A DNA stretch of 64,000 bases, taken from Miltoncostaea marina (GTDB lineage: Bacteria > Actinomycetota > Thermoleophilia > Miltoncostaeales > Miltoncostaeaceae). The stretch lies in contig NZ_CP064655.1 in assembly GCF_018141525.1 (NCBI RefSeq), positions 1,302,001 through 1,366,000 on the forward strand, in the 5' to 3' direction. Below the pieces are notes generated by a model. The model saw nothing but the letters and a program-made list of their open reading frames with translations. It searched no databases and was not told the origin of the DNA. Numbering within the stretch: position 1 is the stretch's first letter; the number at the start of each line of letters is the position of its first letter. The position numbers were made by a program, and so were the translations under genes. This document shows, in pieces, positions 1 through 64,000 of the stretch.

Positions 1-2
1 CC

Positions 3-659
3 TGGGACGCCGGCTCGCCCTACCATCGCGCCTGGCCCGACCCCGTGACGGTCGGCGCCGCCGAGCTCGGCCGGCGCTTCGCCGTCGGCGCGCCCGTCGA
101 GGCGGTGCGGGTGCTCGAGCGGGGCGTCTCGCCGCGCGTGGTGCGCATCCGCCTCGACGGCGCGGGCGGGCGGTCGGTCGAGACCACCGGCGCGGCCGTG
201 CGCGCGGAGCTGGGGCTGCGCAGCACGTGGTTCTGGGTCACCCGGCGGGGCGAGCCCGCCGCGCCCCGGCGCTCGGGCGGCCGGGTGAGCCTGACGGCGG
301 CCCAACTGCGCATCAACCAGCGCATCTCGCAGGCGGCCGTGCGGCGCGTCAACGAGGTGACCGCCCACCTCGAGGGCCGCCCCGCGCCCGCGCGGGCCGC
401 GGGCGCCGGGCGCGGGCGGGTGCGGCTGAGCGCCGGTCAGCTGCGCATCAACCAGCGCATCTCGCAGGCGGCCGTACGGCGCGTCAACGCGGCCCGGGCG
501 CGCGTGGACGGGCGGCCGGCCCCGGCGCCCGGGCGGGCGGGCGCGCCGGGGCGCATCCGCCTCTCCGCGGCCCAGCTGCTGGTCAACCAGCGCATCTCCC
601 AGGCCGCGGTGCGGCGCGTCAACGCGCTCCGCCGCGAGCTGGGGCTCGACCGGGGCTGA
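3..659 (+). CDS. SpoIID/LytB-domain protein, C-terminal part (5' end outside window)
   Basis: The gene is already open at the left edge, leaving about 218 C-terminal residues. The first ~85 resemble the end of a SpoIID/LytB domain: a tryptophan-rich lead-in with SPYH, then LGLRSTWF, the usual closing motif. In sporulating bacteria SpoIID cleaves denuded peptidoglycan glycan strands; in non-sporulating actinobacteria the role is unclear, probably at the cell wall. After the domain come three copies of a helix-like repeat containing NQRISQAAVRRVN, near bases 313, 448 and 583, separated by Pro/Ala/Arg-rich linkers. The catalytic region lies outside the window, so activity cannot be judged. The family call rests on motif recognition only. 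Confidence 0.75.
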   Translation, partial: WDAGSPYHRAWPDPVTVGAAELGRRFAVGAPVEAVRVLERGVSPRVVRIRLDGAGGRSVETTGAAVRAELGLRSTWFWVTRRGEPAAPRRSGGRVSLTAAQLRINQRISQAAVRRVNEVTAHLEGRPAPARAAGAGRGRVRLSAGQLRINQRISQAAVRRVNAARARVDGRPAPAPGRAGAPGRIRLSAAQLLVNQRISQAAVRRVNALRRELGLDRG

Positions 660-684
660 TCCCCGGCGCGGCCGCGCCCGCGCG

Positions 685-825
685 CTAGTGGTGGTGCGGC
701 GCCCGGCAGCCCGCGTGGTGGCAGTGGCACTCCTGCGCGTCGGGGTTGGCGGCGCACCAGTCCGAGCAGTAGTCGCTGCTCTCGGCGGCCTCGCAGGTGC
801 AGACGGTGTGCTGACAGGTGGCCAT
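685..825 (-). CDS. Small prokaryotic metallothionein
   Basis: A 46-residue protein with eight cysteines (4, 9, 11, 20, 24, 33, 35, 40) and seven histidines (6, 34, 36, 37, 44-46). The pattern C-x-C, then YCS-x2-C, then C-H-C-H-H-x2-C matches the SmtA/BmtA family, which binds Zn, Cd or Cu in a cytosolic metal-thiolate cluster. A strong Shine-Dalgarno (GAGGAGG) stands a few bases before the ATG. The HHH C-terminus is an added potential metal-binding tail. It converges on the SpoIID gene and diverges from the acyl-CoA dehydrogenase. No metal-responsive operator was recognised. It is easily missed because of its length. Confidence 0.82.
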   Translation of the reverse strand: MATCQHTVCTCEAAESSDYCSDWCAANPDAQECHCHHAGCRAPHHH

Positions 826-938
826 CGGCCCTCCTCTCGCGGTGGGCGGCCATCGTCGCCGTCCCGGGTCGACCGCGCAACATGTCAGGCTCGTCCGCGA
901 CCCGGTCGCGTCGGCCGGCGTGGACCCAGGGGGTGGGC

Positions 939-2114
939 ATGGCGCTGGAGGGCGGCGGGGCGAGCGACCTCTACCTGACCGAGCTGCGGCTCTCGGACGA
1001 GGAGCGCGCGGTGCGCGACCGGGTGCGCCGCTTCTGCGACGAGGAGGTCCGCCCGGTCATCAACGGCTACTGGGAGCGGGCCGAGTTCCCGTTCCCGCTC
1101 GTCCCGAAGCTGGCCGCGCTCGGCGTCTGCGGCGGCACGTTCACGGGGCACGGCCTGCCGGGGCTCTCGCCCCTGGCGGCGGGCCTGGTCTCGATGGAGC
1201 TCGCGCGCGGGGACGGCAGCGTCAGCACCTTCCACGGCGTGCACTCCGGCCTCGCGATGACCGCGATCGCGCTGCTCGGCTCGGAGGAGCAGAAGGCGCG
1301 GTGGCTCGGGCCGATGGCGCGCCTCGAGCTGGTGGGCGCCTTCGCGCTCACCGAGCCCGACCACGGCTCCGACGCGGTCACGCTCGAGACGCGGGCGCGC
1401 CGGCTCGGCGCCGGCCACGTGATCGACGGGGAGAAGCGCTGGATCGGCAACGCGATGTTCGCCGACCTCATGGTGGTGTGGGCGCGCGACGCGCGAGGCG
1501 ACGTGGGCGCGTACGTGGTCGAGAAGGGCACCCCGGGCGTCGAGACCCGGCGCATCACCGGCAAGATCGCCAAGCGGGCCTCCTGGCAGGCCGACGTCCT
1601 GCTGCGCGACGTGCGCGTGCCCGAGGAGCACCGGCTCGCGGGGGCGCGCTCCTTCGACGACGCGGCGCGGGTGCTGGCCCACGCGCGGCCGGGCATCGCC
1701 TGGGGCGCGCTCGGGCACGCGGTCGCGGCCTACGAGTTCGCGGTGGAGTACACGCTCGGGCGCGAGCAGTTCGGCAAGCCGATCGCCGCCTACGGGCTCA
1801 CCCAGTTCCGCCTGGCCAAGATGCTCGGCGAGGTGACCGCGATGCGGCTGGTGTGCATGCGCCTGGCCGAGCTGCTCGGCGAGGGGCGCCTGACGCCGCC
1901 GATGGCCTCCCTGGCGAAGATGCACAACGCGGCCAAGGCGCGCGCGGTGGTCGCCGAGGCCCGCGACCTGCTCGGCGGCAACGGGATCCTGCTCGACAAC
2001 GAGGTCGGCCGCCACCTCGGCGACGTCGAGGTCGTGTCCACCGTCGAGGGCACCGACGCGGTGCACGCCCTCATCGTGGGGCGCGAGATCACCGGGATGA
2101 GCGCCTTCACGTAG
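939..2114 (+). CDS. Acyl-CoA dehydrogenase (glutaryl-CoA dehydrogenase-like)
   Basis: A 391-residue flavoenzyme that should oxidise an acyl-CoA thioester and pass electrons to ETF. The FAD/substrate motif FALTEPDHGSD and the near-terminal VEGTDAVHALIVGREITG match the glutaryl-CoA dehydrogenase branch, where the Glu of EGT (E370 here) is the catalytic base. The chosen ATG follows a GGGGTGGG purine tract; an in-frame ATG 57 bases upstream would add a basic, low-complexity stretch unlike the family. No partner genes (ETF, CoA transferase) are adjacent, so the acyl substrate is uncertain. The product should be cytosolic. Confidence 0.88.
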   Translation: MALEGGGASDLYLTELRLSDEERAVRDRVRRFCDEEVRPVINGYWERAEFPFPLVPKLAALGVCGGTFTGHGLPGLSPLAAGLVSMELARGDGSVSTFHGVHSGLAMTAIALLGSEEQKARWLGPMARLELVGAFALTEPDHGSDAVTLETRARRLGAGHVIDGEKRWIGNAMFADLMVVWARDARGDVGAYVVEKGTPGVETRRITGKIAKRASWQADVLLRDVRVPEEHRLAGARSFDDAARVLAHARPGIAWGALGHAVAAYEFAVEYTLGREQFGKPIAAYGLTQFRLAKMLGEVTAMRLVCMRLAELLGEGRLTPPMASLAKMHNAAKARAVVAEARDLLGGNGILLDNEVGRHLGDVEVVSTVEGTDAVHALIVGREITGMSAFT

Positions 2115-2117
2115 GGC

Positions 2118-3440
2118 TCAGGGCGCGATCCGGCGGCGGCCCGCGGCGACCGTCCCGACCGGCGCGCCCCCCGGCGCCCGGGCGGTCCAGGCGGCCGTGG
2201 CCGCGCCGCCGGTCCCCAGCGCCAGCGCGGGCGCCACGCGGGCGCCCCGGCCGCGGGAGACGGCCTCGGCCGGCTGCGCCCGGCCGCTCGTCAGCAGCAC
2301 GCGGGCGCGGACCCCGGCGCCCCGCGCGTCCGGCTGCGACCAGGCGACGAGGGCGTCGCCCGAGAACGCGACGCGGGCCGACGGCTCGCCCAGGTTGCGC
2401 GGCCCCGTGGCGACCCGCCGCAGATGCCAGCGCCGGCCGGGGACGGTCGCCGGGTCGTTGCGCGTCGCGGCCCACACGCCGAGCGGGCGCCCCTGGCGCC
2501 AGGCCACGATCGCGCGGCCGAGGCCGGCCATGTCCACCGAGAGGCGCCCGCGCGGCGCGAGGGCGCCGGCCGGGCCGATCGGCTCCGCCGGCCGCCAGCC
2601 GGCGCCGAGCCGCACGTGCGAGGCCGCCATCGGCCGGTCCTCGAGCCAGGCGACCACCGCGTCGCCGAAGTCGCCCACCGCGCCGCGCGGCGCGCGGGCG
2701 CCGCCGCCGGCCGACACCCGGACGGGCGCCGTCCACACCAGCGCCGGCTGCAGGCGCAGGGCGGCCCAGACGGCGCCCTCCGGGCCGAGCCAGCTCACGA
2801 TGGTCGCGCCGCCGCCCCCGACGTCGAGCGACACCTCGCCCGACCCGGCCGGCCCGAGCGTCACGGGCGCCGCGAACGGCCCGCCGCCCGGCGGCCGCGT
2901 GGCCGCCCGCACGATCGTCGGCCCTGCCGGGTCGCCGGGCGGCGCCTCCTCCCAGGCGACGACGGTCGCCCCGCCCTCGGCGACGCCGACCTCCACCGCG
3001 CCGACCGGCCCCGCCGCCGGCACCTCCACCGCCGGCCGGGCCGGCTCGCCGGGGGGCGGCACGATCGCGACGCGGCCGACGCCGTCGCGCACCCACGCCA
3101 CGGTCGCCGCCCCGTCGCGCTGCACCGCCACCGCGGGTCCGCCGCCGCCTCCCCGCCCGGGCCGCACGTCCAGGCGCACCGGGGGCCCGAACCCGCCCGA
3201 CGGGCGCTCCCGCAGGGCCACCTCCACCGCGTCGGCCCCCGACGTGCCGAGCGGCCGCAGCCAGGCGACGGCGGTGTCGCCCGCGCGGCCGGTCGCGACG
3301 ACCGGGCCGGCGGCCGGCAGGGCGGGGGCCGGCCCCGAGAGCGCGACCGGCGCCAGCCAGGGGGGCGGCGCCGCCGCGGCGCCGGCGACCGCCGAGCCGA
3401 AGGCCGCAGCGAGCGCGGCGGCGACGGGGGCCCTACGCAC
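2118..3440 (-). CDS. Secreted repeat protein of unknown function
   Basis: A 440-residue protein beginning with GTG and a plain signal peptide (two Arg, then an Ala/Gly-rich core ending near AAAPPPW). The mature part is a series of roughly 45-residue blocks, each with a core such as VVAW, AVAWL or TVAWV, suggesting a beta-propeller-like or stacked beta-strand fold. No catalytic motif was seen. It should be exported. A -10-like TAGGCT sits about seven bases before the start, so the transcript may be leaderless. Its stop lies four bases past the convergent acyl-CoA dehydrogenase stop. Similar secreted proteins are common in Thermoleophilia; the function is unknown. Confidence 0.72.
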   Translation of the reverse strand: MRRAPVAAALAAAFGSAVAGAAAAPPPWLAPVALSGPAPALPAAGPVVATGRAGDTAVAWLRPLGTSGADAVEVALRERPSGGFGPPVRLDVRPGRGGGGGPAVAVQRDGAATVAWVRDGVGRVAIVPPPGEPARPAVEVPAAGPVGAVEVGVAEGGATVVAWEEAPPGDPAGPTIVRAATRPPGGGPFAAPVTLGPAGSGEVSLDVGGGGATIVSWLGPEGAVWAALRLQPALVWTAPVRVSAGGGARAPRGAVGDFGDAVVAWLEDRPMAASHVRLGAGWRPAEPIGPAGALAPRGRLSVDMAGLGRAIVAWRQGRPLGVWAATRNDPATVPGRRWHLRRVATGPRNLGEPSARVAFSGDALVAWSQPDARGAGVRARVLLTSGRAQPAEAVSRGRGARVAPALALGTGGAATAAWTARAPGGAPVGTVAAGRRRIAP

Positions 3441-3700
3441 ATCGCGAGCCTATCCCGGCCGGATCGCAGGCGGCCAGCGCGACGCGCCGATCGGCGCGCC
3501 ACGCGTGCGTCGATCGCGCAGCTTCGGGACCGGGGCTCCGCGGATGATTGCCGCCTCCGCCACCGAGGCATCACAGGGGGAGGTCGCCGCCCCGCCCCGG
3601 CCGCCGCGGTCGCAGGGCGGGCACGAGCCGGCGAGGCCGCCGCCAGCACCACCGCGCGGCAGGCCCCACCCCCGCAGACCACGGACAGGGAGCACCCCTC

Positions 3701-4297
3701 ATGGCCAACGTCGCCGTCATCTACTACAGCGCCACCGGCAACGTGCACAGGCTCGCGCACGCGGTCGAGGAGGGCGCTCGCGAGGCAGGCGCCGAGACGC
3801 GCCTGCGCCATGTCGCCGAGCTGGCGCCCGAGGAGGCGATCGCCCAGAACGAGGGCTGGATGGCGCACCGGCGCGACGTCGCCGACGAGCCCGAGGCCTC
3901 GCTGGACGACCTCGAGTGGGCGGACGCCTACATCCTCGGCACGCCCACCCGGTTCGGCAACGTGTCGTCGCAGCTCAAGCAGTTCATGGACACGACCGGC
4001 GGCCTCTGGTCGGAGGGCAAGCTCGCGGACAAGGTCGCCGCCGGCTTCACCAGCGCGATGAACCCGCACGGCGGGCAGGAGTCGACGCTGCTCGCGCTCT
4101 ACAACACCTTCCACCACTGGGGCGCGTACATCGTCACGCCGGGCTACACCGACCCGCGCTCGTTCGCGGCGGGCGGCAACCCGTACGGCGTCAGCAGCAG
4201 CCAGGAGCCGACGGGCGAGGAGCTCGACGCCGCCCGGTACCTCGGCGAGCGGGTGGCGACGGTCGCGGCGAGGCTGGCGGTAGCCTCCCCCGTGTGA
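3701..4297 (+). CDS. wrbA: NAD(P)H:quinone oxidoreductase, WrbA family
   Basis: A 198-residue flavodoxin-like enzyme predicted to reduce quinones by two electrons using FMN and NAD(P)H, limiting redox cycling. WrbA landmarks are present: the FMN-phosphate loop YYSATGN, the GTPTRFGN motif, LW-x-EGKLADK, and the FTS...HGGQE signature. The start is the ATG opening MANVAVIYYS, after a GGGAG Shine-Dalgarno; the open frame upstream is Pro/Arg-rich and noncoding in appearance. Its stop overlaps the GTG start of the next dehydrogenase, implying co-translation. Length is normal for the family. Confidence 0.93.
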   Translation: MANVAVIYYSATGNVHRLAHAVEEGAREAGAETRLRHVAELAPEEAIAQNEGWMAHRRDVADEPEASLDDLEWADAYILGTPTRFGNVSSQLKQFMDTTGGLWSEGKLADKVAAGFTSAMNPHGGQESTLLALYNTFHHWGAYIVTPGYTDPRSFAAGGNPYGVSSSQEPTGEELDAARYLGERVATVAARLAVASPV

Positions 4298-5301
4298 GGG
4301 TCGCGATGTACCACGGCGGGGGACGGGTCTCCCTCAAGGAGTACCCGGACCCCGTCGCGGGACCCGGCGAGCTGCTGGTGCGCGTGCGCGCCTGCGGCCT
4401 CTGCGGGAGCGACCTGATGACCTGGTACCAGGACCCGCGCGCGCCGGTGGTGCTGGGCCACGAGCCGGTGGGGGAGGTGGTCGCCGCCGGGCCCGGGGCC
4501 CCGGTGGACGTCGGCGCGCGGGTGCACGTGCACCACCACGTGCCGTGCATGACGTGCGCGCTGTGCCGCGCCGGCCGGCACACGCTGTGCGAGACGTTCC
4601 GGCGCACACGCATCGAGCCCGGCGGGCTGGCGGAGCTGATCCGCGTGCCGGCCGAGAACGCGGCGCTCGACGTGCTGGCGCTGCCGGACGACCTGCCCGA
4701 CTGGGCCGCCACCCTGGTCGAGCCCCTCGGCTGCGTGGTGCGCGGCCAGCGCTGGGCCGGCGTGCGCCCCGGCTCGCGGGTGGCGGTGGTCGGCGCCGGC
4801 GGCATGGGCCTGCTCGAGGTGGGCGCCGCGCTCGCCGCCGGCGCGGCGGCGACCGCGGTGGTGGAGCCGCGCGAGGACCGGCGCGCGCTCGCCCTGGCCG
4901 CTGGGGCCGTCGCGGCGCTGGAGGAGGCCGACCCGGCCGCCCTGGCGGAGGCGCTCGGCGGGCCCGCCGACCAGGTCTTCGTGTGCACGGGCGCGCCGGC
5001 GGCGATCGCCGCCGCGCTGCCGCTGGCCGGCCCCGCCGGCGTGGTGCAGCTGTTCGCGCCGCCCCGGCCGGGGACGCCCGTGCCGCTCGACCTGGGCGCC
5101 GCGTTCTTCCGCGAGGTGACGGTCCAGTCGACCTACTCGGCGGGCCCCCACGACACCCGCGACGCGCTCGGCCTGCTCGCGGCCGGGGCGATCGACGCGG
5201 CCCTGATCGTCTCGCACCGCCTGCCGCTGGAGGAGGTCGAGGAGGCCTTCCGCCTGGCCCGCTCGGGGGAGGCGGTCAAGGTCGTGGTCGAGCCGACGTA
5301 G
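4294..5301 (+). CDS. Zinc-dependent alcohol/polyol dehydrogenase
   Basis: A 335-residue medium-chain dehydrogenase predicted to oxidise an alcohol or polyol with NAD(P)+. Catalytic zinc ligands are visible in CGLCGSD and the GHEP motif; the structural zinc lobe is the Cys cluster around CMTCALC and HTLCE; the Rossmann loop is GAGGMG. The fold resembles sorbitol or threonine dehydrogenase, but the substrate cannot be read from sequence. The GTG start overlaps the wrbA stop; an internal ATG four codons later is the alternative. With wrbA and the following OsmC gene it forms a plus-strand redox and detoxification cluster. Confidence 0.88.
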   Translation: MRVAMYHGGGRVSLKEYPDPVAGPGELLVRVRACGLCGSDLMTWYQDPRAPVVLGHEPVGEVVAAGPGAPVDVGARVHVHHHVPCMTCALCRAGRHTLCETFRRTRIEPGGLAELIRVPAENAALDVLALPDDLPDWAATLVEPLGCVVRGQRWAGVRPGSRVAVVGAGGMGLLEVGAALAAGAAATAVVEPREDRRALALAAGAVAALEEADPAALAEALGGPADQVFVCTGAPAAIAAALPLAGPAGVVQLFAPPRPGTPVPLDLGAAFFREVTVQSTYSAGPHDTRDALGLLAAGAIDAALIVSHRLPLEEVEEAFRLARSGEAVKVVVEPT

Positions 5302-5346
5302 GGTAGGGGGACACCCCCGACCACCACGACGACCGAGGAGCGTGCG

Positions 5347-5793
5347 ATGCCGAGCGCCGACCGCCGTGCAGAGGCGACCTGGGAGGGCGACCTCCTGAAG
5401 GGCAGTGGCAAGCTGGACTTCATCTCGAGCGGGGCGGCGTCGTCGCTCGACATCACCTGGGCCTCGCGCGTCGAGACCGCCGACGGGCGCACGAGCCCCG
5501 AGGAGCTGCTCGCCGCCGCGCACGCCTCCTGCTACGCGATGGCCTTCTCGAACATCCTCGCCAAGGGCGGCACGCCGGCCGAGCGCCTCCACGTCACGGC
5601 GGTGGTGTCCGTCAACCCCAAGGAGGGCGGCGGCATCCAGGTGACCGACTCCAAGCTCACCGTACGCGGCACGGTGCCCGGGATCGACGACGCGGCGTTC
5701 AAGGACGCGGCGGCGAAGGGCGAGGCGGGCTGCCCGATCTCGAACGCCATCCGGGGCAGCGTGGCCATCAGCCTGGACGCGAGCCTGGAGTAG
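5347..5793 (+). CDS. OsmC family peroxiredoxin
   Basis: A 148-residue OsmC/Ohr-type thiol peroxidase expected to reduce organic hydroperoxides in the cytosol. Both active cysteines are in place: C62 in HASCYAMA and C129 in GEAGCPISNA. The N-terminal strand AEATWEGDLLKGSGK is typical of the OsmC rather than the Ohr branch. A GAGGAGCG ribosome-binding tract precedes the ATG. Its last 26 bases overlap the convergent cupin gene. Placement beside wrbA and a dehydrogenase fits a stress role. Confidence 0.93.
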   Translation: MPSADRRAEATWEGDLLKGSGKLDFISSGAASSLDITWASRVETADGRTSPEELLAAAHASCYAMAFSNILAKGGTPAERLHVTAVVSVNPKEGGGIQVTDSKLTVRGTVPGIDDAAFKDAAAKGEAGCPISNAIRGSVAISLDASLE

Positions 5794-6151
5794 CGGGCCG
5801 GCCGCGGTCGACGAGGGCGGTGCAGAGGAAGCCGAGCGGCTCGTCGCCGAGCGCGCTGAGCCGGTGGGTCTCGCCGGACGACACGAACACCGCGTCGCCC
5901 GGGCCGGCGCGCTCGGTGCGCTCGCCGAGGAGCACCTCGGCCCGTCCGTGCAGGATCAGGATCGCGTGCTCGTGGGCGTGCGCCTCGAGGGCCGAGGCGC
6001 CGCCCGCGGGGATCCTGAAGTAGCGCAGCTCCACGTCGCGCGCGCCGTCGGCCGCGCCGACCAGCACGTGCCGCTCGGCGCCGGAGGCGTACGCCCGCGG
6101 CGCGACGCCCGTCCACGTCCATCCCTCGCCCCGCCGGCGCACCAGGCCCAT
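5768..6151 (-). CDS. Cupin-domain protein
   Basis: A 127-residue single-domain cupin. The first metal motif is recognisable in HAHEHAILILHGRAEV and the second in GDAVFVSSGETHRL, giving the usual three His and one acidic ligand for a bound metal. It may be a small isomerase, dioxygenase or ligand sensor; no specific function can be assigned. It converges on OsmC with a 26-base overlap. The IS element lies just beyond its 5' end, so the IS may have separated it from its original promoter. Confidence 0.78.
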   Translation of the reverse strand: MGLVRRRGEGWTWTGVAPRAYASGAERHVLVGAADGARDVELRYFRIPAGGASALEAHAHEHAILILHGRAEVLLGERTERAGPGDAVFVSSGETHRLSALGDEPLGFLCTALVDRGRPATPGSRPG

Positions 6152-6184
6152 GCGGCGAGGATACGGCGCCCCGCCCGCGCTCAG

Positions 6185-6200
6185 GGCCTGTGTATGAACT
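6185..6200 (+). repeat. IS left terminal inverted repeat
   Basis: GGCCTGTGTATGAACT. It pairs with the right end with one mismatch at position 3. A TCA trinucleotide lies two bases outside it, the likely target-site copy. Confidence 0.88.
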
Positions 6201-6254
6201 GATCCCGGTACCGATCAGGGATCTCTGCCACTGCACCGATGGAAACGGTGCGTC

Positions 6255-7343
6255 ATGGCCTACCCGAGCGACCTCACCGATGACGAGTGGCGCCTCGTCT
6301 GCGACCTGCTGGAGCCCGCATCGGGCCGGCGGGGCCGTCCGCCTGCCATCTCGCGGCGAGCGATCGCCAACGCGATCCTCTACCTCGCCCGTACAGGGTC
6401 GCCGTGGCGATACCTGCCGTCGGAGTATCCCGCCTGGGGCACGGTCTGGCAGCAGTTCCGCCGCTGGCGCGACGCAGGCGTCTGGGCGAAGCTGCTCACC
6501 CGCCTTCGCCAGATCGCCCGGCTGATGAAGGGCCGCACGGTCGACCCCTCGATGCTGATGGTCGACGCCCAGGTCGCGCGTGGCGGCCGCGCCGGCCCGT
6601 CGTTCCATGAGCCGGGCGGCCGCGGCGGTCGCACCAACGGCGCCAAACGCACGCTGCTACTCGACATCACCGGCTCGCCGGTCGCGGTGCGGGTCGACTC
6701 GGCCCGACCACAGGATGTACGCGTCGCTCGCGAGCTCCTCGAGGCGGTGCTCGACGCCATGCCGAGCGTCAGGGCGATCGTCGCCGACCGCGGCTACCGC
6801 GGGCTGGCGGCGATGTGCGCACGCCGCGGCATCGCCCTCGACATCAAGGCGCCACCGAAGGGCGCCTCGCGCGTCATGCTCGGCATCCGGGGCCTCGTCC
6901 GAACCCGCCTCGCGCGCGCCATCTCCGACGCGGCCTGGGGCGACTTCGAGCGCCAGCTCGACTACAAGCTGGCCTGGCGCTCGGGCGAGCTGATCCGCGC
7001 GCCGCGTTGGCTGCCCTCGACCCGGGCCTGCTCGGCCTGCGGCGAGGTCGGCCCTGCAGTGCCGCTCTCCGAGCAAACCTTCACCTGCTCAGGATGCGGC
7101 CACTCGGCCGACCGCGACACCGACGCGGCCGCCGTGCTCGCTGCCTGGGCCGACGGCCGGATCACCCTGGATGCCGAACTCGAGGACCGTCGCCCGGAGG
7201 TGCCGGGAGACGCGAAACGCTCGCTCCGCGGGGAGCCCGCCCGGGAGGTGCCAGCTGGCATCCCTGGACGCCCCGGCGATCGGACGAGGAGCCCGCTCGC
7301 GGGCAGGGCGGAGAAGGCCGCCGTGTCAGAGCTCGCGGCCTAG
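6255..7343 (+). CDS. Chimeric IS5 transposase / TnpB C-terminal fusion
   Basis: A 362-residue fusion. Residues 1 to ~205 are an IS5-type transposase: the DUF4096 N-terminus (YPSDLTDDEWRLV), first catalytic Asp in MLMVDAQ (D104) and second in VADRGYRG (D178). The expected C-terminal block with the catalytic Glu is absent. From ~207 the protein becomes a TnpB tail: GLVRTRLARAISDAAW, then a four-Cys zinc ribbon (C259, C262, C278, C281) and the last RuvC motif DRDTDAA, usually DRDxNAA. The earlier RuvC Asp and Glu of TnpB are missing. Each catalytic site is therefore incomplete; the element may be moved only in trans. There is no frame break at the junction. Confidence 0.85.
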   Translation: MAYPSDLTDDEWRLVCDLLEPASGRRGRPPAISRRAIANAILYLARTGSPWRYLPSEYPAWGTVWQQFRRWRDAGVWAKLLTRLRQIARLMKGRTVDPSMLMVDAQVARGGRAGPSFHEPGGRGGRTNGAKRTLLLDITGSPVAVRVDSARPQDVRVARELLEAVLDAMPSVRAIVADRGYRGLAAMCARRGIALDIKAPPKGASRVMLGIRGLVRTRLARAISDAAWGDFERQLDYKLAWRSGELIRAPRWLPSTRACSACGEVGPAVPLSEQTFTCSGCGHSADRDTDAAAVLAAWADGRITLDAELEDRRPEVPGDAKRSLRGEPAREVPAGIPGRPGDRTRSPLAGRAEKAAVSELAA

Positions 7344-7347
7344 CCGG

Positions 7348-7363
7348 AGTTCATACACAGACC
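7348..7363 (-). repeat. IS right terminal inverted repeat
   Basis: Read on the minus strand this is GGTCTGTGTATGAACT, matching the left end at 15 of 16 positions. The TCA two bases outside it is both the presumed target duplication and the stop codon of the thioesterase gene. Confidence 0.88.
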
Positions 7364-7364
7364 G

Positions 7365-7778
7365 TCAGCCCGCCTTGCGCGCCACGCCGGCCTCGAAGCG
7401 CGCCCGGTCCACCACGAAGCGGCGGTGGGTGCCCGCGCAGATGCGGTCGCGCTCGTCGTGCGCCTCGGCCGAGAACAGCAGGGCGCGGCCGTCGACCTGC
7501 TCGAGGCGCACCCGGGCCACGACCTCCATGCCCGGCGGCGTGGCCGCGTCGTGGCTCAGGTCGACGTGCACGCCGAGCGACATCTCGCCCGCGTCCAGGT
7601 GGTCGGCGATCGCGCGGATGCAGGCCCACTCGACGAAGCCGACCATGAAGCCGGTCGCGAAGACCTCGGGCATCGCCGCGAACTCGGGCGACTCGGGGTA
7701 GAGGCGGGGCACGGTCTTGCCGGGCGGCACCACGAACCGCAGCTCGTGGGTCAGCCCGGGGGCGAGCGAGGGCTTCAC
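7365..7778 (-). CDS. Hotdog thioesterase, fluoroacetyl-CoA thioesterase-like
   Basis: A 137-residue single hotdog domain. The order of motifs (N-terminal strand, PEVFATGFMVGFVEWA helix, SLGVHVDLSHDAATPPGM, then AEAHDERDRICAGTHRRFVVD) matches the FlK-like acyl-CoA thioesterase group, which hydrolyses short acyl-CoA esters. The start is a GTG. The IS element abuts its stop codon, so the coding sequence is intact but the natural 3' end has been displaced. The substrate is unknown. Confidence 0.82.
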   Translation of the reverse strand: MKPSLAPGLTHELRFVVPPGKTVPRLYPESPEFAAMPEVFATGFMVGFVEWACIRAIADHLDAGEMSLGVHVDLSHDAATPPGMEVVARVRLEQVDGRALLFSAEAHDERDRICAGTHRRFVVDRARFEAGVARKAG

Positions 7779-7834
7779 GGGGCCTCCTCGGCGGGGACGT
7801 CCCGCATCATGCCGGTCGTGCCAGACTGGGCGCG

Positions 7835-8434
7835 ATGGGTGCCGACGAGACAGGCCTCGTCCGGGCGAGCGACGCCGAGCGGGACCGGGCGCTCGAGGCG
7901 CTGGGCGCGGCCACGGCCGAGGGGCGCCTGACGCTCGAGGAGCACGCCGAGCGGGCGGCCGCGGCGCTCGCGGCGACCACCCGGGCCGAGCTGGAGGCGC
8001 TCACCGCCGATCTGCCGGCGGCGCCGGCGCCGCCGGCGGGCGGGCGCGGGCGCGGGCGCCGCTGGGTGCTCGGCATCCTGGGTGGCGACGACCGTCGCGG
8101 GCGCTGGCGCATCGGGCCGCGCTGCACGGTGGTCAACGTGATGGGCGGCGCCGACCTCGACCTGCGCGACGCGGTGGTGGAGGGTCCCGAGACCGAGATC
8201 GTGGTCTTCTCGCTGATGGGCGGCTCCACCATCACCGTGCCCGAGGGCGCCGACGTCGACGCGGGCGGGTTCGCGCTCCTGGGCGGCAACGACGTGCGGG
8301 TCGAGGGCCCGCCGCCGGCCCGCGGGGCGCCGCGCATCCGCGTGCGCGCCTACTCGGTCATGGGCGGCACCGACGTGCGCACCCCGAAGGAGCGCCGCCG
8401 AGAGCGCCCACGCCTGCACGGTCACTCGGCGTAG
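7835..8434 (+). CDS. DUF1707 protein with LiaF-like C-terminal domain
   Basis: A 199-residue protein. Residues ~8-60 form a DUF1707 domain (VRASDAERDRALEALGAATAEGRLTLEEHAER), a short helical module common in actinobacteria. After a Pro/Gly-rich linker, residues ~95-190 carry three MGG-type beta repeats (VNVMGGADLDL, FSLMGGSTI, YSVMGGTDV), resembling the beta-solenoid of LiaF-type cell-envelope stress proteins. No membrane segment is visible. It may act in envelope-stress sensing, but that is inference from relatives. Confidence 0.85.
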   Translation: MGADETGLVRASDAERDRALEALGAATAEGRLTLEEHAERAAAALAATTRAELEALTADLPAAPAPPAGGRGRGRRWVLGILGGDDRRGRWRIGPRCTVVNVMGGADLDLRDAVVEGPETEIVVFSLMGGSTITVPEGADVDAGGFALLGGNDVRVEGPPPARGAPRIRVRAYSVMGGTDVRTPKERRRERPRLHGHSA

Positions 8435-8567
8435 TCCGGCGGCCCGCCCCGGCGGCGTCGCCGCAGGTGCCGCCGTCCGGGCGGATCCCGAGGTCGCCCG
8501 CTCGGGCGACCGTGGAACGCGCTCGTCGCCCCCGCTATGCTGCCGTGCACGGGCCGGGCCCGTACAT

Positions 8568-8641
8568 GGTGGACGTAGCTCAGCTGGTAGAGCTCCTGGT
8601 TGTGGTCCAGGCGGTCGTGGGTTCGAATCCCATCGTTCACC
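8568..8641 (+). tRNA. tRNA-His (GTG)
   Basis: A full cloverleaf can be drawn: acceptor GTGGACG pairs with CGTTCAC; the anticodon stem CCTGG/CCAGG holds the loop TTGTGGT with anticodon GTG; the T arm contains GTTCGAATC. An extra 5' G (position -1) faces C73, the identity element of tRNA-His. A -10-like TATGCT lies about 26 bases upstream. Confidence 0.96.
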
Positions 8642-8659
8642 CCTCGGAGCCGGTTGCGG

Positions 8660-8741
8660 GCGGGTGTGGCGGAACCGGTAGACGCGCTAGGTTTAGGTCC
8701 TAGTGGGGCAACCCATGGAGGTTCGAGTCCTCTCACCCGCA
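8660..8741 (+). tRNA. tRNA-Leu (TAG)
   Basis: Acceptor GCGGGTG pairs with CACCCGC. The anticodon stem CTAGG/CCTAG encloses TTTAGGT, giving anticodon TAG. A long variable arm marks this as a class II tRNA, and GGTTCGAGTCC is the T arm. It lies 18 bases after tRNA-His and 32 before the trigger-factor ATG, so the three may share a transcript. Confidence 0.96.
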
Positions 8742-8773
8742 TACAACCGATCCGCCCTGCGGCGGGGGAGCAC

Positions 8774-10198
8774 ATGCCGCTGACCGCCGAGGTGACGACC
8801 CTCGAGGAGAACCGCGTCCGCCTGGACGTCGCGGTCCCCGAGGATGAGGTCCAGAAGCAGATGGACCGCGCGATCCGCAAGCTGGGTCGCGAGGTCCGGG
8901 TGCCGGGCTTCCGGCCGGGCAAGGCCCCCGCGGAGGTGATCCTCCAGCGGGTCGGCCAGGACGCGGTCGTGCAGGAGATGCTCCGCAGCGCGCTCGGCGA
9001 CTGGTACTCGCAGGCCGTCGACGAGACCGGCATCGTGCCGATCGACGACCCCGACCTGGCGCTCGACGACGTGCCCGACGAGGGCGACCTGACCTTCAAG
9101 GCGACCGTCCAGGTGCGCCCGAGGGCGACGCTCGGCGACTACGCCGGCGTCGAGGTCGGCAGGGCCGAGCCCGAGGTTCCCGAGGGCGCCCTCGAGGAGC
9201 AGCTCGAGCGCGTGCGCGAGCAGGCCGCCCGCCTGACCCCGGTCGAGCGGGCCGCCGCGCAGGGCGACTTCGTGGTCATCGACTTCGACGGCAGCTCCAA
9301 GGGCAAGCGCCTGAAGAACGCCACGGCCCGCGACTACCTCGTGGAGCTGGGCGGCGGCCGCTTGGTGCCCGAGTTCGACAGCGCCCTGACCGGCATGTCG
9401 GCGGGCGAGTCGACGACCTTTCCGGTCACCTACGGCGACGAGGACGGCCGGCCGGAGCTGCGGGGCCAGACCGTCGAGTACACGGTCACCGTCAAGCAGG
9501 TGCAGGAGAAGCAGCTGCCCGAGCTGACGGAGGACCTCGCGCTCGAGGTGAGCGAGTTCGACACGATCGACGAGCTGCGCGCCGACCTCGAGCGGCGCCT
9601 GCGGGAGGCCGCCGAGGCCCAGGTGGACGAGCTCTACCGGCGCATGGTCATCGACGCGGTCACCGAGCGCGCGACGGTCGACGTGCCCGCCGTGATGGTC
9701 GACCGGCGCGTCGGCACGATCCTGCAGCAGACCGCCAACCAGCTCCCCCAGGGCGTCTCGTTCGAGCAGTACCTGGCCGCCACCGGGCGCACGCTGGAGC
9801 AGGTCGTCGAGGAGCTGCGGCCCGACGCCGAGATGGCGATCCGCCGTGAGCTGGTGGTGGAGGCGGTCGCGGACGAGCAGGGCGTCGAGGTCTCCGACGA
9901 GGAGATCGAGGAGCAGGTGCGCGCGGACGCCGAGGCCACCGGCCGCAGCGTCGACCGCCTGATGCACGACCTGCGCCACCACGGCGGGTGGGAGGCGCTG
10001 CGGCAGGACCTGCGGCTGAAGAAGGCCGTGGACCACCTGATCGAGAGCGCGACCGCCATCCCCATGGCGCAGGCCGAGGCCCGCGAGGCCCTCTGGACGC
10101 CGGAGGACGAGCGCCGGAAGGCCGCGGAGGCGCGCCCGGAGGCGGAAGGGAAGCCGGCGCCCGCCGGGAAACTGTGGACGCCCGGCGACCCCCGCTAG
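8774..10198 (+). CDS. tig: Trigger factor
   Basis: A 474-residue ribosome-bound chaperone and peptidyl-prolyl isomerase acting on nascent chains. The ribosome-binding signature GFRPGKAP lies in the N-terminal domain; the FKBP-like domain (~160-245) shows [10 protein letters not shown] and the [12 protein letters not shown] strand; the C-terminal helical cradle follows. A charged low-complexity tail ([18 protein letters not shown]) closes the protein. The ATG sits after a GGGGGAG ribosome-binding site. It heads the usual tig-clpP-clpX set. Confidence 0.97.
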
Positions 10199-10229
10199 TG
10201 CCGGCCGCACGAGACGAAAGCGCATCCGA

Positions 10230-10814
10230 ATGAGCCCCCTCATCCCCATGGTCGTGGAGCAGACCTCGCGCGGCGAGCGCTCCTTCGACATCTACTCGCG
10301 GCTGCTCAACGAGCGGATCGTCTTCATCGGCACGCCGATCGACGACCAGATCGCGAACCTGGTCGTGGCCCAGCTGCTCCACCTGGAGAGCGAGGACCCC
10401 GACAAGGACATCTCGGTCTACATCAACTCGCCGGGCGGCTCGGTGTACGCCGGCCTCGCGATCTACGACACGATGCAGTTCATCAAGCCCGACGTGGCGA
10501 CGATCTGCGTCGGCATCGCGATGAGCATGGGCGCCCTGCTGCTGGCGGGCGGCGCGCCGGGCAAGCGCATGGCGCTGCCGAACGCCAAGATCCTCATCCA
10601 CCAGGTGTCCAGCGGCTTCAGCGGCCAGGCGACCGACATCGAGATCCACGCGCGCGAGATCCTCGACCTGCGCACGCGGCTCGACCAGATCATCGCCAAG
10701 CACACCGGCCAGGAGCTCGAGAAGGTGGCCAAGGACACGGAGCGCGACTTCTTCATGAGCGCCGAGGAGGCGCGGGAGTACGGCATCGTCGACCGGGTGA
10801 TCGAGAGCCACTGA
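10230..10814 (+). CDS. clpP: ATP-dependent Clp protease proteolytic subunit
   Basis: A 194-residue serine protease that assembles into the tetradecameric ClpP barrel. The catalytic triad is visible: S99 in [10 protein letters not shown]124 in ILIHQVSSG, and D173 in TERDFF. The [19 protein letters not shown] handle region is typical. The motif preceding the active Ser reads VGIAMSMGA rather than the usual GQAASMGA, a small variation. It lies 31 bases after tig and 21 before clpX, its unfoldase partner. Only one clpP is in this window; actinobacteria often carry a second copy. Confidence 0.97.
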
Positions 10815-10835
10815 CCCCGCCCGGGGGCACCGCCG

Positions 10836-12107
10836 ATGGCCAAGTCGACCGAGCCCAACGAGCAGCTCCTCTGCAGCTTCTGCGGCAAGTCGCAGCGGCA
10901 GGTCAAGAAGCTGATCGCCGGTCCCGGCGTCTACATCTGCGACGAGTGCATCGATCTCTGCAACGAGATCATCGACGAGGAGCTCACGACCCCGGTCTCC
11001 TTCGACCCGGACTCGCTCCCGCGGCCGCGTGAGATCTACGATGTCCTGAACGACTACGTGGTGGGGCAGGAGGAGGCCAAGCGCACGCTGGCCGTCGCCG
11101 TCTACAACCACTACAAGCGCGTCAACATGATGTCGGCGGGCGACTCCGACATCGAGCTGCAGAAGAGCAACATCCTGCTGCTGGGGCCCACCGGCTGCGG
11201 CAAGACGCTGCTCGCCCAGACGCTGGCGCGCATCCTCAACGTGCCGTTCGCGATCGCCGACGCGACCGCCCTCACCGAGGCCGGCTACGTGGGCGAGGAC
11301 GTCGAGAACATCCTGCTCAAGCTGATCCAGGCCGCCGACTTCGACGTGAAGAAGGCCGAGACCGGGATCATCTACATCGACGAGGTCGACAAGATCGCGC
11401 GAAAGGCGGACAACCCGTCGATCACGCGCGACGTGTCGGGCGAGGGCGTGCAGCAGGCGCTGCTGAAGATTTTGGAGGGCACGGTCGCCTCGGTGCCGCC
11501 GCAGGGCGGGCGCAAGCACCCGCACCAGGAGTTCCTCACCATCGACACCACGAACGTGCTGTTCATCTGCGGCGGGGCCTTCGCGAACCTCGAGCAGATC
11601 ATCGAGCGGCGCATCGGCCACAAGGGCGTGGGCTTCGCCGCCGACGTCCGCAGCCGCCACGACCACGACCCGCACGACCTGTTCAGCGACGTGCTGCCCG
11701 AGGACCTCATGAACTACGGGCTCATCCCCGAGTTCATCGGCCGCCTGCCGGTCATCTCGGCCGTGCACCAGCTCTCGCGCGACGACCTCGTGCAGATCCT
11801 GACCGAGCCCAAGAACGCGCTCGTGCGCCAGTTCCGCCGCTTCTTCAGCTTCGACGACGTCGAGCTGCACTTCGCCGAGGACTCGCTCAACGCGATCGCC
11901 GACAAGGCGCTCGAGCGCGAGACCGGCGCGCGCGGTCTGCGCTCCATCATGGAGACGGCGCTGCTCGACGTGATGTTCGAGCTGCCCTCGCGCGACGACG
12001 TCCGCAAGTGCGTGGTCACCCGCGAGACGATCGAGCGCGGGCTGCCGCCGACCCTCGTCACCGAGGCGCCCGGGCGGGCCGCCGAGGCCGGCGGGGAGTC
12101 CGCGTAG
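10836..12107 (+). CDS. clpX: ATP-dependent Clp protease ATP-binding subunit ClpX
   Basis: A 423-residue AAA+ unfoldase that recognises substrates and feeds them into ClpP. The N-terminal zinc-binding domain has CSFCGK and CDECIDLC; Walker A is GPTGCGKT; Walker B is [11 protein letters not shown]; sensor II is in the [12 protein letters not shown] region. The ClpP-docking loop region ([12 protein letters not shown]) resembles the family IGF loop. A Glu/Gly/Ala-rich tail follows. Spacing to clpP suggests one operon. Confidence 0.98.
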
Positions 12108-12130
12108 CCGCGCCCCGCCGCCCGCCCGCC

Positions 12131-14668
12131 ATGTCGACCGCTCCGCCCACCCGCTACGACCCCGCGCGCGTCGAGGCCCGCTGGTCCGAGGCCTGGCAGG
12201 CCGCCGGCGTGGGCCACGCCGACCCGTCGAGCGACCGGCCGCCGTTCTCGATCGCCATCCCGCCGCCCAACGTCACGGGCGTGCTGCACATGGGCCACGC
12301 GCTCAACAACACGATCCAGGACGTGCTCGTGCGCACCCGGCGCATGGCCGGGGACGAGACCCTGTGGATCTGCGGCACCGACCACGCCGGCATCGCCACC
12401 CAGGCGGTGGTCGAGAAGTCGCTCGCCGCCGAGGGCGTGCGCCGCGCCGACCTCGGCCGCGAGGAGTTCGTGCGCCGCGTGTGGGGGTGGAAGGACGAGT
12501 ACGGCGGCCGGATCATCGACCAGCTCCGGCGCCTGGGCTGCACGCTCGACTACGGGCGCGAGCGCTTCACGATGGACGAGGGCTACGCCGACGCGGTGCT
12601 CCAGGTCTTCGTGCGGCTGTACGAGAAGGGCTGGATCTACCGCGACCGCTACATGGTCAACTGGGACCCCGGCCTCGGCTCGGCGATCTCCGACCTGGAG
12701 GTCGAGGACCGCGAGGTCACCGACACGCTGGTCAGCATCGCGTACCCCCTGGCGGACGGCGACGGCGAGATCGTGGTGGCCACCGTGCGGCCCGAGACGA
12801 TGCTCGGCGACACCGCCGTGGCCGTGAACCCGGCCGACGAGCGCTACCGCGCGCTGGTGGGGCGCACCGTGCGCCTGCCGCTCGTGGGCCGCGAGATCCC
12901 GATCGTGGCCGACGACCACGTGCAGCCCGAGTTCGGCACCGGCGCCCTCAAGGTGACGCCGGCCCACGCGGCCGACGACATGGACATCGCGCGCCGCCAC
13001 GACCTCGAGTGGATCAACGTGATCGGCGAGGACGGGCGCATGACGCCCGAGGCGGGGGAGCGCTACGCGGGGCTCACCCCGGCCGAGTGCGCCGAGCGGG
13101 TCGTGGCCGACCTGCGGGCGCAGGGGCTGATCCGCGCCGAGCGGGAGTACACCCACACCGTGCCCTTCTCGCACCGCTCCGGCGCGCGGGTGGAGCCGCT
13201 CGTGTCGCTGCAGTGGTTCTGCGACATGAGCGAGCTCGCCAAGCCCGCGATCGCCGCGGTGGAGGAGGGGCGGGTGCGCTTCACCCCCGCCAAGTGGGGC
13301 GAGGTCTACCTCGACTGGATGCGCGAGATCCGGCCGTGGTGCATCTCGCGCCAGCTCTGGTGGGGCCACCAGATCCCGGTCTGGTACCGCGGCGACGAGG
13401 TCCACGTCGGCACGAGCGCCCCCGAGGGCGAGGGCTGGGAGCGCGACCCGGACGTGCTCGACACCTGGTTCAGCTCGGCCCTGTGGCCGTTCGCGACCCT
13501 CGGCTGGCCGCGGCGCACGCCCGAGCTGGAGCGGTTCTACCCCACCCGGGTCCTCTCGACGGCACGCGACATCATCTTCCTGTGGGTGGCCCGCATGGTG
13601 ATGATGGGCGTGGAGTTCATGGGCGCGGAGCCCTTCTCCGACGTCTACATCCACTCGGTGGTGCAGGCGCCCGACGGCCGGCGCATGAGCAAGTCGCTCG
13701 GCACGGGCATCGACCCGCTGGAGCAGGTCGACCAGCACGGCGCCGACGCGCTGCGCTTCGGCCTGCTGATGATGTCGAGCACCCAGGACGTGCGCTACAG
13801 CGCCGACCGCATCGACCAGGGGCGCCAGCTCGTCACGAAGCTGTGGAACGCCACGCGCCTGGTGGTCGACCGCGGCGGCCGGGTGCAGCCCGGGCCGCCG
13901 CCCGCCCGCACCCTGGCCGACCGCTGGATCGCCTCGCGCATCGCCGACGCCACCGAGCGCGCCCGCGAGCTGACCGACGCCTTCGCGCTCTCCCAGCTCG
14001 CCGACCTCGTCTACCACCTGGTCTTCGACGACTACTGCGACTGGTACCTGGAGCTGCTGAAGGCGGGCGAGGCCACCGCGGAGATGGCCGGGCACGCGCT
14101 CGAGCAGCTGCTCGCCCTGGCGCACCCGCTGATGCCGTTCGTCACGGAGGAGTGCTGGTCGCAGCTGCCCGGCTCGGAGGGGCTCATGGCGGTCCACGCG
14201 CCGCCGAGCGCGCCGGGTCCGCGCGACGAGGCCGCCGAGGGCGAGATCGACGAGGTCCGCGAGGTGGTCACCGCCCTGCGCGCCTACCGCTCGAAGCGCA
14301 ACCTGCCGCCGCGCACGCCGCTGGTGATGGACCCGGCGCCGCACCCGGCGGCCGCGGCCCTCGACGCGGTGGCGGCGGCCGACGACGCGACCCGTCCCAC
14401 GCTCGTGAAGACCCTGCTCGGCGGGGGCCGCTCCATCGCGGTCGGCCCGGCCGCCGAGGCGATCGACCCCGAGGTCGAGCGCCGGCGCCTGGCCGACGAG
14501 CTGACGCGCGCCGAGTCGGAGCTCGAGCGGGCCACGCGCAAGCTCGCCGACGCCCGGTTCGTCGAGCGCGCGCCGGCGCACCTGGTGCAGGCCGAGCGCG
14601 ACAAGGCCGAGCGGTACGCCGCCGAGCGCGAGGCCCTGTCCGCCCGGATCGCAGCGCTGGGCGGGTGA
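12131..14668 (+). CDS. valS: Valyl-tRNA synthetase
   Basis: An 845-residue class I aminoacyl-tRNA synthetase charging tRNA-Val. The HIGH signature appears as HMGH in PPPNVTGVLHMGHAL; the KMSKS loop appears as RMSKSLGTGIDP. The editing (CP1) domain includes the ATVRPETMLGDTAVAV block, which proofreads Thr. The C-terminal coiled coil (ELTRAESELERATRKLADARF) that clamps tRNA is present. The start ATG is 23 bases after clpX. Its TGA overlaps the GTG of folC. Confidence 0.97.
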   Translation: MSTAPPTRYDPARVEARWSEAWQAAGVGHADPSSDRPPFSIAIPPPNVTGVLHMGHALNNTIQDVLVRTRRMAGDETLWICGTDHAGIATQAVVEKSLAAEGVRRADLGREEFVRRVWGWKDEYGGRIIDQLRRLGCTLDYGRERFTMDEGYADAVLQVFVRLYEKGWIYRDRYMVNWDPGLGSAISDLEVEDREVTDTLVSIAYPLADGDGEIVVATVRPETMLGDTAVAVNPADERYRALVGRTVRLPLVGREIPIVADDHVQPEFGTGALKVTPAHAADDMDIARRHDLEWINVIGEDGRMTPEAGERYAGLTPAECAERVVADLRAQGLIRAEREYTHTVPFSHRSGARVEPLVSLQWFCDMSELAKPAIAAVEEGRVRFTPAKWGEVYLDWMREIRPWCISRQLWWGHQIPVWYRGDEVHVGTSAPEGEGWERDPDVLDTWFSSALWPFATLGWPRRTPELERFYPTRVLSTARDIIFLWVARMVMMGVEFMGAEPFSDVYIHSVVQAPDGRRMSKSLGTGIDPLEQVDQHGADALRFGLLMMSSTQDVRYSADRIDQGRQLVTKLWNATRLVVDRGGRVQPGPPPARTLADRWIASRIADATERARELTDAFALSQLADLVYHLVFDDYCDWYLELLKAGEATAEMAGHALEQLLALAHPLMPFVTEECWSQLPGSEGLMAVHAPPSAPGPRDEAAEGEIDEVREVVTALRAYRSKRNLPPRTPLVMDPAPHPAAAALDAVAAADDATRPTLVKTLLGGGRSIAVGPAAEAIDPEVERRRLADELTRAESELERATRKLADARFVERAPAHLVQAERDKAERYAAEREALSARIAALGG

Positions 14669-16007
14669 CCCCCGGGGAGGCCCGCGCCTGGATCGCCGGG
14701 CTCGAGATCCTGGGGATGCGGTTCGGCCTCGAGCGCACCGACGCGCTGCTGGCGGCGCTCGGCGACCCCCAGCGGTCCGCCCCGGCGCTGCACGTGGTCG
14801 GCACCAACGGCAAGTCCTCGACGGCGCGCCTGGCGGCGGCCGTCCTGGCGAGCCAGGGCCTGCGGCCGGGCCTCTACATGTCGCCGCACGTCAGCGACTG
14901 GACCGAGCGCTACGTGATCGACGGCGCGCCGCTGGCCGACGCGGCGTTCGCCGCGGCCGCCGCGCGGGTGCGCGAGGCCGCCGAGGGGCTCGCCCTGCCC
15001 GAGGGCGAGCGGGTGACCCAGTTCGAGGCGCTCACCGCGATCGCCTTCACGGCCTTCCGGGCGGCGGGGGCGGACGCGCTCGTGGTCGAGGCCGGCCTCG
15101 GCGGCCGCTACGACGCGACGAACGTCCTCAAGCCCGGCGCCGCGGTGATCCTGACCAACGTGGCGCTCGAGCACACGGAGCTGCTGGGCGACACGGAGGC
15201 CGCGATCGCGGCGGAGAAGCTCGCGGTGTGCGCCGACGGCCACGACCGGCTCGTGGTGGGACCGCTCACGCCGGCGGCCCGGGCCGCGGTCGACGCGGAG
15301 TGCGCCCGCCGCGGGCTGCGCCCGCTGCGCTACGGCGACGACCTGCGCGCCGCCGGCGGCGAGGGCGGCGTGGACGTGACCCTGCCCGACGGCCGCTACG
15401 GCGGGCTGCCGCTCGCCCTGCGCGGCGGCTTCCAGCGCGAGAACCTGGCCGTCGCGATGGCGGGGGCCCGGCTGGTGCTGGGCCGCCCGATCGACGCCGG
15501 GCCCCTGCGCCCTGCGCTCGCCGCGGTGCGGATGCCGGGGCGCCTGGAGGTGCTGCCCGGCGCGCCGCCCGTCCTGCTCGACGGCGCCCACAACCCGGCG
15601 GGCATGGCGGCGCTCGCCGGCGAGCTGCCGGCCCTGCTGGAGGGGCGGCGGCCGGTCGTGGCGGTCACCTCGGTGCTCGCCGACAAGGACGCCGCCGCGA
15701 TGATGGGCGCGCTCGCGGGCGTCGCCGACGAGGTGATCGCGACCCGCTCCGCCCACCGGCGGGCGGTGCCGGCCGGCGACCTCGCCGCGACCGCGCGCGG
15801 GGCGGCGCGCGCTCGCGCGCCGTGGCCGACCCGCACAGGGCGCTCGCCGCCGCGCGCGCGGCGGCGGGGCCGGACGGCGCGGTGCTGGTCGCAGGCTCCC
15901 TCTACCTGCTCGCCGACCTGCGCCCCGCGCTCGTGGAGGCCGCCACGGGGCCCCCTGCTACACTCGCGCGCGCCCGGAAGGGCACCGATCCCACCGAGGC
16001 GAAGTAG
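14665..16007 (+). CDS. folC: Folylpolyglutamate/dihydrofolate synthase, with apparent frameshift
   Basis: An ATP-dependent ligase that adds glutamate to folates. The N-terminal two thirds show VVGTNGKSST (P-loop), the SPHVSDWTERY loop, EAGLGGRYDATN, and LLDGAHNPAG. The GTG start overlaps the valS stop. Near 15790-15820, inside an alternating GC tract, the frame must change by -1: upstream reads frame 1, while the expected C-terminus (AVADPHRALAAAR..., VAGSLYLLADLRPALV) reads frame 3 and ends in the stop used here. Left uncorrected, the product gains an unrelated Pro/Arg-rich tail. Since folate glutamylation is normally essential, a one-base sequence error is the likelier reading. Confidence 0.8.
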
Positions 16008-16030
16008 GCCGTGATGGCAGAGGCACAAGC

Positions 16031-16705
16031 GTGATCGCGCACGTCGCGGCGCAGGCCGGGACGAACACCTCCGACACCGGGGACCCGTTCCAGTCGATCG
16101 AGAGCTTCTTCGACTCGGGGCTCTGGAGCGCGCTCACCGTCATGCTCCAGATCTTCGTGGTCCTCCTGTGGCTGGCGCTCGCCTACTGGACCTGGCAGGA
16201 CGCCCGCCGGCGCATCGAGTCGCCGCAGCTGGTGGCCGCCTGCGTCGCCCTGTCGGTCGTGCTGCCGTTCCTCGGCTCGGTGATCTACCTCATCGTCCGC
16301 CCGCCGGAGTACCTCGACGAGGCCCGCGAGCGCGAGCTGGAGCTGCTCGCGCTGGAGCAGCGGCTCGGCGAGCTGGGCGACCAGCAGGGCAAGGAGATCG
16401 TCTCCCGCATGCTCGCCCGCGAGGGCCTGACCGGCGACTCGGTGTCGCTGTCGCGCTCCCTGCGCCAGGCGGGGCTGGCCTCGCACGACGAGGTGCAGGA
16501 CCTCGACAAGCGCCTCACGGAGCTCGAGTTCCGCATGCGCGTGGCCGACCGCACCGCCCTCAGCCCGGACGAGCCGGCCGCGACCCGCGTCCGCCGGGCG
16601 CGCGAGCTGCCGGCGACCCCCTCCACCGAGCCCCCGACCGGCGACACGGGGCGCAGGCCCCGCCTGCGCCGGCCCTCCCGACCCGACCAGGAGCGGTATG
16701 ACTGA
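16031..16705 (+). CDS. Two-TM membrane protein with PLDc_N-like domain
   Basis: A 224-residue protein with a GTG start. Two hydrophobic segments (about 36-54 and 67-86) flank a short [12 protein letters not shown] loop, the arrangement of the phospholipase D N-terminal anchor domain, but no PLD catalytic HKD motif is present. The cytoplasmic remainder is charged, with a helical stretch (REREL...[15 protein letters not shown]) and a Pro/Arg-rich tail. Its last eight bases overlap ndk. Function unknown; such proteins recur beside ndk in related actinobacteria by my recollection, unverified. Confidence 0.78.
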
Positions 16706-17111
16706 GCGATCGTTCGTGATGGTGAAGCCCGACGGCGTGGCCCGCGGGCTGACCGGCGAGATCATCTCGCGCATCGAGCGGCGGGGCTTCCGCATCGCGG
16801 CCCTCCGCAAGGCCACGATGGAGCGCGGCGTCGCCGAGGAGCACTACGGCGAGCACCGCGAGCGGCCCTTCTTCGGCGAGCTCGTCGAGTTCATCACCTC
16901 GGGCCCGGTCGTGATGATGGCCGTCGAGGGCGGCGAGGGCACCGTCGCCGCGCTGCGGGCGATGATGGGCACCACGAACCCGCTCGACGCCGCCCCGGGC
17001 ACGATCCGCGGCGACTTCGCCACCGAGGTGGGCGAGAACATCGTCCACGGCTCGGACGGCGTGGAGTCGGGCGCCCGCGAGCTGGCGCTGCACTTCCCCG
17101 AGCTGGGGTGA
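16698..17111 (+). CDS. ndk: Nucleoside diphosphate kinase
   Basis: A 137-residue cytosolic enzyme that transfers phosphate among nucleoside di- and triphosphates. The phosphorylated histidine is H117 in ENIVHGSD. The [12 protein letters not shown]-terminus and [17 protein letters not shown] block are standard. Translation is coupled on both sides: it starts inside the preceding membrane-protein gene and its stop overlaps the maf GTG. Confidence 0.98.
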
Positions 17112-17698
17112 TCCTGCTCGCGTCGCGCTCGCCGCAGCGGCGGGCGCTGCTCGGGCTGACGGGCGTGCCGTTCCGCGTCGCGGTGTCGGGCGTCGACGAG
17201 GGGGAGGACCCCCTCGTCAACGCCCGCGCCAAGGCGCGCGACGTGGCGGCGCGCCTCGGCGTGCCGCCGGAGGGCGCCGTGCTCGGGGCCGACACCGAGG
17301 TGCTGCTCGACGGCCGGGCGCTCGGCAAGCCGGCCGACGCGGACGAGGCGGCCGCGATGCTGCGCGCCCTGGCGGGCCGCGGGCACGTCGTGCGCACGGC
17401 GGTGCACCTGGTGACCGCCGCGGCGGGCCACGACCTCGTGGACGACGCGACCGTCGCCGTCCGGCCCCTCGGCGAGGCCGAGGTGGCCTGGTACGCGGGC
17501 ACGGGGGAGTGGCGCGACCGGGCCGGCGGGTACGCCATCCAGGGCCGGGGCGCGACGCTCGTCGCGCGGATCGAGGGCGACCATTCGACGGTGGTCGGCC
17601 TGCCGCTCGGCGCGCTGTCGGCGCTGCTGGGCGAGCTGGGCCTCGCGCCGTGGGCGCGCGGGGCGGTGGGGGCCACGACGACGGAGGGGCGGCGGTGA
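17108..17698 (+). CDS. maf: Maf-like nucleoside triphosphate pyrophosphatase
   Basis: A 196-residue enzyme of the Maf/YhdE family, which hydrolyses noncanonical or modified NTPs to monophosphates. The N-terminal substrate loop [10 protein letters not shown], the acidic ADTEVLLDG and the [10 protein letters not shown] motif are intact. The GTG start is embedded in the ndk stop and the TGA in the next GTG. In many bacteria maf lies next to mreB, as nearly here. Exact nucleotide preference cannot be read from sequence. Confidence 0.94.
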
Positions 17699-17949
17699 GC
17701 GAGACGCGCTACGCGATCATCCACGAGGCCGACGGCGACACGATCTGGCGCTGGCAGACCGGCCGCAAGGCGAAGTTCGTCGAGTACGGCGGCTACCACA
17801 AGGCCCGCGAGCTGGCCGCCGCGGCCGGCGCCGAGTTGGCGCTGTGGGGCGCCCAGTACGGCCGGCGGGGCGTGCCGGGCGACGCCTCGCAGGCCCAGAT
17901 CGAGGCGGCGGTCGACGAGGCCGCCGAGCGGCGCGAGACGCACTCGTAG
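17695..17949 (+). CDS. Conserved small protein, unknown function
   Basis: An 84-residue acidic/mixed protein starting with a GTG that overlaps the maf stop. It contains YAIIHEADGDTIWRWQTGRKAKFVEYGGYHKARELAAAAG, suggesting a compact alpha-beta fold. No cysteine cluster, membrane segment or known catalytic motif is seen. Translational coupling to maf argues that it is real. No function is assigned. Confidence 0.68.
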   Translation: MSETRYAIIHEADGDTIWRWQTGRKAKFVEYGGYHKARELAAAAGAELALWGAQYGRRGVPGDASQAQIEAAVDEAAERRETHS

Positions 17950-18021
17950 CGATCCCGGGGACGCCGGGCGCCCCGGCGCCCCGGGGGTCGTCCCGCGCGC
18001 GGGCGCGCGCGACGCGGGCGC

Positions 18022-18027
18022 TATCCT
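18022..18027 (+). promoter_or_regulatory. -10-like box with possible leaderless start
   Basis: TATCCT lies seven bases before the ATG of the next small gene, the spacing expected when transcription begins at or next to the start codon. No Shine-Dalgarno is present in the gap. Confidence 0.4.
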
Positions 18028-18034
18028 CCCTCGG

Positions 18035-18250
18035 ATGAGCCCGCCGCTGTTCGCCGACGACAACTCCTCGTACCGCCGCGCGGCGCGGCGTGCCGAGCGC
18101 GAGGAACGGCGCCGCGAGGAGCGCCGCCGGGAGATCCTCGCCACGCTGCGGCGGCTCAAGGAGGAGGCCGGCGACGCCGCCCTGGTCGCCGAGCGCGAGC
18201 GCGCCCGCCGCCACGCCGACCTGCTGGAGCGCTACCCGCCGCAGTGGTGA
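18035..18250 (+). CDS. Small basic coiled-coil protein
   Basis: A 71-residue protein, highly charged in the middle (RRAARRAEREERRREERRREI) and predicted to be one long amphipathic or coiled helix, ending in LLERYPPQW. No known domain. A -10-like TATCCT seven bases upstream suggests a leaderless transcript. It could be a DNA- or RNA-associated protein given its charge, but nothing proves it. Arg/Glu-rich frames arise easily by chance in very GC-rich DNA, so this is a moderate call. Confidence 0.5.
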   Translation: MSPPLFADDNSSYRRAARRAEREERRREERRREILATLRRLKEEAGDAALVAERERARRHADLLERYPPQW

Positions 18251-18469
18251 GGGCGAGGGGGGCGGCGGCAAACGGCATGGGATGCCCGTTCCGCCCGGTG
18301 CTGAAACGTTGCGCCGGGTGGTGAGCGCGGCGGCGAAACGCTACGCTCGCCGCTGCGTCACGCCGCGCCCCGGGCGCGGCCTGGCGGCCGCGCACGCGAC
18401 GCGGGTGGCGCCGTGGTCGTCGCGGCTGCGTGCCCTGTCCCGCGAGGGGTCACACAGAGGGAGATTCCG

Positions 18470-19516
18470 ATCGGCTTCTGGAGTTACCTGACCGGCTTCG
18501 GCGGGCGTGACATGGCCGTCGACCTCGGCACCGCCAACACGCTCGTCTACGTCCGCGGCCGCGGCATCGTGCTGTCCGAGCCGTCGGTGGTCGCGATCGA
18601 CCAGCGCACGGGCGAGGTGCACGCGGTGGGCATCGAGGCCAAGCGCATGCTCGGCCGCACGCCCGGCAACATCAGCGCCATCCGGCCGCTGAAGGACGGC
18701 GTCATCGCCGACTTCGACGTGACCGAGCAGATGCTGCGCCACTTCATCCAGAAGGTGCACCAGAACCGCTGGGCGCACCCGCGGGTGGTGGTGTGCGTGC
18801 CCTCGGGCGTCACCGGCGTGGAGAAGCGCGCGGTGGAGGAGGCGACCCTGTCGGCCGGCGCGCGCAGCGCGTTCCTCATCGAGGAGCCGATGGCGGCCGC
18901 GATCGGGGCGGGCCTGCCCGTGGCCGAGCCCACCGGCAACATGGTGGTGGACATCGGCGGCGGCACCACCGAGGTGGCCGTCATCTCGCTCGGCGGCATC
19001 GTGGTGGCCCAGTCGATCCGCGTGGGCGGCGACGAGCTCGACGAGGCGATCATCAGCTACGTCAAGAAGGAGTACAAGCTGATGATCGGCAGCCAGACCG
19101 CGGAGGAGGTGAAGCTCGAGATCGGCTCGGCCTACCCGCTGCGCGAGGAGGTCCAGGCCGAGATCCGCGGCCGCGACATGATCACGGGCCTTCCGAAGAC
19201 GGTCGTGCTGTCCTCCGAGGACGTCCGCGAGGCGCTCGAGGAGCCGATGCAGCAGATCGTCGACGCGGTGAAGAGCACGCTCGACAAGACCCCGCCCGAG
19301 CTGGCCTCGGACATCATGGACCGCGGCATCATGATGGCCGGCGGCGGCTCGCTGCTGCAGGGCCTGGACGAGCGCCTGCGCCGCGAGACCGAGATGCCGA
19401 TCCACGTCGCCGAGTCGCCCCTGACCTGCGTCGCGGTGGGCTCGGGCCGCTCCCTCGAGGAGTTCGAGGTCATGCAGAAGGCGTCGTCGAACGGACGGCA
19501 GCGGAAGCGCTACTGA
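18470..19516 (+). CDS. mreB: Rod shape-determining protein MreB (probable ATC start)
   Basis: A 348-residue actin-like ATPase forming membrane-bound filaments that guide lateral wall synthesis. Nucleotide-binding motifs are [18 protein letters not shown] and the [11 protein letters not shown] loop. The short amphipathic N-terminus ([13 protein letters not shown]) corresponds to the usual membrane-binding helix. No ATG, GTG or TTG lies at the expected position; an ATC stands six bases after AGGGAG, so ATC is taken as start. Alternatives are a GTG 57 bases upstream, without a ribosome site, or the internal ATG of MAVDLG, which would lose the helix. It heads mreBCD-mrdA-rodA. Confidence 0.93.
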
Positions 19517-19529
19517 GCAGCCGCATCTG

Positions 19530-20453
19530 ATGTCCACCTCCGCGAGCACCGGGATCGCCCGGCGGCGGGCCATCCTCCGCCGCGGGGTGATCGCCACCCT
19601 CGTGGTGGTGTGCCTGGCGATCTTCACCGGCTACTTCCGCGAGTCATCCGACGGCCCGCTGCACGACGCGCAGGGCGCCGCGGCGAGCGTGGTGGCGCCG
19701 GTCCAGGAGGTCGCGACCCGCGCCCTCGAGCCGTTCCGCGACGCCTGGGGCTGGGCCACCAGCCTGCGCGACGCCCGCGACCGGGCGGCCGCGCTCGAGG
19801 CCGAGGTCGAGGAGCTGCGCGGCCGGGCCGTGTTCGACGCCGTCCGCGAGCAGCGCCTGGCCGAGCTCGAGGCGACGCTCGGGGTGGAGCCGCTGCTCGA
19901 CACCGAGCGGCGGCTGGGCGGCTACGAGCCGGTCACCGGGCGGGTCATCGCGCGCTCGTTCACCGACTGGTACCGCAGCGCGCGCGTCTCGGTGGGCGCC
20001 GGCGACGGCGTGGTGCGCAACTCGCCCGTGGTCGCGGGCACCCAGCGCGGGGCCGCGCTCGTGGGCGTGGTGACCTCGGTCAGCGGCTCGCAGGCCGACG
20101 TCGCCTTCATCACCGACGGCCGCACGGAGGTCGGGGCCGGCATCCCCGAGGCCGGCAACTTCCAGGGCCTGGTGCAGTCGATCAGCCCCGGGCAGCTGCG
20201 CCTGAGCGGGGTGCCGCGCGCCGCGCCGGTCAAGGCGCTGCAGTCGGTCGTGACCGCCGGGTGGGCGCGCGGCCGGCTCAAGTCGATCTACCCGCCGGGC
20301 ATCCCGATCGGCCAGGTGACGAGCGTCGGCGGCCAGGAGGTCGACGTGCAGCAGACGGTGCAGGTCACGCCGTACGTCGACCCGCGCACGCGCTCCTACC
20401 TCACGGTCCTCGTGCCGACCAGCCCCGAGGCGAAGGAGCGTGCCGCCGGGTGA
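19530..20453 (+). CDS. mreC: Rod shape-determining protein MreC
   Basis: A 307-residue bitopic membrane protein linking MreB filaments to the periplasmic wall-synthesis complex. One N-terminal transmembrane helix (~18-36), a coiled coil (about 80-115, ARDRAAALEAEVEELRGR) and the beta-rich C-terminal domain with GAALVGVVTSVSGSQADVAFITD are seen. It starts 13 bases after mreB and its stop overlaps the mreD GTG. Confidence 0.95.
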   Translation: MSTSASTGIARRRAILRRGVIATLVVVCLAIFTGYFRESSDGPLHDAQGAAASVVAPVQEVATRALEPFRDAWGWATSLRDARDRAAALEAEVEELRGRAVFDAVREQRLAELEATLGVEPLLDTERRLGGYEPVTGRVIARSFTDWYRSARVSVGAGDGVVRNSPVVAGTQRGAALVGVVTSVSGSQADVAFITDGRTEVGAGIPEAGNFQGLVQSISPGQLRLSGVPRAAPVKALQSVVTAGWARGRLKSIYPPGIPIGQVTSVGGQEVDVQQTVQVTPYVDPRTRSYLTVLVPTSPEAKERAAG

Positions 20454-21028
20454 GCGAGGCCACGCGCAGGGTCATCGGCCCGGCGACGCCGCGGCCGCGC
20501 GGCCGGCCCGGGCGGGCCGCGCTCGGCTCGGTGGCGGTGCTGACGCTGCTGGCGGTGATCCTCGAGGTCTCGGTCATGCCGTACGTCAACCTGTTCGACG
20601 GCATCCCGGACCTGATCGCGCCGACCGTGGTGGCCGTGGCGCTGCTGCGCGGCTCGCTCGTCGGCGCCGTCACCGGCTTCGCCGCCGGGCTGCTCGTGGA
20701 GATGACCGCGCCGATCGGCACCCTCGGCGTGCTGGCCCTGCTCTACCTCGTCGTGGGCGCCTGGTGCGGCCGCTACTGCGAGCGCGAGGAGTCGTCGAGC
20801 CTGCTGGCGCCGCTCGGCCTCTCGGTGGCCGCGGCCCTGTTCGTGCAGCTCGGCTACATGCTCGTGCAGCTGATGCTCGGCAACGGCATGCCGGCGTCCG
20901 AGTTCGTCGCCGAGGTGCTGTTCCCGACCCTGGCCCTGACCGCCCTGCTCAGCCCGCCGGTGGTGCTGGCGGCGCGGCGGCGGCTGGGCGCGCCCCGCGT
21001 CGTCGAGCCCCTGTCGGTGCCCGGATGA
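20450..21028 (+). CDS. mreD: Rod shape-determining protein MreD
   Basis: A 192-residue integral membrane protein with about five hydrophobic segments after a basic N-terminal tail. Sequence conservation is low in this family; identity rests on topology, length and position between mreC and mrdA. The GTG start lies in the mreC stop (GTGA) and the TGA in the mrdA start (ATGA). Confidence 0.9.
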   Translation: MSEATRRVIGPATPRPRGRPGRAALGSVAVLTLLAVILEVSVMPYVNLFDGIPDLIAPTVVAVALLRGSLVGAVTGFAAGLLVEMTAPIGTLGVLALLYLVVGAWCGRYCEREESSSLLAPLGLSVAAALFVQLGYMLVQLMLGNGMPASEFVAEVLFPTLALTALLSPPVVLAARRRLGAPRVVEPLSVPG

Positions 21029-22986
21029 GCACGACCACGCCCGGGCGGCGCACGACGACGCGCCCCGGTCGGGGCGGCGGCGGCTGGGCGCCGGCGCTGA
21101 CGCCGCGCATCGCGGTGCGCATCGCGATCCTCGGCGGCATCGCCCTGGCGCTGCTCTCCGTGCTGCTCGTGCGCCTGTGGTTCCTGCAGGTGATCAGCGG
21201 CGAGCAGTACGCCGAGCGCGCCGAGGGCAACCGCCTGCGCACGGTGGTCACCGAGGCCCCGCGCGGCAACGTCCTCACCCGCGACGGCGTGCCGCTCGTC
21301 ACCAACCGGCAGGGCGAGAACCTGGTCGCGCGGCCGCGTGAGCTGACCGGCCCCCGCCGCGAGCGCGTGCTGCGGCGCCTGGCCGTCCGCCTGCGCGCGG
21401 CCGGCGTCGACACCTCGCTGCCGGCGATGCGCCGCGCGATGACCGCCGGCGACGACCGGCCCCTCGAGCCGGTCGTGCTCGCGGAGAACATCCCCGACGA
21501 CCTCTACCGCTACATGGCCGAGCGCCGGCGCGACTTCCCGGGCGTCTCGCTGCAGCGGTCCTGGCTGCGCGACTACCCGCAGGGCGCCCTCGGCGCCCAC
21601 ATCGTGGGCTCCACGGGGCGCATCGGGCCGGAGGAGATCGACGACTACCGGCGCCGCGGCTACTCCGGCAACGAGACGGTGGGCAAGGGCGGCATCGAGG
21701 CCCAGTACGAGCGGTACCTGGCCGGCACGCCGGGCGAGGCGCTCATCGAGGTCGACGCCTCGGGCGAGCCGCGCGGCCGCGAGTTCATCTCCTCGCAGGC
21801 GCCGACGCCGGGGCGCGACATCCAGCTGTCGATCGACAGCGACACGCAGCGGGCCCTCGAGGACGCGCTCGGCCAGGCCGCGCGCGTGACCGGGGCCACC
21901 GGCGCCTCGGGCGTCGCGCTCGACCCCGACACGGGGGAGGTGCTCGCGCTCGCCTCGTACCCCACCTTCGAGCCCGAGATGTTCGTGGAGCGCGACCAGC
22001 GCAAGCTGACCCGCTTCCTCAACGACAGCTCGAGCCCCGGCCTCGACCGGGCGATCGGCGGCGTCTATCCGGCAGGATCCACGTTCAAGCCCATCACCGC
22101 GTCGGCCGCGCTGCGGGCCAACCTGATCGAGCCCACCACGCAGCTCGAGTCGATGTCGTCGATCACGCTCTACGAGCAGGAGTTCGACAACTTCCGCAAC
22201 CTGTACCACGGCTGGGTCGACCTGCCGTCGGCGATGCGGGTGTCGAGCGACACCTACTTCTACCAGGTGGCCGACATGCTCTACCGCGCCGAGAGCGAGC
22301 GGAACAAGCGCTTCCCGCTGCAGGAGGAGGCGCGCCGCTTCGGCCTCGGCAAGCCCACGGGCATCGACCTCGCCGGCGAGCAGGCCGGCACGGTGCCCGA
22401 CCCGCCGTGGAAGCAGCGGCAGTACGCGGGCCCCGACTACACCGACTTCCAGCGCTCCTGGCTCGCGGGCGACACCATCCAGCTCGGCATCGGCCAGGGC
22501 TTCCTCCAGGTGACGCCCCTGCAGATGGCCGTCGCGTACGCCGCGATCGCCAACGGCGGCACCGTGGTCACGCCCAGCGTGGGCCGCCGGGTGCTCGAGC
22601 CGAGCGGCCGGGTGGTGCGCGAGCTGTCGAAGGGCAGGCCCACGCGGACGGTGGAGATCGCCGCGCAGGACCTCGCCGCGATCCGCCAGGGGCTGTTCGA
22701 CGCGGCCAACGGGGTCGATGGCACGGCGACCGCCGTGTTCGGCAACCTGCCCGACGGCAAGAAGGTGGCGGGCAAGACCGGCACCGCCGAGCCGGGCGAC
22801 GGGGGCGAGGACCACTCGTGGTTCGTCGGCTACGGCCCCTTCGAGGACCCGCAGATCGTGGTCGCGGTGGTGGTCGAGCGCGGCGGCACCGGCGCGAACG
22901 CGGCCGCCCCGGCCGTCTGCACCACGATGGGCGCCTTCCTCGACTACGACGCCGGCCTGTGCGGCGAGGGCGCGGAGGCCAACTGA
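21025..22986 (+). CDS. mrdA: Penicillin-binding protein 2
   Basis: A 653-residue class B PBP, the transpeptidase of the elongasome. After a Gly/Arg-rich cytoplasmic tail and one membrane helix (~30-52) come the dimerisation domain and the transpeptidase domain. The active Ser is S352 in PAGSTFKP; the second motif is SSD in MRVSSDTYFYQ; the third is KTG with K584 in VAGKTGTAEP. The PPWKQRQYAG segment with RSWLAGDTIQLGIGQG is typical of PBP2. It is tightly coupled to mreD and rodA. Confidence 0.97.
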   Translation: MSTTTPGRRTTTRPGRGGGGWAPALTPRIAVRIAILGGIALALLSVLLVRLWFLQVISGEQYAERAEGNRLRTVVTEAPRGNVLTRDGVPLVTNRQGENLVARPRELTGPRRERVLRRLAVRLRAAGVDTSLPAMRRAMTAGDDRPLEPVVLAENIPDDLYRYMAERRRDFPGVSLQRSWLRDYPQGALGAHIVGSTGRIGPEEIDDYRRRGYSGNETVGKGGIEAQYERYLAGTPGEALIEVDASGEPRGREFISSQAPTPGRDIQLSIDSDTQRALEDALGQAARVTGATGASGVALDPDTGEVLALASYPTFEPEMFVERDQRKLTRFLNDSSSPGLDRAIGGVYPAGSTFKPITASAALRANLIEPTTQLESMSSITLYEQEFDNFRNLYHGWVDLPSAMRVSSDTYFYQVADMLYRAESERNKRFPLQEEARRFGLGKPTGIDLAGEQAGTVPDPPWKQRQYAGPDYTDFQRSWLAGDTIQLGIGQGFLQVTPLQMAVAYAAIANGGTVVTPSVGRRVLEPSGRVVRELSKGRPTRTVEIAAQDLAAIRQGLFDAANGVDGTATAVFGNLPDGKKVAGKTGTAEPGDGGEDHSWFVGYGPFEDPQIVVAVVVERGGTGANAAAPAVCTTMGAFLDYDAGLCGEGAEAN

Positions 22987-24161
22987 TGACGACGCTCGCC
23001 CCGCCCTCCGGACGCCCGCGCAGCGGCACGGCCGAGCGCCTGCGCTCGGCCGTGGCCGGGCTCGACTGGATCATGCTGTTCGCCGTCGCGGCGCTCACGG
23101 CGTTCAGCCTGTTCGTGATCGGCCGCTCGACCGAGGGCGACGTCGAGGGCGACCCGCGCTTCTTCCTCGACCGCCAGATCCTGTTCGTGGCGGTGGGCGG
23201 CGTGCTGATGCTGGTGGCCACCCGCATCGACCTCGACTGGCTCAGCCGCTGGTCGTGGGCGCTGTGGGGCGGCCTGCTGGGCGCCCTCGCGGTCGTGTTC
23301 GCGTTCGCGAGCACCATCCGCGGCACGCGGTCGTGGATCGAGCTCGGGCCGTTCAACCTGCAGCCGTCCGAGATGGGCAAGATCGTGATCATGGTCGTGC
23401 TGGCGGCGCTGGTCATCGACCGCGCCGACGACATCGGCTCGCTGCGCTTCACGGCGCTCGCGGCGGTCGTCGCGTCCATCCCGGCGGTGATCATCTTCCT
23501 GCAGCCCGACCTCGGGACCTCGCTGGTCTACTGGGTCGTGCTCGCGGCCGTGCTGTTCCTGGCCGGCGTGCCGTGGGTGCAGTTCGCGACCTTCGGCTCC
23601 GCGCTGGCCGTGGTGATCCTCGCCGTGCTGTGGATCCTGCCGGCGGCCGGCATGCCGGTGCTGAAGGAGTACCAGGTGGAGCGCCTCACGGCGTTCATGG
23701 GCGCCGAGCGCGACTCGAGCGACGCCGGCTACCAGCTCGACCAGAGCAAGACGGCCATCGGCTCGGGCGGCACGCTCGGCAAGGGGCCCGACGGCGCGAC
23801 CCAGGCCAACAACAACTTCCTGCCCGAGCACCACACCGACTTCATCTTCGCCGTGACGTCCGAGATGTTCGGCTTCGCCGGCGGCGGGCTGCTGATCCTG
23901 CTGTTCGGCCTGCTGATCTGGAGGGGGTTGCGGACGATGGCCCGCGCCTCCAGTCAGATGGACATGCTCGTGGCCGGCGCGATCGTCGCCATGCTCTGCT
24001 TCCAGGTGTTCGTTAACATCGGCATGAACGTGGGCATCATGCCGATCACCGGGATCCCGCTCCCGCTCATGAGCTACGGGGGGAGTCACACCCTCTCGAC
24101 CATGGCGGCCATCGGGCTGCTGCTCGGCATCCACCAGCGCCGCTCGGCCGTCCCCGGCTAG
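22986..24161 (+). CDS. rodA: Rod shape-determining protein RodA (SEDS glycosyltransferase)
   Basis: A 391-residue SEDS polymerase that extends peptidoglycan glycan strands together with PBP2. About ten transmembrane segments are seen. The conserved periplasmic loop with FLPEHHTDFIFA and the GIPLPLMSYGGS motif are diagnostic. The start ATG shares a base with the mrdA stop, so the two partners are coupled. Length is normal. Confidence 0.97.
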   Translation: MTTLAPPSGRPRSGTAERLRSAVAGLDWIMLFAVAALTAFSLFVIGRSTEGDVEGDPRFFLDRQILFVAVGGVLMLVATRIDLDWLSRWSWALWGGLLGALAVVFAFASTIRGTRSWIELGPFNLQPSEMGKIVIMVVLAALVIDRADDIGSLRFTALAAVVASIPAVIIFLQPDLGTSLVYWVVLAAVLFLAGVPWVQFATFGSALAVVILAVLWILPAAGMPVLKEYQVERLTAFMGAERDSSDAGYQLDQSKTAIGSGGTLGKGPDGATQANNNFLPEHHTDFIFAVTSEMFGFAGGGLLILLFGLLIWRGLRTMARASSQMDMLVAGAIVAMLCFQVFVNIGMNVGIMPITGIPLPLMSYGGSHTLSTMAAIGLLLGIHQRRSAVPG

Positions 24162-24163
24162 CG

Positions 24164-25045
24164 GTGGGCGCCCTCGGACTGGCCACGCGCGGCCTCAAGG
24201 CCGCGCGACCCGTGCTGGACGCCGTGCGCGCCGCCGAGGCCCTCGCGAAGGAGGGCGGCGAGGTCGCCCTGCTGCCGGGCGGCGAGTCCGCGACCCGGCG
24301 CGTGCGCGAGATCCTCGGCACGCCGCCGGCCACGCCCAACGAGGACGCGCTGGCCGTGCTGGCCGTCGCCGAGCCGGCCGACGTCGAGCGCGGCCTGCCG
24401 GCGCTGGCGCGCCGGCGCCGCTCGGGCGGCGGCGCGCTCGCCCTGGTGGTGGGCCCGCACGAGCGCCGGCAGGAGCTGGAGCGCCTGCTGCTGGCGGGCC
24501 ACCGCATCGAGATGTCGGACGTCGCGCACGTGGTGTCGCTCGACGACCGGCGCGGGGTGGACGACGTGATCGAGTCGGTGCTGGCGCGGCTCGGCGACGA
24601 GCAGATCGCCGCCGGCGCCCGCAACCCCGGCCTGCGCGCGGCCGTCGGCAGGCGCGTGGTGACCGCGGCCGCCCGGCGCTCCGCGGCGATCGGCGCCCTG
24701 CCGCTGCCGGGGCTCGACATGCCGGTGCTCGCGCTGCTGCAGGTGCGGATGGTCGCCGAGCTCGCCGCCGTGTACGACCGGCCCGTCGGCGCGGAGCGCG
24801 CCCTCGAGGCCATGGCGGTCGTGGGCGCGGGGTTCGGCTGGAGGGCCGTCGGGCGCAGCGCGTCCGCGGCGATCCCGGTCGCCGGCTGGGCGGTGCGGGG
24901 CACGGTCGCCTACGGCGCGACCCGCGCCATCGGCGAGGCCGCGCTCGCGCGCCTCGCGGACGGCCACGATCTCATCGAGGGCGGCGCCCCACTCGAGAAG
25001 GCGCGCCCCATCATCGATCGTCTCACCGGCCGGCTCGGCGGGTGA
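24164..25045 (+). CDS. DUF697-like protein of unknown function
   Basis: A 293-residue protein with a GTG start two bases after rodA. The N-terminal part (1-140) is Ala/Arg-rich and holds an alpha-beta segment (ALALVVGPHERRQELERLL). The C-terminal part has LPLPGLDMPVLALLQVRMVAELAAVYDRP followed by glycine-rich hydrophobic segments, the pattern of DUF697 domains. It may associate with the membrane. Its place between rodA and rng suggests a link to envelope growth, but no function is known. Confidence 0.75.
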   Translation: MGALGLATRGLKAARPVLDAVRAAEALAKEGGEVALLPGGESATRRVREILGTPPATPNEDALAVLAVAEPADVERGLPALARRRRSGGGALALVVGPHERRQELERLLLAGHRIEMSDVAHVVSLDDRRGVDDVIESVLARLGDEQIAAGARNPGLRAAVGRRVVTAAARRSAAIGALPLPGLDMPVLALLQVRMVAELAAVYDRPVGAERALEAMAVVGAGFGWRAVGRSASAAIPVAGWAVRGTVAYGATRAIGEAALARLADGHDLIEGGAPLEKARPIIDRLTGRLGG

Positions 25046-25070
25046 GGCGAGTGCGCGAGGGGAGACTCCT

Positions 25071-26618
25071 CTGAAGAAGCAGATCCTCGTCTCGGTGGAC
25101 CGCGCCGAGACCCGCGTGGCGATCCTGGAGGACGGCCGCGCGGCCGAGTGCTACATCGAGCGCCGCGGCCAGCGCTCGGTGGTGGGCCACGTCTGGAAGG
25201 GCCGGGTGGAGAACGTCCTCGCCGGCATGGAGGCCGCCTTCATCGAGATCGGCCTCGAGAAGAACGGCTTCCTGCACGTCGACGAGGTCGTTGCCCTCGG
25301 CGTGCCCAAGCGCAAGCGCCAGATCGCCGACCTGCTGAAGCGCGGCGACGAGGTCCTCGTGCAGGCGACGAAGGACCCCATGGGCACGAAGGGGGTGCGG
25401 CTCACCATGCAGCTGTCGCTCGCCGGCCGCTTCGTGGTCTACGTGCCGTACGGCGACGGCGTCGGCGTGTCCAAGCGCCTGCCCGACGACGAGCGCACCC
25501 GCCTGCGCGCGATCTGCGGCGCGCTGCCGCTCGAGAGCGGCGGCCTGATCGTGCGCACCGCGGCGGCCGGCGCCTCCGCCCGCGAGATCGCCCGCGACCT
25601 CGCCTACCTCAAGAAGCTCTGGGAGACCCTCCAGGAGCGCGGCAAGCTGGCCACGGCGCCGACGCTGCTCTACTCCGAGGCCGACATCTCGCTGCGCGTC
25701 ATCCGCGACCTCCTCAACTCCGACGTGAAGGAGGTCCTGGTCGACGACCGCGCCCAGTTCGAGCGCGTGACGGGCTTCCTGCGGCGCACCTCGCCGGAGA
25801 TGGCCGACCGCGTGCGCCACTGGGACGGCGACACGCCCCTGTTCGAGCAGTACGGCGTCGAGCGGGCGATCCGCAACACCGTCGAGCGGCGCGTCCCGCT
25901 GCCGTCGGGCGGCTACCTGGTGATCGACGACACCGAGGCCATGACGGTCATCGACGTCAACTCGGGCCGCAACGTCGGCAAGGGCGGCTCCCGCCTCGAG
26001 GACACGATCACCAAGACCAACCTCGAGGCCGCCACCGAGGTCGTCCGCCAGCTGCGCCTGCGCGACATCGGCGGCATCATCATCATCGACTTCATCGACA
26101 TGGACGACGAGCGCAACCGCAAGGCGGTGAAGGCCGCGCTCGACACCGCGCTCGCCGGCGACCGCACGCGGACCTACGTGGTCGACATCTCGCCGCTCGG
26201 CCTGGTCGAGATGACGCGCCAGAACATCTCCGACGGGCCGCGCGAGATCATGAGCGAGGTCTGCCCGACGTGCGCAGGCGTGGGGATCATCCTGAGCGAC
26301 GAGACCCACGCGATCGCCGTGGAGCGCGAGCTGCGCCAGTCCCTTGCCGGCCGCAGCGAGGCGGCGACCGTCGTCGTGCACCCCCGCGTCGCCGACGTCA
26401 TCCTCAGCGAGGACGGCGCCCGCCTCGCCGCCCTCGAGGCCGACATCGGATGCCCGATCCGCGTCGAGCGCGACGGCAACGTCGCCCCGGGCTCGGTCCG
26501 CGTCAAGGGCGGCTCGGGGTCCGGCGCCGCCGCCGAGCGCCCGGCCGCGGCCGGCTCCGCGCCGTCGCCTACCCGCTCCTCCGCCTCCCGGCGGAGGGTC
26601 TCCTCCCGCAGCTCGTAG
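25071..26618 (+). CDS. rng: Ribonuclease G/E family endoribonuclease (probable CTG start)
   Basis: A 515-residue RNA-processing and decay enzyme. The N-terminal S1 domain spans HVWKGRVENVLAGMEAAFIEIG; catalytic Asp residues lie in MTVIDVNSGR and IIIIDFIDM; the zinc-link is CPTCAGVG. The family N-terminus (KKQILVSVDRAETRVAILE) begins exactly at a CTG, six bases after a GGGGAG ribosome site. An internal GTG would delete part of the first strand. The C-terminus is a short Ser/Arg-rich tail. It is followed by a repeat array rather than a clear terminator. Confidence 0.93.
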   Translation: MKKQILVSVDRAETRVAILEDGRAAECYIERRGQRSVVGHVWKGRVENVLAGMEAAFIEIGLEKNGFLHVDEVVALGVPKRKRQIADLLKRGDEVLVQATKDPMGTKGVRLTMQLSLAGRFVVYVPYGDGVGVSKRLPDDERTRLRAICGALPLESGGLIVRTAAAGASAREIARDLAYLKKLWETLQERGKLATAPTLLYSEADISLRVIRDLLNSDVKEVLVDDRAQFERVTGFLRRTSPEMADRVRHWDGDTPLFEQYGVERAIRNTVERRVPLPSGGYLVIDDTEAMTVIDVNSGRNVGKGGSRLEDTITKTNLEAATEVVRQLRLRDIGGIIIIDFIDMDDERNRKAVKAALDTALAGDRTRTYVVDISPLGLVEMTRQNISDGPREIMSEVCPTCAGVGIILSDETHAIAVERELRQSLAGRSEAATVVVHPRVADVILSEDGARLAALEADIGCPIRVERDGNVAPGSVRVKGGSGSGAAAERPAAAGSAPSPTRSSASRRRVSSRSS

Positions 26619-26696
26619 CCGCGCGGGGGGGCGGCGTCCGCGGTCCGGCTCCCCCGGCGCGCACCGGGTCAGGGAGATCCGGATTGGCGCGCCCTG

Positions 26697-26930
26697 CGCG
26701 CCAACTGGCGCACGGGGACGGCGGGGGCGCCCGGACGACCCGAGGGGTGCGCCACTTGGCGCACGCCGCCCGCGTCAACCGGCGCACGGGGACGACCGGG
26801 CGGCCCGGGGGGTGCGCCACTTGGCGCACTCCGCCCGCGCCAACTGGCGCACCGCCCCCGGCCGGCCGGCGTCTGCGCGATCGGCGCACGCCGCCTCGGC
26901 CGATCGCACATCGACCGGCGCATCGCCGCG
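26697..26930. repeat. Intergenic array of degenerate repeats with palindromes
   Basis: Imperfect direct repeats begin at 26701, 26775 and 26840 (spacings 74 and 65), each starting C/TCAAC-(C/T)-GGCGCAC. Two identical copies of the 18-base palindrome GTGCGCCACTTGGCGCAC stand 65 bases apart (26747 and 26812). Shorter copies of the half-site GGCGCAC continue to about 26930. No gene is apparent inside. A second array with the related motif GCGCCA-NN-TGGCGCAC follows rsfS. Role unknown. Confidence 0.8.
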
Positions 26931-26988
26931 CGCCTCCCGTCACCACCCGGCCGCGCGCGGCGACGGGCGGCCGGGCCAGGATGGGCCC

Positions 26989-27583
26989 ATGGCGCGCAGC
27001 CGCTCCACCGCCAGGGGATGGGGCACGCCGCCGTGCGCGATCTGCATGGGGCCGCGGGCGCGCCTGCACCTGCCCTGCGGGGTGAGCGTCTGGCCGTGCC
27101 CCGAGCACCGCGCCGACGACGTCCAGCGCGCCCGCGCCGGGCGCGACCTGGCGGCGAGCATCGGCGCGCTCCGGCAGGCGGCGGGCGTCATGTCGGCCCG
27201 CCGCGCGCGCGCCCGCCGTGCGCCTCCGCCGCCTCCAGTGCCGGGGGCGCGAGCACGCCGCCCGCCGCCTCGGCTCGTACGCCCGGCCGGCCCGTCGGGC
27301 CGAGGCCGAGCGGCGCTCCAGGGTCGGCGAGCGCCCGGCGGCGATGATCGGCGAGCCGGGCGCCCGCCACGCCGCGGGCCCGGCCCGGTCCCCCGGCAGG
27401 CGCGCCATGCAGCGCTGGTTCGGCGCGGGCCGCCGGCTGGGGCGCGAGGACCCGCCCACCCGCCGGCCGACCCGCCGCCCGGCCCCGACGACGCCGCCCG
27501 GGACCGCCGGCGCGCGGCCCCGCGGCGGTCGGCACGGACACGGATGCGACGCCGGCATGGCGATCGGCGCCCCGGAGCGGTAA
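26989..27583 (+). CDS. Possible small zinc-ribbon-like protein, frame interrupted
   Basis: An ATG opens a frame with [25 protein letters not shown], a Cys/His arrangement that could bind zinc, followed by an Arg/Ala helix. After about 70 codons the frame loses coding character and the next frame (from a GTG at 27218) reads on plausibly, with [18 protein letters not shown] and [14 protein letters not shown], to the stop used here. This could be one gene with a frameshift near 27190-27220, two small genes, or chance open frames in GC-rich DNA. No function assigned. Confidence 0.33.
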
Positions 27584-27622
27584 CATCCGCCGTCGCTCGT
27601 CAACCGGTCAGGAACAGGGATC

Positions 27623-27922
27623 GTGCCGAACTACGCCGTCATCGCCCTCGGGGGCAAGCAGTACCGCGTCCGCGAAGGCGAGCGCCTGCTCGTCGACCGC
27701 CTCGCCCACGACGAGGGGGCCAGCTTCCAGCCGCGCGTCCTCGCCACCGGTGACGACGGCGGCATCGCCGACGGCGGCGCCGTCACCGCGACGGTGGAGG
27801 AGCACGTGCTCGGCCGGAAGGTCCGCGTCTTCACCTACAAGCCGAAGCGGAACTCGCGCAGGTCGCGCGGGCACCGCTCGCGCCTGTCGCGGGTCCGCAT
27901 CGAGTCGATCACCGCCGGCTGA
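27623..27922 (+). CDS. rplU: Large ribosomal subunit protein bL21
   Basis: A 99-residue ribosomal protein binding 23S rRNA. The N-terminus [25 protein letters not shown] and the C-terminal basic tail [18 protein letters not shown] are characteristic. It starts with GTG after AGGAACAGGG. A -10-like TAACAT lies about 37 bases upstream. It heads the standard rplU-rpmA-obgE order. Confidence 0.97.
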
Positions 27923-27938
27923 GCGAGGGAGGGCCGAG

Positions 27939-28205
27939 ATGGCACACAAGAAGGGTGGCGGCTCCAGCCGCAACGGTCGTGACTCCAAGCCGAAGATGCT
28001 CGGCGTGAAGGTGTTCGCCGGGCAGGTCGTGCCGGCCGGGTCGATCATCGTGCGCCAGCGCGGGACCCGCTTCAAGCCGGCCGACGGCACGGGGATCGGC
28101 CGCGACCACACGATCTTCGCCACGGTCTCCGGCCGCGTGGAGTTCACGCAGGGCCGCAAGGGCCGGCGCATCTTCGTGCGCCCCGAGGAGCCCGCGGCCG
28201 TCTAG
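27939..28205 (+). CDS. rpmA: Large ribosomal subunit protein bL27
   Basis: An 88-residue protein near the peptidyl-transferase centre. It opens [16 protein letters not shown], so no cleavable Firmicutes-type leader precedes the functional N-terminus. The motifs [20 protein letters not shown] and [10 protein letters not shown] are typical. A GAGGGAGGG ribosome site precedes the ATG. Confidence 0.98.
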
Positions 28206-28221
28206 CGGGCGCCGCTCCCGG

Positions 28222-29175
28222 GTGGCCTTCACCGACACGGCGCAGATCAACGTGGAGGGCGGCCACGGCGGGAACGGCTGCCTGTCGTTCCGCCGCGAGC
28301 CGAAGATCCCGCGCGGCGGGCCCGACGGCGGCAACGGCGGCCGGGGCGGCGGCGTCGTGCTCGAGGCCGACGAGCAGGTCACCGACCTCTCGCGCTTCCG
28401 GCACGCCGTGCACCACCGTGCGGCGAACGGGGGCCACGGGCAGGGCAAGTCGCGCCACGGGCACGCGGGCGCCGACCTGGTCGTCCCCGTGCCGCCCGGC
28501 ACGCGGGTCATCCGCGACGGGCACACCATCGCCGAGCTGGTCCACCCGGGGGACCGGGTCGCGGTCGCGCGCGGCGGCGACGGCGGCATCGGCAACAAGG
28601 CCTTCAAGTCGTCGACCCGCCAGGCGCCCCGCACCACCGTCCCGGGCGCGGCGGGCGAGGAGGCGTGGCTGCGCCTGGAGCTGCGCCTGCCGGTCGACGT
28701 GGCGATCGTCGGCCTGCCGAACGCCGGCAAGAGCGCCGTGCTCGTGGCGCTGACCGGCGCCGGCGCCACCGTCGCCCCGTACCCGCAGTCCACCCGCGAG
28801 CCGGCCCTGGGGCCGCTCGAGGACGAGGACGGCAACCTCTACCTGGTGGCCGACCTCCCCGGCGTCGACGCCGACGGCACCCCCCGTCGCGACGCCCACC
28901 TCGGGCAGCTCGAGCGCGCCGCCGTGGTGCTGCACGTGATCGACGGCGGCGACCCCGAGCCCGCCGCCGAGCGGATCGCGCGCGTGCGGGAGGGGATCGC
29001 CCCGTTCGTGCCCGAGGGCGCCCACGAGGTCGTGGTCGCCACGCGCGCCGACGCGCCGGGCGCGTCGCCCGGGCCGGCCGACCTGGCGGTCGACGCCGAG
29101 ACCGGCTCGGGCGTCGACGAGCTGCGGGAGCGGCTGCTCGGCATCCTCAGCGCCCGCCGCCGGCAGCCCCGCTGA
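28222..29175 (+). CDS. obgE: Obg-family GTPase, short and with divergent G4 motif
   Basis: A 317-residue GTPase involved in large-subunit maturation. The glycine-rich Obg domain (~1-155) is well conserved (GGHGGNGCLSFRREPKIPRGGPDGGNGG). The G domain has G1 GLPNAGKS and G3 DLPG, but the switch reads YPQST rather than YPFTT, and the guanine-specifying NKxD is replaced by TRAD (VVVATRADAP). G5 (usually SAx) is also weak. The C-terminal OCT extension found in many actinobacterial homologues is absent. GTG start. Position after rplU-rpmA supports obgE; nucleotide specificity may be altered. Confidence 0.93.
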   Translation: MAFTDTAQINVEGGHGGNGCLSFRREPKIPRGGPDGGNGGRGGGVVLEADEQVTDLSRFRHAVHHRAANGGHGQGKSRHGHAGADLVVPVPPGTRVIRDGHTIAELVHPGDRVAVARGGDGGIGNKAFKSSTRQAPRTTVPGAAGEEAWLRLELRLPVDVAIVGLPNAGKSAVLVALTGAGATVAPYPQSTREPALGPLEDEDGNLYLVADLPGVDADGTPRRDAHLGQLERAAVVLHVIDGGDPEPAAERIARVREGIAPFVPEGAHEVVVATRADAPGASPGPADLAVDAETGSGVDELRERLLGILSARRRQPR

Positions 29176-29179
29176 CCCC

Positions 29180-30325
29180 GTGGCGGTCCTGGTCGTCAAG
29201 CTCGGCACGTCGACGCTCGTCGACCCCGCGGGGGAGCTGCGCCACGAGGTGCTCGACGCGCGCGTGCGCGACCTCGTGCGCGCCCGCCGCCAGGGCCATC
29301 ACCCGGTGCTGGTCAGCAGCGGGGCGATCGCCTGCGGTCTCGGCCGCCTCGGCATCCGCCGGCGGCCGAGCGCGCTCGGCGACCTGCAGGCGGCCTCGGC
29401 CGTGGGGCAGGGGGTGCTCTTCCAGCGCTACGCGGAGGCCTTCGCCCCCCACGGGGTGGTGCCCGCCCAGGTGCTGCTCACCTCGTCCGACCTCGCGAGC
29501 CGCTCGACGTACCTCAACGCCCGCACCACGCTGCAGCGGCTGCTCGAGCTGGGCACGGTGCCGGTGATCAACGAGAACGACACCACCGCCACGGACGAGC
29601 TGACCTTCGGCGACAACGACGTGCTGGCCGCCCAGGTCGCGCTGCTGCTCGGGGCGCGGTGGCTGCTGCTGCTGACCGACCGCGAGGGGCTCTACACGAC
29701 GGGCGCGGACGGGCCCGAGCTGCTCGGCGACGTGCCCGCCGGGACGGCGCCGGACCAGATCCCGCTCGCCGACATGGCGGGCTCGGGCAGCGGGCGCGGC
29801 GGCATCGCGAGCAAGATCGCGTCGGCCAGCATGGCGACCGGCGGCGGCGTCACCACCGTGATCGCCTCGGGCACCGCCGACGGGGTGGTCCCCGCGGTCG
29901 CGTCGGGCCATCACGTGGGCACCCGGTTCGGGCCGGCGCCGCGGCCCGAGGCCGCCTTCAAGCTGTGGCTGCGACACGCCAAGCCGGTGCTCGGCCGGGT
30001 GGTCGTCGACGGCGGCGCGGCCCGCGCGCTGCGCGAACGCGGGACGTCGCTGCTGGCGGTGGGCGTGCTCGCCGCCGAGGGCGCGTTCCTCGCGGGCGAC
30101 GCAGTGGAGGTGGTGGCGCAGGGCGACGGCTCGGTCGTGGGCAAGGGGATCTCCTCCATGCCCGCCGCCGAGGTGCGGATGGTGGCCGGCCTCAAGACGG
30201 AGGCGGTCCGCGAGCGGGTGCCCGGGGCGGCGCCCCAGGTGATCCACCGCGACCAGTTCGTGCTCGCCGACCCGCGGCACGCCGACGGCGGCCGATCCGG
30301 CCATGGTCTAATGGAGGCGTCGTGA
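29180..30325 (+). CDS. proB: Glutamate 5-kinase
   Basis: A 381-residue kinase carrying out the first step of proline synthesis. The amino-acid kinase domain shows VVKLGTSTLVD, LVSSGAIACG, VPVINENDTTATDELTFGDND and GRGGIASKIASA. A C-terminal PUA domain (from about 275, GRVVVDGGAARAL) is present, as in feedback-regulated enzymes. The GTG start follows obgE by four bases, and its stop overlaps the proA GTG. Confidence 0.96.
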   Translation: MAVLVVKLGTSTLVDPAGELRHEVLDARVRDLVRARRQGHHPVLVSSGAIACGLGRLGIRRRPSALGDLQAASAVGQGVLFQRYAEAFAPHGVVPAQVLLTSSDLASRSTYLNARTTLQRLLELGTVPVINENDTTATDELTFGDNDVLAAQVALLLGARWLLLLTDREGLYTTGADGPELLGDVPAGTAPDQIPLADMAGSGSGRGGIASKIASASMATGGGVTTVIASGTADGVVPAVASGHHVGTRFGPAPRPEAAFKLWLRHAKPVLGRVVVDGGAARALRERGTSLLAVGVLAAEGAFLAGDAVEVVAQGDGSVVGKGISSMPAAEVRMVAGLKTEAVRERVPGAAPQVIHRDQFVLADPRHADGGRSGHGLMEAS

Positions 30326-31575
30326 CGGATCTCGAGCGAGTGGTCGGTGACGTCCGGGCCGCCAGCCGGATACTCGCCCGGATGCCCGGGCGCCGACGCG
30401 ACGAGGCGCTGCTCGAGATGGCCGACGCGCTCGAGCGTCGCGCGGGCGAGATCCTGCGCGAGAACCGCCAGGACCTGGAGGCCGCCAAGCGCGAGCGGGC
30501 CGCGCCGGCCGTCATCGACCGGCTGCTGCTCGACGAGGACCGCATCGCGGACATGGCCGCCGGCGTGCGCGCGGTGGCGGCGCTCGAGGACCCGATCGGC
30601 CGCATCGACGGCGGCCGGCGGCTGCCGAACGGCCTGGAGATCGTGCGCAAGCGCGTGCCGCTCGGCGTGGTGGCGGTCGTCTACGAGGGCCGGCCCAACG
30701 TCACCGCCGACGCCGTGGCCCTGTGCCTGAAGAGCGGCAACGCGGTCATCCTGCGGGGCAGCCGCCTCGCCCTGCGCTCGAACCTGATCATCGCGGAGGT
30801 GCTGACGGGCGCGCTGATCGAGGCCGACGCGCCCCGCTGGGCGGTCGCCCTCCTCGGCGCCGACCGCGAGGAGCTGCGCCGGCTGGTGCAGCTCGAGGAC
30901 AGCATCGACCTCGCCATCCCGCGCGGCGGCGAGGAGCTGAAGCGCTTCCTGCGCCAGCACGCCCGGGTGCCGGTCATCTACGCGGCGTCGGGCAACAACC
31001 ACGTCTACGTGCACGCCGACGCCGACCCGGAGATGGCGGTCCGGATCGCGGTCAACGCCAAGGTGCAGCGGCCGGGGGTCTGCAACGCGGCCGAGACCCT
31101 GCTCGTGCACCGCGACGCGGCGCCGGCGGTGCTCGCCGCCGCCGCCGAGAAGCTGGGCGCCAGCGGCGTCGAGCTGCGCGTGGACGCGGCCGGCAGGGAG
31201 TTGCTCGGCGAGGCCGGCGCCGCGCTCGCCGAGGCGACCGAGCAGGACTACGCGACCGAGTTCCTCGACCTGGTGATGGCCGTGCGGGTCGTCGACTCGC
31301 TGGAGCAGGCCGTCGAGCACATCGCGACGCACGGCTCGGGGCACTCCGAGGCCATCGTCACCGGGTCGCTGGCCGCCGCCCGCGAGTTCGAGGAGGCGGT
31401 CGACGCCGCGGTCGTCTACGTCAACGCGTCGACCCGCTTCACCGACGGCGGCGAGTTCGGGATGGGGGCCGAGATCGGCATCTCGACCCAGAAGCTGCAC
31501 GCGCGTGGGCCGATCGGTCTCGCCGAGCTCACGTCCTACACCTACGTCGTCACCGGCGACGGCCACCTCCGCTGA
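30322..31575 (+). CDS. proA: Glutamate-5-semialdehyde dehydrogenase
   Basis: A 417-residue enzyme that reduces gamma-glutamyl phosphate to the semialdehyde with NADPH, next step after ProB. The catalytic Cys is C254 in QRPGVCNAAETLL; the NADP-binding region includes YEGRPNVTADAVALCLKSGNAVILRGS. GGEFGMGAEIGISTQKLHARGP marks the C-terminus. A GGAGG ribosome site lies in the proB tail. It is translationally coupled to proB. Confidence 0.97.
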   Translation: MTDLERVVGDVRAASRILARMPGRRRDEALLEMADALERRAGEILRENRQDLEAAKRERAAPAVIDRLLLDEDRIADMAAGVRAVAALEDPIGRIDGGRRLPNGLEIVRKRVPLGVVAVVYEGRPNVTADAVALCLKSGNAVILRGSRLALRSNLIIAEVLTGALIEADAPRWAVALLGADREELRRLVQLEDSIDLAIPRGGEELKRFLRQHARVPVIYAASGNNHVYVHADADPEMAVRIAVNAKVQRPGVCNAAETLLVHRDAAPAVLAAAAEKLGASGVELRVDAAGRELLGEAGAALAEATEQDYATEFLDLVMAVRVVDSLEQAVEHIATHGSGHSEAIVTGSLAAAREFEEAVDAAVVYVNASTRFTDGGEFGMGAEIGISTQKLHARGPIGLAELTSYTYVVTGDGHLR

Positions 31576-32221
31576 GTCCGCCGGGGTCGGGGTCCTCGGG
31601 GGGACCTTCGACCCGCCCCACATCGGCCACCTGGTCGTGGCCCGCGAGGCCCTCTGGCAGCTGGGCCTGGCGGAGGTGCGGCTGGTGCCCGCGCGGCGCC
31701 CGCCCCACAAGGAGCGCGACGACATCGCCGACCCCGAGCTGCGCGCGGAGCTGCTCCAGGCCGCCGTCGCCGGCGTCCCCGGCCTGGTCGTGTCGCGGGC
31801 CGAGCTCGAGCGACCCGCGCCCTCCTACACCGCCGAGACGCTCGAGGCGATGGCCGCCGCCGAGCCCGGCCGGCCCCTGTGGTTCATCCTGGGCGCCGAC
31901 CAGCTCGACGGGTTCACCGGCTGGCACCGGCCCCGCGACATCGTGCGCGCCGCCCGGCTGGCCGTCGTGGCGCGGGGCGACACCGACCGCGCCGCGCTGG
32001 CCGCGCTCGCCGAGCGGGTCGCGCCGGGCCGGGCCGACCTGATCGACGTCCCGCGGATCGACATCTCCTCGACGATGATCCGCGAGCGCATCGCCGCCGG
32101 GATCCCGGTGGATCACCTGATGCCGCAGCCGGTGGGCGAGGCGCTCCGTCGGCGGGGTCTGGTACCCTCGCCAACCATCTCCGTTCGCCGAAAGGAACAG
32201 CAGCGACCTCGCTCGAGCTGA
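31505..32221 (+). CDS. nadD: Nicotinate-nucleotide adenylyltransferase (start uncertain)
   Basis: The enzyme joins ATP and nicotinate mononucleotide to make deamido-NAD. The nucleotidyl-transferase motifs are GVLGGTFDPPHIGHL near the N-terminus and ISSTMIRERI near the C-terminus. The only ordinary start (GTG) gives a 238-residue product with a Ser/Pro/Thr-rich N-terminal extension of about 27 residues and 71 bases of overlap with proA. NadD normally begins just before GVLGGTF; at that place (31586) only GTC codons occur, so a rare start is possible. Confidence 0.92.
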   Translation: MGRSVSPSSRPTPTSSPATATSAESAGVGVLGGTFDPPHIGHLVVAREALWQLGLAEVRLVPARRPPHKERDDIADPELRAELLQAAVAGVPGLVVSRAELERPAPSYTAETLEAMAAAEPGRPLWFILGADQLDGFTGWHRPRDIVRAARLAVVARGDTDRAALAALAERVAPGRADLIDVPRIDISSTMIRERIAAGIPVDHLMPQPVGEALRRRGLVPSPTISVRRKEQQRPRSS

Positions 32222-32559
32222 CTCTGGCCGCCGCGCAAGCCGCGGAGTCCAAGAACGCCAGGGACATCGTGATCCTCGACATGCGAGGGCTGGTGGCCTA
32301 CGCCGACTACATCGTCGTCTGCACCGGTCGCACGCCGCGCCAGACGAAGGCCATCGCCGACGAGGTGCGCCAGCGGATGAAGAAGGACCACGGCATCCTG
32401 GCGCGCCGGGTCGAGGGCGAGCGCGAGGGGGAGTGGATCCTGGTGGACCTCCTCGACACGGTGGTCCACGTCTTCACCCCCGAGGCCCGCGACTTCTACC
32501 GGCTCGACCGGCTGTGGCGCGAGGCCCCACGCCAGGAGTACGCGGCAGCGGCCTCGTAG
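32218..32559 (+). CDS. rsfS: Ribosome silencing factor RsfS (probable CTG start)
   Basis: A 113-residue protein that binds uL14 and prevents subunit joining in starved cells. It contains the family core NARDIVILDMRGLVAYADYIVVCTGRTPRQTKAIADEV and GEWILVDLLDTVVHVFTPEARDFYRLDRLW. The predicted start is a CTG lying across the nadD stop (CTGA), equivalent to the GTGA and ATGA junctions elsewhere here. No ATG, GTG or TTG is available nearby in frame. It is the last gene of the housekeeping run. Confidence 0.92.
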   Translation: MTLAAAQAAESKNARDIVILDMRGLVAYADYIVVCTGRTPRQTKAIADEVRQRMKKDHGILARRVEGEREGEWILVDLLDTVVHVFTPEARDFYRLDRLWREAPRQEYAAAAS

Positions 32560-32638
32560 GGCGCCCCCGGCCGGCGGGCCGGGTGAGGGGGGAGTGGCTC
32601 TGGCGACCGCCCGGCGCCGCCTGGACCCAGAGGGCGTT

Positions 32639-32880
32639 CGTCGGTCGCGCCGATCGGCGGTGACCCGGGCGGCGGCCCGGTCGCCGCGTGGCGCCAAGTG
32701 GCGCACGTCGGTCGCGTCATTCGGCGCTGACCCCGTCGCCGCCTCAGGGGCCGCCTCGCGCCGAATGGCGCACGCCGGTCGCGTCATCCGGCGGTGACCC
32801 CCGTCGCCGCCTCCCGGCGGCCAATCGACGCAAGCCCGTCGCGTCAATCGGCGGCGACCCCCCGGCGGGGGGGCGACCCG
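32639..32880. repeat. Intergenic tandem array of ~60-67 bp degenerate repeats
   Basis: Four units begin at 32639, 32706, 32773 and 32833 (lengths 67, 67, 60 and a partial). Each opens with a form of CGTCGGTCGCGTCATTCGGC followed by GGTGACCC; the first two end in TGGCGCA. The first unit contains GCGCCAAGTGGCGCAC, the same inverted motif as the array after rng. Sequence between units is not unique as in CRISPR spacers. No gene is apparent. Confidence 0.82.
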
Positions 32881-33232
32881 GCTCGGCGGGCGGCGGGCCG
32901 GGTCCGCGAACCGGGCCGAGGGGCGGAACGGGGCCGGGCTGATCCCGGCCACGCGGCCGACGCGGGTGGGCATGAGACCCCGCAAGACTGCTGATCTCCA
33001 ACCCTATGCGAGGGCGCGCCGATTTGTAAAGAGCTTTGAAACGACGCCCCGAGTCGCCGGAACTGGTCTTTACCGGTGGCGACGATCGGGCTTCACTGTG
33101 CGTCGCACACGATCCGCCTGCCCGGCCGGCCGCACCACCGTGCCGACCTCGGCACCCGCCGCCGGGCCCACACCGCGCACGTCTCGCGCGCCTCGCGCAT
33201 CGTCCCCCGCACCCGTCCCCCTGGTGACGCCC
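32881..33232. other. Intergenic region before the polysaccharide locus
   Basis: About 350 bases without a convincing gene. A pocket near 32985-33045 is clearly richer in A/T than its surroundings (GATTTGTAAAGAGCTTTGAAAC), and TTGAAA at 33036 could be a -35 box, but no good -10 lies at the right distance. This is the likely site of the promoter for the polysaccharide operon. Confidence 0.5.
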
Positions 33233-34111
33233 ATGCCTGACCGACCGATGCCCGGTACCACCGGGTCACGCCACGCATACGACGCCGCCACCGCCGAGCC
33301 GAGCGCCGCGGACCGGCGGCCGGTGTCGCTGTCCGTCGTCATGCCGGTCTACAACGAGGCCCGCACGGTGGCCCGCGCCGTGCGGGAGGTGCTCGCGGTC
33401 GAGTACCCGGCGCCCATGGAGCTGATCGTCGTCGACGACGGCAGCGACGACGGCACCTCGCTCGAGCTCGCCCTCATCTCGGACCGCCGCGTGCGCGTGC
33501 ACCGCCACCCGACCAACCTCGGCAAGGGGGCGGCCGTCCGCACGGGGTTCACGCTCGCCACGGGCACCCACGTGCTGCCGTTCGACGCCGACCTCGAGTA
33601 CTCGCCGGAGGACGTGCCGCGGATGCTCGCGCCGATCCAGGCCGGCCGCTGCGACGTCGTCTACGGCACCCGCCTGTTCGGGGTCAACACCGTCTACCAG
33701 TCGTACCGCTACGCGATGGGCAACCGCATCACGACCCTCGCGGCCAACGTGCTGTTCGACAGCTACATCCGCGACCTGCACACCTGCCTCAAGCTGCTGC
33801 CGCGCGACCTGGTGCTCGAGCTGCCGCTGCGCGAGACCGGCTTCGGCCTGGACACCGAGATCACCGCCTCCCTGCTGCGGCTGGGCGTGCGCCCGTTCGA
33901 GGTGCCGGTCAGCTACCACAGCCGCACCCACGCGGAGGGCAAGAAGCTCTCCTGGCGCGACGGGGTGGAGTGCCTGCAGATCCTCGGCCGGGTGCGCTTC
34001 GCCCGTCGCAGGGGCCGGCGCGCGGGCGTGCCCGCCGCGCGGCCGGTGCGGGTGGGCGAGGCGCCCGGCGCGGGCGCGCGCGTCGGCGACGCGGCGCCGG
34101 GGCGCGGATGA
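33233..34111 (+). CDS. Family 2 glycosyltransferase, dolichyl-phosphate-sugar synthase type
   Basis: A 292-residue GT-A enzyme, likely transferring a sugar from a nucleotide donor to polyprenyl phosphate. Features are SLSVVMPVYNEARTV, the donor-binding VVDDGSDDGT, NLGKGAAVRTGF and the acidic PFDADLEYSPED. No membrane segment is present. The chosen ATG opens MPDRPMPG; the open frame upstream reads as noncoding low complexity. Its TGA overlaps the next ATG, so it leads the co-translated polysaccharide set. Confidence 0.9.
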   Translation: MPDRPMPGTTGSRHAYDAATAEPSAADRRPVSLSVVMPVYNEARTVARAVREVLAVEYPAPMELIVVDDGSDDGTSLELALISDRRVRVHRHPTNLGKGAAVRTGFTLATGTHVLPFDADLEYSPEDVPRMLAPIQAGRCDVVYGTRLFGVNTVYQSYRYAMGNRITTLAANVLFDSYIRDLHTCLKLLPRDLVLELPLRETGFGLDTEITASLLRLGVRPFEVPVSYHSRTHAEGKKLSWRDGVECLQILGRVRFARRRGRRAGVPAARPVRVGEAPGAGARVGDAAPGRG

Positions 34112-34569
34112 GGGGGCGCCGCACCGGGCGGGCGATCGCGCTGGGCGCGGTCGCCGGCGCCACGCTGCTCGGCCTCGCCGCCGCCCAGTCGGAGGCGGGC
34201 CGCTCGCTGCTGTCCGACGCGGGCCTGGCGGCGCCGCAGGAGGGCTACACGGCGCTCGCGTTCGCCCGCCCCGCGGAGCTGCCGGCCACGCCGGCTGCCG
34301 GCGCCGCGATCCCGGTCGGCTTCACCGTGGCCAACCGGGAGGGCGCCGCCCGCGCCTACGCCTGGCGCGTGGTGGAGGACCCGCCGGGCGGCGAGCCCGC
34401 CGTGCTGGCGCGCGGCCGGCTGCCGGTCGCCGACGGCGCCACGGCCGCCGCGCGCACGAGGGTGCGACCGTCCTGCGACGGCCCCCGCACGCGGGTGAGC
34501 GTGGCGCTCGACGACCCCGCCCGCAGGATCGGCTTCTGGGTGACCTGCTCGGCGGGGGCCGCCCCGTGA
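34108..34569 (+). CDS. Small exported or membrane-anchored protein
   Basis: A 153-residue protein beginning with a basic tip and one hydrophobic segment (about 9-26), probably a signal anchor. The rest is a compact beta-rich domain: GAAIPVGFTVANREGAARAYAWRVVED, then a C-terminal strand ending FWVTCSAGAAP. It recalls the DUF1616 or CARDB-like beta-sandwich modules in polysaccharide clusters, but the match is loose. ATGA and GTGA overlaps on both sides tie it to the glycosyltransferases. Function unknown. Confidence 0.75.
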   Translation: MRGRRTGRAIALGAVAGATLLGLAAAQSEAGRSLLSDAGLAAPQEGYTALAFARPAELPATPAAGAAIPVGFTVANREGAARAYAWRVVEDPPGGEPAVLARGRLPVADGATAAARTRVRPSCDGPRTRVSVALDDPARRIGFWVTCSAGAAP

Positions 34570-35702
34570 GCGGGCGCGGCCGCGAGCGCCGTCCGCGCAT
34601 CGCGCTCGTGACGGACTCCATCTTCCCGTACCACCGGGGCGGCAAGGAGCTGCGCTATCACGAGCTGGGGCGCCGCCTGGCCCGCCATGCCGACGTGGAG
34701 CTGTACACGATGCGCTGGTGGGGCGAGGGCGGCCGCCTGGCCGACGGCGTCACCTACCGGGCGGTGTGCCCGCGGGTCGAGATGTACGAGGACGGTCGGC
34801 GCTCCACCCGTCAGGCGCTCCTGTTCGCGCTCGGCTGCCTGCGCCTGGCGGCGCGGCCCTTCGACGTGGTCGAGGCCGACCACATGCCCTACCTGCAGCT
34901 CTTCCCGCTGCGCGCGATCACCCGCCTGCGCCGGCGCCGCCTGGTGGTGACCTGGCACGAGGTGTGGGGACCCGCCTACTGGCGCGCCTACCTCGGCCGG
35001 CGGGGGCGCCTGGCGTGGTGGGTCGAGCGGGCGGCGATGCGGCTGCCCGACGAGATCATCGCGGCGTCCGACGAGACGGCGCGGCGGCTGCGCGGGCACC
35101 TCGGGCCCGGCGCGCGCGTGACGGTGGCCCCGAACGGCATCGACATGGCGGCCGTGCGCGCCGCGCGGCCGGCCGGCCGGCCGGTCGACGTCACCACCGT
35201 GGGGCGGCTGCTGCCCCACAAGCGGGTCGACATGCTGATCGACGCCGTCGCGCTGCTGCGCGCCGGGGGCCGCGACGTGACCTGCCGGATCATCGGCACG
35301 GGCCCTCAGGCGGCGGAGCTCGCCGAGCGGGCCCGGCGCCAGGGCGTGGACGACCTCGTCGAGCTGCGCGAGGACGTCGATGACGGCTCCGAGCTCCTCG
35401 GGCTGCTCAAGTCGGCGCGCGCCTTCGCCTTCCCCTCCGAGCGCGAGGGCTTCGGCATCGCCGTGCTCGAGGCGCTGGCGTGCGGCCTGCCGGTCGTCAC
35501 CACGGCGGCGCCCGACAACCTGGCCACCGCCCTGGTGGAGCGCTCGGCCGGCGGGCTCGTGTGCGCGCCGCACGCGGGCGCCCTGGCGGACGGCATCGCC
35601 CGCGTCCTCGACGCCGGCGCGCCCGGCCGCGACGACGCCTGGCTCGCCGGTTACGACTGGGACGCGGTCAGCGAGACCGTCCGCACGGCGGTGCTGCCGT
35701 GA
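34566..35702 (+). CDS. Family 4 glycosyltransferase (GT-B)
   Basis: A 378-residue GT-B enzyme. The N-terminal acceptor half opens IALVTDSIFPYHRGGKELRYHELG; the C-terminal donor half has TTVGRLLPHKRVDMLIDAV and the donor-binding Glu region PSEREGFGIAVLEALACGLPVV, typical of GT4 retaining enzymes that use UDP- or GDP-sugars. The GTG start and stop are both in four-base overlaps with neighbours. Donor and acceptor are unknown. Confidence 0.93.
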   Translation: MSGRGRERRPRIALVTDSIFPYHRGGKELRYHELGRRLARHADVELYTMRWWGEGGRLADGVTYRAVCPRVEMYEDGRRSTRQALLFALGCLRLAARPFDVVEADHMPYLQLFPLRAITRLRRRRLVVTWHEVWGPAYWRAYLGRRGRLAWWVERAAMRLPDEIIAASDETARRLRGHLGPGARVTVAPNGIDMAAVRAARPAGRPVDVTTVGRLLPHKRVDMLIDAVALLRAGGRDVTCRIIGTGPQAAELAERARRQGVDDLVELREDVDDGSELLGLLKSARAFAFPSEREGFGIAVLEALACGLPVVTTAAPDNLATALVERSAGGLVCAPHAGALADGIARVLDAGAPGRDDAWLAGYDWDAVSETVRTAVLP

Positions 35703-36880
35703 GGATCCTGACCGTCGCCCCCTACCCGCCGAGCCGCGACGGCATCGGCGACTACGCCGCCGCGCTGACCGGGGCGATGTCCGCGGCGGGCCACGAGGTG
35801 CGGGTCGTGACCCCCCGCTTCGCGACGGCCGCCCCCGCCGAGGTGATCGGCGCGCTCGCCGGCCCGCGGGAGGGCGGCGACGTCGCGCTGCGCCGCGTCG
35901 CCGCCTTCGCGCCCGACGTGGTGCACGTGCAGTTCGCCGTGGCGGCCTTCGGCACCGGGGTGCCGGCCCTGCTGCGCTTCATCGCGGAGGTGCGGGCGGC
36001 CACGGGGGCGCCGGTCGTGGTGACCGCGCACGAGGTCACCCGCGACACGGCGATGCTGCGGCTGCCCGGGCGCCTGCTCTACCGCCGGCTGTGCGCCGGC
36101 GCCGCGCGCGTGCTGGTGCACACGGGCGCAGCGGCCCGGGCGCTCGTGGACGAGGTCGGCGTGGACGCCGCGCGCGTCGCGGTGGTGCCGCACCACCGGC
36201 GCCCGCCGCCGGAGCCCGCGGTCGCCCCCGGCGAGCTGCGGGCGCGCCACGGCCTGGGCGACGCTCGCGTGCTGCTGGCGTTCGGCTTCGTCCACGTCGA
36301 CAAGGGCCTCGACGACCTCGTCGCCGCCCTCGCCGCGCTGCGCGCCCGCCGGCCGGACGCGCTCACGGGGGTCCGTCTCGTGGTGGCCGGCACCGTCCGG
36401 CCGCGCAGCGGCGCCTTCCGCGCCTTCGAGGCCCGCGACCGCCTGCACCTGGCCCGGGTGCGCCGCGCGATCGCCCGGGAGGGGATGGGTGAGCTGGTGC
36501 GCTTCACCGGGTACGTCCCCGAGGGCGAGGTCGCGCCGTGGTTCGGCCTGGCCGAGGCGCTCGTGCTGCCGTACCGGCGCATCGAGCAGAGCGGGGTGGG
36601 GAGCCTCGCCGCCGCCCTCGGCGTGCCGGTCGTCGCCAGCCGCGCCGGCGGCCTGGCGGAGGACTTCGGCGACCCCCGCTGGACCCACGAGCCGGGCGAC
36701 CGGGAGGGCCTCGCGGCGGCGATCGAGCGCTTGCTCGCCCGCTCGCCGGCCGAGGCCGCGGGCCGCCCGCCGCGACGGGCGGCGGGGGCCGGCCTCGACG
36801 AGGTCGCCCGCTCGATCCTCGCGTCCTACCACGCCGTCACGTCCGCCCCGACCCGGGAGCCGCATGCCCAGCCCGCCTGA
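35699..36880 (+). CDS. Family 4 glycosyltransferase (GT-B)
   Basis: A 393-residue GT-B enzyme. The N-terminus VRILTVAPYPPSRDGIGDYAAAL contains the glycine loop; VVHVQFAVAAFG and VVTAHEV lie in the acceptor domain; FGFVHVDKGLDDLV and LPYRRIEQSGVGSLAAALGVPVV belong to the donor domain. The latter lacks the full EGFG loop of its neighbour, so it is a separate subgroup and not a duplicate. GTG start in the preceding stop. Confidence 0.92.
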   Translation: MRILTVAPYPPSRDGIGDYAAALTGAMSAAGHEVRVVTPRFATAAPAEVIGALAGPREGGDVALRRVAAFAPDVVHVQFAVAAFGTGVPALLRFIAEVRAATGAPVVVTAHEVTRDTAMLRLPGRLLYRRLCAGAARVLVHTGAAARALVDEVGVDAARVAVVPHHRRPPPEPAVAPGELRARHGLGDARVLLAFGFVHVDKGLDDLVAALAALRARRPDALTGVRLVVAGTVRPRSGAFRAFEARDRLHLARVRRAIAREGMGELVRFTGYVPEGEVAPWFGLAEALVLPYRRIEQSGVGSLAAALGVPVVASRAGGLAEDFGDPRWTHEPGDREGLAAAIERLLARSPAEAAGRPPRRAAGAGLDEVARSILASYHAVTSAPTREPHAQPA

Positions 36881-37943
36881 GATGTCCGTGGTCATCTGCT
36901 CGCTCAACGGCGCGCCCGGCGTCGAGCGCGCGCTCCGGTCGCTGGCCGCGCAGACCGCCGCCGGCCGCATCGAGACCGTGGTCGTCGACGACGGCTCGAC
37001 CGACGACACGGCCGGCGTGGCCGCGCGCATGGGCGCCCGCGTCGTGCGCCACGAGCGCAACCGCGGCCTGGCCGCGGCCCGCAACTCGGGCGTCGATGCC
37101 GCCGCCGCGCCGGTCATCGCGTTCATGGACGACGACTGCGAGGCCGACCCGCGCTGGGCGGAGCACATCCTCGCCGCCTACGCCGAGGGGGACGACGTCG
37201 CCGCCGTGGGCGGCCCGGTGCTGCCGGGCCCGGGCGACCACTTCGTGCTCGACTACCTGCGCCGCTACAACCCGCTCGAGCCGCTCGAGAACGAGCTGCG
37301 GCGCAGCCACCACCCGCTCTACCGGCTGAAGCTCTACGCCCAGCGCCAGTGGACCCGCCCGGTGCGGCCCGTGCGCCGCGACGTCTACAGCCTCGTGGGC
37401 GCGAGCATGTCGTTCCGCCGCGAGGTGCTCGACGCGGTCGGCCGCTTCGACGAGCGCTTCGCCTTCGGCGCCGAGGAGCTCGACTTCTTCCACCGCGTGG
37501 GCCGCGCGATGCCGGACCACCGCATCCTGCTCGAGGTGCGGGCCACGATGGTGCACCACTTCGCGCCCTCGCTGCGCGACAGCCTGCGGCGCAGCCGGGC
37601 CTACGGGCGGGGCGCCGCGCGCTTCCGCGCCAAGTGGCCGGGCGCCAGCCCCACGATCTTCCCGGGCCCGCTGGCCGAGGCCGCCCTGCTGGCCGCCGCG
37701 CCGCGCAGCCGCCTGGCGGCCCTCGGCGCGCTGGTGCTGCCGCACCTCGTCACGCCGACCGGGCTGCGCATCGCGCTGCGCGAGCGCCGCCTGGCCCCGT
37801 TGCTCTACGCGTACGTGGCGCTCCTGCAGGAGGCCTGCGGCAACGTCGGCTTCGTCGAGGGCATGGTGCGCTACCGGCGCTTCGGCACCGAGGCGGACGG
37901 CCCGGTCGACGCCCACGTCCCCGCCCCGCCCGTGGCCGCGTGA
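36864..37943 (+). CDS. Family 2 glycosyltransferase
   Basis: A 359-residue GT-A enzyme. It shows MSVVICSLNG, VVVDDGSTDDTAGV, NRGLAAARNSG, and the metal-binding FMDDDCEADPRW. The acceptor region includes VGASMSFRREVL and ERFAFGAEELDFFHR. A C-terminal hydrophobic stretch (LLAAAPRSRLAALGALVLPHL) may touch the membrane. The ATG lies 17 bases inside the preceding gene. Confidence 0.92.
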   Translation: MPSPPEMSVVICSLNGAPGVERALRSLAAQTAAGRIETVVVDDGSTDDTAGVAARMGARVVRHERNRGLAAARNSGVDAAAAPVIAFMDDDCEADPRWAEHILAAYAEGDDVAAVGGPVLPGPGDHFVLDYLRRYNPLEPLENELRRSHHPLYRLKLYAQRQWTRPVRPVRRDVYSLVGASMSFRREVLDAVGRFDERFAFGAEELDFFHRVGRAMPDHRILLEVRATMVHHFAPSLRDSLRRSRAYGRGAARFRAKWPGASPTIFPGPLAEAALLAAAPRSRLAALGALVLPHLVTPTGLRIALRERRLAPLLYAYVALLQEACGNVGFVEGMVRYRRFGTEADGPVDAHVPAPPVAA

Positions 37944-40276
37944 GGGCCCGCGCCGCCGCCATGGGCTCCGGCGCCGGCGTCCTCGACCGCCCGACCGCAT
38001 CGCGCGCCGGCGCGCCCGCGCCCGCGCGGCGCCCGGCCGCCCCCGCGCCGGCCGCGCGCCGCCCCTGGCGCGTCTGGCCGGGCGCGGCCGGCCTGGCGGC
38101 GATCGCCGCGCTCGTGCCGGCCGCCGGCCTCTGGCCCGCCCGCGCGGCGCTGCTGGCGCTGGTGCTTACCGTCCCCGGGCTGTTGCTGCTCGGGGCCCTC
38201 CGGGTGCCCGTGGCGGCGACGCTGCGCACGCCGGTCTACGTGGTCGGCGCCTCCCTGGCGGTGGTCACCGCGAGCGGCCTGGCGGTCGACCTGCTCGGCC
38301 CGCCGCTCGGCGTGGCGCAGCCCCTGCGCGCGGTGCCCCTGCTCGTGGGCCTGGAGGCCGTCGGCCTGGTGCTGCTCGCCGCGAGCGCGTGGGCCCGGCC
38401 GCGCCCCGGGCGTCCCGGCTGGCGGGCCGCGGCCGTCCCGGTCCGCCGCCTGTGGCCGCTCGCCCTGCCGCTCGCGGCCGCCGCCGGCGCCGCCCTGCTG
38501 ACCGGCGGCCACGGCCCCGGCCTGGCGATCGGCGTCGTGGCGGCGGAGCTCGTGGCCCTGGCCGCGGCCGTGGTGCTGGCGCCGCGCATGAGCGCCTCCC
38601 AGCTCGGCCTGGTGCTCTACGGCGTCGGCCTCGGCCTGGCGTGGGCGTACACGATGCGCGGCGGCTCGGTCTACGGCTTCGACATCACCGCCGAGTACCA
38701 GGTGATGCGCAGCACGGGCCTGGCCGGCCTCTGGGAGACGGCGCACACCGACGACGCGTACGGCGCGATGCTGAGCCTGACGGTGCTGCCGGCGAGCCTC
38801 CACGAGCTGACCGGCATCTCGGAGCTCGTCCTGCTGAAGGCGGTCTACCCGGCGCTGTTCGCGCTGTTCCCGGTGGCCGTCTTCCTGGTGGCGCGGCGGT
38901 TCCTGTCGCCCCGCTACGCCGTCGCGGCCGGCGCCTTCATCGTCGTGCAGAGCTACTTCTTCCAGCAGATCCCGGCCATCGCGCGCCAGGAGATCGCGCT
39001 GCTGGCCTTCGCGATCGCCGTCGCGGCGGCGGTCGACCGGCGCCTGCCGCGGGGGCCGCGCATGGCCCTGGCGGCCACGATGGGCCTGCTGCTGGTGGTC
39101 TCGCACTACACGACCACCTACCTGGCCATCGCGATCCTCGCGTGCGCGGTGGTCCTGCAGCTCGCGGTGTCGACGTTCCGGCCGGCGCCCCGCGTGAGCG
39201 GCGCCGTGGTGGCGGCGCTGCTCGTGACCGCCGCCGGGGCGGCGCTCTGGTACGGCCCCGTGACCGGCTCGTCGAGCAACCTGGCCGACTTCCAGGAGCG
39301 CGTGGCCGCGCGCGGCCTGCAGCCGCTGCCCAACCGCGAGCCGGGGCAGGGGATCCTGCAGTCGTACCTCCAGGGCAACACCACCTCGGCAGTCGGGGCG
39401 GCCGAGTACCAGGAGCTGGCGGCCGAGGACTACGCCAAGAACCGCCCCTTCGTCATCCCGCTGCCCGCCGCCGAGCAGCCGCGCTACGACCTGCGCGACT
39501 CCCGCCCGGCCGCCGGCCAGGCCGCCGCGCCGCGGGTCGCCGGGGCGCTCGACGGCGCGGAGCTCGTCATCCAGCAGGCGGCCAACGCGCTCGCGGCCCT
39601 CGGCGCCCTCGTGCTCGCCCTGCGCCGCCGCACGCCGCCCTTCCTGCGCACCGTGGCGCTGCTCGGGCTCGGCACGCTGGCCGTGCTGGCGGCGATCCGC
39701 CTGTCCGGCACCGCGGCCAACGCCTACAACCAGGAGCGCGCCTTCCTGCAGGCCCTGGTGCCGCTGGCCGTGGGGCTGGCATGGATCGCCCAGGCGGGCG
39801 CCGGGCGGCTGGGGCGGCTGCGGCCGCTGGCCGGCGCCGCCGTGGCGCTCGTGCTCGCGACGATCCTCGTCAACACCTCCGGGCTGGCCGGCGCGACGGT
39901 CGGCACGGGCGCCGGCGGCAACCTGGCCGCCGAGGGCGAGGACCACGAGCGCTTCCTCATCACCGAGCCGGAGCTGGCCGGCGCGGCCTGGTTCGGCGCC
40001 CAGGTGCCGGACGACGCGGTGGTCTACGCCGACCGCTACGGCCAGCTGCGCCTGTTCGCCGCGGTCGGCCAGCCGCCCCGGCTGATGCTCGACGTGACGC
40101 CGCGCACGCTCGACCAGCACGCCTGGGTCTACGCGTCGCGCACGAACGTGGTCGACGGGCGGGCGCGCTCGCAGAACAGCGGCCGCTCGGCGGTCTACGC
40201 CTTCCCGGCGCGCTTCCTGGGCGACCACTACGACCGGGTCTACGACAACGGCGAGAGCAGGGTGCACCGCAGATGA
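37940..40276 (+). CDS. Large polytopic membrane protein, GT-C/DUF2206-like
   Basis: A 778-residue protein with a Pro/Ala/Arg-rich N-terminal tail, then at least twelve hydrophobic segments, and a soluble C-terminal domain. The motif around YGFDITAEYQVMRSTG lies in the first outer loop, where GT-C transferases place catalytic acidic residues, and HYTTTYLAIAI resembles DUF2206 proteins. It may transfer sugars from lipid-linked donors on the outer face or polymerise glycan. The C-terminal part (DDAVVYADRYGQLRLF) would be extracellular. The GTG start overlaps the preceding stop. Confidence 0.8.
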   Translation: MRARAAAMGSGAGVLDRPTASRAGAPAPARRPAAPAPAARRPWRVWPGAAGLAAIAALVPAAGLWPARAALLALVLTVPGLLLLGALRVPVAATLRTPVYVVGASLAVVTASGLAVDLLGPPLGVAQPLRAVPLLVGLEAVGLVLLAASAWARPRPGRPGWRAAAVPVRRLWPLALPLAAAAGAALLTGGHGPGLAIGVVAAELVALAAAVVLAPRMSASQLGLVLYGVGLGLAWAYTMRGGSVYGFDITAEYQVMRSTGLAGLWETAHTDDAYGAMLSLTVLPASLHELTGISELVLLKAVYPALFALFPVAVFLVARRFLSPRYAVAAGAFIVVQSYFFQQIPAIARQEIALLAFAIAVAAAVDRRLPRGPRMALAATMGLLLVVSHYTTTYLAIAILACAVVLQLAVSTFRPAPRVSGAVVAALLVTAAGAALWYGPVTGSSSNLADFQERVAARGLQPLPNREPGQGILQSYLQGNTTSAVGAAEYQELAAEDYAKNRPFVIPLPAAEQPRYDLRDSRPAAGQAAAPRVAGALDGAELVIQQAANALAALGALVLALRRRTPPFLRTVALLGLGTLAVLAAIRLSGTAANAYNQERAFLQALVPLAVGLAWIAQAGAGRLGRLRPLAGAAVALVLATILVNTSGLAGATVGTGAGGNLAAEGEDHERFLITEPELAGAAWFGAQVPDDAVVYADRYGQLRLFAAVGQPPRLMLDVTPRTLDQHAWVYASRTNVVDGRARSQNSGRSAVYAFPARFLGDHYDRVYDNGESRVHRR

Positions 40277-41148
40277 TCTCCATCGTCGTCATCAGCAAGG
40301 ACGAGCCGGCCCTCGACGGGACGCTGGCCGAGGTGAGCGCCCACGCCGCCGCCCTGCCGGGCGGGGCGGAGGTCGTCGTGGTCGACGCCTCGGCCGGGCG
40401 CCTCGACCACGTGCGCCGGGCCCACCCCGGCGTGCGCTGGATCGACTGGTCGCCGCCGCCGGGCGTGGCGGTCTCGATCCCGCACCAGCGCAACGCCGGG
40501 GTGGCCGCCGCGCGCGGCGACGTGATCGTGTTCACCGACGCCGGCTGCCGGCCCGCCGAGGGCTGGCTGGAGCGGCTGGTCGCGCCCCTGCTGTCGGGCG
40601 AGGAGGCGGTCGCCGCGGGCGTGGCCACCTCGCCCGACGGCGACGGCCTCTACGACAGCCGCACCCTCGCCGCCGCCGAGGCGGCGGTGCACCTGCCGGA
40701 GTGCCCGACCATCAACATGGCGTTCCGCCGCGCGGCCTTCGACGACGTCGGCGGCTTCGACGAGCGGTTCCAGTACGGCTCGGACATCGACTTCTCGTGG
40801 CGGCTGGTCGAGGCCGGCCACCGCATCCGCAGCGTGCCCCGCGCCGTGGTCACCCACGACTGGGGATCGCCGACCCGCCAGCTGCGCCGCGGCTACCGCT
40901 ACGGCCGCGCCCGCGCCCGCCTCTACCGCAAGCACCGGCGCCGCCTGCCGCGCGCCCTGCGGGGCGACCCGATGGTGTTCGTCTACCCGCTGTTCCTGCT
41001 GGGGCTGCCGCTGACCCTGCGCTGGCGGGCCTATCCGCTGCTGCTGCTCGTGCCGGCCTGGCGCAACCGCGCCGACGGCCCGCTGCGGGTGGTGGCCGAC
41101 CACCTCGCCTTCGGGCTCGGCGTGCTGCGGGAGGCCTGGCGGCGATGA
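40273..41148 (+). CDS. Family 2 glycosyltransferase
   Basis: A 291-residue GT-A enzyme with ISIVVISKDEPALDGTL, EVVVVDASAGRLD, HQRNAGVAAARGDVIVFTDAGC and INMAFRRAAFDDVGGFDERF. The metal-binding DxD-type motif is TDAGC. After the catalytic domain are a basic helix (YRYGRARARLYRKHRRR) and hydrophobic segments near 230-255, suggesting membrane contact. ATG overlaps the end of the large membrane protein. Confidence 0.92.
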   Translation: MISIVVISKDEPALDGTLAEVSAHAAALPGGAEVVVVDASAGRLDHVRRAHPGVRWIDWSPPPGVAVSIPHQRNAGVAAARGDVIVFTDAGCRPAEGWLERLVAPLLSGEEAVAAGVATSPDGDGLYDSRTLAAAEAAVHLPECPTINMAFRRAAFDDVGGFDERFQYGSDIDFSWRLVEAGHRIRSVPRAVVTHDWGSPTRQLRRGYRYGRARARLYRKHRRRLPRALRGDPMVFVYPLFLLGLPLTLRWRAYPLLLLVPAWRNRADGPLRVVADHLAFGLGVLREAWRR

Positions 41149-42257
41149 GGATCCTCGCCCTCCCGCGCGACCCCAACCCGTACCAGGAGCAGCTCTACCG
41201 GGCGGGGCGGCGCCGCGGCGCCCGCGTGCGCTACCTCGGCGAGCTGACGCCCTCGCGCACGCTCAACCTGCTGCTGCTGCCGTTCGAGACGCTCGCCCTG
41301 GCGCTGGCGGGCTGGCGCACGGTGCACCTGCACTGGGTGTTCGGCTTCGCCCCCGCGGGCGCCGATCGCCTGCCGGCGATGCGGCGCGCGGGCGCGCTGC
41401 TGTTCCGCCTCTGGCTTCGGGCCGCGCGGCTGGCCGGCGCGCGCGTGGTGTGGACGGCGCACAACGTGCTGCCGCACGCGCGGGTCTTCCCGGACGACGC
41501 CGCCGAGCGCCGGCGCCTGGTGACGGCGTCCGACCTGGTCATCGCCCACTCGGCGGCCACCCTCGCCGCGCTGGAGCGCATGGGGGCGCGGCCGCGCGCC
41601 GCCGTCGTGCTGCCGCTCGGGCCGATCGCCGACGGCCCGCCCCCGGCGCGCGTGCCGGGCTCCGGCCCGGGGCCGCGGCGGCTGCTGTTCCTCGGCCAGG
41701 TGCTGGAGCACAAGGGCGTCGAGGACCTGCTCGCGGCGATGCGCGCGGCGGGGGAGGGCGCGGGCGCGGACCTGCGGCTGGTCGTGGCCGGCCGCTGCCC
41801 CGACCGGGCGCTGGCCGGGCGCCTGCGGGCGCTGGCGGCGCCGCTCGGCGGGCGCGTGCGGTTGCGGCTGGAGCAGGTCCCCGGCGACGAGCTGACGGCG
41901 CTGATGGGGGAGGCCGACGCCGTGGTGCTGCCGTTCCGCCGCATCACCACGAGCAGCAGCGCCCGCCTGGCGCTGGAGATGGGCCGCCCGCTGATCGTGC
42001 CGGCCCTGCTGGCCCTCGACGGCCTGCCCGACGCGGCCGTGATGCGCTACGACGGCTCGGTCGACGGCCTGGCCGGCGCGCTCGGCGAGGTCGCGACCAT
42101 GCCCGCCGCCCGGCTGGCCGCGATGTCGGCCGCGGCGCTCGCCGACCGGCCGCCCTCGTGGGACGCCGTCGCCGCCGCCACGCTTGCGGCGATGGGCAAG
42201 GCCGCGGACGCCGCCCGTCCGGCCGCCCGGCCCGCCGCCGCCCGGGGGCGGCCGTGA
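41145..42257 (+). CDS. Family 4-like glycosyltransferase
   Basis: A 370-residue GT-B enzyme. N-terminal motifs are RILALPRDPNPYQEQLYRAG, HLHWVFGF and VVWTAHNVLPHARVFPD; the donor domain has LLFLGQVLEHKGVEDLLAAM and VVLPFRRITTSSSARLALEMG. The HWVF/TAHN pattern recalls beta-mannosyl or GumK-like inverting enzymes, but the sugar cannot be assigned. A Pro/Ala tail closes the protein. It overlaps both neighbours by four bases. Confidence 0.9.
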   Translation: MRILALPRDPNPYQEQLYRAGRRRGARVRYLGELTPSRTLNLLLLPFETLALALAGWRTVHLHWVFGFAPAGADRLPAMRRAGALLFRLWLRAARLAGARVVWTAHNVLPHARVFPDDAAERRRLVTASDLVIAHSAATLAALERMGARPRAAVVLPLGPIADGPPPARVPGSGPGPRRLLFLGQVLEHKGVEDLLAAMRAAGEGAGADLRLVVAGRCPDRALAGRLRALAAPLGGRVRLRLEQVPGDELTALMGEADAVVLPFRRITTSSSARLALEMGRPLIVPALLALDGLPDAAVMRYDGSVDGLAGALGEVATMPAARLAAMSAAALADRPPSWDAVAAATLAAMGKAADAARPAARPAAARGRP

Positions 42258-43582
42258 CGGCGCGCGCCCTGCGGCTGGGCGGCGCGGCGCGGCGCATCGC
42301 CGACGACGCGGTGTACCGCGGCTCCACCACGCTGCTCCTCAACACGACGCTGCTCGCGCTGTTCGGCTTCGCCTTCTGGGCCGTCTCGGCGCGCCTCTAC
42401 CCGCCGTCCGACGTCGGCGCCTTCAACGGCGTGGTGGCGGGGGTGGGGCTGCTGGCCGCCGTCGGCGCGCTGGGGCTGCCCAACACGCTCATGCGCCACC
42501 TGGCGGTGGCCGAGGAGGCGCGCCGCCTGGCGACGGCCGCGGTCGTGGCCGCGACGACCGCCGGCGGCGGCCTGTGCCTGCTCGTGCTGCTCGTGCTGGG
42601 CCCGCATCTGCCGAGCTCGCTCGACCTGGCCCGCACGGACCACCGGCTGCTCGTCGCCGCCCTCGCGGTGATCGCGGCGGTCAGCGCGGTGATCGACGCC
42701 GGCCTGATCGCGGTGCGGGCCACCCAGGAGCTGCTCGTCAAGAACCTCGCCGGCAGCGTCCTGAAGCTGGTCGCCCTCGGCGCGCTGGCGGCGGCCGGGC
42801 TGTCGGGCATGCTCGCGCTGGCGCTCGCCTACGGCGCCGGCGCGGGGCTGGCGGCGGCCATCGGGGGGGTCGCCCTGGCGCGGCGCGTGCGCGGCGGCGC
42901 GTACCTGCGCGGCTCGCTGGGCGTGCTCCGGCGGCACCTGTCGTTCTCCGGCACGAGCTACGCCGGCGCGATCACGGGGATCCTGCCCGCGACCGTCGTG
43001 CCGCTGATGGTGCTCGGCGTCCGCGGGCCCGAGCAGACCGCGTACTTCGCCGCGGCCTTCATGCTCGCGACCTTCCTCAACTTCGTCCCCTCCACGACGG
43101 CCCAGGTGCTGATGGCCGAGGCCAGCCGTGGCGAGCAGCCGCTGCGCGACGTGACGATGAAGGCCCTGCGCCACGTGTACGCGTTGCTGCTGCCCGCGGT
43201 CGTGGTGCTGGCGATCGCCGCGCCGCTGGTGCTGCGGCTGTTCGGCGACGACTACGCGCGCGGGGCGACCGGCTGCCTGCAGCTGCTGGCGCTGGGCGCC
43301 CTCGCCACCGGCTGCACCTACCTGATCGACTCCATCCTGGCCGCGCGCGACCGGATGGGCGCCTACATCCTCATCAACGCCCTCAACGCGGCGCTGGTGC
43401 TGGCGCTGGTGGGCGTGATGCTGCCGCGGGGCCTCACCGCCGCCGCGGGCGGCTGGGCGCTCGCCCAGACCGTGTCCGTGCTGCTGGGCGTCGTGCTGCT
43501 GCGCACCACCGGCGTCTGGCGGCGCGCCGGTCAGCCGGGGCGCGCGCCGCGGCTGCGCGCCGCGCGCCCGAAGGCCGAGTAG
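42254..43582 (+). CDS. Wzx-like polysaccharide flippase
   Basis: A 442-residue protein with about twelve to fourteen hydrophobic helices, matching the MOP/Wzx family that moves lipid-linked oligosaccharide across the membrane. It opens with GSTTLLLNTTLLALFGFAFWAVSARLYPPSDVGAFN, the usual first helix and loop. GTG start in the preceding stop. It closes the plus-strand set and its 3' end overlaps the DUF1361 gene by 52 bases on the opposite strand. Confidence 0.92.
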   Translation: MTARALRLGGAARRIADDAVYRGSTTLLLNTTLLALFGFAFWAVSARLYPPSDVGAFNGVVAGVGLLAAVGALGLPNTLMRHLAVAEEARRLATAAVVAATTAGGGLCLLVLLVLGPHLPSSLDLARTDHRLLVAALAVIAAVSAVIDAGLIAVRATQELLVKNLAGSVLKLVALGALAAAGLSGMLALALAYGAGAGLAAAIGGVALARRVRGGAYLRGSLGVLRRHLSFSGTSYAGAITGILPATVVPLMVLGVRGPEQTAYFAAAFMLATFLNFVPSTTAQVLMAEASRGEQPLRDVTMKALRHVYALLLPAVVVLAIAAPLVLRLFGDDYARGATGCLQLLALGALATGCTYLIDSILAARDRMGAYILINALNAALVLALVGVMLPRGLTAAAGGWALAQTVSVLLGVVLLRTTGVWRRAGQPGRAPRLRAARPKAE

Positions 43583-44214
43583 GCGAGCGACAGGCCGGCG
43601 CCGAAGGCCGCGACGAAGGCGGCCGCGGCGGCCAGCCGAGCGCCGTCGCCGAGGTGGCCGGCGAGCTCCGCGAGGCGGCCGAGCGGGTCGTCCACGAGGT
43701 CCCAGCTGTTCCAGCGCAGCACCCGGCCGAGGTAGATGCCGGCGGCCGACAGCCACACCGACGCGACCACCGTCGCCCAGGCCACGCGGGCGCCCGCGGC
43801 GGCCGCCACCAGGCGGTGCACCACGTGCAGCGCCACGAGGAAGATCAGCAGCCCGGTGGCCGCGAAGGCGCAGAACAGCGGCACGTCCATCCGCAGGGCG
43901 GCCGCCGTGCGCCCGTCGAGGTGGATCAGGTCCGTCACCAGGTAGGGCGCGTTCGGCAGGAAGAGCAGCCACCCGGCCAGCAGCGGCGCCCGCGCCAGGC
44001 GGCCCGCCCGGCCGCCGGGGGCGCGCGCGGCGGCGAGGGCCAGCGCGAGCGGGATCCAGGCCAGGAGGAGGTTCCAGGCCAGCCACAGCAGGCCGTCCTC
44101 GCGCGCGATCGCCATGCGCGCGCCGAGCAGCCCCAGGCACGCGGCCGAGGCCGCCAGGGCCGCGACGACCGCGCGCCGGGTGAACCCGGCCGGGGTGCCC
44201 GCGGGGGCGCTCAG
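43531..44214 (-). CDS. DUF1361 membrane protein (probable CTG start)
   Basis: A 227-residue protein with about six hydrophobic segments. The DUF1361 signature is clear: LLWLAWNLLLAWIPLALALA, then LLFLPNAPYLVTDLIHLDGR, and IYLGRVLRWNSWDLVDDP. The frame enters from the upstream gene with no ATG, GTG or TTG before the first membrane helix; a CTG across the glycosidase stop (CTGA) is the likely start, and the first ATG would remove that helix. Function unknown; the genomic place suggests envelope polysaccharide. Confidence 0.83.
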   Translation of the reverse strand: MSAPAGTPAGFTRRAVVAALAASAACLGLLGARMAIAREDGLLWLAWNLLLAWIPLALALAAARAPGGRAGRLARAPLLAGWLLFLPNAPYLVTDLIHLDGRTAAALRMDVPLFCAFAATGLLIFLVALHVVHRLVAAAAGARVAWATVVASVWLSAAGIYLGRVLRWNSWDLVDDPLGRLAELAGHLGDGARLAAAAAFVAAFGAGLSLAYSAFGRAARSRGARPG

Positions 44215-45359
44215 CTGCGCCGGGCGGTCGGGCGGCCGGCCGCGGCGTGGCGGGCGGAGGCCCCGCCGAAGTGCGCGCGGTAGGCGGCGAAGGCGCGGCG
44301 CTGCTTGTGGATCTCCAGGCACGGCTCGAGCTGGTCGTTGTTGAAGTACGACTGATAGGCGACCGTGTTGTTGCGCACGAGCGCGGCGATGGCGGCCACG
44401 AAGCGCGGGTTGTCGCCGCCGCCCCGGCCGGACGGGTGGATGAGGCCCCACTCGGGCACCGAGAGCGGCTTGCCGCGGGCCCGGGCGAAGCGCACGATGT
44501 CCCGCACGCCCCCCGGCTGGGCGGCGATCGCCGACCAGCGGCGGGGCGAGCGCGCGGCCGGCAGCGCGCGGCCCGACTCGTCGTAGACGTCGACGCCGAT
44601 GATGTCGACCGCCCGGTCGCCCGGGTAGATCGCGCGCAGCGGGATGTCGCGGTACGCGGCGTTGAGGTTCCAGTCGAAGGTGAACCGGGCGCCCGGCACC
44701 GCGTTCATCACCCGCGTGAACCGGGCCCAGTAGGCGCGCCAGTGGGCGTGGTCACGGGCGGTGTGGCCGACGTGGTCGGCGTTCCAGTCGCCGTTGGCCT
44801 CGTAGCCGAGGCGGATCACCGAGCGTCCGAGCCCCGCGCGCACCAGGTTGCGCGACAGCTCGCGGATGCGGGCGTCGTAGGCGCCCCGCGCGCCCTTGCG
44901 GCGCCAGTCGGCCGGCATGCCCTCCGTCGGGATCATCGACTGGCCGATCACCAGCCGGCGCCGGCCCGGATCGGCCCGCACCCAGTCGGCCCAGCGGTTG
45001 TCGAGGTTGCCGGTGGTGATGAACCACGGGTTCGTCCAGGCGGCCCAGGTGCCGACGTTGTTGTAGACCGACGCGCAGCGGAAGTCGCGCCCGATGCGCC
45101 GGCCGATCATCCGCATCTCGCGAATGCTGTTGTGGCTGTAGATGCAGGCGGTCTTCGCGTCGCCGCGCGCCAGCGGCATGGGCGCCGGCCCGGGCGGGCC
45201 CTTCGCGGCGACCACGCCGATCACGCCGACCGAGGAGCCGCCGCCGGCCGCCCCGGCCGCGACCGCGCCCGCGCAGAGCAGCGCCAGGCAGCCGGCGGCG
45301 GCCGCCGTCCCCAGGCGGCGGATCGGCGACGTGTGCGTGGCGGTTCGCGTCGGCGGCAT
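44211..45359 (-). CDS. Secreted glycoside hydrolase, GH26-like
   Basis: A 382-residue exported enzyme. A basic start and hydrophobic core (about 15-38) form a signal sequence. The catalytic domain has RLGYEANGDW (E187, probable acid/base) and PLSVPEWGL (E303, probable nucleophile), the spacing of GH26 mannanase-like retaining enzymes. DWNLNAAYRD and DIIGVDVYDESG lie on the barrel strands between them. It may trim the glycan made by this locus or degrade an external mannan. It is coupled to DUF1361. Confidence 0.83.
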   Translation of the reverse strand: MPPTRTATHTSPIRRLGTAAAAGCLALLCAGAVAAGAAGGGSSVGVIGVVAAKGPPGPAPMPLARGDAKTACIYSHNSIREMRMIGRRIGRDFRCASVYNNVGTWAAWTNPWFITTGNLDNRWADWVRADPGRRRLVIGQSMIPTEGMPADWRRKGARGAYDARIRELSRNLVRAGLGRSVIRLGYEANGDWNADHVGHTARDHAHWRAYWARFTRVMNAVPGARFTFDWNLNAAYRDIPLRAIYPGDRAVDIIGVDVYDESGRALPAARSPRRWSAIAAQPGGVRDIVRFARARGKPLSVPEWGLIHPSGRGGGDNPRFVAAIAALVRNNTVAYQSYFNNDQLEPCLEIHKQRRAFAAYRAHFGGASARHAAAGRPTARRS

Positions 45360-45412
45360 GGCTGAGGGCTCCGTGTGCGGGCGCGGCGGGGCGCCGCGCG
45401 GGTACGCGGGTG

Positions 45413-46375
45413 CTATCGGAGCGCGGCGTCCCGGCCTGAGGCCTCCGGACGGGCGGTCCCCCGAGGCGTTCCCGCTCGCCGCGCCACCCGAAACCGGCCG
45501 CGCACGGCCGCCTCGTCCAGGTCGCCCCAGGAGCGCACCGAGTGGGTGATCAGCGCGCCGCCGGCCACGAGGTCGTCCGGGTGGGCGGGCAGGCCGCGCC
45601 AGCGCAGGGCCATCGGCCCGCCGGGTCCGCCGAGGTCGCCGATCCGGAAGCCCGCCGCGACGGTCATCAGGCCGAACAGGTGGTCCTCGCTCAGCCCCGA
45701 GGAGGCCAGCTCGGACAGGTCCAGCCAGCCGCGGGCCTCGAGCGCCCGTACGGCCCGCGCGGGCTGGATGAACGCGCCGCCCAGGGCGTGCTCGCCGGGC
45801 GCGTAGCCGTTGGCCCGCGCAGCCGCGCGCAGGCGCCGCAGCGTCGCGCGCCTGCGCCGGTCAGCCAGGCCGAGCGGGCCCGCCTCGCGGGCGAGCAGCC
45901 GCGCCGCCGGCCCGAAGTCGCGCGGGCGGCCGTCGGGGCCGGTGCGGTGGCCGCCGAGCATCCCGAGCCCGGGATCGGCCGCGACGCGGGCCGCCGCGAC
46001 GTCTTCCAGGCCCGGCCCGAGCAGCAGCGCGTCGGTGTCCATCCGCAGCAGCAGGTCGAAGCGCAGGCGCGCGCACGCGTACCGATAGCCGGCCGCCAGC
46101 TTCACCCACAGCCCGCCCCGGTTGCCCGCTGCCCCCGCCGGCGCCGGGACGGCGTGCACCTCGCGCAGCGCGGCCGCAGCCGCCGCCGCGGGGCCCCCCG
46201 GGTCGCCGGTGTCGTCGACCAGCACGACCGCGTGCGAGGGGTCGGCGTAGGCCGCGATGCTGTCGAGCGTGTCGGCGACGTCCTCGCCGGGGCCGACGGG
46301 CATGACGACCACGAGCCGCACGCGCGACGGCGCCGCCTGCTGCTGAGCGGACGAGGGGCGCACGGGGTCATGCAA
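45413..46375 (-). CDS. Family 2-like glycosyltransferase
   Basis: A 320-residue protein beginning at a TTG (an in-frame GTG four codons later is possible). The opening RVRLVVVMPVGPGEDVADTLDSIAAYADPSHAVVLVDDTGD and the LLLRMDTDALLLGPG motif (DTD as metal site) point to a GT-A transferase. GEHALGGAFIQPARAV and GLSEDHLFGLMTVAAGF fit the acceptor side. It is the last gene before the tRNA-anchored island. Confidence 0.8.
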   Translation of the reverse strand: MHDPVRPSSAQQQAAPSRVRLVVVMPVGPGEDVADTLDSIAAYADPSHAVVLVDDTGDPGGPAAAAAAALREVHAVPAPAGAAGNRGGLWVKLAAGYRYACARLRFDLLLRMDTDALLLGPGLEDVAAARVAADPGLGMLGGHRTGPDGRPRDFGPAARLLAREAGPLGLADRRRRATLRRLRAAARANGYAPGEHALGGAFIQPARAVRALEARGWLDLSELASSGLSEDHLFGLMTVAAGFRIGDLGGPGGPMALRWRGLPAHPDDLVAGGALITHSVRSWGDLDEAAVRGRFRVARRAGTPRGTARPEASGRDAALR

Positions 46376-46441
46376 GCAAGCCCCGCCCGCCCGGTGAAGC
46401 GGACCCGGTCGCGCGGCCCGCCGCGGGCGAACGCGCCGCGC

Positions 46442-46469
46442 TTGCCTGTCGCCGCCGCTGGCCTATACT
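46442..46469 (+). promoter_or_regulatory. Promoter of tRNA-Ala
   Basis: TTGCCT, a 16-base spacer and TATACT form a good sigma-70-like promoter; the mature tRNA begins 12 bases after the -10 box. Confidence 0.7.
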
Positions 46470-46480
46470 CAGCCGGTCCC

Positions 46481-46553
46481 GGGGGATTAGCTCAGCTGGG
46501 AGAGCGCTACGCTGGCAGCGTAGAGGTCACCGGTTCGATCCCGGTATCCTCCA
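46481..46553 (+). tRNA. tRNA-Ala (GGC)
   Basis: Acceptor GGGGGAT pairs with ATCCTCC including the G3-U70 wobble that identifies alanine tRNA. The anticodon stem CTACG/CGTAG holds the loop CTGGCAG, anticodon GGC. GGTTCGATCCC is the T arm and A73 the discriminator; no CCA is encoded. Its 3' end is the integration site of the neighbouring island, whose integrase reads into it from the opposite strand. Confidence 0.97.
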
Positions 46554-47679
46554 CTGACGAGAAAGGCCCGCTCAGCGGGCCTTTCTCTTGCGGCGGCTCT
46601 TCCTGGAACACCACCAGGACACCACGGCGGAGCGCTTCCAGGCTCCCCGCGGGCTCGTCGAGCAGCACGTGCGAGTAGACGTCGAGGGTCACCGACGCCC
46701 GCCCGTGGCCGACGACGCGCTGGATCACCGTGATCGGCAGACCGGCCATGACGAGGCGGCTGATGAAGCGGTGGCGCAGGTCGTGCGGGGTGAGGTGGCG
46801 CAGCCCGGCCGCGGCGCAGGCGCGCCGCATCGCCTGGCGGATGGTCTGGGCAGTGAGGTCGGGGAAGAGGGGAGCCGCAGCATCCCGCGGGCCGGTCAGC
46901 GTCGCCCCCAGGCAGTCGGGCAGCGGCACCCACCGCCGGCCCGCCGTGCCGCCCTTCGTGCGGCCGCGGGCGACCCGCATCCGCCCGCGTGGCGGGTCGA
47001 GGTCGCCGTAGGTGAGGGAGAGCAACTCCCCGACCCGCAGGCCCGCGCCGTCGAGCGTCTGGACCGCCAGCCGGCACGCCGGCGCGATCGCTCCCTCGAT
47101 GGCCCGGACCTCCTCGAAGCTCGGCGGCTCGATCTCGCCCTCAGCCTGGCGCGGCAGGCGGACCTTCGGGCTGCGGGCCGGGTTGGGGACGACGTCGCCC
47201 CAGTCGAGCACCAGACGCAGCACGCTCAGGTACTTGCCGAGCGTCGCCGGCTGGATGTCTGACTGCTCGCCGATCCACGCCTGCACGTGGGCGGGCGTGA
47301 TCTCCTGTGGCGCCCGCTCGGCCAGCGAGCCGAAGCGATCGACCGCCTGGGCGTACACCTTCGCCGTGTTCTCGCTGGCGTCGATCCGCGACGCGAGGTA
47401 CGCCCGGGCGACCTCGCCGAGCGGCGGCGGGGCCGGCGGAGGCACGAGCTCACCGAGGTCCGGGATCCGCCGGGCGGCCAGCTCGCCGGCGATGAAGCGG
47501 GCCCGCTCTTCGGCCTGGCGACGGGTGCGGAAGCTGCCGCCGTGGCGCACGCGTGAGCCACGGCCGCCGAGCCGGTAGCGGACGACGTAGCGCACCTCGG
47601 CGCTCGCGCCGCGCTTGGCGCTCACCCAAGCGCCGTCGCCGCCCTTGCGTCGGGTGACGATGAAGACGGACGGGCTCAT
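46507..47679 (-). CDS. int: Tyrosine recombinase/integrase
   Basis: A 390-residue phage-type integrase. N-terminal arm-binding region (about 1-65), SAM-like core-binding domain (~85-165, PPLGEVARAYLASRI...), and catalytic domain with the active Arg in DGAGLRVGELLSL, HDLRHRF (H-x-x-R), VGHGRASV and the nucleophile Tyr in YSHVLL. Its last ~35 codons run through the terminator hairpin and into the tRNA-Ala gene on the opposite strand, as is usual for integrases beside their own att site. Its ATG overlaps the stop of the excisionase gene. Confidence 0.95.
   Translation of the reverse strand: MSPSVFIVTRRKGGDGAWVSAKRGASAEVRYVVRYRLGGRGSRVRHGGSFRTRRQAEERARFIAGELAARRIPDLGELVPPPAPPPLGEVARAYLASRIDASENTAKVYAQAVDRFGSLAERAPQEITPAHVQAWIGEQSDIQPATLGKYLSVLRLVLDWGDVVPNPARSPKVRLPRQAEGEIEPPSFEEVRAIEGAIAPACRLAVQTLDGAGLRVGELLSLTYGDLDPPRGRMRVARGRTKGGTAGRRWVPLPDCLGATLTGPRDAAAPLFPDLTAQTIRQAMRRACAAAGLRHLTPHDLRHRFISRLVMAGLPITVIQRVVGHGRASVTLDVYSHVLLDEPAGSLEALRRGVLVVFQEEPPQEKGPLSGPFSSVEDTGIEPVTSTLPA
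46537..46560. repeat. Attachment site copy at tRNA-Ala (attL)
   Basis: A 24-base stretch covering the last 17 bases of the tRNA and 7 bases beyond is repeated exactly 12,140 bases downstream at 58677. The integrase lies beside this copy. The matching pair defines the island ends. Confidence 0.92.
46562..46584. terminator. Perfect hairpin after tRNA-Ala
   Basis: AAAGGCCCGCT, one base, then AGCGGGCCTTT: a perfect inverted repeat followed by CTCTT. It probably ends tRNA-Ala transcription, and on the other strand it lies inside the integrase coding end. Confidence 0.8.
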
Positions 47680-47927
47680 ACCGGTCGCACTCTCTCACCG
47701 TCGCGGTAAGTGTGCTCCTCGAGCAGGCGCCGCACGTCTTCGCGTCGCACGAAGACCTTGCGGTGCCCGGGCAGGGTGACGACCGGCAGCCGGCGGAAGA
47801 TCGCCTCGACGGTCGCGTGGCCGACGCCGAGCTCCTCCCGGAGTCCCTTTTGGTCGATCAGCTTGGGTAGGCGCTCGGGCGCGCGGGGGGCACGGGCGGC
47901 GCTGAGGCGGGTGACGGGAACGGCCAT
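47676..47927 (-). CDS. Excisionase/AlpA-like helix-turn-helix protein
   Basis: An 83-residue DNA-binding protein. The core LPKLIDQKGLREELGVGHATVEAIFRRLPVVTLPGHRKVFVRREDVRRLLEEH matches the HTH_17 excisionase type, with a winged-helix MerR-like fold. Such proteins bend att DNA and steer the integrase toward excision. Its stop overlaps the integrase ATG (ATGA), so the two are co-translated. Confidence 0.87.
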   Translation of the reverse strand: MAVPVTRLSAARAPRAPERLPKLIDQKGLREELGVGHATVEAIFRRLPVVTLPGHRKVFVRREDVRRLLEEHTYRDGERVRPV

Positions 47928-48187
47928 GGCGGTCTCTCCGATGGTCGGCGCTGTCTCCCGTCACCAGGTAGATGCTCGCGGCACGCCGGTTTCGCCCCCG
48001 TCTCCCAAGAGATCCTCGAACCTCTCCACGGCCGGCAGCTCCGTAGCGAGCCAGAACGCCCGGCCGGTCTCTCAGTGGGCCGTCCGGGCTGCGCGCCGCA
48101 GACGCCGGCTGCCAGTCTGAGGTGGACGCCACGCGAACATCGGACGGACACCATTTTGGACCGACCACACACTTGCATCTGCCGATG

Positions 48188-48211
48188 CGGACACCGGTGT
48201 CCGGACGTCCG
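48188..48211. promoter_or_regulatory. Overlapping palindromes, possible operator
   Basis: CGGACACCGGTGTCCG is a perfect 16-base palindrome, and it overlaps a second perfect one, CGGACGTCCG. The block ends five bases before the GTG of the next gene (47 before the alternative ATG). Another CGGACACC-like half site (GACGGACACC) lies about 45 bases upstream. The arrangement suggests a repressor site for the defence genes. Confidence 0.5.
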
Positions 48212-48216
48212 CACAC

Positions 48217-49020
48217 GTGATTGTGGGAGTTCTGGACGGCGATCTCGACGAGCGCCCGATGGGAAGCGGCGCAGTGCTTGAGCCCGAGGAGACCGAGCCC
48301 GAGTTTCTTCCGAATCGGCAGGTGCTCGAGGCCGTCTCGTGGCGGGTGGCGTCGGAGCTGGTGCGACGGCATCCGCGCCGGCTGCGCGTCATCGAGACGC
48401 ACCCAGGCGGCGGCCAATACGACTGCTTGACGCTCATCGATCGCCGCGGCTGGCGTGGCGGCCATATCGATCTCAATCGCATCGGGACCGCTCACGTGCA
48501 CGTGCGCTTCGACGACCCGAACCGGGACGGCCATCACCGGTACCACGGCTTCTGGGGCGCCTACCTCAGCGAACACCCGCTCGAGGTGCTGCGTATGCTG
48601 GAGCGGCACGCGGGGCTTCCAGATGTCGGGCACTTGCCGACTTCAACACGGACATCGCTGTCGTTCCGCTTCGCCGCTTCCTGTATGGCGCCGGTCGCGC
48701 TCGGCCTTCGCCGCTGGGAGTGGCGAAACGGCTTCGATGACAACTCGGGATGGGAAAGCGGCGTGCGCGAGGATCTCTTCGCCGCGTTCCCGGCCCTCGC
48801 GGAGCGGCGCGCCGTTCGTTTGGACGGCGACCCGTTGTCTTCCGAGTACCGCTTCTGGTTCCTTCTGCGTGAGGGGGAGCCGCTGCTCGCGCTCGAATCG
48901 GTCGGGCTCGTCTGGGGCTCTGATCGCACCGCTGCTGTCGATCTCCGGGATGCGTACCGGCGGGCCGGCCGCCGCCTCGCTCCGCTGGTGAATGCGCTCG
49001 TCGGTCCCCACCTCGATTGA
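48217..49020 (+). CDS. Putative TY-Chap2-like peptide-binding chaperone
   Basis: A 267-residue protein (253 if the ATG at 48259 is used). Key segments are FLPNRQVLEAVSWRVASELVRRHP, RLRVIETHPGGGQYDCLTLI and LNRIGTAHVHVRF in the first half, and SSEYRFWFLLREGEPLLALE near the end. From memory these resemble the TY-Chap2 family of putative YbjN/CesT-like peptide chaperones; I hold that loosely. No nuclease or membrane motif is seen. It precedes the restriction-modification genes with a 410-base gap and has its own palindromic upstream region. Confidence 0.72.
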   Translation: MIVGVLDGDLDERPMGSGAVLEPEETEPEFLPNRQVLEAVSWRVASELVRRHPRRLRVIETHPGGGQYDCLTLIDRRGWRGGHIDLNRIGTAHVHVRFDDPNRDGHHRYHGFWGAYLSEHPLEVLRMLERHAGLPDVGHLPTSTRTSLSFRFAASCMAPVALGLRRWEWRNGFDDNSGWESGVREDLFAAFPALAERRAVRLDGDPLSSEYRFWFLLREGEPLLALESVGLVWGSDRTAAVDLRDAYRRAGRRLAPLVNALVGPHLD

Positions 49021-49430
49021 TGGCGCCGCCGCCGGACAGGGAGGACGGACGCTGTACCGACCCAAGGTGCCCAGGCTCTGCGGCGATGTTCTGCGCCACG
49101 GACCGTAAACCGTTGCTCGCTCCTCGCCGGGGGCTGCGCAACTCATCGCGTACTGCGCCGCCGACTGGATGAGTCGGCCGCCTCGCCAAGCGCCTCGGAA
49201 TGCGCCACGCCGCACTCGCGCGGCTCGAGGCCGCGGATCACGTGCCCACCGTGACGCCGTGCGCCGCGCGGCACTGCGGTCGCGCGCGATGACGACCGCC
49301 ACCTCGACCTTCGGTCAGGCACGCCGCGACGGTTGGGCCGGGAGTCGGCGACCAGGCAGGAGTTCCGTGTAGGCCGAGGTCGTCGATCAGCGGATGCGGT
49401 CGGCCAAGTCCCTCATTAGGGTCTGGGTCC
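49021..49430. other. Intergenic region before the restriction gene
   Basis: About 410 bases with no convincing gene. Close to its end, GGTCTGGGTCC occurs at 49420 and again at 49435, inside the first codons of the restriction gene, forming a 15-base-period repeat across the start codon. No clear promoter or strong Shine-Dalgarno was found. It may hold remnants of an older gene. Confidence 0.5.
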
Positions 49431-52400
49431 ATGAGGTCTGGGTCCGGCGAGTCCAGCACGATCGAGGCGTTCTTCGAGCGCCCGATCTTGAACTCGCCGT
49501 ATGCGCGCCCCCGGCTACATTGGGAGCTCGACGAGAACGGGCAGCCGACGCACAGGGTCGTCGAGCGCCGCCGCCCTGCGGAGTTCGTCACACCGATCCC
49601 CAAGCCGAGGAAGCGCAAGCGCGGGGCTGAGCAGCAGCTGGGGCTGCCTGAGGGCGACGGCGGTATCGCGAGCGAGGATCAGCGATACGACCCGACGTCG
49701 ATGATCAACGAGGTTCGCGACCTGGTTGAAGCATGGCGGGCACTTCCCAACCCCGGCGATTGGGGCGTCACGCCCGAGACGACTCGCCTCCTGCAGCACT
49801 GGCGTCATCACGAGTTCGCCGGCTTGCGGCCGTTCTTCTGCCAGGTCGAGGCGGTCGAGACGGTCATCTGGCTCACCGAGGTCGCGCCCAAGCGCGGCAA
49901 GCGCGAGAAGGGGGTGCTCGCACACCTGGCGAACGCGAGCGCTGAAGCCAACCCCGATCTTCTTCGAGTTGCGCTGAAGCTCGCCACTGGGGCGGGGAAG
50001 ACGACCGTCATGGCGATGCTGATCGCCTGGCAGACGGTCAACGCGGTGCGGCACCCGCAGAGCAAGCTCTTCACCCGCGGGTTCCTGGTCGTCGCCCCCG
50101 GCATCACGATCCGGGACCGCCTCCGGGTGCTGCTCCCCAACGATCCGGACAGCTACTACGCGAGTCGTGAGCTCGTGCCGCCCGACATGCTCGGAGACCT
50201 CGGCCGGGCCAAGATCGTCATCACGAACTTCCACGCCTTCAAGCGCCGGCAGCGGATCGAGCTCTCGGCCGGGGGACGGCGGCTCCTGCAGGGGCGAGGC
50301 GCTCCCATCGACACGCTGGAGACCGAAGGACAGATGCTCCAGCGGGTCATGCCGGACCTCATGGGGATGAAGGGCATCCTCGTCCTGAACGACGAGGCGC
50401 ACCACTGCTACCGCGAGAAGCCGGTCTCGGACGAGGGCAAGCTGACCGGCGACGAGCGCAAAGAGGCCGAGCGCAACAGGGAGGCGGCTCGGCTCTGGAT
50501 CTCAGGGCTCGAGGCCGTCCACCGCAAGCTGGGGGTCGCGCAGGTGGTCGATCTCTCGGCGACCCCCTTCTTCCTGGCTGGCTCCGGTTACGTCGAAGGC
50601 ACGCTGTTCCCGTGGACCATGAGCGACTTCTCGCTCATGGACGCGATCGAGTGCGGCATCGTGAAGCTGCCGCGCGTCCCAGTCGCCGACAACATCCCGG
50701 GCGACGAGATGCCGATGTTCCGTCGGCTCTGGGAGCACATCCGCGAGAAGATGCCGAAGAAGGGGCGCGGCAAGAGCGCCGATCTCGATCCGCTCAGCTT
50801 GCCGCCCCAGCTCCAGACCGCACTGGAGGCGCTCTACGGCCACTACGAGAAGACGCATGAGCTCTGGCGTCAGGCCGGCATCCGCGTGCCCCCGTGCTTC
50901 ATCGTGGTGTGCCAGAACACCGCGATCTCGAAGCTCGTCTACGACTACATCGCCGGGTTCAACCGGACCCACCAGGATGGCAGCACGACGTTCGAGCACG
51001 GCCGGCTGCCGCTCTTCCGCAACTTCAACGAGCACGGCGAGCCGCTCCCGCGTCCCAACACGCTGTTGATCGACAGCGAGCAGCTCGAGTCCGGCGACGC
51101 TCTCGACAGGGGCTTCCGAGCGATGGCGGCGGACGAGATCGAGCGCTTCCGTCGAGAGATCATCGAGCGGACCGGCGACCCGACGCGAGCCGAGGGAATC
51201 ACCGACCAGGACCTCCTGCGGGAGGTGATGAACACCGTCGGGCGTGCCGGCCAGCTCGGGGAGTCGATCCGATGCGTGGTGTCGGTCGCGATGCTTACCG
51301 AAGGTTGGGATGCCAACACCGTCACCCACGTGCTCGGCGTGCGGGCCTTCGGAACGCAGCTTCTCTGCGAGCAGGTCGTCGGACGGGCCCTCCGTCGTCA
51401 GTCCTATGAGCTGCGCGACGATGGGCTTCTCGACGTCGAGTACGCCGACATCCTCGGCATCCCGTTCGATTTCACCGCCAAGCCTGTCGTCGTACAGCCC
51501 CAGGCGCCACGCGAGACGGTGCAGGTGCGGGCGGTGCGCCCCGAGCGCGACGGTCTCGAGATCCGTTTCCCGCGCGTGGTCGGGTACCGCGTCGAGCCTC
51601 CCGAGGAAGTCCTCGACGCAGACTTCTCGGACGACTCGACCCTCGTGCTGACCCCCGAGTGGGTGGGCGCCACGAACACGCGCAACTCGGGGATCATCGG
51701 ACGTCAGGTGGACCTCACGCTGGTGCACACCGGTGACGTCCGCGTGTCCCAGGTCGTCTACGAGCTGACGTCGCACCTCCTGATGAGCAGGTGGCGCGAC
51801 GCCGACGGGCTGCCGCGTCTGGCGCTCTTCGGTCAGCTCAAGCGGATCGTTCGGAAATGGCTCGACCACCATCTCGTCTGCAAGGGCGGCACCTACCCGG
51901 CGCAGCTGATGTACAAGACGCTCGCGGACGAAGCCGCAAATCGCATCATGGCCGCCATCAACACGCGGTACGCTGGCGAGCGGCCCGTGCTGCCCGTCTT
52001 CGACGCCTACAACCCGGCCGGCTCGACGGCGCACGTCAACTTCACTACGACCAAGCGGGACCGGTGGGAGACCGACCCCCTCCGCTGCCACGTCAACTGG
52101 GTCGTCCTCGACAGCGACTGGGAGGCCGAGTTCTGCCGCGCCGTTGAAGCCCACGAGCGGGTGCGAGCCTACGTCAAAAACCAGAACCTCGGCCTCGAGG
52201 TGCCCTACCGGCACGGTTCCCACAAACGGACGTACATCCCTGACTTCATCGTCCTCATCGAGGACGGGCGCGGCGAGGACGACCTCCTTCACCTGGTCGT
52301 CGAGATCAAGGGCTACCGCGGCGAAGACGCGAAGGACAAGAAGCTCGCGATGGAGACCTACTGGCTGCCTGCGGTCAACCACGCCGGCGGCCATGGGCGC

Positions 52401-52523
52401 TGGGCGTTCGCGGAACTGGCCGACATCTACACGATAGAGGCCGACTTCGAGTCGGTTCTGCGTCAGAAGGTCAACGATCTTCTCGAGCAGGTTGCCCCCG
52501 TTGTGTCGAGTCAGGAATCGTAG
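49431..52523 (+). CDS. Type III restriction enzyme, Res subunit (BPTD_3080-like)
   Basis: A 1030-residue SF2 helicase-nuclease. Walker A is ATGAGKT (~185-191), the DEAH box is at 321-324 in LVLNDEAHHCY, motif III is LSATPFF, and motif VI is EQVVGRALRRQSY. The C-terminal PD-(D/E)xK nuclease reads YIPDFIVLIED...LHLVVEIKGYRG. The N-terminus (IEAFFERPILNSPYARPRLHWELDENGQP) is characteristic of the BPTD_3080 restriction family. It would track along DNA by ATP hydrolysis and cut sites left unmethylated by the next gene, which begins two bases later. Confidence 0.92.
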   Translation: MRSGSGESSTIEAFFERPILNSPYARPRLHWELDENGQPTHRVVERRRPAEFVTPIPKPRKRKRGAEQQLGLPEGDGGIASEDQRYDPTSMINEVRDLVEAWRALPNPGDWGVTPETTRLLQHWRHHEFAGLRPFFCQVEAVETVIWLTEVAPKRGKREKGVLAHLANASAEANPDLLRVALKLATGAGKTTVMAMLIAWQTVNAVRHPQSKLFTRGFLVVAPGITIRDRLRVLLPNDPDSYYASRELVPPDMLGDLGRAKIVITNFHAFKRRQRIELSAGGRRLLQGRGAPIDTLETEGQMLQRVMPDLMGMKGILVLNDEAHHCYREKPVSDEGKLTGDERKEAERNREAARLWISGLEAVHRKLGVAQVVDLSATPFFLAGSGYVEGTLFPWTMSDFSLMDAIECGIVKLPRVPVADNIPGDEMPMFRRLWEHIREKMPKKGRGKSADLDPLSLPPQLQTALEALYGHYEKTHELWRQAGIRVPPCFIVVCQNTAISKLVYDYIAGFNRTHQDGSTTFEHGRLPLFRNFNEHGEPLPRPNTLLIDSEQLESGDALDRGFRAMAADEIERFRREIIERTGDPTRAEGITDQDLLREVMNTVGRAGQLGESIRCVVSVAMLTEGWDANTVTHVLGVRAFGTQLLCEQVVGRALRRQSYELRDDGLLDVEYADILGIPFDFTAKPVVVQPQAPRETVQVRAVRPERDGLEIRFPRVVGYRVEPPEEVLDADFSDDSTLVLTPEWVGATNTRNSGIIGRQVDLTLVHTGDVRVSQVVYELTSHLLMSRWRDADGLPRLALFGQLKRIVRKWLDHHLVCKGGTYPAQLMYKTLADEAANRIMAAINTRYAGERPVLPVFDAYNPAGSTAHVNFTTTKRDRWETDPLRCHVNWVVLDSDWEAEFCRAVEAHERVRAYVKNQNLGLEVPYRHGSHKRTYIPDFIVLIEDGRGEDDLLHLVVEIKGYRGEDAKDKKLAMETYWLPAVNHAGGHGRWAFAELADIYTIEADFESVLRQKVNDLLEQVAPVVSSQES

Positions 52524-52525
52524 GA

Positions 52526-55306
52526 ATGAACGTAAGGCGCACCAAGGTTCCGAGGTCCGTGGAGGCGCTCGCCCACGTGGACGATACGCGCGTCAACATC
52601 CCAACCGCCGAGTACGAACCGGTCGTCGAAGACGACACGCGTGCCGCCATCCGCGTCGCCTATGAGCGCCGCAACAGGGACCTCGATCCGCAGCTCGTCT
52701 GGCGCGGGAAGGACGAACAGGACCTCAGCGATCTCGTCGTCGCGGCGCCGCCCATCTACATCCAGGAGAAGGTCCACCCAAAGGCGCTCATCGACGCTCT
52801 CAGCCGGCGTTCGGACGGAGCACCTCCCTCAGACGAGCAGATGGATCTCTTTGCCGACTTCAACGGCTTGGAGGCCGACGCCGACCGAACCGACTTCTAC
52901 CAGCACGAGCAGAACTGGACGAACCGGATGATTCTCGGTGACTCGCTCCAGGTCATGGCGAGTCTCGCCGAGCGGGAGGGCCTTCGAGGCAAGGTTCAGT
53001 GTATCTATATCGACCCGCCGTACGGCATTAAGTTTAACAGCAACTTCCAGTGGTCAACTACAACTCGGGACGTCAAGGACGGCAAGTCTGACCACATTAC
53101 CCGCGAACCGGAGCAGGTAAGGGCATTTCGAGACACCTGGCGGGATGGCATCCACAGCTACCTCGCGTATCTCCGTGACCGGCTCACCTTGGCGCTTGAT
53201 CTTCTCTCGCCAACCGGCTCGATCTTCGTCCAAATCGGTGACGAGAACGTCCACCGCGTGCGCGCGCTCCTAGACGAGGTATTCGGCGGCGAGAACTTCG
53301 TGAGTCTGATCTCCTTCGTTACCACCAGCGGTTTTACTCAGGCGTCCGCTCTTCCGCGCACTGGGGACTACCTCATTTGGTACGCGAAGTCGACAGATTT
53401 GATGAAGGTGCGGCCGCAATGGATTCATGCGCCCGCTCGGCAAGGCTACCGCTGGCTTGCAATCGACGGCTGGCAGCGGGCCATGACCACAGCGGAGGAG
53501 GGCGGTGAGGCGGCACTCCCAGACGGTGCCTTTGTTTACAACGCGGACAACCTGATATCGCAGGGCGCTGCCAACGATTCGCAGCCATTCGAGCACGAGG
53601 GCAAGACCTACACGCCGCCCGCAAACGCGCATTGGAAGGCCAACTATCCAGCGGGGATGAGACGCCTCGCTGCGGCGGGGCGAATTCACACGGCGCGCAA
53701 CAGCATCCGATACCGACGGGGCCTCAACGACTTTCCGTACCAGGTGCGGACTAACCTCTGGACCGACACCGGCACTGGAAACTTCACCGACGACAAAGTT
53801 TACGTGGTCCAGACGGCGTCCAAGGTCATCCAGCGGTGCATCCTCCTCACTACCGATCCAGGCGACTTAGTGCTAGATCCGACCTGCGGCTCAGGGACCA
53901 CGGCGGCGGTATCGGAAGAGTGGGGCCGTCGATGGATAACCATCGACACGTCCCGAGTGGCCCTGGCTCTCGCTCGCGCGAGGATCATGGGCGCCCGCTA
54001 TCCGTATTACGTGCTGGCCGATTCCGCGGAGGGTCATGCCAAGAAGGCAGAAATCGGCGGCGGTTCGTTTGCCGGTCGCGCGTTTGGTTCGAGCGTCCGC
54101 CAAGGTTTTGTCTATGAGCGCATTCCACACGTCACGCTAAAGTCAATTGCGAACAACGCCGAGATCGACGCCATATGGGAGCGTTGGACGCCGACGGTCG
54201 ATGCTCTCCGCGCGGATCTGAACGCGGAGCTGTCCACGAGCTGGGAAGAGTGGGAGGTCCCGCGGAATCTCGAAGAGGCTTGGTCTCCTCGCGCAAAGGA
54301 TCTGCACGAGAAGTTCTGTGCAGCGCGCAATGAGCGTCAGGCCGAGATCGACGCATCAATTGCCTCCAAGGCTGAGCAGGAGATGCTGTACGACCGCCCG
54401 CATGAGGACAAGCGAAAGGTCAGGGTGGCCGGCCCGTTCACCGTAGAGAGCGTGAGTCCCTATCGATTCCTCGGCGTGGATGAGAACGATGAGCTGATCG
54501 ACCCGCTCGCCAACGAAACGGGCGAGGATGCGGCCGAGCAGGCGTTTGTGCGCAACATCCTAGAGAGCCTTGGCGCTGCGGGCGTCCAGCAGGTCCACAA
54601 AGATGACCGGATCGTCTTCACGGCGCTCACCCCGTGGCCGGGAGAGCGAGTGTGCGCGGAGGGGCGCTACCTAGAGGGCGAGGTCGAGCGACGAGCCGGA
54701 GTCTTCGTCGGGCCGGAGTTCGGCAGCGTGCTCCGTGCGGACCTGGTGGAGGCCGCGCGTGAGGCCGCGGACGCCGGGTTCGATGCCCTAATCGCATGCG
54801 CCTTCAGCTACGAGCCTCACACGACGGAGTTCACGAAGCTCGGGCGGCTACCGGTCCTGAAAGCTCGCATGAACGCCGACCTACACATGTCCGAGGATCT
54901 AAAGAACACCGGCAAGGGCAATCTCTTCGTCATCTTCGGCGAGCCGGATATCGATGTGCTTGACGCTGGCGACGGGAAGATCCAGGTGCGGATCAACGGC
55001 GTGGATGTGTTTGACCCGAGTGCCGGAGATGTTCGCAGCGACAGCACCGAAGGCATCGCGTGCTGGTTCGTGGACACCGACTATGACGAGGAGAGCTTCT
55101 TCGTCCGCCACGCCTACTTCCTCGGCGCGGACGATCCGTACAAGGCGCTGAAGACGACCCTCCGCGCGGAGATCGACGCCGACGCATGGGCCACGCTCAA
55201 CAGTGACGTCTCGCGGCCGTTCCCGAAGCCCGAGACCGGGCGCATCGCCGTCAAGGTCATCAATCACCTGGGCGACGAGGTGATGAAGGTCTTCCGCGTC
55301 AGCTGA
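52526..55306 (+). CDS. Type III DNA methyltransferase, Mod subunit (beta class)
   Basis: A 926-residue methyltransferase. The catalytic DPPY is at 163-166 (CIYIDPPYGIKFNS) and the SAM-binding DPTCGSGTT is at 451-459. This order, DPPY first and SAM motif later, is the beta class used by type III Mod proteins, which methylate adenine N6 on one strand. The target-recognition domain lies between. Codons from about 52990 to 54400 use A/T in third positions more than the flanks, hinting at a swapped specificity segment. A long C-terminal region (~540-926) is not seen in minimal Mod proteins. Its TGA overlaps the next ATG. Confidence 0.93.
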   Translation: MNVRRTKVPRSVEALAHVDDTRVNIPTAEYEPVVEDDTRAAIRVAYERRNRDLDPQLVWRGKDEQDLSDLVVAAPPIYIQEKVHPKALIDALSRRSDGAPPSDEQMDLFADFNGLEADADRTDFYQHEQNWTNRMILGDSLQVMASLAEREGLRGKVQCIYIDPPYGIKFNSNFQWSTTTRDVKDGKSDHITREPEQVRAFRDTWRDGIHSYLAYLRDRLTLALDLLSPTGSIFVQIGDENVHRVRALLDEVFGGENFVSLISFVTTSGFTQASALPRTGDYLIWYAKSTDLMKVRPQWIHAPARQGYRWLAIDGWQRAMTTAEEGGEAALPDGAFVYNADNLISQGAANDSQPFEHEGKTYTPPANAHWKANYPAGMRRLAAAGRIHTARNSIRYRRGLNDFPYQVRTNLWTDTGTGNFTDDKVYVVQTASKVIQRCILLTTDPGDLVLDPTCGSGTTAAVSEEWGRRWITIDTSRVALALARARIMGARYPYYVLADSAEGHAKKAEIGGGSFAGRAFGSSVRQGFVYERIPHVTLKSIANNAEIDAIWERWTPTVDALRADLNAELSTSWEEWEVPRNLEEAWSPRAKDLHEKFCAARNERQAEIDASIASKAEQEMLYDRPHEDKRKVRVAGPFTVESVSPYRFLGVDENDELIDPLANETGEDAAEQAFVRNILESLGAAGVQQVHKDDRIVFTALTPWPGERVCAEGRYLEGEVERRAGVFVGPEFGSVLRADLVEAAREAADAGFDALIACAFSYEPHTTEFTKLGRLPVLKARMNADLHMSEDLKNTGKGNLFVIFGEPDIDVLDAGDGKIQVRINGVDVFDPSAGDVRSDSTEGIACWFVDTDYDEESFFVRHAYFLGADDPYKALKTTLRAEIDADAWATLNSDVSRPFPKPETGRIAVKVINHLGDEVMKVFRVS

Positions 55307-57372
55307 TGCGGTTCCTCATCGCCGACACATTCACGGACAGCCTCGCCAAGCTGGCCGCCGAGGAGCAGAAGGCCGTCAAGATGACGGCGTTCGACCTCCA
55401 GACCAATCCGGCGCACCCAGGCCTCAAGTTCCACCGCCTCGACCGCGCGAAGGACAAGGACTTCTGGTCGGTCCGGGCCGGGCGGGACATCAGGATCATC
55501 GTGCATCGTCGCAGCGGAGACGTGGTCCTCTGCTATGCCGATCATCACGATCCCGCCTACGCGTGGGCCGAGCGGCGTCGGATGACGACACACCCGACGA
55601 CCGGGGCCGCGCAGCTCATCGAGGTGAGGGAGACCGTCCAAGAGGTGATCGTCCCGGTCCACGTCCCTCAGGAGGCGCCTGCGCCGGCCGCCCCGGCGCT
55701 CTTCGCCGACCGCTCGGACGACGAGCTCCTCGGCTATGGCGTGCCCGAGGAGCGGGTCGCCGACGTCAGGGCGGCGACGGAGGAGTCGCTCCTCGTCCTC
55801 GCGGACGACCTCCCCGCAGAGGCGGCCGAGGCGCTGCTCGAGTTGGCGACCGGCGGCACTCCGCCGGTGCGACTCCTCATTCCTGGCGGTGATCCCTTCG
55901 AGCACCCCGACGCGCAGCGACGCTTCCGGGTCATGCACGACATCGAAGAACTCCAGCGGGCGCTCGACTACCCGTGGGACCGATGGATGGTCTTCCTGCA
56001 TCCGGCGCAGCGGGAGATCGTCGAGGGGCGCTTCTCCGGGCCCGCCCGCGTCTCTGGGGCGGCCGGCACGGGCAAGACCATCGTCGCGCTCCATCGGGCG
56101 GTGTTCCTGGCGGGGGACGATCCTGACTCGCGTGTCCTTCTGACGACCTACTCCGACACGCTGGGCGAGGCACTCCGTGCGCGCCTCGGCCTACTCGTCG
56201 GCAACCGGCCCCGTGTGGCGGAGCGTCTCGAGGTTCGCTCGATCACCGAGGTCGGGCGGACGCTCTATCGCGCGCGGTTCGGCGAGCCGCGGATCGCATC
56301 ACGCGCTGCGGTCGCCGAGATCCTCCGCGAGGCGGCGAGCTCGGTCGAGGCTCACCCCTTCTCGGAGCGCTTCCTGGCGGCCGAGTGGGAACACGTCGTC
56401 GATGCCTGGCAGCTCACCACCTGGGAGGCGTACCGGGACGTGCGCCGGCTCGGTCGGCGTACGCGCCTCGCGGAGTCGCAGCGCGCCGTCCTGTGGCAGA
56501 TCTTCGAGCTCGTGCGAGCGGGACTCGCCCAGAAGGGGTTGCTCACGGAGTCCGAGGTTCAGGCGCGTCTTGCAGAGGCCATCGTCGCCGATGGCAGCAG
56601 TCCTTACAGTCACGTCGTCGTCGATGAAGCGCAGGACATGGGCGTCGCCCACTTGCGTCTTCTTGCCGCGCTCGGCGGAAACCGCGCCGACGGGCTGTTC
56701 TTCGCGGGTGACCTCGGTCAGCGGATCTTCGCTCAACCGTTCTCGTGGAAATCCCTGGGCGTCGATATCCGGGGGCGCTCACGAACCCTCCGTGTGAACT
56801 ACCGGACGTCTCACCAGATCCGGACGAACGCGGATCGGCTTCTCGACCCGGAGCAGTCGGATGCCGACGGCAACGTCGAGAGCCGCGCCGGCACGATCTC
56901 GGTCTTCAACGGCCCCGCGCCGGAGGTCAAGGTGCTCGACGACGCGGCCGCCGAGATTTCGGCTGTCGCCGAATGGCTCCGCACCCGCCTGGAGGAGGGC
57001 TTCACGGAGGGCGAGCTCGGCGTCTTCGTCCGCTCGGGGGACGAGATCGAGCGTGCAGAGCGAGCCCTCGCCTCGGCGGGCGTCGAGGGAGTGCTCCTCG
57101 ATGACGGAAATCGCATGGCGAACGGCCGCGTGGCGGTGAGCACGATGCACCTCGCGAAGGGGCTCGAGTTCCGCGGGGTCGCGGTGATGGCGTGCGACGA
57201 CGAGGTGATCCCTTCGCAGGCGCGAATCGACGCGATCGCCGACGTCGCCGACTTGGAGGACGTCTACTCGACCGAACGGCACCTCCTCTACGTCGCGTGC
57301 ACGCGCGCACGGGACAACCTCCTCGTCACGGGAGTGCGGCCCGCGTCCGAGTTCCTGGATGACCTGACGTGA
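55306..57372 (+). CDS. UvrD-family helicase with N-terminal RelE-like domain
   Basis: A 688-residue fusion. Residues 1-90 look like a RelE/ParE toxin fold: LKFHRLDRAKDKDFWSVRAGRDIRIIVHRRSGDVVLCYADHHDPAYAWAERR. A linker leads to an SF1 helicase: Walker A GAAGTGKT (~250-257), DEAQD (~440), VNYRTSHQI, VSTMHLAKGLEFRGVAV, and YVACTRARD. SF1 UvrD-like enzymes unwind DNA 3' to 5'. The RelE-like domain may be an RNA nuclease, a ribosome binder or only a binding module. The ATG overlaps the mod stop, so it is produced with Res and Mod and probably belongs to the same defence unit. Confidence 0.9.
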   Translation: MRFLIADTFTDSLAKLAAEEQKAVKMTAFDLQTNPAHPGLKFHRLDRAKDKDFWSVRAGRDIRIIVHRRSGDVVLCYADHHDPAYAWAERRRMTTHPTTGAAQLIEVRETVQEVIVPVHVPQEAPAPAAPALFADRSDDELLGYGVPEERVADVRAATEESLLVLADDLPAEAAEALLELATGGTPPVRLLIPGGDPFEHPDAQRRFRVMHDIEELQRALDYPWDRWMVFLHPAQREIVEGRFSGPARVSGAAGTGKTIVALHRAVFLAGDDPDSRVLLTTYSDTLGEALRARLGLLVGNRPRVAERLEVRSITEVGRTLYRARFGEPRIASRAAVAEILREAASSVEAHPFSERFLAAEWEHVVDAWQLTTWEAYRDVRRLGRRTRLAESQRAVLWQIFELVRAGLAQKGLLTESEVQARLAEAIVADGSSPYSHVVVDEAQDMGVAHLRLLAALGGNRADGLFFAGDLGQRIFAQPFSWKSLGVDIRGRSRTLRVNYRTSHQIRTNADRLLDPEQSDADGNVESRAGTISVFNGPAPEVKVLDDAAAEISAVAEWLRTRLEEGFTEGELGVFVRSGDEIERAERALASAGVEGVLLDDGNRMANGRVAVSTMHLAKGLEFRGVAVMACDDEVIPSQARIDAIADVADLEDVYSTERHLLYVACTRARDNLLVTGVRPASEFLDDLT

Positions 57373-57521
57373 CCACTCCGGCGTCGTAGCGGCTCGCAAA
57401 GGCCGCAAGCAACGAGAGGCTCGCCATGCTGGACGCCCGTCCGATCCGGGAGACTCCGACGAGCGAAGAGGTGCGCGAGGATTTCGGACCTCGTCCGCGT
57501 CCCCCGCGGGCGGAAGCTGTG

Positions 57522-57808
57522 ATGCGTGCTGGGTACGACAGCGGGCCGACGCCCTGCAGATAGACCTCGAGGACGTCGAGCCGATCGACTATGACGAGAA
57601 CGTAGGTGTGGCGGGCAGCGTCGCTGTCGCCGGAGGTCGCATCGTCGGGATCGAGCTGCTCTCGCCGGCGCGCCGGCTCGAGGATCTCGCCGAGGTCGCT
57701 CGGCGTCACGGCCTCGACTACGAAGCATCGAGGTCCGCGGCTCGGGCTGCGCTCGCCGCACCGGACCGGCGGGTCACGATCGATGTGGCGGCGCGAGTGA
57801 TCGCTTAG
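57522..57808 (+). pseudogene. DUF2283-like gene with one-base frameshift
   Basis: The ATG follows GGAAG and reads MRAGYDSG, the usual DUF2283 opening (MRATYDPEADAL-type). One base is then missing from a G run near 57545, and the remainder reads in the next frame: ADALQIDLEDVEPIDYDENVG and GGRIVGIELLSPARRLEDL, the family core, to the stop used here. DUF2283 proteins often pair with DUF4258 toxins as small antitoxin-like partners; no partner was recognised. With the lost G restored, the gene would be about 95 codons. Confidence 0.6.
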
Positions 57809-57866
57809 TCCGTCGCGCCGTTGGTGGCGTGGCCGGGCGACAGGCCGTACAGCCAGTCCTTGGCCG

Positions 57867-57895
57867 TTGGCCGCGCCTCGCAATCGGGGTACAGT
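57867..57895 (+). promoter_or_regulatory. Promoter of the toxin-antitoxin pair
   Basis: TTGGCC, a 17-base spacer and TACAGT. The -10 box ends six bases before the antitoxin ATG, so the transcript is probably leaderless; no Shine-Dalgarno fits in the gap. Confidence 0.6.
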
Positions 57896-57901
57896 CGTTC
57901 C

Positions 57902-58102
57902 ATGAGCACGAGAACGACTCAGCAGCACACGTTTGCCCGAACTGATCTCGTGCGCTCCCTTTCGGAGGTCGAGCATCGATACGGCATGTCCTCGGAGCAG
58001 TTCCGGGCTCGCTGGCTCGCCGGCGAGCTCGACCATGGTGACTTCGATTTGAACCGTTGGTGGGGGCTGCTGGCCCTCGCCGATCGCGCCAGGGGCGCGT
58101 AG
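57902..58102 (+). CDS. Small antitoxin, TumA-like
   Basis: A 66-residue protein with LVRSLSEVEHRYGMSSEQFRARWLAGELDHGDFDLNRWWGLLALA. The YGMSSEQF-x-RW-x-GEL pattern is that of short antitoxins next to DUF6516/TumE-like toxins. Expected to neutralise the adjacent toxin and perhaps autoregulate. A good promoter lies directly upstream and the transcript appears leaderless. It sits near the right end of the island, where such pairs often stabilise mobile DNA. Confidence 0.72.
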   Translation: MSTRTTQQHTFARTDLVRSLSEVEHRYGMSSEQFRARWLAGELDHGDFDLNRWWGLLALADRARGA

Positions 58103-58125
58103 CCCCCGTCGCGCGACTGTCGGGG

Positions 58126-58539
58126 TTGCGCGCACCGGGACGTCGGCCGAGGCCGAGGCACGTCAGCGCACACCTGGCGGAGGTCGATCAAGAACTCGCC
58201 GCCGTGGGGATCGGCTTTCGACCTCCCCACGCGATGCCGCTGGAGCGTTCCGCGACGCTCGGACTCGTGGATGCCCGGGTCGAGGTGCCCGGGCATCCTG
58301 ACGCCGTGGTGAAGGTGTTCGAGGTCATCGATATGGATCTGGGCGATGACCCTCGCGAGACGTACTCGTACCGGCTTGTCATCGACGGCCACCAGGTGCT
58401 CGGCTGGGATCGCGACGGCGTCGGGCCCGACCATGGCCACAGAGGGTCGGCGGACGACATGACGACGGACCACCCGGCAGAGACGATGACGCGGCAGGAG
58501 TTCCTTCGCCGAGTTGCCGAGCATCTCGGGGGCGGCTGA
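58126..58539 (+). CDS. TumE-like (DUF6516) toxin, start uncertain
   Basis: Up to 137 residues from a TTG; a CTG at 58174 or GTG at 58204 are alternatives. The diagnostic part is VVKVFEVIDMDLGDDPRETYSYRLVIDGHQVLGWDRDGVGPDHGHRG, matching TumE-like toxins (strand, then SYRLV-x-DG-x-x-x-GWDR, then a His-rich H-x-H). These are thought to act on nucleic acid, possibly RNA, but no mechanism is confirmed from sequence. It follows the antitoxin with a 23-base gap. Confidence 0.65.
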   Translation: MRAPGRRPRPRHVSAHLAEVDQELAAVGIGFRPPHAMPLERSATLGLVDARVEVPGHPDAVVKVFEVIDMDLGDDPRETYSYRLVIDGHQVLGWDRDGVGPDHGHRGSADDMTTDHPAETMTRQEFLRRVAEHLGGG

Positions 58540-58676
58540 GCAGCGGTCGCGCGTCCGCGCTCAACCGGCCCCGGACACCACCGGAACACCACGCCGGGGC
58601 GTTTGCTCGGTCTCCTCGCGCTGACCGACCTGCCGATTTGCAGGTAGTTCGCCTAACCAAGAGGGTCCCGATCGAG

Positions 58677-58700
58677 GATCCCGGTATCCTCCACTGACGA
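58677..58700. repeat. Attachment site copy (attR)
   Basis: Exact 24-base copy of the tRNA-Ala 3' end and the following seven bases (first copy at 46537). It marks the right end of the 12.1-kb island. The sequence right of it again resembles the region next to the tRNA, including a hairpin and integrase 3' end. Confidence 0.92.
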
Positions 58701-59165
58701 AAGGCCCGCTCAGCGGGCCGTTTTCACGCGGAGGCCCCTCCTGGAACACCACCAGGAGACCACGGCGGAGCGCCTCCAGGCTTCCGGCGGGCTCGTCGAG
58801 GAGCACGTGGGAGTAGACGTCGAGCGTCACCGACGCCCGCCCGTGGCCGACCACCCGCTGGATCACCGTGATCGGCAGGCCGGCCATCACCAGGCGGCTG
58901 ATGAAGCGGTGGCGGAGGTTGTGCGGGTTGATGTGGCGCAGCCCGGCCGCCACGCACGCGCGCCGCATCGCCTGGCGGATGGTCTGGGCGGTGAGGTCGG
59001 GGAAGAGGGGAGCCGCGGCGACGTGCGGGCCGCCCAGCGTCGCCGCCAGGCGATTGGGGTTGCGGCACCAGTGCCGACCTGCCGTGGCGCCCTTCGTGCG
59101 GTCGCCGGGGGGGCTCGCCTCCACCTCGTGCGGGCGGGCCGAGGCCGCCGTAAGCGAGAGCGGCG
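58701..59165 (-). pseudogene. Integrase 3' remnant
   Basis: The C-terminal half of a second tyrosine integrase, closely related to the intact one. It keeps PLFPDLTAQTIRQAMRRACVAAGL, HNLRHRF, VVGHGRASV and YSHVLL, but nothing that corresponds to the arm-binding or core-binding domains. Upstream the similarity fades near 59165 through a decayed region (SLTAASARPHEVEASP against SLTYGDLDPPRGRMRV). It is in the same orientation and position relative to att as the intact gene, so it is probably the relic of an earlier island. Confidence 0.85.
58703..58723. terminator. Hairpin next to the second att copy
   Basis: GGCCCGCT, one base, AGCGGGCC, then GTTTT: a copy of the tRNA-Ala terminator hairpin, carrying a short T run. 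Two bases (GA) present at the first copy are missing here. Confidence 0.7.
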
Positions 59166-59408
59166 GCTCCTCGCCTGGCCGGTTGCTCCGTGCGTACCTT
59201 CCTGGAGGGAAGTCGTCGCCTCTCTGTCGGCGTCCGCAGAGGTTGAGCAACCCCAGGAAGCGTGGTGGGGCGCGAAGGTGGTCGCCAGCTGGACCGGCTC
59301 CGAGCCGGAAAGGTGCGAATGCCCTCCACTAGGCAAGCGCGTGACATGCGCGCGTCCGAGGCTCTACATTCGGACGAGGGAATCTGAGTCGAAGTCAAGG
59401 GGGAACGG

Positions 59409-60472
59409 GTGGAGCTCGTGCACCTCGAGGCGGTCGACGTGGTCGACGAGTGTCACTGGCGCTGGCGTCTGACAAGCGCGCAAGGGGCATTCCTCGCCGA
59501 TCACACCGTTGCGCTTGCACGCGGCAGCGTTGAACTGGAGGGCTTCACCGATCTGTACGAGATGCTGCGCTGGCGCGCCGACCTGCAAGACCGACTCCAC
59601 AGCGAAGGTCAGCTGGTCTCCCGAGTCGGTCGGTGGATGGGTGAGCAGGTGCTCGGGGCGGTTGGCGACGCGCTGATTGTGAGGGCGCCAGTGACCGTGC
59701 GCGTGGCGGTGCCCGAGGGGGCGCCCTGGCTCTGGTCTCGGCCGCTCGAGCTCGCCCACGTCGGTGGCGAGCCGCTTGCGGTGCAGGACGTGAGCTTCGT
59801 TTTCGCGCACGCGGTTGCATCCCAAGAAAGCGGCGGGCAATTCAAGGGCGCGGTAGGCGAGCGGCTCCGGATGCTCGGCCTGTTCAGCCTGCCCACCGGC
59901 GGAGGGGCACTCGCGCTCCGCCATGAACGTCACCGGCTGGCTCGGATGGTCCAGGAAGTTGCGACTTCTGAAGCAAAGGGGGTCGAGCTCCGGGTCGTCC
60001 AGTACGGGGTCACTCGGGAGCGGCTGGAGCAGATCGTGGAGGAGGGCGAGGGGTGGGACATCCTGCACTTCTCAGGGCACGGGCTTCCCCGCGGCCTGGT
60101 GCTCGAACACGAGGACGGCAGCGAGGATCTGATCGACGTCGACGAGCTGATCCGACTGCTCGGTCCGACCCGTCGCCAGCTCAAACTGGTGACGCTCTCT
60201 TCCTGCTACTCGGCCGCGGATGCCGCCACCACCACGCTCCAAGAGCTCGGCGTCCGGATCGAAGTCGCCCCCGTCCCGGCCGACGGTCCCCCCCGCACGA
60301 AGCTCAGAATGTTGAAATGATCGCTGGGGCTCCTAGCTCGGAGGTTGGGCTCGCACGCCTTCCGGCGCTCGCGCGGACGCTGGCTGACCGTCTGGGATGC
60401 GCCGTCCTTGCCATGCGCTACCCGGTGGTCGACGAGTACGCACCTGGAGAGGGGCGCCACGCCGCCCCCTGA
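59409..60472 (+). pseudogene. CHAT-domain protease, frameshifted and 3' truncated
   Basis: A caspase-like (clan CD) protease of the CHAT type. The first frame encodes 303 residues with the catalytic His H224 in ILHFSGHG and Cys C266 in TLSSCYSA. At a run of seven C (60288-60294) the frame ends soon after, while the -1 frame continues the family sequence: VEMIAGAPSSEVGLARLPAL and LGCAVLAMRYPVVDEYA. One more C would restore it. After VVDEYA the family sequence breaks off and a stop follows, so the last part of the CHAT domain is also lost. CHAT proteases can act in cell-death defence; here the catalytic dyad survives but the fold may be incomplete. Confidence 0.72.
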
Positions 60473-60489
60473 GGAGAGGAGCGAGCCAG

Positions 60490-62061
60490 GTGCACGACCG
60501 GACGCCGGAGAGCCAGGCAGGCGCGGCGGCGACGCCGACCGTCGCGTCGGAGGGCCGTCACGCCTCGTTGTGGGTCGCCACCACGCCGGGGACCGCGTAC
60601 CCGGCGCTGGAGGGCGCGCTCGAAGTCGACGTCGCCGTGGTGGGCGGCGGCATCACCGGGCTCACGACGGCGACGCTGCTCGCCGACGCCGGGATGGCCG
60701 TGGCCGTCGTCGAGGCGCGGCGGATCGCCACCGGCACGACCGGCAACACCACCGCCAAGGCGACGGCCCTGCAGGGCCTCGTCTACTCGTCGCTCGCCGA
60801 CCGGCTGGGCGAGGAGACCGCGCAGGTCTACGCCGAGGCCAACCTCGCGGGCGTCGAGCTGATCGCGCGGCTCGCCGAGGAGCTCGCCATCGACTGCGAT
60901 CTGCGGCGCCGCCCGGCGGTCACGTACGCGGCGAGCGCCGAGACGGCCCCGGCCGTGGAGGCCGAGGCCCAAGCCGCCCGCCGGGCGGGGCTTCCGGCAC
61001 GGCTCGACGAGGACGCCGCGCTACCGGTCGCCGTGACCGCGGCGGTGCGCCTGGACGACCAGATCATCTTCCATCCCCGCAAGTACTGCCTCGGCCTCGC
61101 GGAGCGGCTCGCCGCCGCCGGGGCCACGCTCGTCGAGCGCACCCGCGTGACCGCCGTCGAGGAGGACGGCCCGTGGCAGGTGCTCGTGTGCCCGGCGGGC
61201 ACCGTGCGCGCGCGTCACGTCGTGCTGGCGACGCTGATGCCGTTCCCGCTCGACGGCGGGTACTTCGCCAAGGCGGCCCCCAGCCGCTCCTACGCCCTGG
61301 GCGCGCGGATCGACGGCGAGGTGCCGGCCGGCATGTACCTGAGCGTGGACCGGCCCACGCGGTCCGTGCGACCGCATCCGGCCGACGACGGCGACGTGCT
61401 GGTGATCGAGGGCGACGCGCACAAGACCGGTCAGGACGGGGACCCCGCGCGCCACTACGCGGCGGTCGAGGCCTGGGCGCGCGAGCGCTTCCCGGTGGTC
61501 GAGGTGACGCATCGCTGGTCCGCGCAGGACTACACCCCGGCGGACGGCATGCCGTACGTCGGGCGCCTCACCTCCCGTCAGGAGGCGGTGCTCGTGGCGA
61601 CCGGATTCGGCAAGTGGGGGATGTCGAACGGCTCCGCGGCCGCCCGGATCCTCGCCGACCTGGTGCTGGGCCGTGACAACGCGTGGGCCGCCACGTTCGA
61701 CTCGACGCGCCTCAACCCGGGCGCCTCGCTGCCCGACCTCGTGAAGGAGAACCTCAACGTGGGCAAGCGCCTCATCGGCGACCGCGCCCGCACGGCGCTG
61801 CGCCCGCGCTCGCCGGACACGCTGGCCCCCGGCGAGGGCGCCGTCGTGACGACGGGGGGCGAGAAGGTGGCGGCCTACCGCGACCAGCAGGGCGAGCTGC
61901 ACACGGTGTCCCCGGTCTGCACGCACATGGGGTGCGAGGTCACCTGGAACGCCGCCGAGCTCACCTGGGACTGCCCCTGTCACGGGTCGCGATTCGAGTA
62001 TGACGGCGAGGTGATCGACGGGCCGGCGACCCGTCCGCTGGAGCGTCGCGAGATCGGCTGA
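60490..62061 (+). CDS. FAD-dependent oxidoreductase with C-terminal Rieske domain
   Basis: A 523-residue fusion. Residues ~45-400 form a DAO-type FAD oxidoreductase (VAVVGGGITGLTTATLLADAG, TTGNTTAKATALQGLVY, ATGFGKWGMSNGSAAARILADL). The C-terminal Rieske module (~430-523) has its cluster ligands in CTHMGC and CPCHGSRF. This architecture is often linked to oxidative or betaine metabolism, but the substrate is unknown. GTG start after GGAGAGGAG. It begins just after the broken CHAT gene, at the return to backbone-like composition. Confidence 0.92.
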   Translation: MHDRTPESQAGAAATPTVASEGRHASLWVATTPGTAYPALEGALEVDVAVVGGGITGLTTATLLADAGMAVAVVEARRIATGTTGNTTAKATALQGLVYSSLADRLGEETAQVYAEANLAGVELIARLAEELAIDCDLRRRPAVTYAASAETAPAVEAEAQAARRAGLPARLDEDAALPVAVTAAVRLDDQIIFHPRKYCLGLAERLAAAGATLVERTRVTAVEEDGPWQVLVCPAGTVRARHVVLATLMPFPLDGGYFAKAAPSRSYALGARIDGEVPAGMYLSVDRPTRSVRPHPADDGDVLVIEGDAHKTGQDGDPARHYAAVEAWARERFPVVEVTHRWSAQDYTPADGMPYVGRLTSRQEAVLVATGFGKWGMSNGSAAARILADLVLGRDNAWAATFDSTRLNPGASLPDLVKENLNVGKRLIGDRARTALRPRSPDTLAPGEGAVVTTGGEKVAAYRDQQGELHTVSPVCTHMGCEVTWNAAELTWDCPCHGSRFEYDGEVIDGPATRPLERREIG

Positions 62062-62082
62062 GCCGCCCGCCGTGCGACGCCG

Positions 62083-62454
62083 TCACGCTCCGGCGCGCGG
62101 CAGGCCCCGGCGCAGGACCTCCGCCAGCACCACCGCCTGGTTGTGGTCCGCGTCGCGCGCCGAGTAGACGAGCGTGAGCGTGCCGCGGCGGGCGGTCCGC
62201 CGCAGGTCGGCCAGCTGCGAGCGGCACGCGCGCAGCTCCTCGACGTAGCGCTCGCGGAAGCCCGCGAAGCGATCCGGGTCGTGGCCGAACCAGCGCCGCA
62301 GCCCGGCGCTCGGCGCGAGGTCCCGCGCCCAGTCGTCGAGCCGGGCCGCCTCGCGCGCCAGTCCCCGGGGCCAGACCCGGTCGACGAGCACGCGACGGCC
62401 GTCCGACGCCGCCGGCGGCTCGTACGCGCGCTTCAGCCGGATGTCCACCGACAC
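62083..62454 (-). CDS. DUF488 family protein (YeaO-like)
   Basis: A 123-residue protein with SVDIRLKRAYEPP, GRRVLVDRVWPRGL, LDDWARDLAPSAGLRRWFGHDPDRFAGFRERY, and LTLVYSARDADHNQAVVLAEVL, the full DUF488 pattern. Function in the family is unresolved. The start is taken as the GTG opening VSVDIRLKR. It converges on the Rieske oxidoreductase and is divergent from the hibernation factor. Confidence 0.88.
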   Translation of the reverse strand: MSVDIRLKRAYEPPAASDGRRVLVDRVWPRGLAREAARLDDWARDLAPSAGLRRWFGHDPDRFAGFRERYVEELRACRSQLADLRRTARRGTLTLVYSARDADHNQAVVLAEVLRRGLPRAGA

Positions 62455-62601
62455 ATGCTGCCACCGGCCCCACCGGGCCCGCCGCGCCGGGACCGGCAAC
62501 CCCGCGACCCTCCGTAGTCGCCCGCAGCGCGCGGCGGTCCGGTCCCGATGGCCGCCGCGGCCGCGGCGCCGATGGTGGGGGTGACCGCGAAGGAGGACGC
62601 G

Positions 62602-63393
62602 ATGCCCCGTACACGCACCACCGGCCTGCTCGAGCCGTCCATCCGGCTGCGGGGCGACGCCGCCGACGGCCACCGCGAGCGCGCCATGGCGAAGCTGCGC
62701 GCGGCGTGCATGTCGGCGCCACGACCGGTCATCCTGGGCCGGCTGGAGCTCGCGACCGAGCCCGACCCCGCGGTGGAGCGGCCCGCGATCGCCAAGGCGA
62801 CCATCGACGTGGACGGGCAGCTGGTGCGGGCGCACGTGGCCTGCCGCACCATGGACCAGGCGATCGACCTGCTCGCCGCGCGCGTGCGCCGCAACATCCG
62901 CGCGCTCGCCGCCCGCCGCCGCGACCTCGAGCGCCGCCCGCGAGGGGCCGGCGGCGGCGTCTGGCGCCACGACCACGAGCCCGCCCACCGGCCGGAGCAC
63001 CGGGCGCGGCCAGTGGCCGACCGGCGCCTCGCGCGGCGCAAGAGCCTGCCCGTGGCGCGGGTCACGCCCGAGCAGGCCGCCTTCGACATGCGGATGCTCG
63101 ACCACGACTTCCACCTGTTCACCGACGCCGCCACCGGCACGGACTGCCTGATCCACCGCACGGCCGACGGCGGCCTGGCGCTCGTCAGCGCCGACCCGGG
63201 CGCCTGCGGCGCGCCGGCCGGCCCACCCGTCGCGCCGGCGATCCCGATGGAGGTCGGCGACGCGCTCGCCGCGCTCGACGCCACCGACGGGCCGTTCGTG
63301 GCCTTCGTGGACCCAGACCGCGGCCGGCTGATGGTCGCCTACCGCCGGTACGACGGCCACTACGGGCTGCTGGGGCCGGCCGACCGCTACTGA
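62602..63393 (+). CDS. hpf: Long-form ribosome hibernation promoting factor
   Basis: A 263-residue protein. The N-terminal HPF/RaiA domain (~10-110) is divergent; the C-terminal S30AE domain follows a basic linker (RKSLPVARVTPEQAAFDMRMLDHDFHLFTDAATG). A second similar module (PMEVGDALAALDATDGPFVAFVDPDRGRLMVAYRRYDGHYG) ends the protein, as in mycobacterial long-type factors. It should dimerise or stabilise idle 70S ribosomes. The ATG follows AAGGAGGA. No stress promoter was identified. Confidence 0.88.
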   Translation: MPRTRTTGLLEPSIRLRGDAADGHRERAMAKLRAACMSAPRPVILGRLELATEPDPAVERPAIAKATIDVDGQLVRAHVACRTMDQAIDLLAARVRRNIRALAARRRDLERRPRGAGGGVWRHDHEPAHRPEHRARPVADRRLARRKSLPVARVTPEQAAFDMRMLDHDFHLFTDAATGTDCLIHRTADGGLALVSADPGACGAPAGPPVAPAIPMEVGDALAALDATDGPFVAFVDPDRGRLMVAYRRYDGHYGLLGPADRY

Positions 63394-63508
63394 CGCCCGC
63401 GCGCCGGGGTTTTCCCGCAGCCGGCCTGCGCGTCGCGCCGATGAGCGGCGCGCCGGCGGGCGGGATGCTGCACGTGCGGGACCGGCGTGGAGCGGAGGGA
63501 GACGGGTG

Positions 63509-64000
63509 ATGTCGGTGATCGATCTCGAGCCGGCGGTCGGCGAGACCCCCGGAGGCGGCGGCCCGGGCGGGTACATCCGCGCCGTCGCGGTCGACTTCGA
63601 CGGCACGCTCACCGACGGCGGGCGGCCCGGACGGGAGGCGCTCGACGCGCTCGCCCGCTACCGGTCGCACGGGGGCCGGGTGGTGCTGGTGACCGGCCGC
63701 ATCCTGGCCGAGCTGCTCGAGGCGTTTCCGGACGCCGCCGCGCACGTGGACCTGATCGTGGCCGAGAACGGCGCGACCGTGGCCCGTGACGGCGTCGAGC
63801 GCCTTCTCGCCGAGCCGGTCGACCCGGCCCTGATCGAGGCGCTGCGCCGGCGCGGGGTGGCCGCCCGCGGCGGCCGCGTGCTGGTCGCGATGCAGTGGAG
63901 CGACCACGCGGCCGCGGTGGAGGAGATCGGCCGGCTGGGCCTCGAGCTCCAGCTCATCCGCAACCGCGGCGAGCTGATGGTGCTGCCGTCCGGCGTCTCG
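63509..64000 (+). CDS. HAD-superfamily hydrolase (3' end outside window)
   Basis: The first 164 residues of a HAD phosphatase, likely subfamily IIB. Motif I is AVDFDGTLTDGG, with the nucleophile Asp and the second acidic residue two positions on; motif II is VLVTGRILAELL. AENGATVARDGV is the usual following segment. An ATG after GGAGGGAGACGG is the start. The C-terminal cap and motifs III and IV lie outside the window, so substrate preference cannot be judged. Confidence 0.9.
   Translation, partial: MSVIDLEPAVGETPGGGGPGGYIRAVAVDFDGTLTDGGRPGREALDALARYRSHGGRVVLVTGRILAELLEAFPDAAAHVDLIVAENGATVARDGVERLLAEPVDPALIEALRRRGVAARGGRVLVAMQWSDHAAAVEEIGRLGLELQLIRNRGELMVLPSGVS

Follow-up and report, generated by a model that had tools for sequence, protein, structure and literature searches.

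A transposase-TnpB fusion in Miltoncostaea marina as a probable deletion derivative of an IS5-family transposon carrying tnpB

Why does a single reading frame of Miltoncostaea marina begin as an IS5 transposase and end as a TnpB protein? TnpB is an RNA-guided DNA cutter ancestral to Cas12. In bacteria it has been described in elements of the IS200/IS605 (Y1) and IS607 (serine recombinase) types, which are unrelated families, or alone. IS200/IS605 elements encode a Y1 (HUH) TnpA and have neither terminal inverted repeats nor a target duplication. The frame in question is a 362-aa ORF with an ATG start at positions 6255-7343 (+) of the window, by which we mean the whole stretch of 64,000 nucleotides that was analysed. 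Residues 1-207 belong to an IS5-family transposase (6255-6875, +) and are joined in one frame to residues 317-471 of a parent TnpB (6876-7343, +).

The transposase part matches the Pfam families DUF4096 (E 1.2e-26) and DDE_Tnp_1 (E 1.9e-7), both up to residue 184, and the IS5 model NF033580 covers residues 3-189. Its final codon, V207, occupies 6873-6875. D104 and D178 of the DDE triad are kept; the third residue, E217 in the parent, is gone, which leaves the triad incomplete. The TnpB part begins just past the RuvC-II glutamate and contains the zinc ribbon (Cys259, Cys262, Cys278 and Cys281), the RuvC-III aspartate (D288) and a C-terminal extension, with a match to Cas12f1-like_TNB at residues 228-293 (E 1.6e-15). 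The RuvC site is also incomplete, as it lacks D227 (RuvC-I) and E316 (RuvC-II) of the parent. The ORF, Pfam and NF033580 thus agree with an earlier note, which had described an in-frame fusion of an IS5 transposase to a four-Cys TnpB tail, with two of three DDE residues and both catalytic sites incomplete, and had placed the junction at about 6873, right to within 3 bases.

The ORF lies within an element of 1181 bp (6184-7364). The terminal inverted repeats, GGGCCTGTGTATGAACT at 6184-6200 (+) and CGGTCTGTGTATGAACT as the reverse of 7348-7364 (-), are identical at 15 of 17 positions, in keeping with their description as almost perfect. Their 16-base core occurs twice in the whole window, where 0.18 occurrences would be expected by chance with up to 3 mismatches. 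The element is bounded by a duplicated TCA (6181-6183 on the left, 7365-7367 on the right) from a C-TCA-G target, and the right copy is also the TGA stop of a convergent gene (7365-7778, -). A presumed omega-RNA scaffold would span 7160-7364 (+), overlapping the TnpB C-terminal extension; its extent is taken from actinomycete relatives.

An intact parent is present in the same single-contig genome. In a genome search with the window element, query positions 1-710 and 709-1199 flank a 1.16-kb insert at G000:C1:139537-141879 (copy A), and this insert completes both transposase and TnpB. Copy A is 2343 bp long, has the same ends and C-TCA-G target as the window copy, and consists of a 71-bp leader, a transposase of 258 aa, a 58-bp gap, a TnpB of 471 aa and 21 bp to the element end. 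Because the two halves of the window copy flank the insert, the window copy (copy B) is copy A minus 1162 bp, with parent positions 1-696 and 1857-2343 retained. The junction (6873-6879, GTC followed by ATGC) coincides with a 4-bp microhomology, ACGC. Copy A reads GTCACGCCG and GAGACGCTCGG on the two sides and the window reads GTCATGCTCGG; the junction formed at ACGC, and one C changed to T afterwards.

We read the window feature as a non-autonomous copy that arose by internal deletion from an IS5-family (DDE) transposon whose second gene is tnpB, at a probability of roughly 0.88. The intact parent, in this genome and in Miltoncostaea oceani, and the loss of about 1.16 kb with microhomology are established by sequence comparison. 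The frame across the junction would simply have happened to stay open, as a chance outcome of the deletion, and the fused protein most probably has no function beyond, at most, binding to the ends of the element. A non-autonomous chimera, one of the possibilities raised in the earlier note, is the right reading: the intact IS5-TnpB element from which it derives by internal deletion lies elsewhere in this genome. What that reader could not see is the main point: transposase and TnpB had been partners in one transposon before the deletion.

Both proteins of copy A have the residues that the fusion lacks. The transposase has the full triad (D104, D178 and E217) and scores 161.8 bits against NF033580 (cut-off 110). 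The TnpB has D227, E316 and D397 together with Cys368, Cys371, Cys387 and Cys390, matches HTH_OrfB, OrfB_IS605 and TNB in Pfam, aligns to the solved ISDra2-type TnpB structures 8h1j and 8bf8 (E about 6e-40) closely enough to locate its catalytic residues and passes NF040570 (guided_TnpB) with 209 bits (cut-off 100). Its best curated model is IS607_TnpB, at 316.2 bits and under the cut-off of 350; IS200_TnpB gives 183.6 bits, under its cut-off of 425. Neither a Y1 (HUH) nor a serine recombinase TnpA was found in copy A, whose sole genes are those for the DDE transposase and TnpB.

The same architecture, 88% identical and with both genes intact, is found on the M. oceani plasmid NZ_CP064357.1, where the NCBI annotation has the IS5 transposase and TnpB as separate genes. 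Comparison of copy A with the M. oceani element shows purifying selection on both genes (dN/dS 0.137 in the transposase, 0.217 in the TnpB core). Over the presumed RNA region, in the TnpB C-terminal extension, the value is 0.63, and protein constraint in Miltoncostaea is relaxed there. No further carrier of a Miltoncostaea-type element, besides the two intact copies, was found among 399 genomes of the class, taken from a larger set.

The TnpB proteins nearest to that of copy A elsewhere come from Mycobacteriaceae, Promicromonosporaceae and others, are mostly 37-47% identical and also lie in IS5-type transposons. In these actinomycete relatives both ends, CTAAAGC[CG]TGTCGAACAACT, were located in 20 loci. 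In 19 of these, an IS5-type transposase, or what is left of one, lies between tnpB and the left end and is encoded on the other strand from tnpB. At several loci the transposase gene has been lost on the tnpB side, with the far end kept, so that here too the deletions are internal. A third lineage, from another family of the phylum (genome G715), encodes transposase and TnpB in the same direction between ends that are perfect over 18 bp; the orientation of the transposase gene relative to tnpB thus varies among lineages. A tree of 50 TnpBs places every IS5-associated TnpB in one 40-row clade (support 100/99), from which ten other TnpBs of the phylum are separate; the clade includes members with no detectable transposase. 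An IS5 transposase on a Rhodococcus plasmid, 37% identical, has no adjoining TnpB, which shows that related transposases need not come with one.

Copy A might instead be an IS5 element into which an ordinary IS607- or IS200-type TnpB element inserted by chance, the composite then having moved passively. TnpB-only elements are common in bacteria and IS607_TnpB is the best model for this TnpB, although below its cut-off. We nevertheless consider such a composite very unlikely. It has been kept in two species with both genes under selection; tnpB ends 21 bp from the IS5 end, into which the right-end RNA region runs; and the segment lengths of copy A leave no room for a Y1 or serine recombinase. 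The actinomycete and G715 elements, moreover, are built alike between IS5-type ends of their own, and their TnpBs form one clade with that of copy A.

The window copy is accompanied by other deletion copies of the parent, of which copy C retains positions 1-818 and 2021-2341, copy D 1-394 and 2228-2343, and copy E 1-49 and 2040-2343. All five copies (A-E) have the C-TCA-G target with a TCA duplication, and for four of the five insertions there are empty sites in sister species, where TCA is single. These comparisons confirm the target duplication suspected at the window copy. Five copies at distinct sites, together with empty sites in relatives, imply past transposition activity only. Copy E is a 343-bp mini-element (L017, 1076-1418 in reverse-complement coordinates), with 49 bp of left end and 304 bp of right end, and is hardly more than the ends and the presumed guide-RNA region. 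A sixth remnant, 74% identical, consists of the right-end (RNA) region only, with neither ends nor genes (L018, 1016-1171; G000:C1:716515-716670).

The window junction occurs once in the genome and is absent from three other genomes of the genus and from viral contigs. It had been supposed that further copies might reveal a lineage sharing this junction; the search found none, and found the other deletion copies of the parent instead. Since copies C, D and E each have their own junction, the junction does not define a lineage, and derivation by deletion is a recurrent process.

These observations weigh against a protein with a new activity, the other possibility raised at the outset; an IS5 end-binding front with a nucleic-acid-binding TnpB ribbon might, for example, serve as a regulator or a dominant-negative inhibitor of transposition. 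The frame is open across the junction, and the window copy has too few substitutions of its own (7 synonymous, 6 non-synonymous) to show decay. A third of random deletions would retain the frame, however, the DDE glutamate and the RuvC-I and RuvC-II residues are missing, and the junction is single and unlike those of the remaining deletion copies. We regard a functional fusion as slightly less probable again than a chance composite. Least credible is an assembly misjoin of an IS5 copy to a TnpB copy at about 6873: a parent with both halves elsewhere in the genome makes a collapse conceivable, but private substitutions on both sides (4 synonymous and 3 non-synonymous in one half, 3 and 3 in the other) and a shared target duplication with empty sites in relatives make it unlikely, and the genome is complete in one contig, the flanks are unique with the duplication intact on both sides, the breakpoint has microhomology and three more deletion copies of like kind are present.

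A test for an omega-type RNA near the 3' end had been suggested. Over the final 200 nt of the actinomycete elements the DNA is strongly conserved, whereas the protein is not. Their consensus structure has 32 pairs, 14 of them with double changes, and a covariation score of 0.266, compared with 0.125 in shuffles (0 of 500 as high) and at most 0.064 in slid controls. A covariance model of this right end had hits at the expected position in 22 of 24 additional TnpB loci, and an omega-RNA is well supported in the actinomycete family. Covariation in relatives was used instead of single-sequence folding because the right end of copy A alone folds no better than shuffles (z -0.7); that of the M. oceani element does fold better (z -4.4).

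The actinomycete model does not recognise the whole Miltoncostaea right end, even with filters off. The match is confined to the 16-nt last hairpin, which in copies A, D and E and in M. oceani lies at the expected place and scores 12.2 bits (E 0.013 for 21.6 kb); an unrelated stretch scores higher, at 14.7 bits. In these four elements the hairpin reads GGCC-GAGAA-GGCC. Copy C has GGCG-GAGAA-CGCC, a compensated pair, and the window copy (7305-7320, +) has GGCG-GAGAA-GGCC, in which one pair is broken; the model does not recognise the window hairpin. An Rfam scan of the parent and the M. oceani element returned no omega-RNA family. The test is thus positive for the family, through covariation and model matches, and weak for this genome's own copies: copy A plausibly has an omega-RNA, and that of the window copy may be damaged.

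With the architecture and conservation of the IS5-TnpB element established, its activities can be sketched by analogy. The transposase of copy A would insert at C-TNA-G with a 3-bp duplication and could act in trans on the intact ends of deleted copies. TnpB would be loaded with the right-end RNA, the flanking DNA serving as guide, and would cut element-free insertion sites; repair would then copy the element back, giving retention or homing as for ISDra2 and IS605. The C-TCA of the target duplication would double as the TAM. ISDra2 TnpB is an RNA-guided nuclease that uses a right-end RNA (PMC8612924), a further study describes the guide RNA (reRNA) as processed from TnpB's own mRNA (PMC10278001), and TnpB has been proposed to act as a gene drive in plasmids (PMC11870625). 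Since DDE cut-and-paste elements do not undergo the donor loss of peel-and-paste transposition, a retention role for TnpB is proposed here by analogy. Having retained the right-end RNA region, the window copy could be carried along by both enzymes, although one pair of its final hairpin is mismatched. A broader proposal seems to us evenly balanced: that bacterial DDE (IS5) transposons make up an old family, the third, in which TnpB naturally resides across Actinomycetota. Their TnpB would take as its TAM the target that the transposase itself uses, C-TNA-G or C-TA-G and often a stop-codon site, and would copy the element into empty sites, with small deletion derivatives such as the window copy persisting through their ends and guide-RNA region by means of both enzymes in trans.

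Several features of these elements resemble ISDra2 of the IS200/IS605 type (PMC8612924): the D-E-D triad and zinc ribbon of TnpB, a right-end RNA (here predicted) that overlaps the 3' end of tnpB, and a target-site motif that adjoins the element. Unlike IS200/IS605 elements, copy A has a DDE rather than a Y1 transposase, terminal inverted repeats and a 3-bp duplication (apparently 2 bp in the actinomycetes), and its TnpB falls below the IS200_TnpB cut-off. The best score of its TnpB (316 bits) links it to IS607, yet that score is also under the cut-off, and copy A has terminal inverted repeats and a duplication and lacks a serine recombinase. With IS5-family insertion sequences (NF033580; e.g. 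ISEc61, transposase 36% identical) it shares the DUF4096 DDE transposase, short terminal repeats and a TNA-type target; ordinary members differ in having no tnpB as a second gene and no predicted right-end RNA inside the element. The window copy and copies C-E resemble MITE-like non-autonomous derivatives in keeping ends and losing genes, and the TnpB-only forms of the actinomycetes resemble IS1341-type elements. The ends here are IS5-type, however, and the derivatives retain the RNA region instead of tnpB.

Fanzor1 is carried by eukaryotic and viral DDE transposons, including IS4-type elements (Bao and Jurka 2013; PMC3627910), which likewise have taken up a TnpB-family protein. They differ from copy A in their eukaryotic or viral hosts, their IS4-type affiliation, their 8-bp duplications and their cargo, which is Fanzor1 and not a bacterial TnpB. 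We found no bacterial IS5 or other DDE element with TnpB in the literature searched, which consisted of openly accessible articles with few preprints, although extensive surveys of TnpB could include such cases; within that literature, an IS5 transposon with TnpB is undescribed in bacteria. The IS5-TnpB elements would thus be the bacterial counterpart of Fanzor1 in eukaryotic DDE transposons. As at least three lineages of DDE transposons with target duplications contain TnpB and a predicted guide RNA, carriage of TnpB is not tied to peel-and-paste transposition. The elements also offer uncharacterised TnpB/omega-RNA pairs, whose TAMs are predicted to be C-T(N)A-G, and allow a direct test of whether a cut-and-paste element gains from carrying a homing nuclease.

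All five insertions in M. marina fall precisely on the TGA stop of a convergent gene (C-TGA-G); tnpB or the right end faces this gene, and the duplication leaves its stop intact. This siting follows in part from the target motif, as no stop context is more frequent in the window than CTGAG (7 of 44 genes predicted with a crude gene finder); given that gene finder, siting beyond the motif is only suggestive. The actinomycete loci (L020-L066) have an apparent C-TA-G target with an apparent 2-bp duplication, and on both sides the element ends turn this CTAG into a stop, TAA. In roughly half of these loci, the frame in the right flank that would end at the site is open for at least 100 codons, more often than the other two frames, hinting that stop-codon siting may be a family habit.

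The flanks of the M. oceani element differ: the left one reads C-TCA and the right one TAA-G, so that either the duplication has mutated or the element has recombined. One G715 copy (L138) has the reverse arrangement, C-TAA on the left and TCA-G on the right. A cobalamin riboswitch (Rfam RF00174, 81 bits) lies near copy A (L014, 61-245, -). In the window, 1.2 kb away from the element, adjacent genes for tRNA-His and tRNA-Leu (8569-8741) immediately precede a trigger-factor-like gene (ORF 8600-10198).
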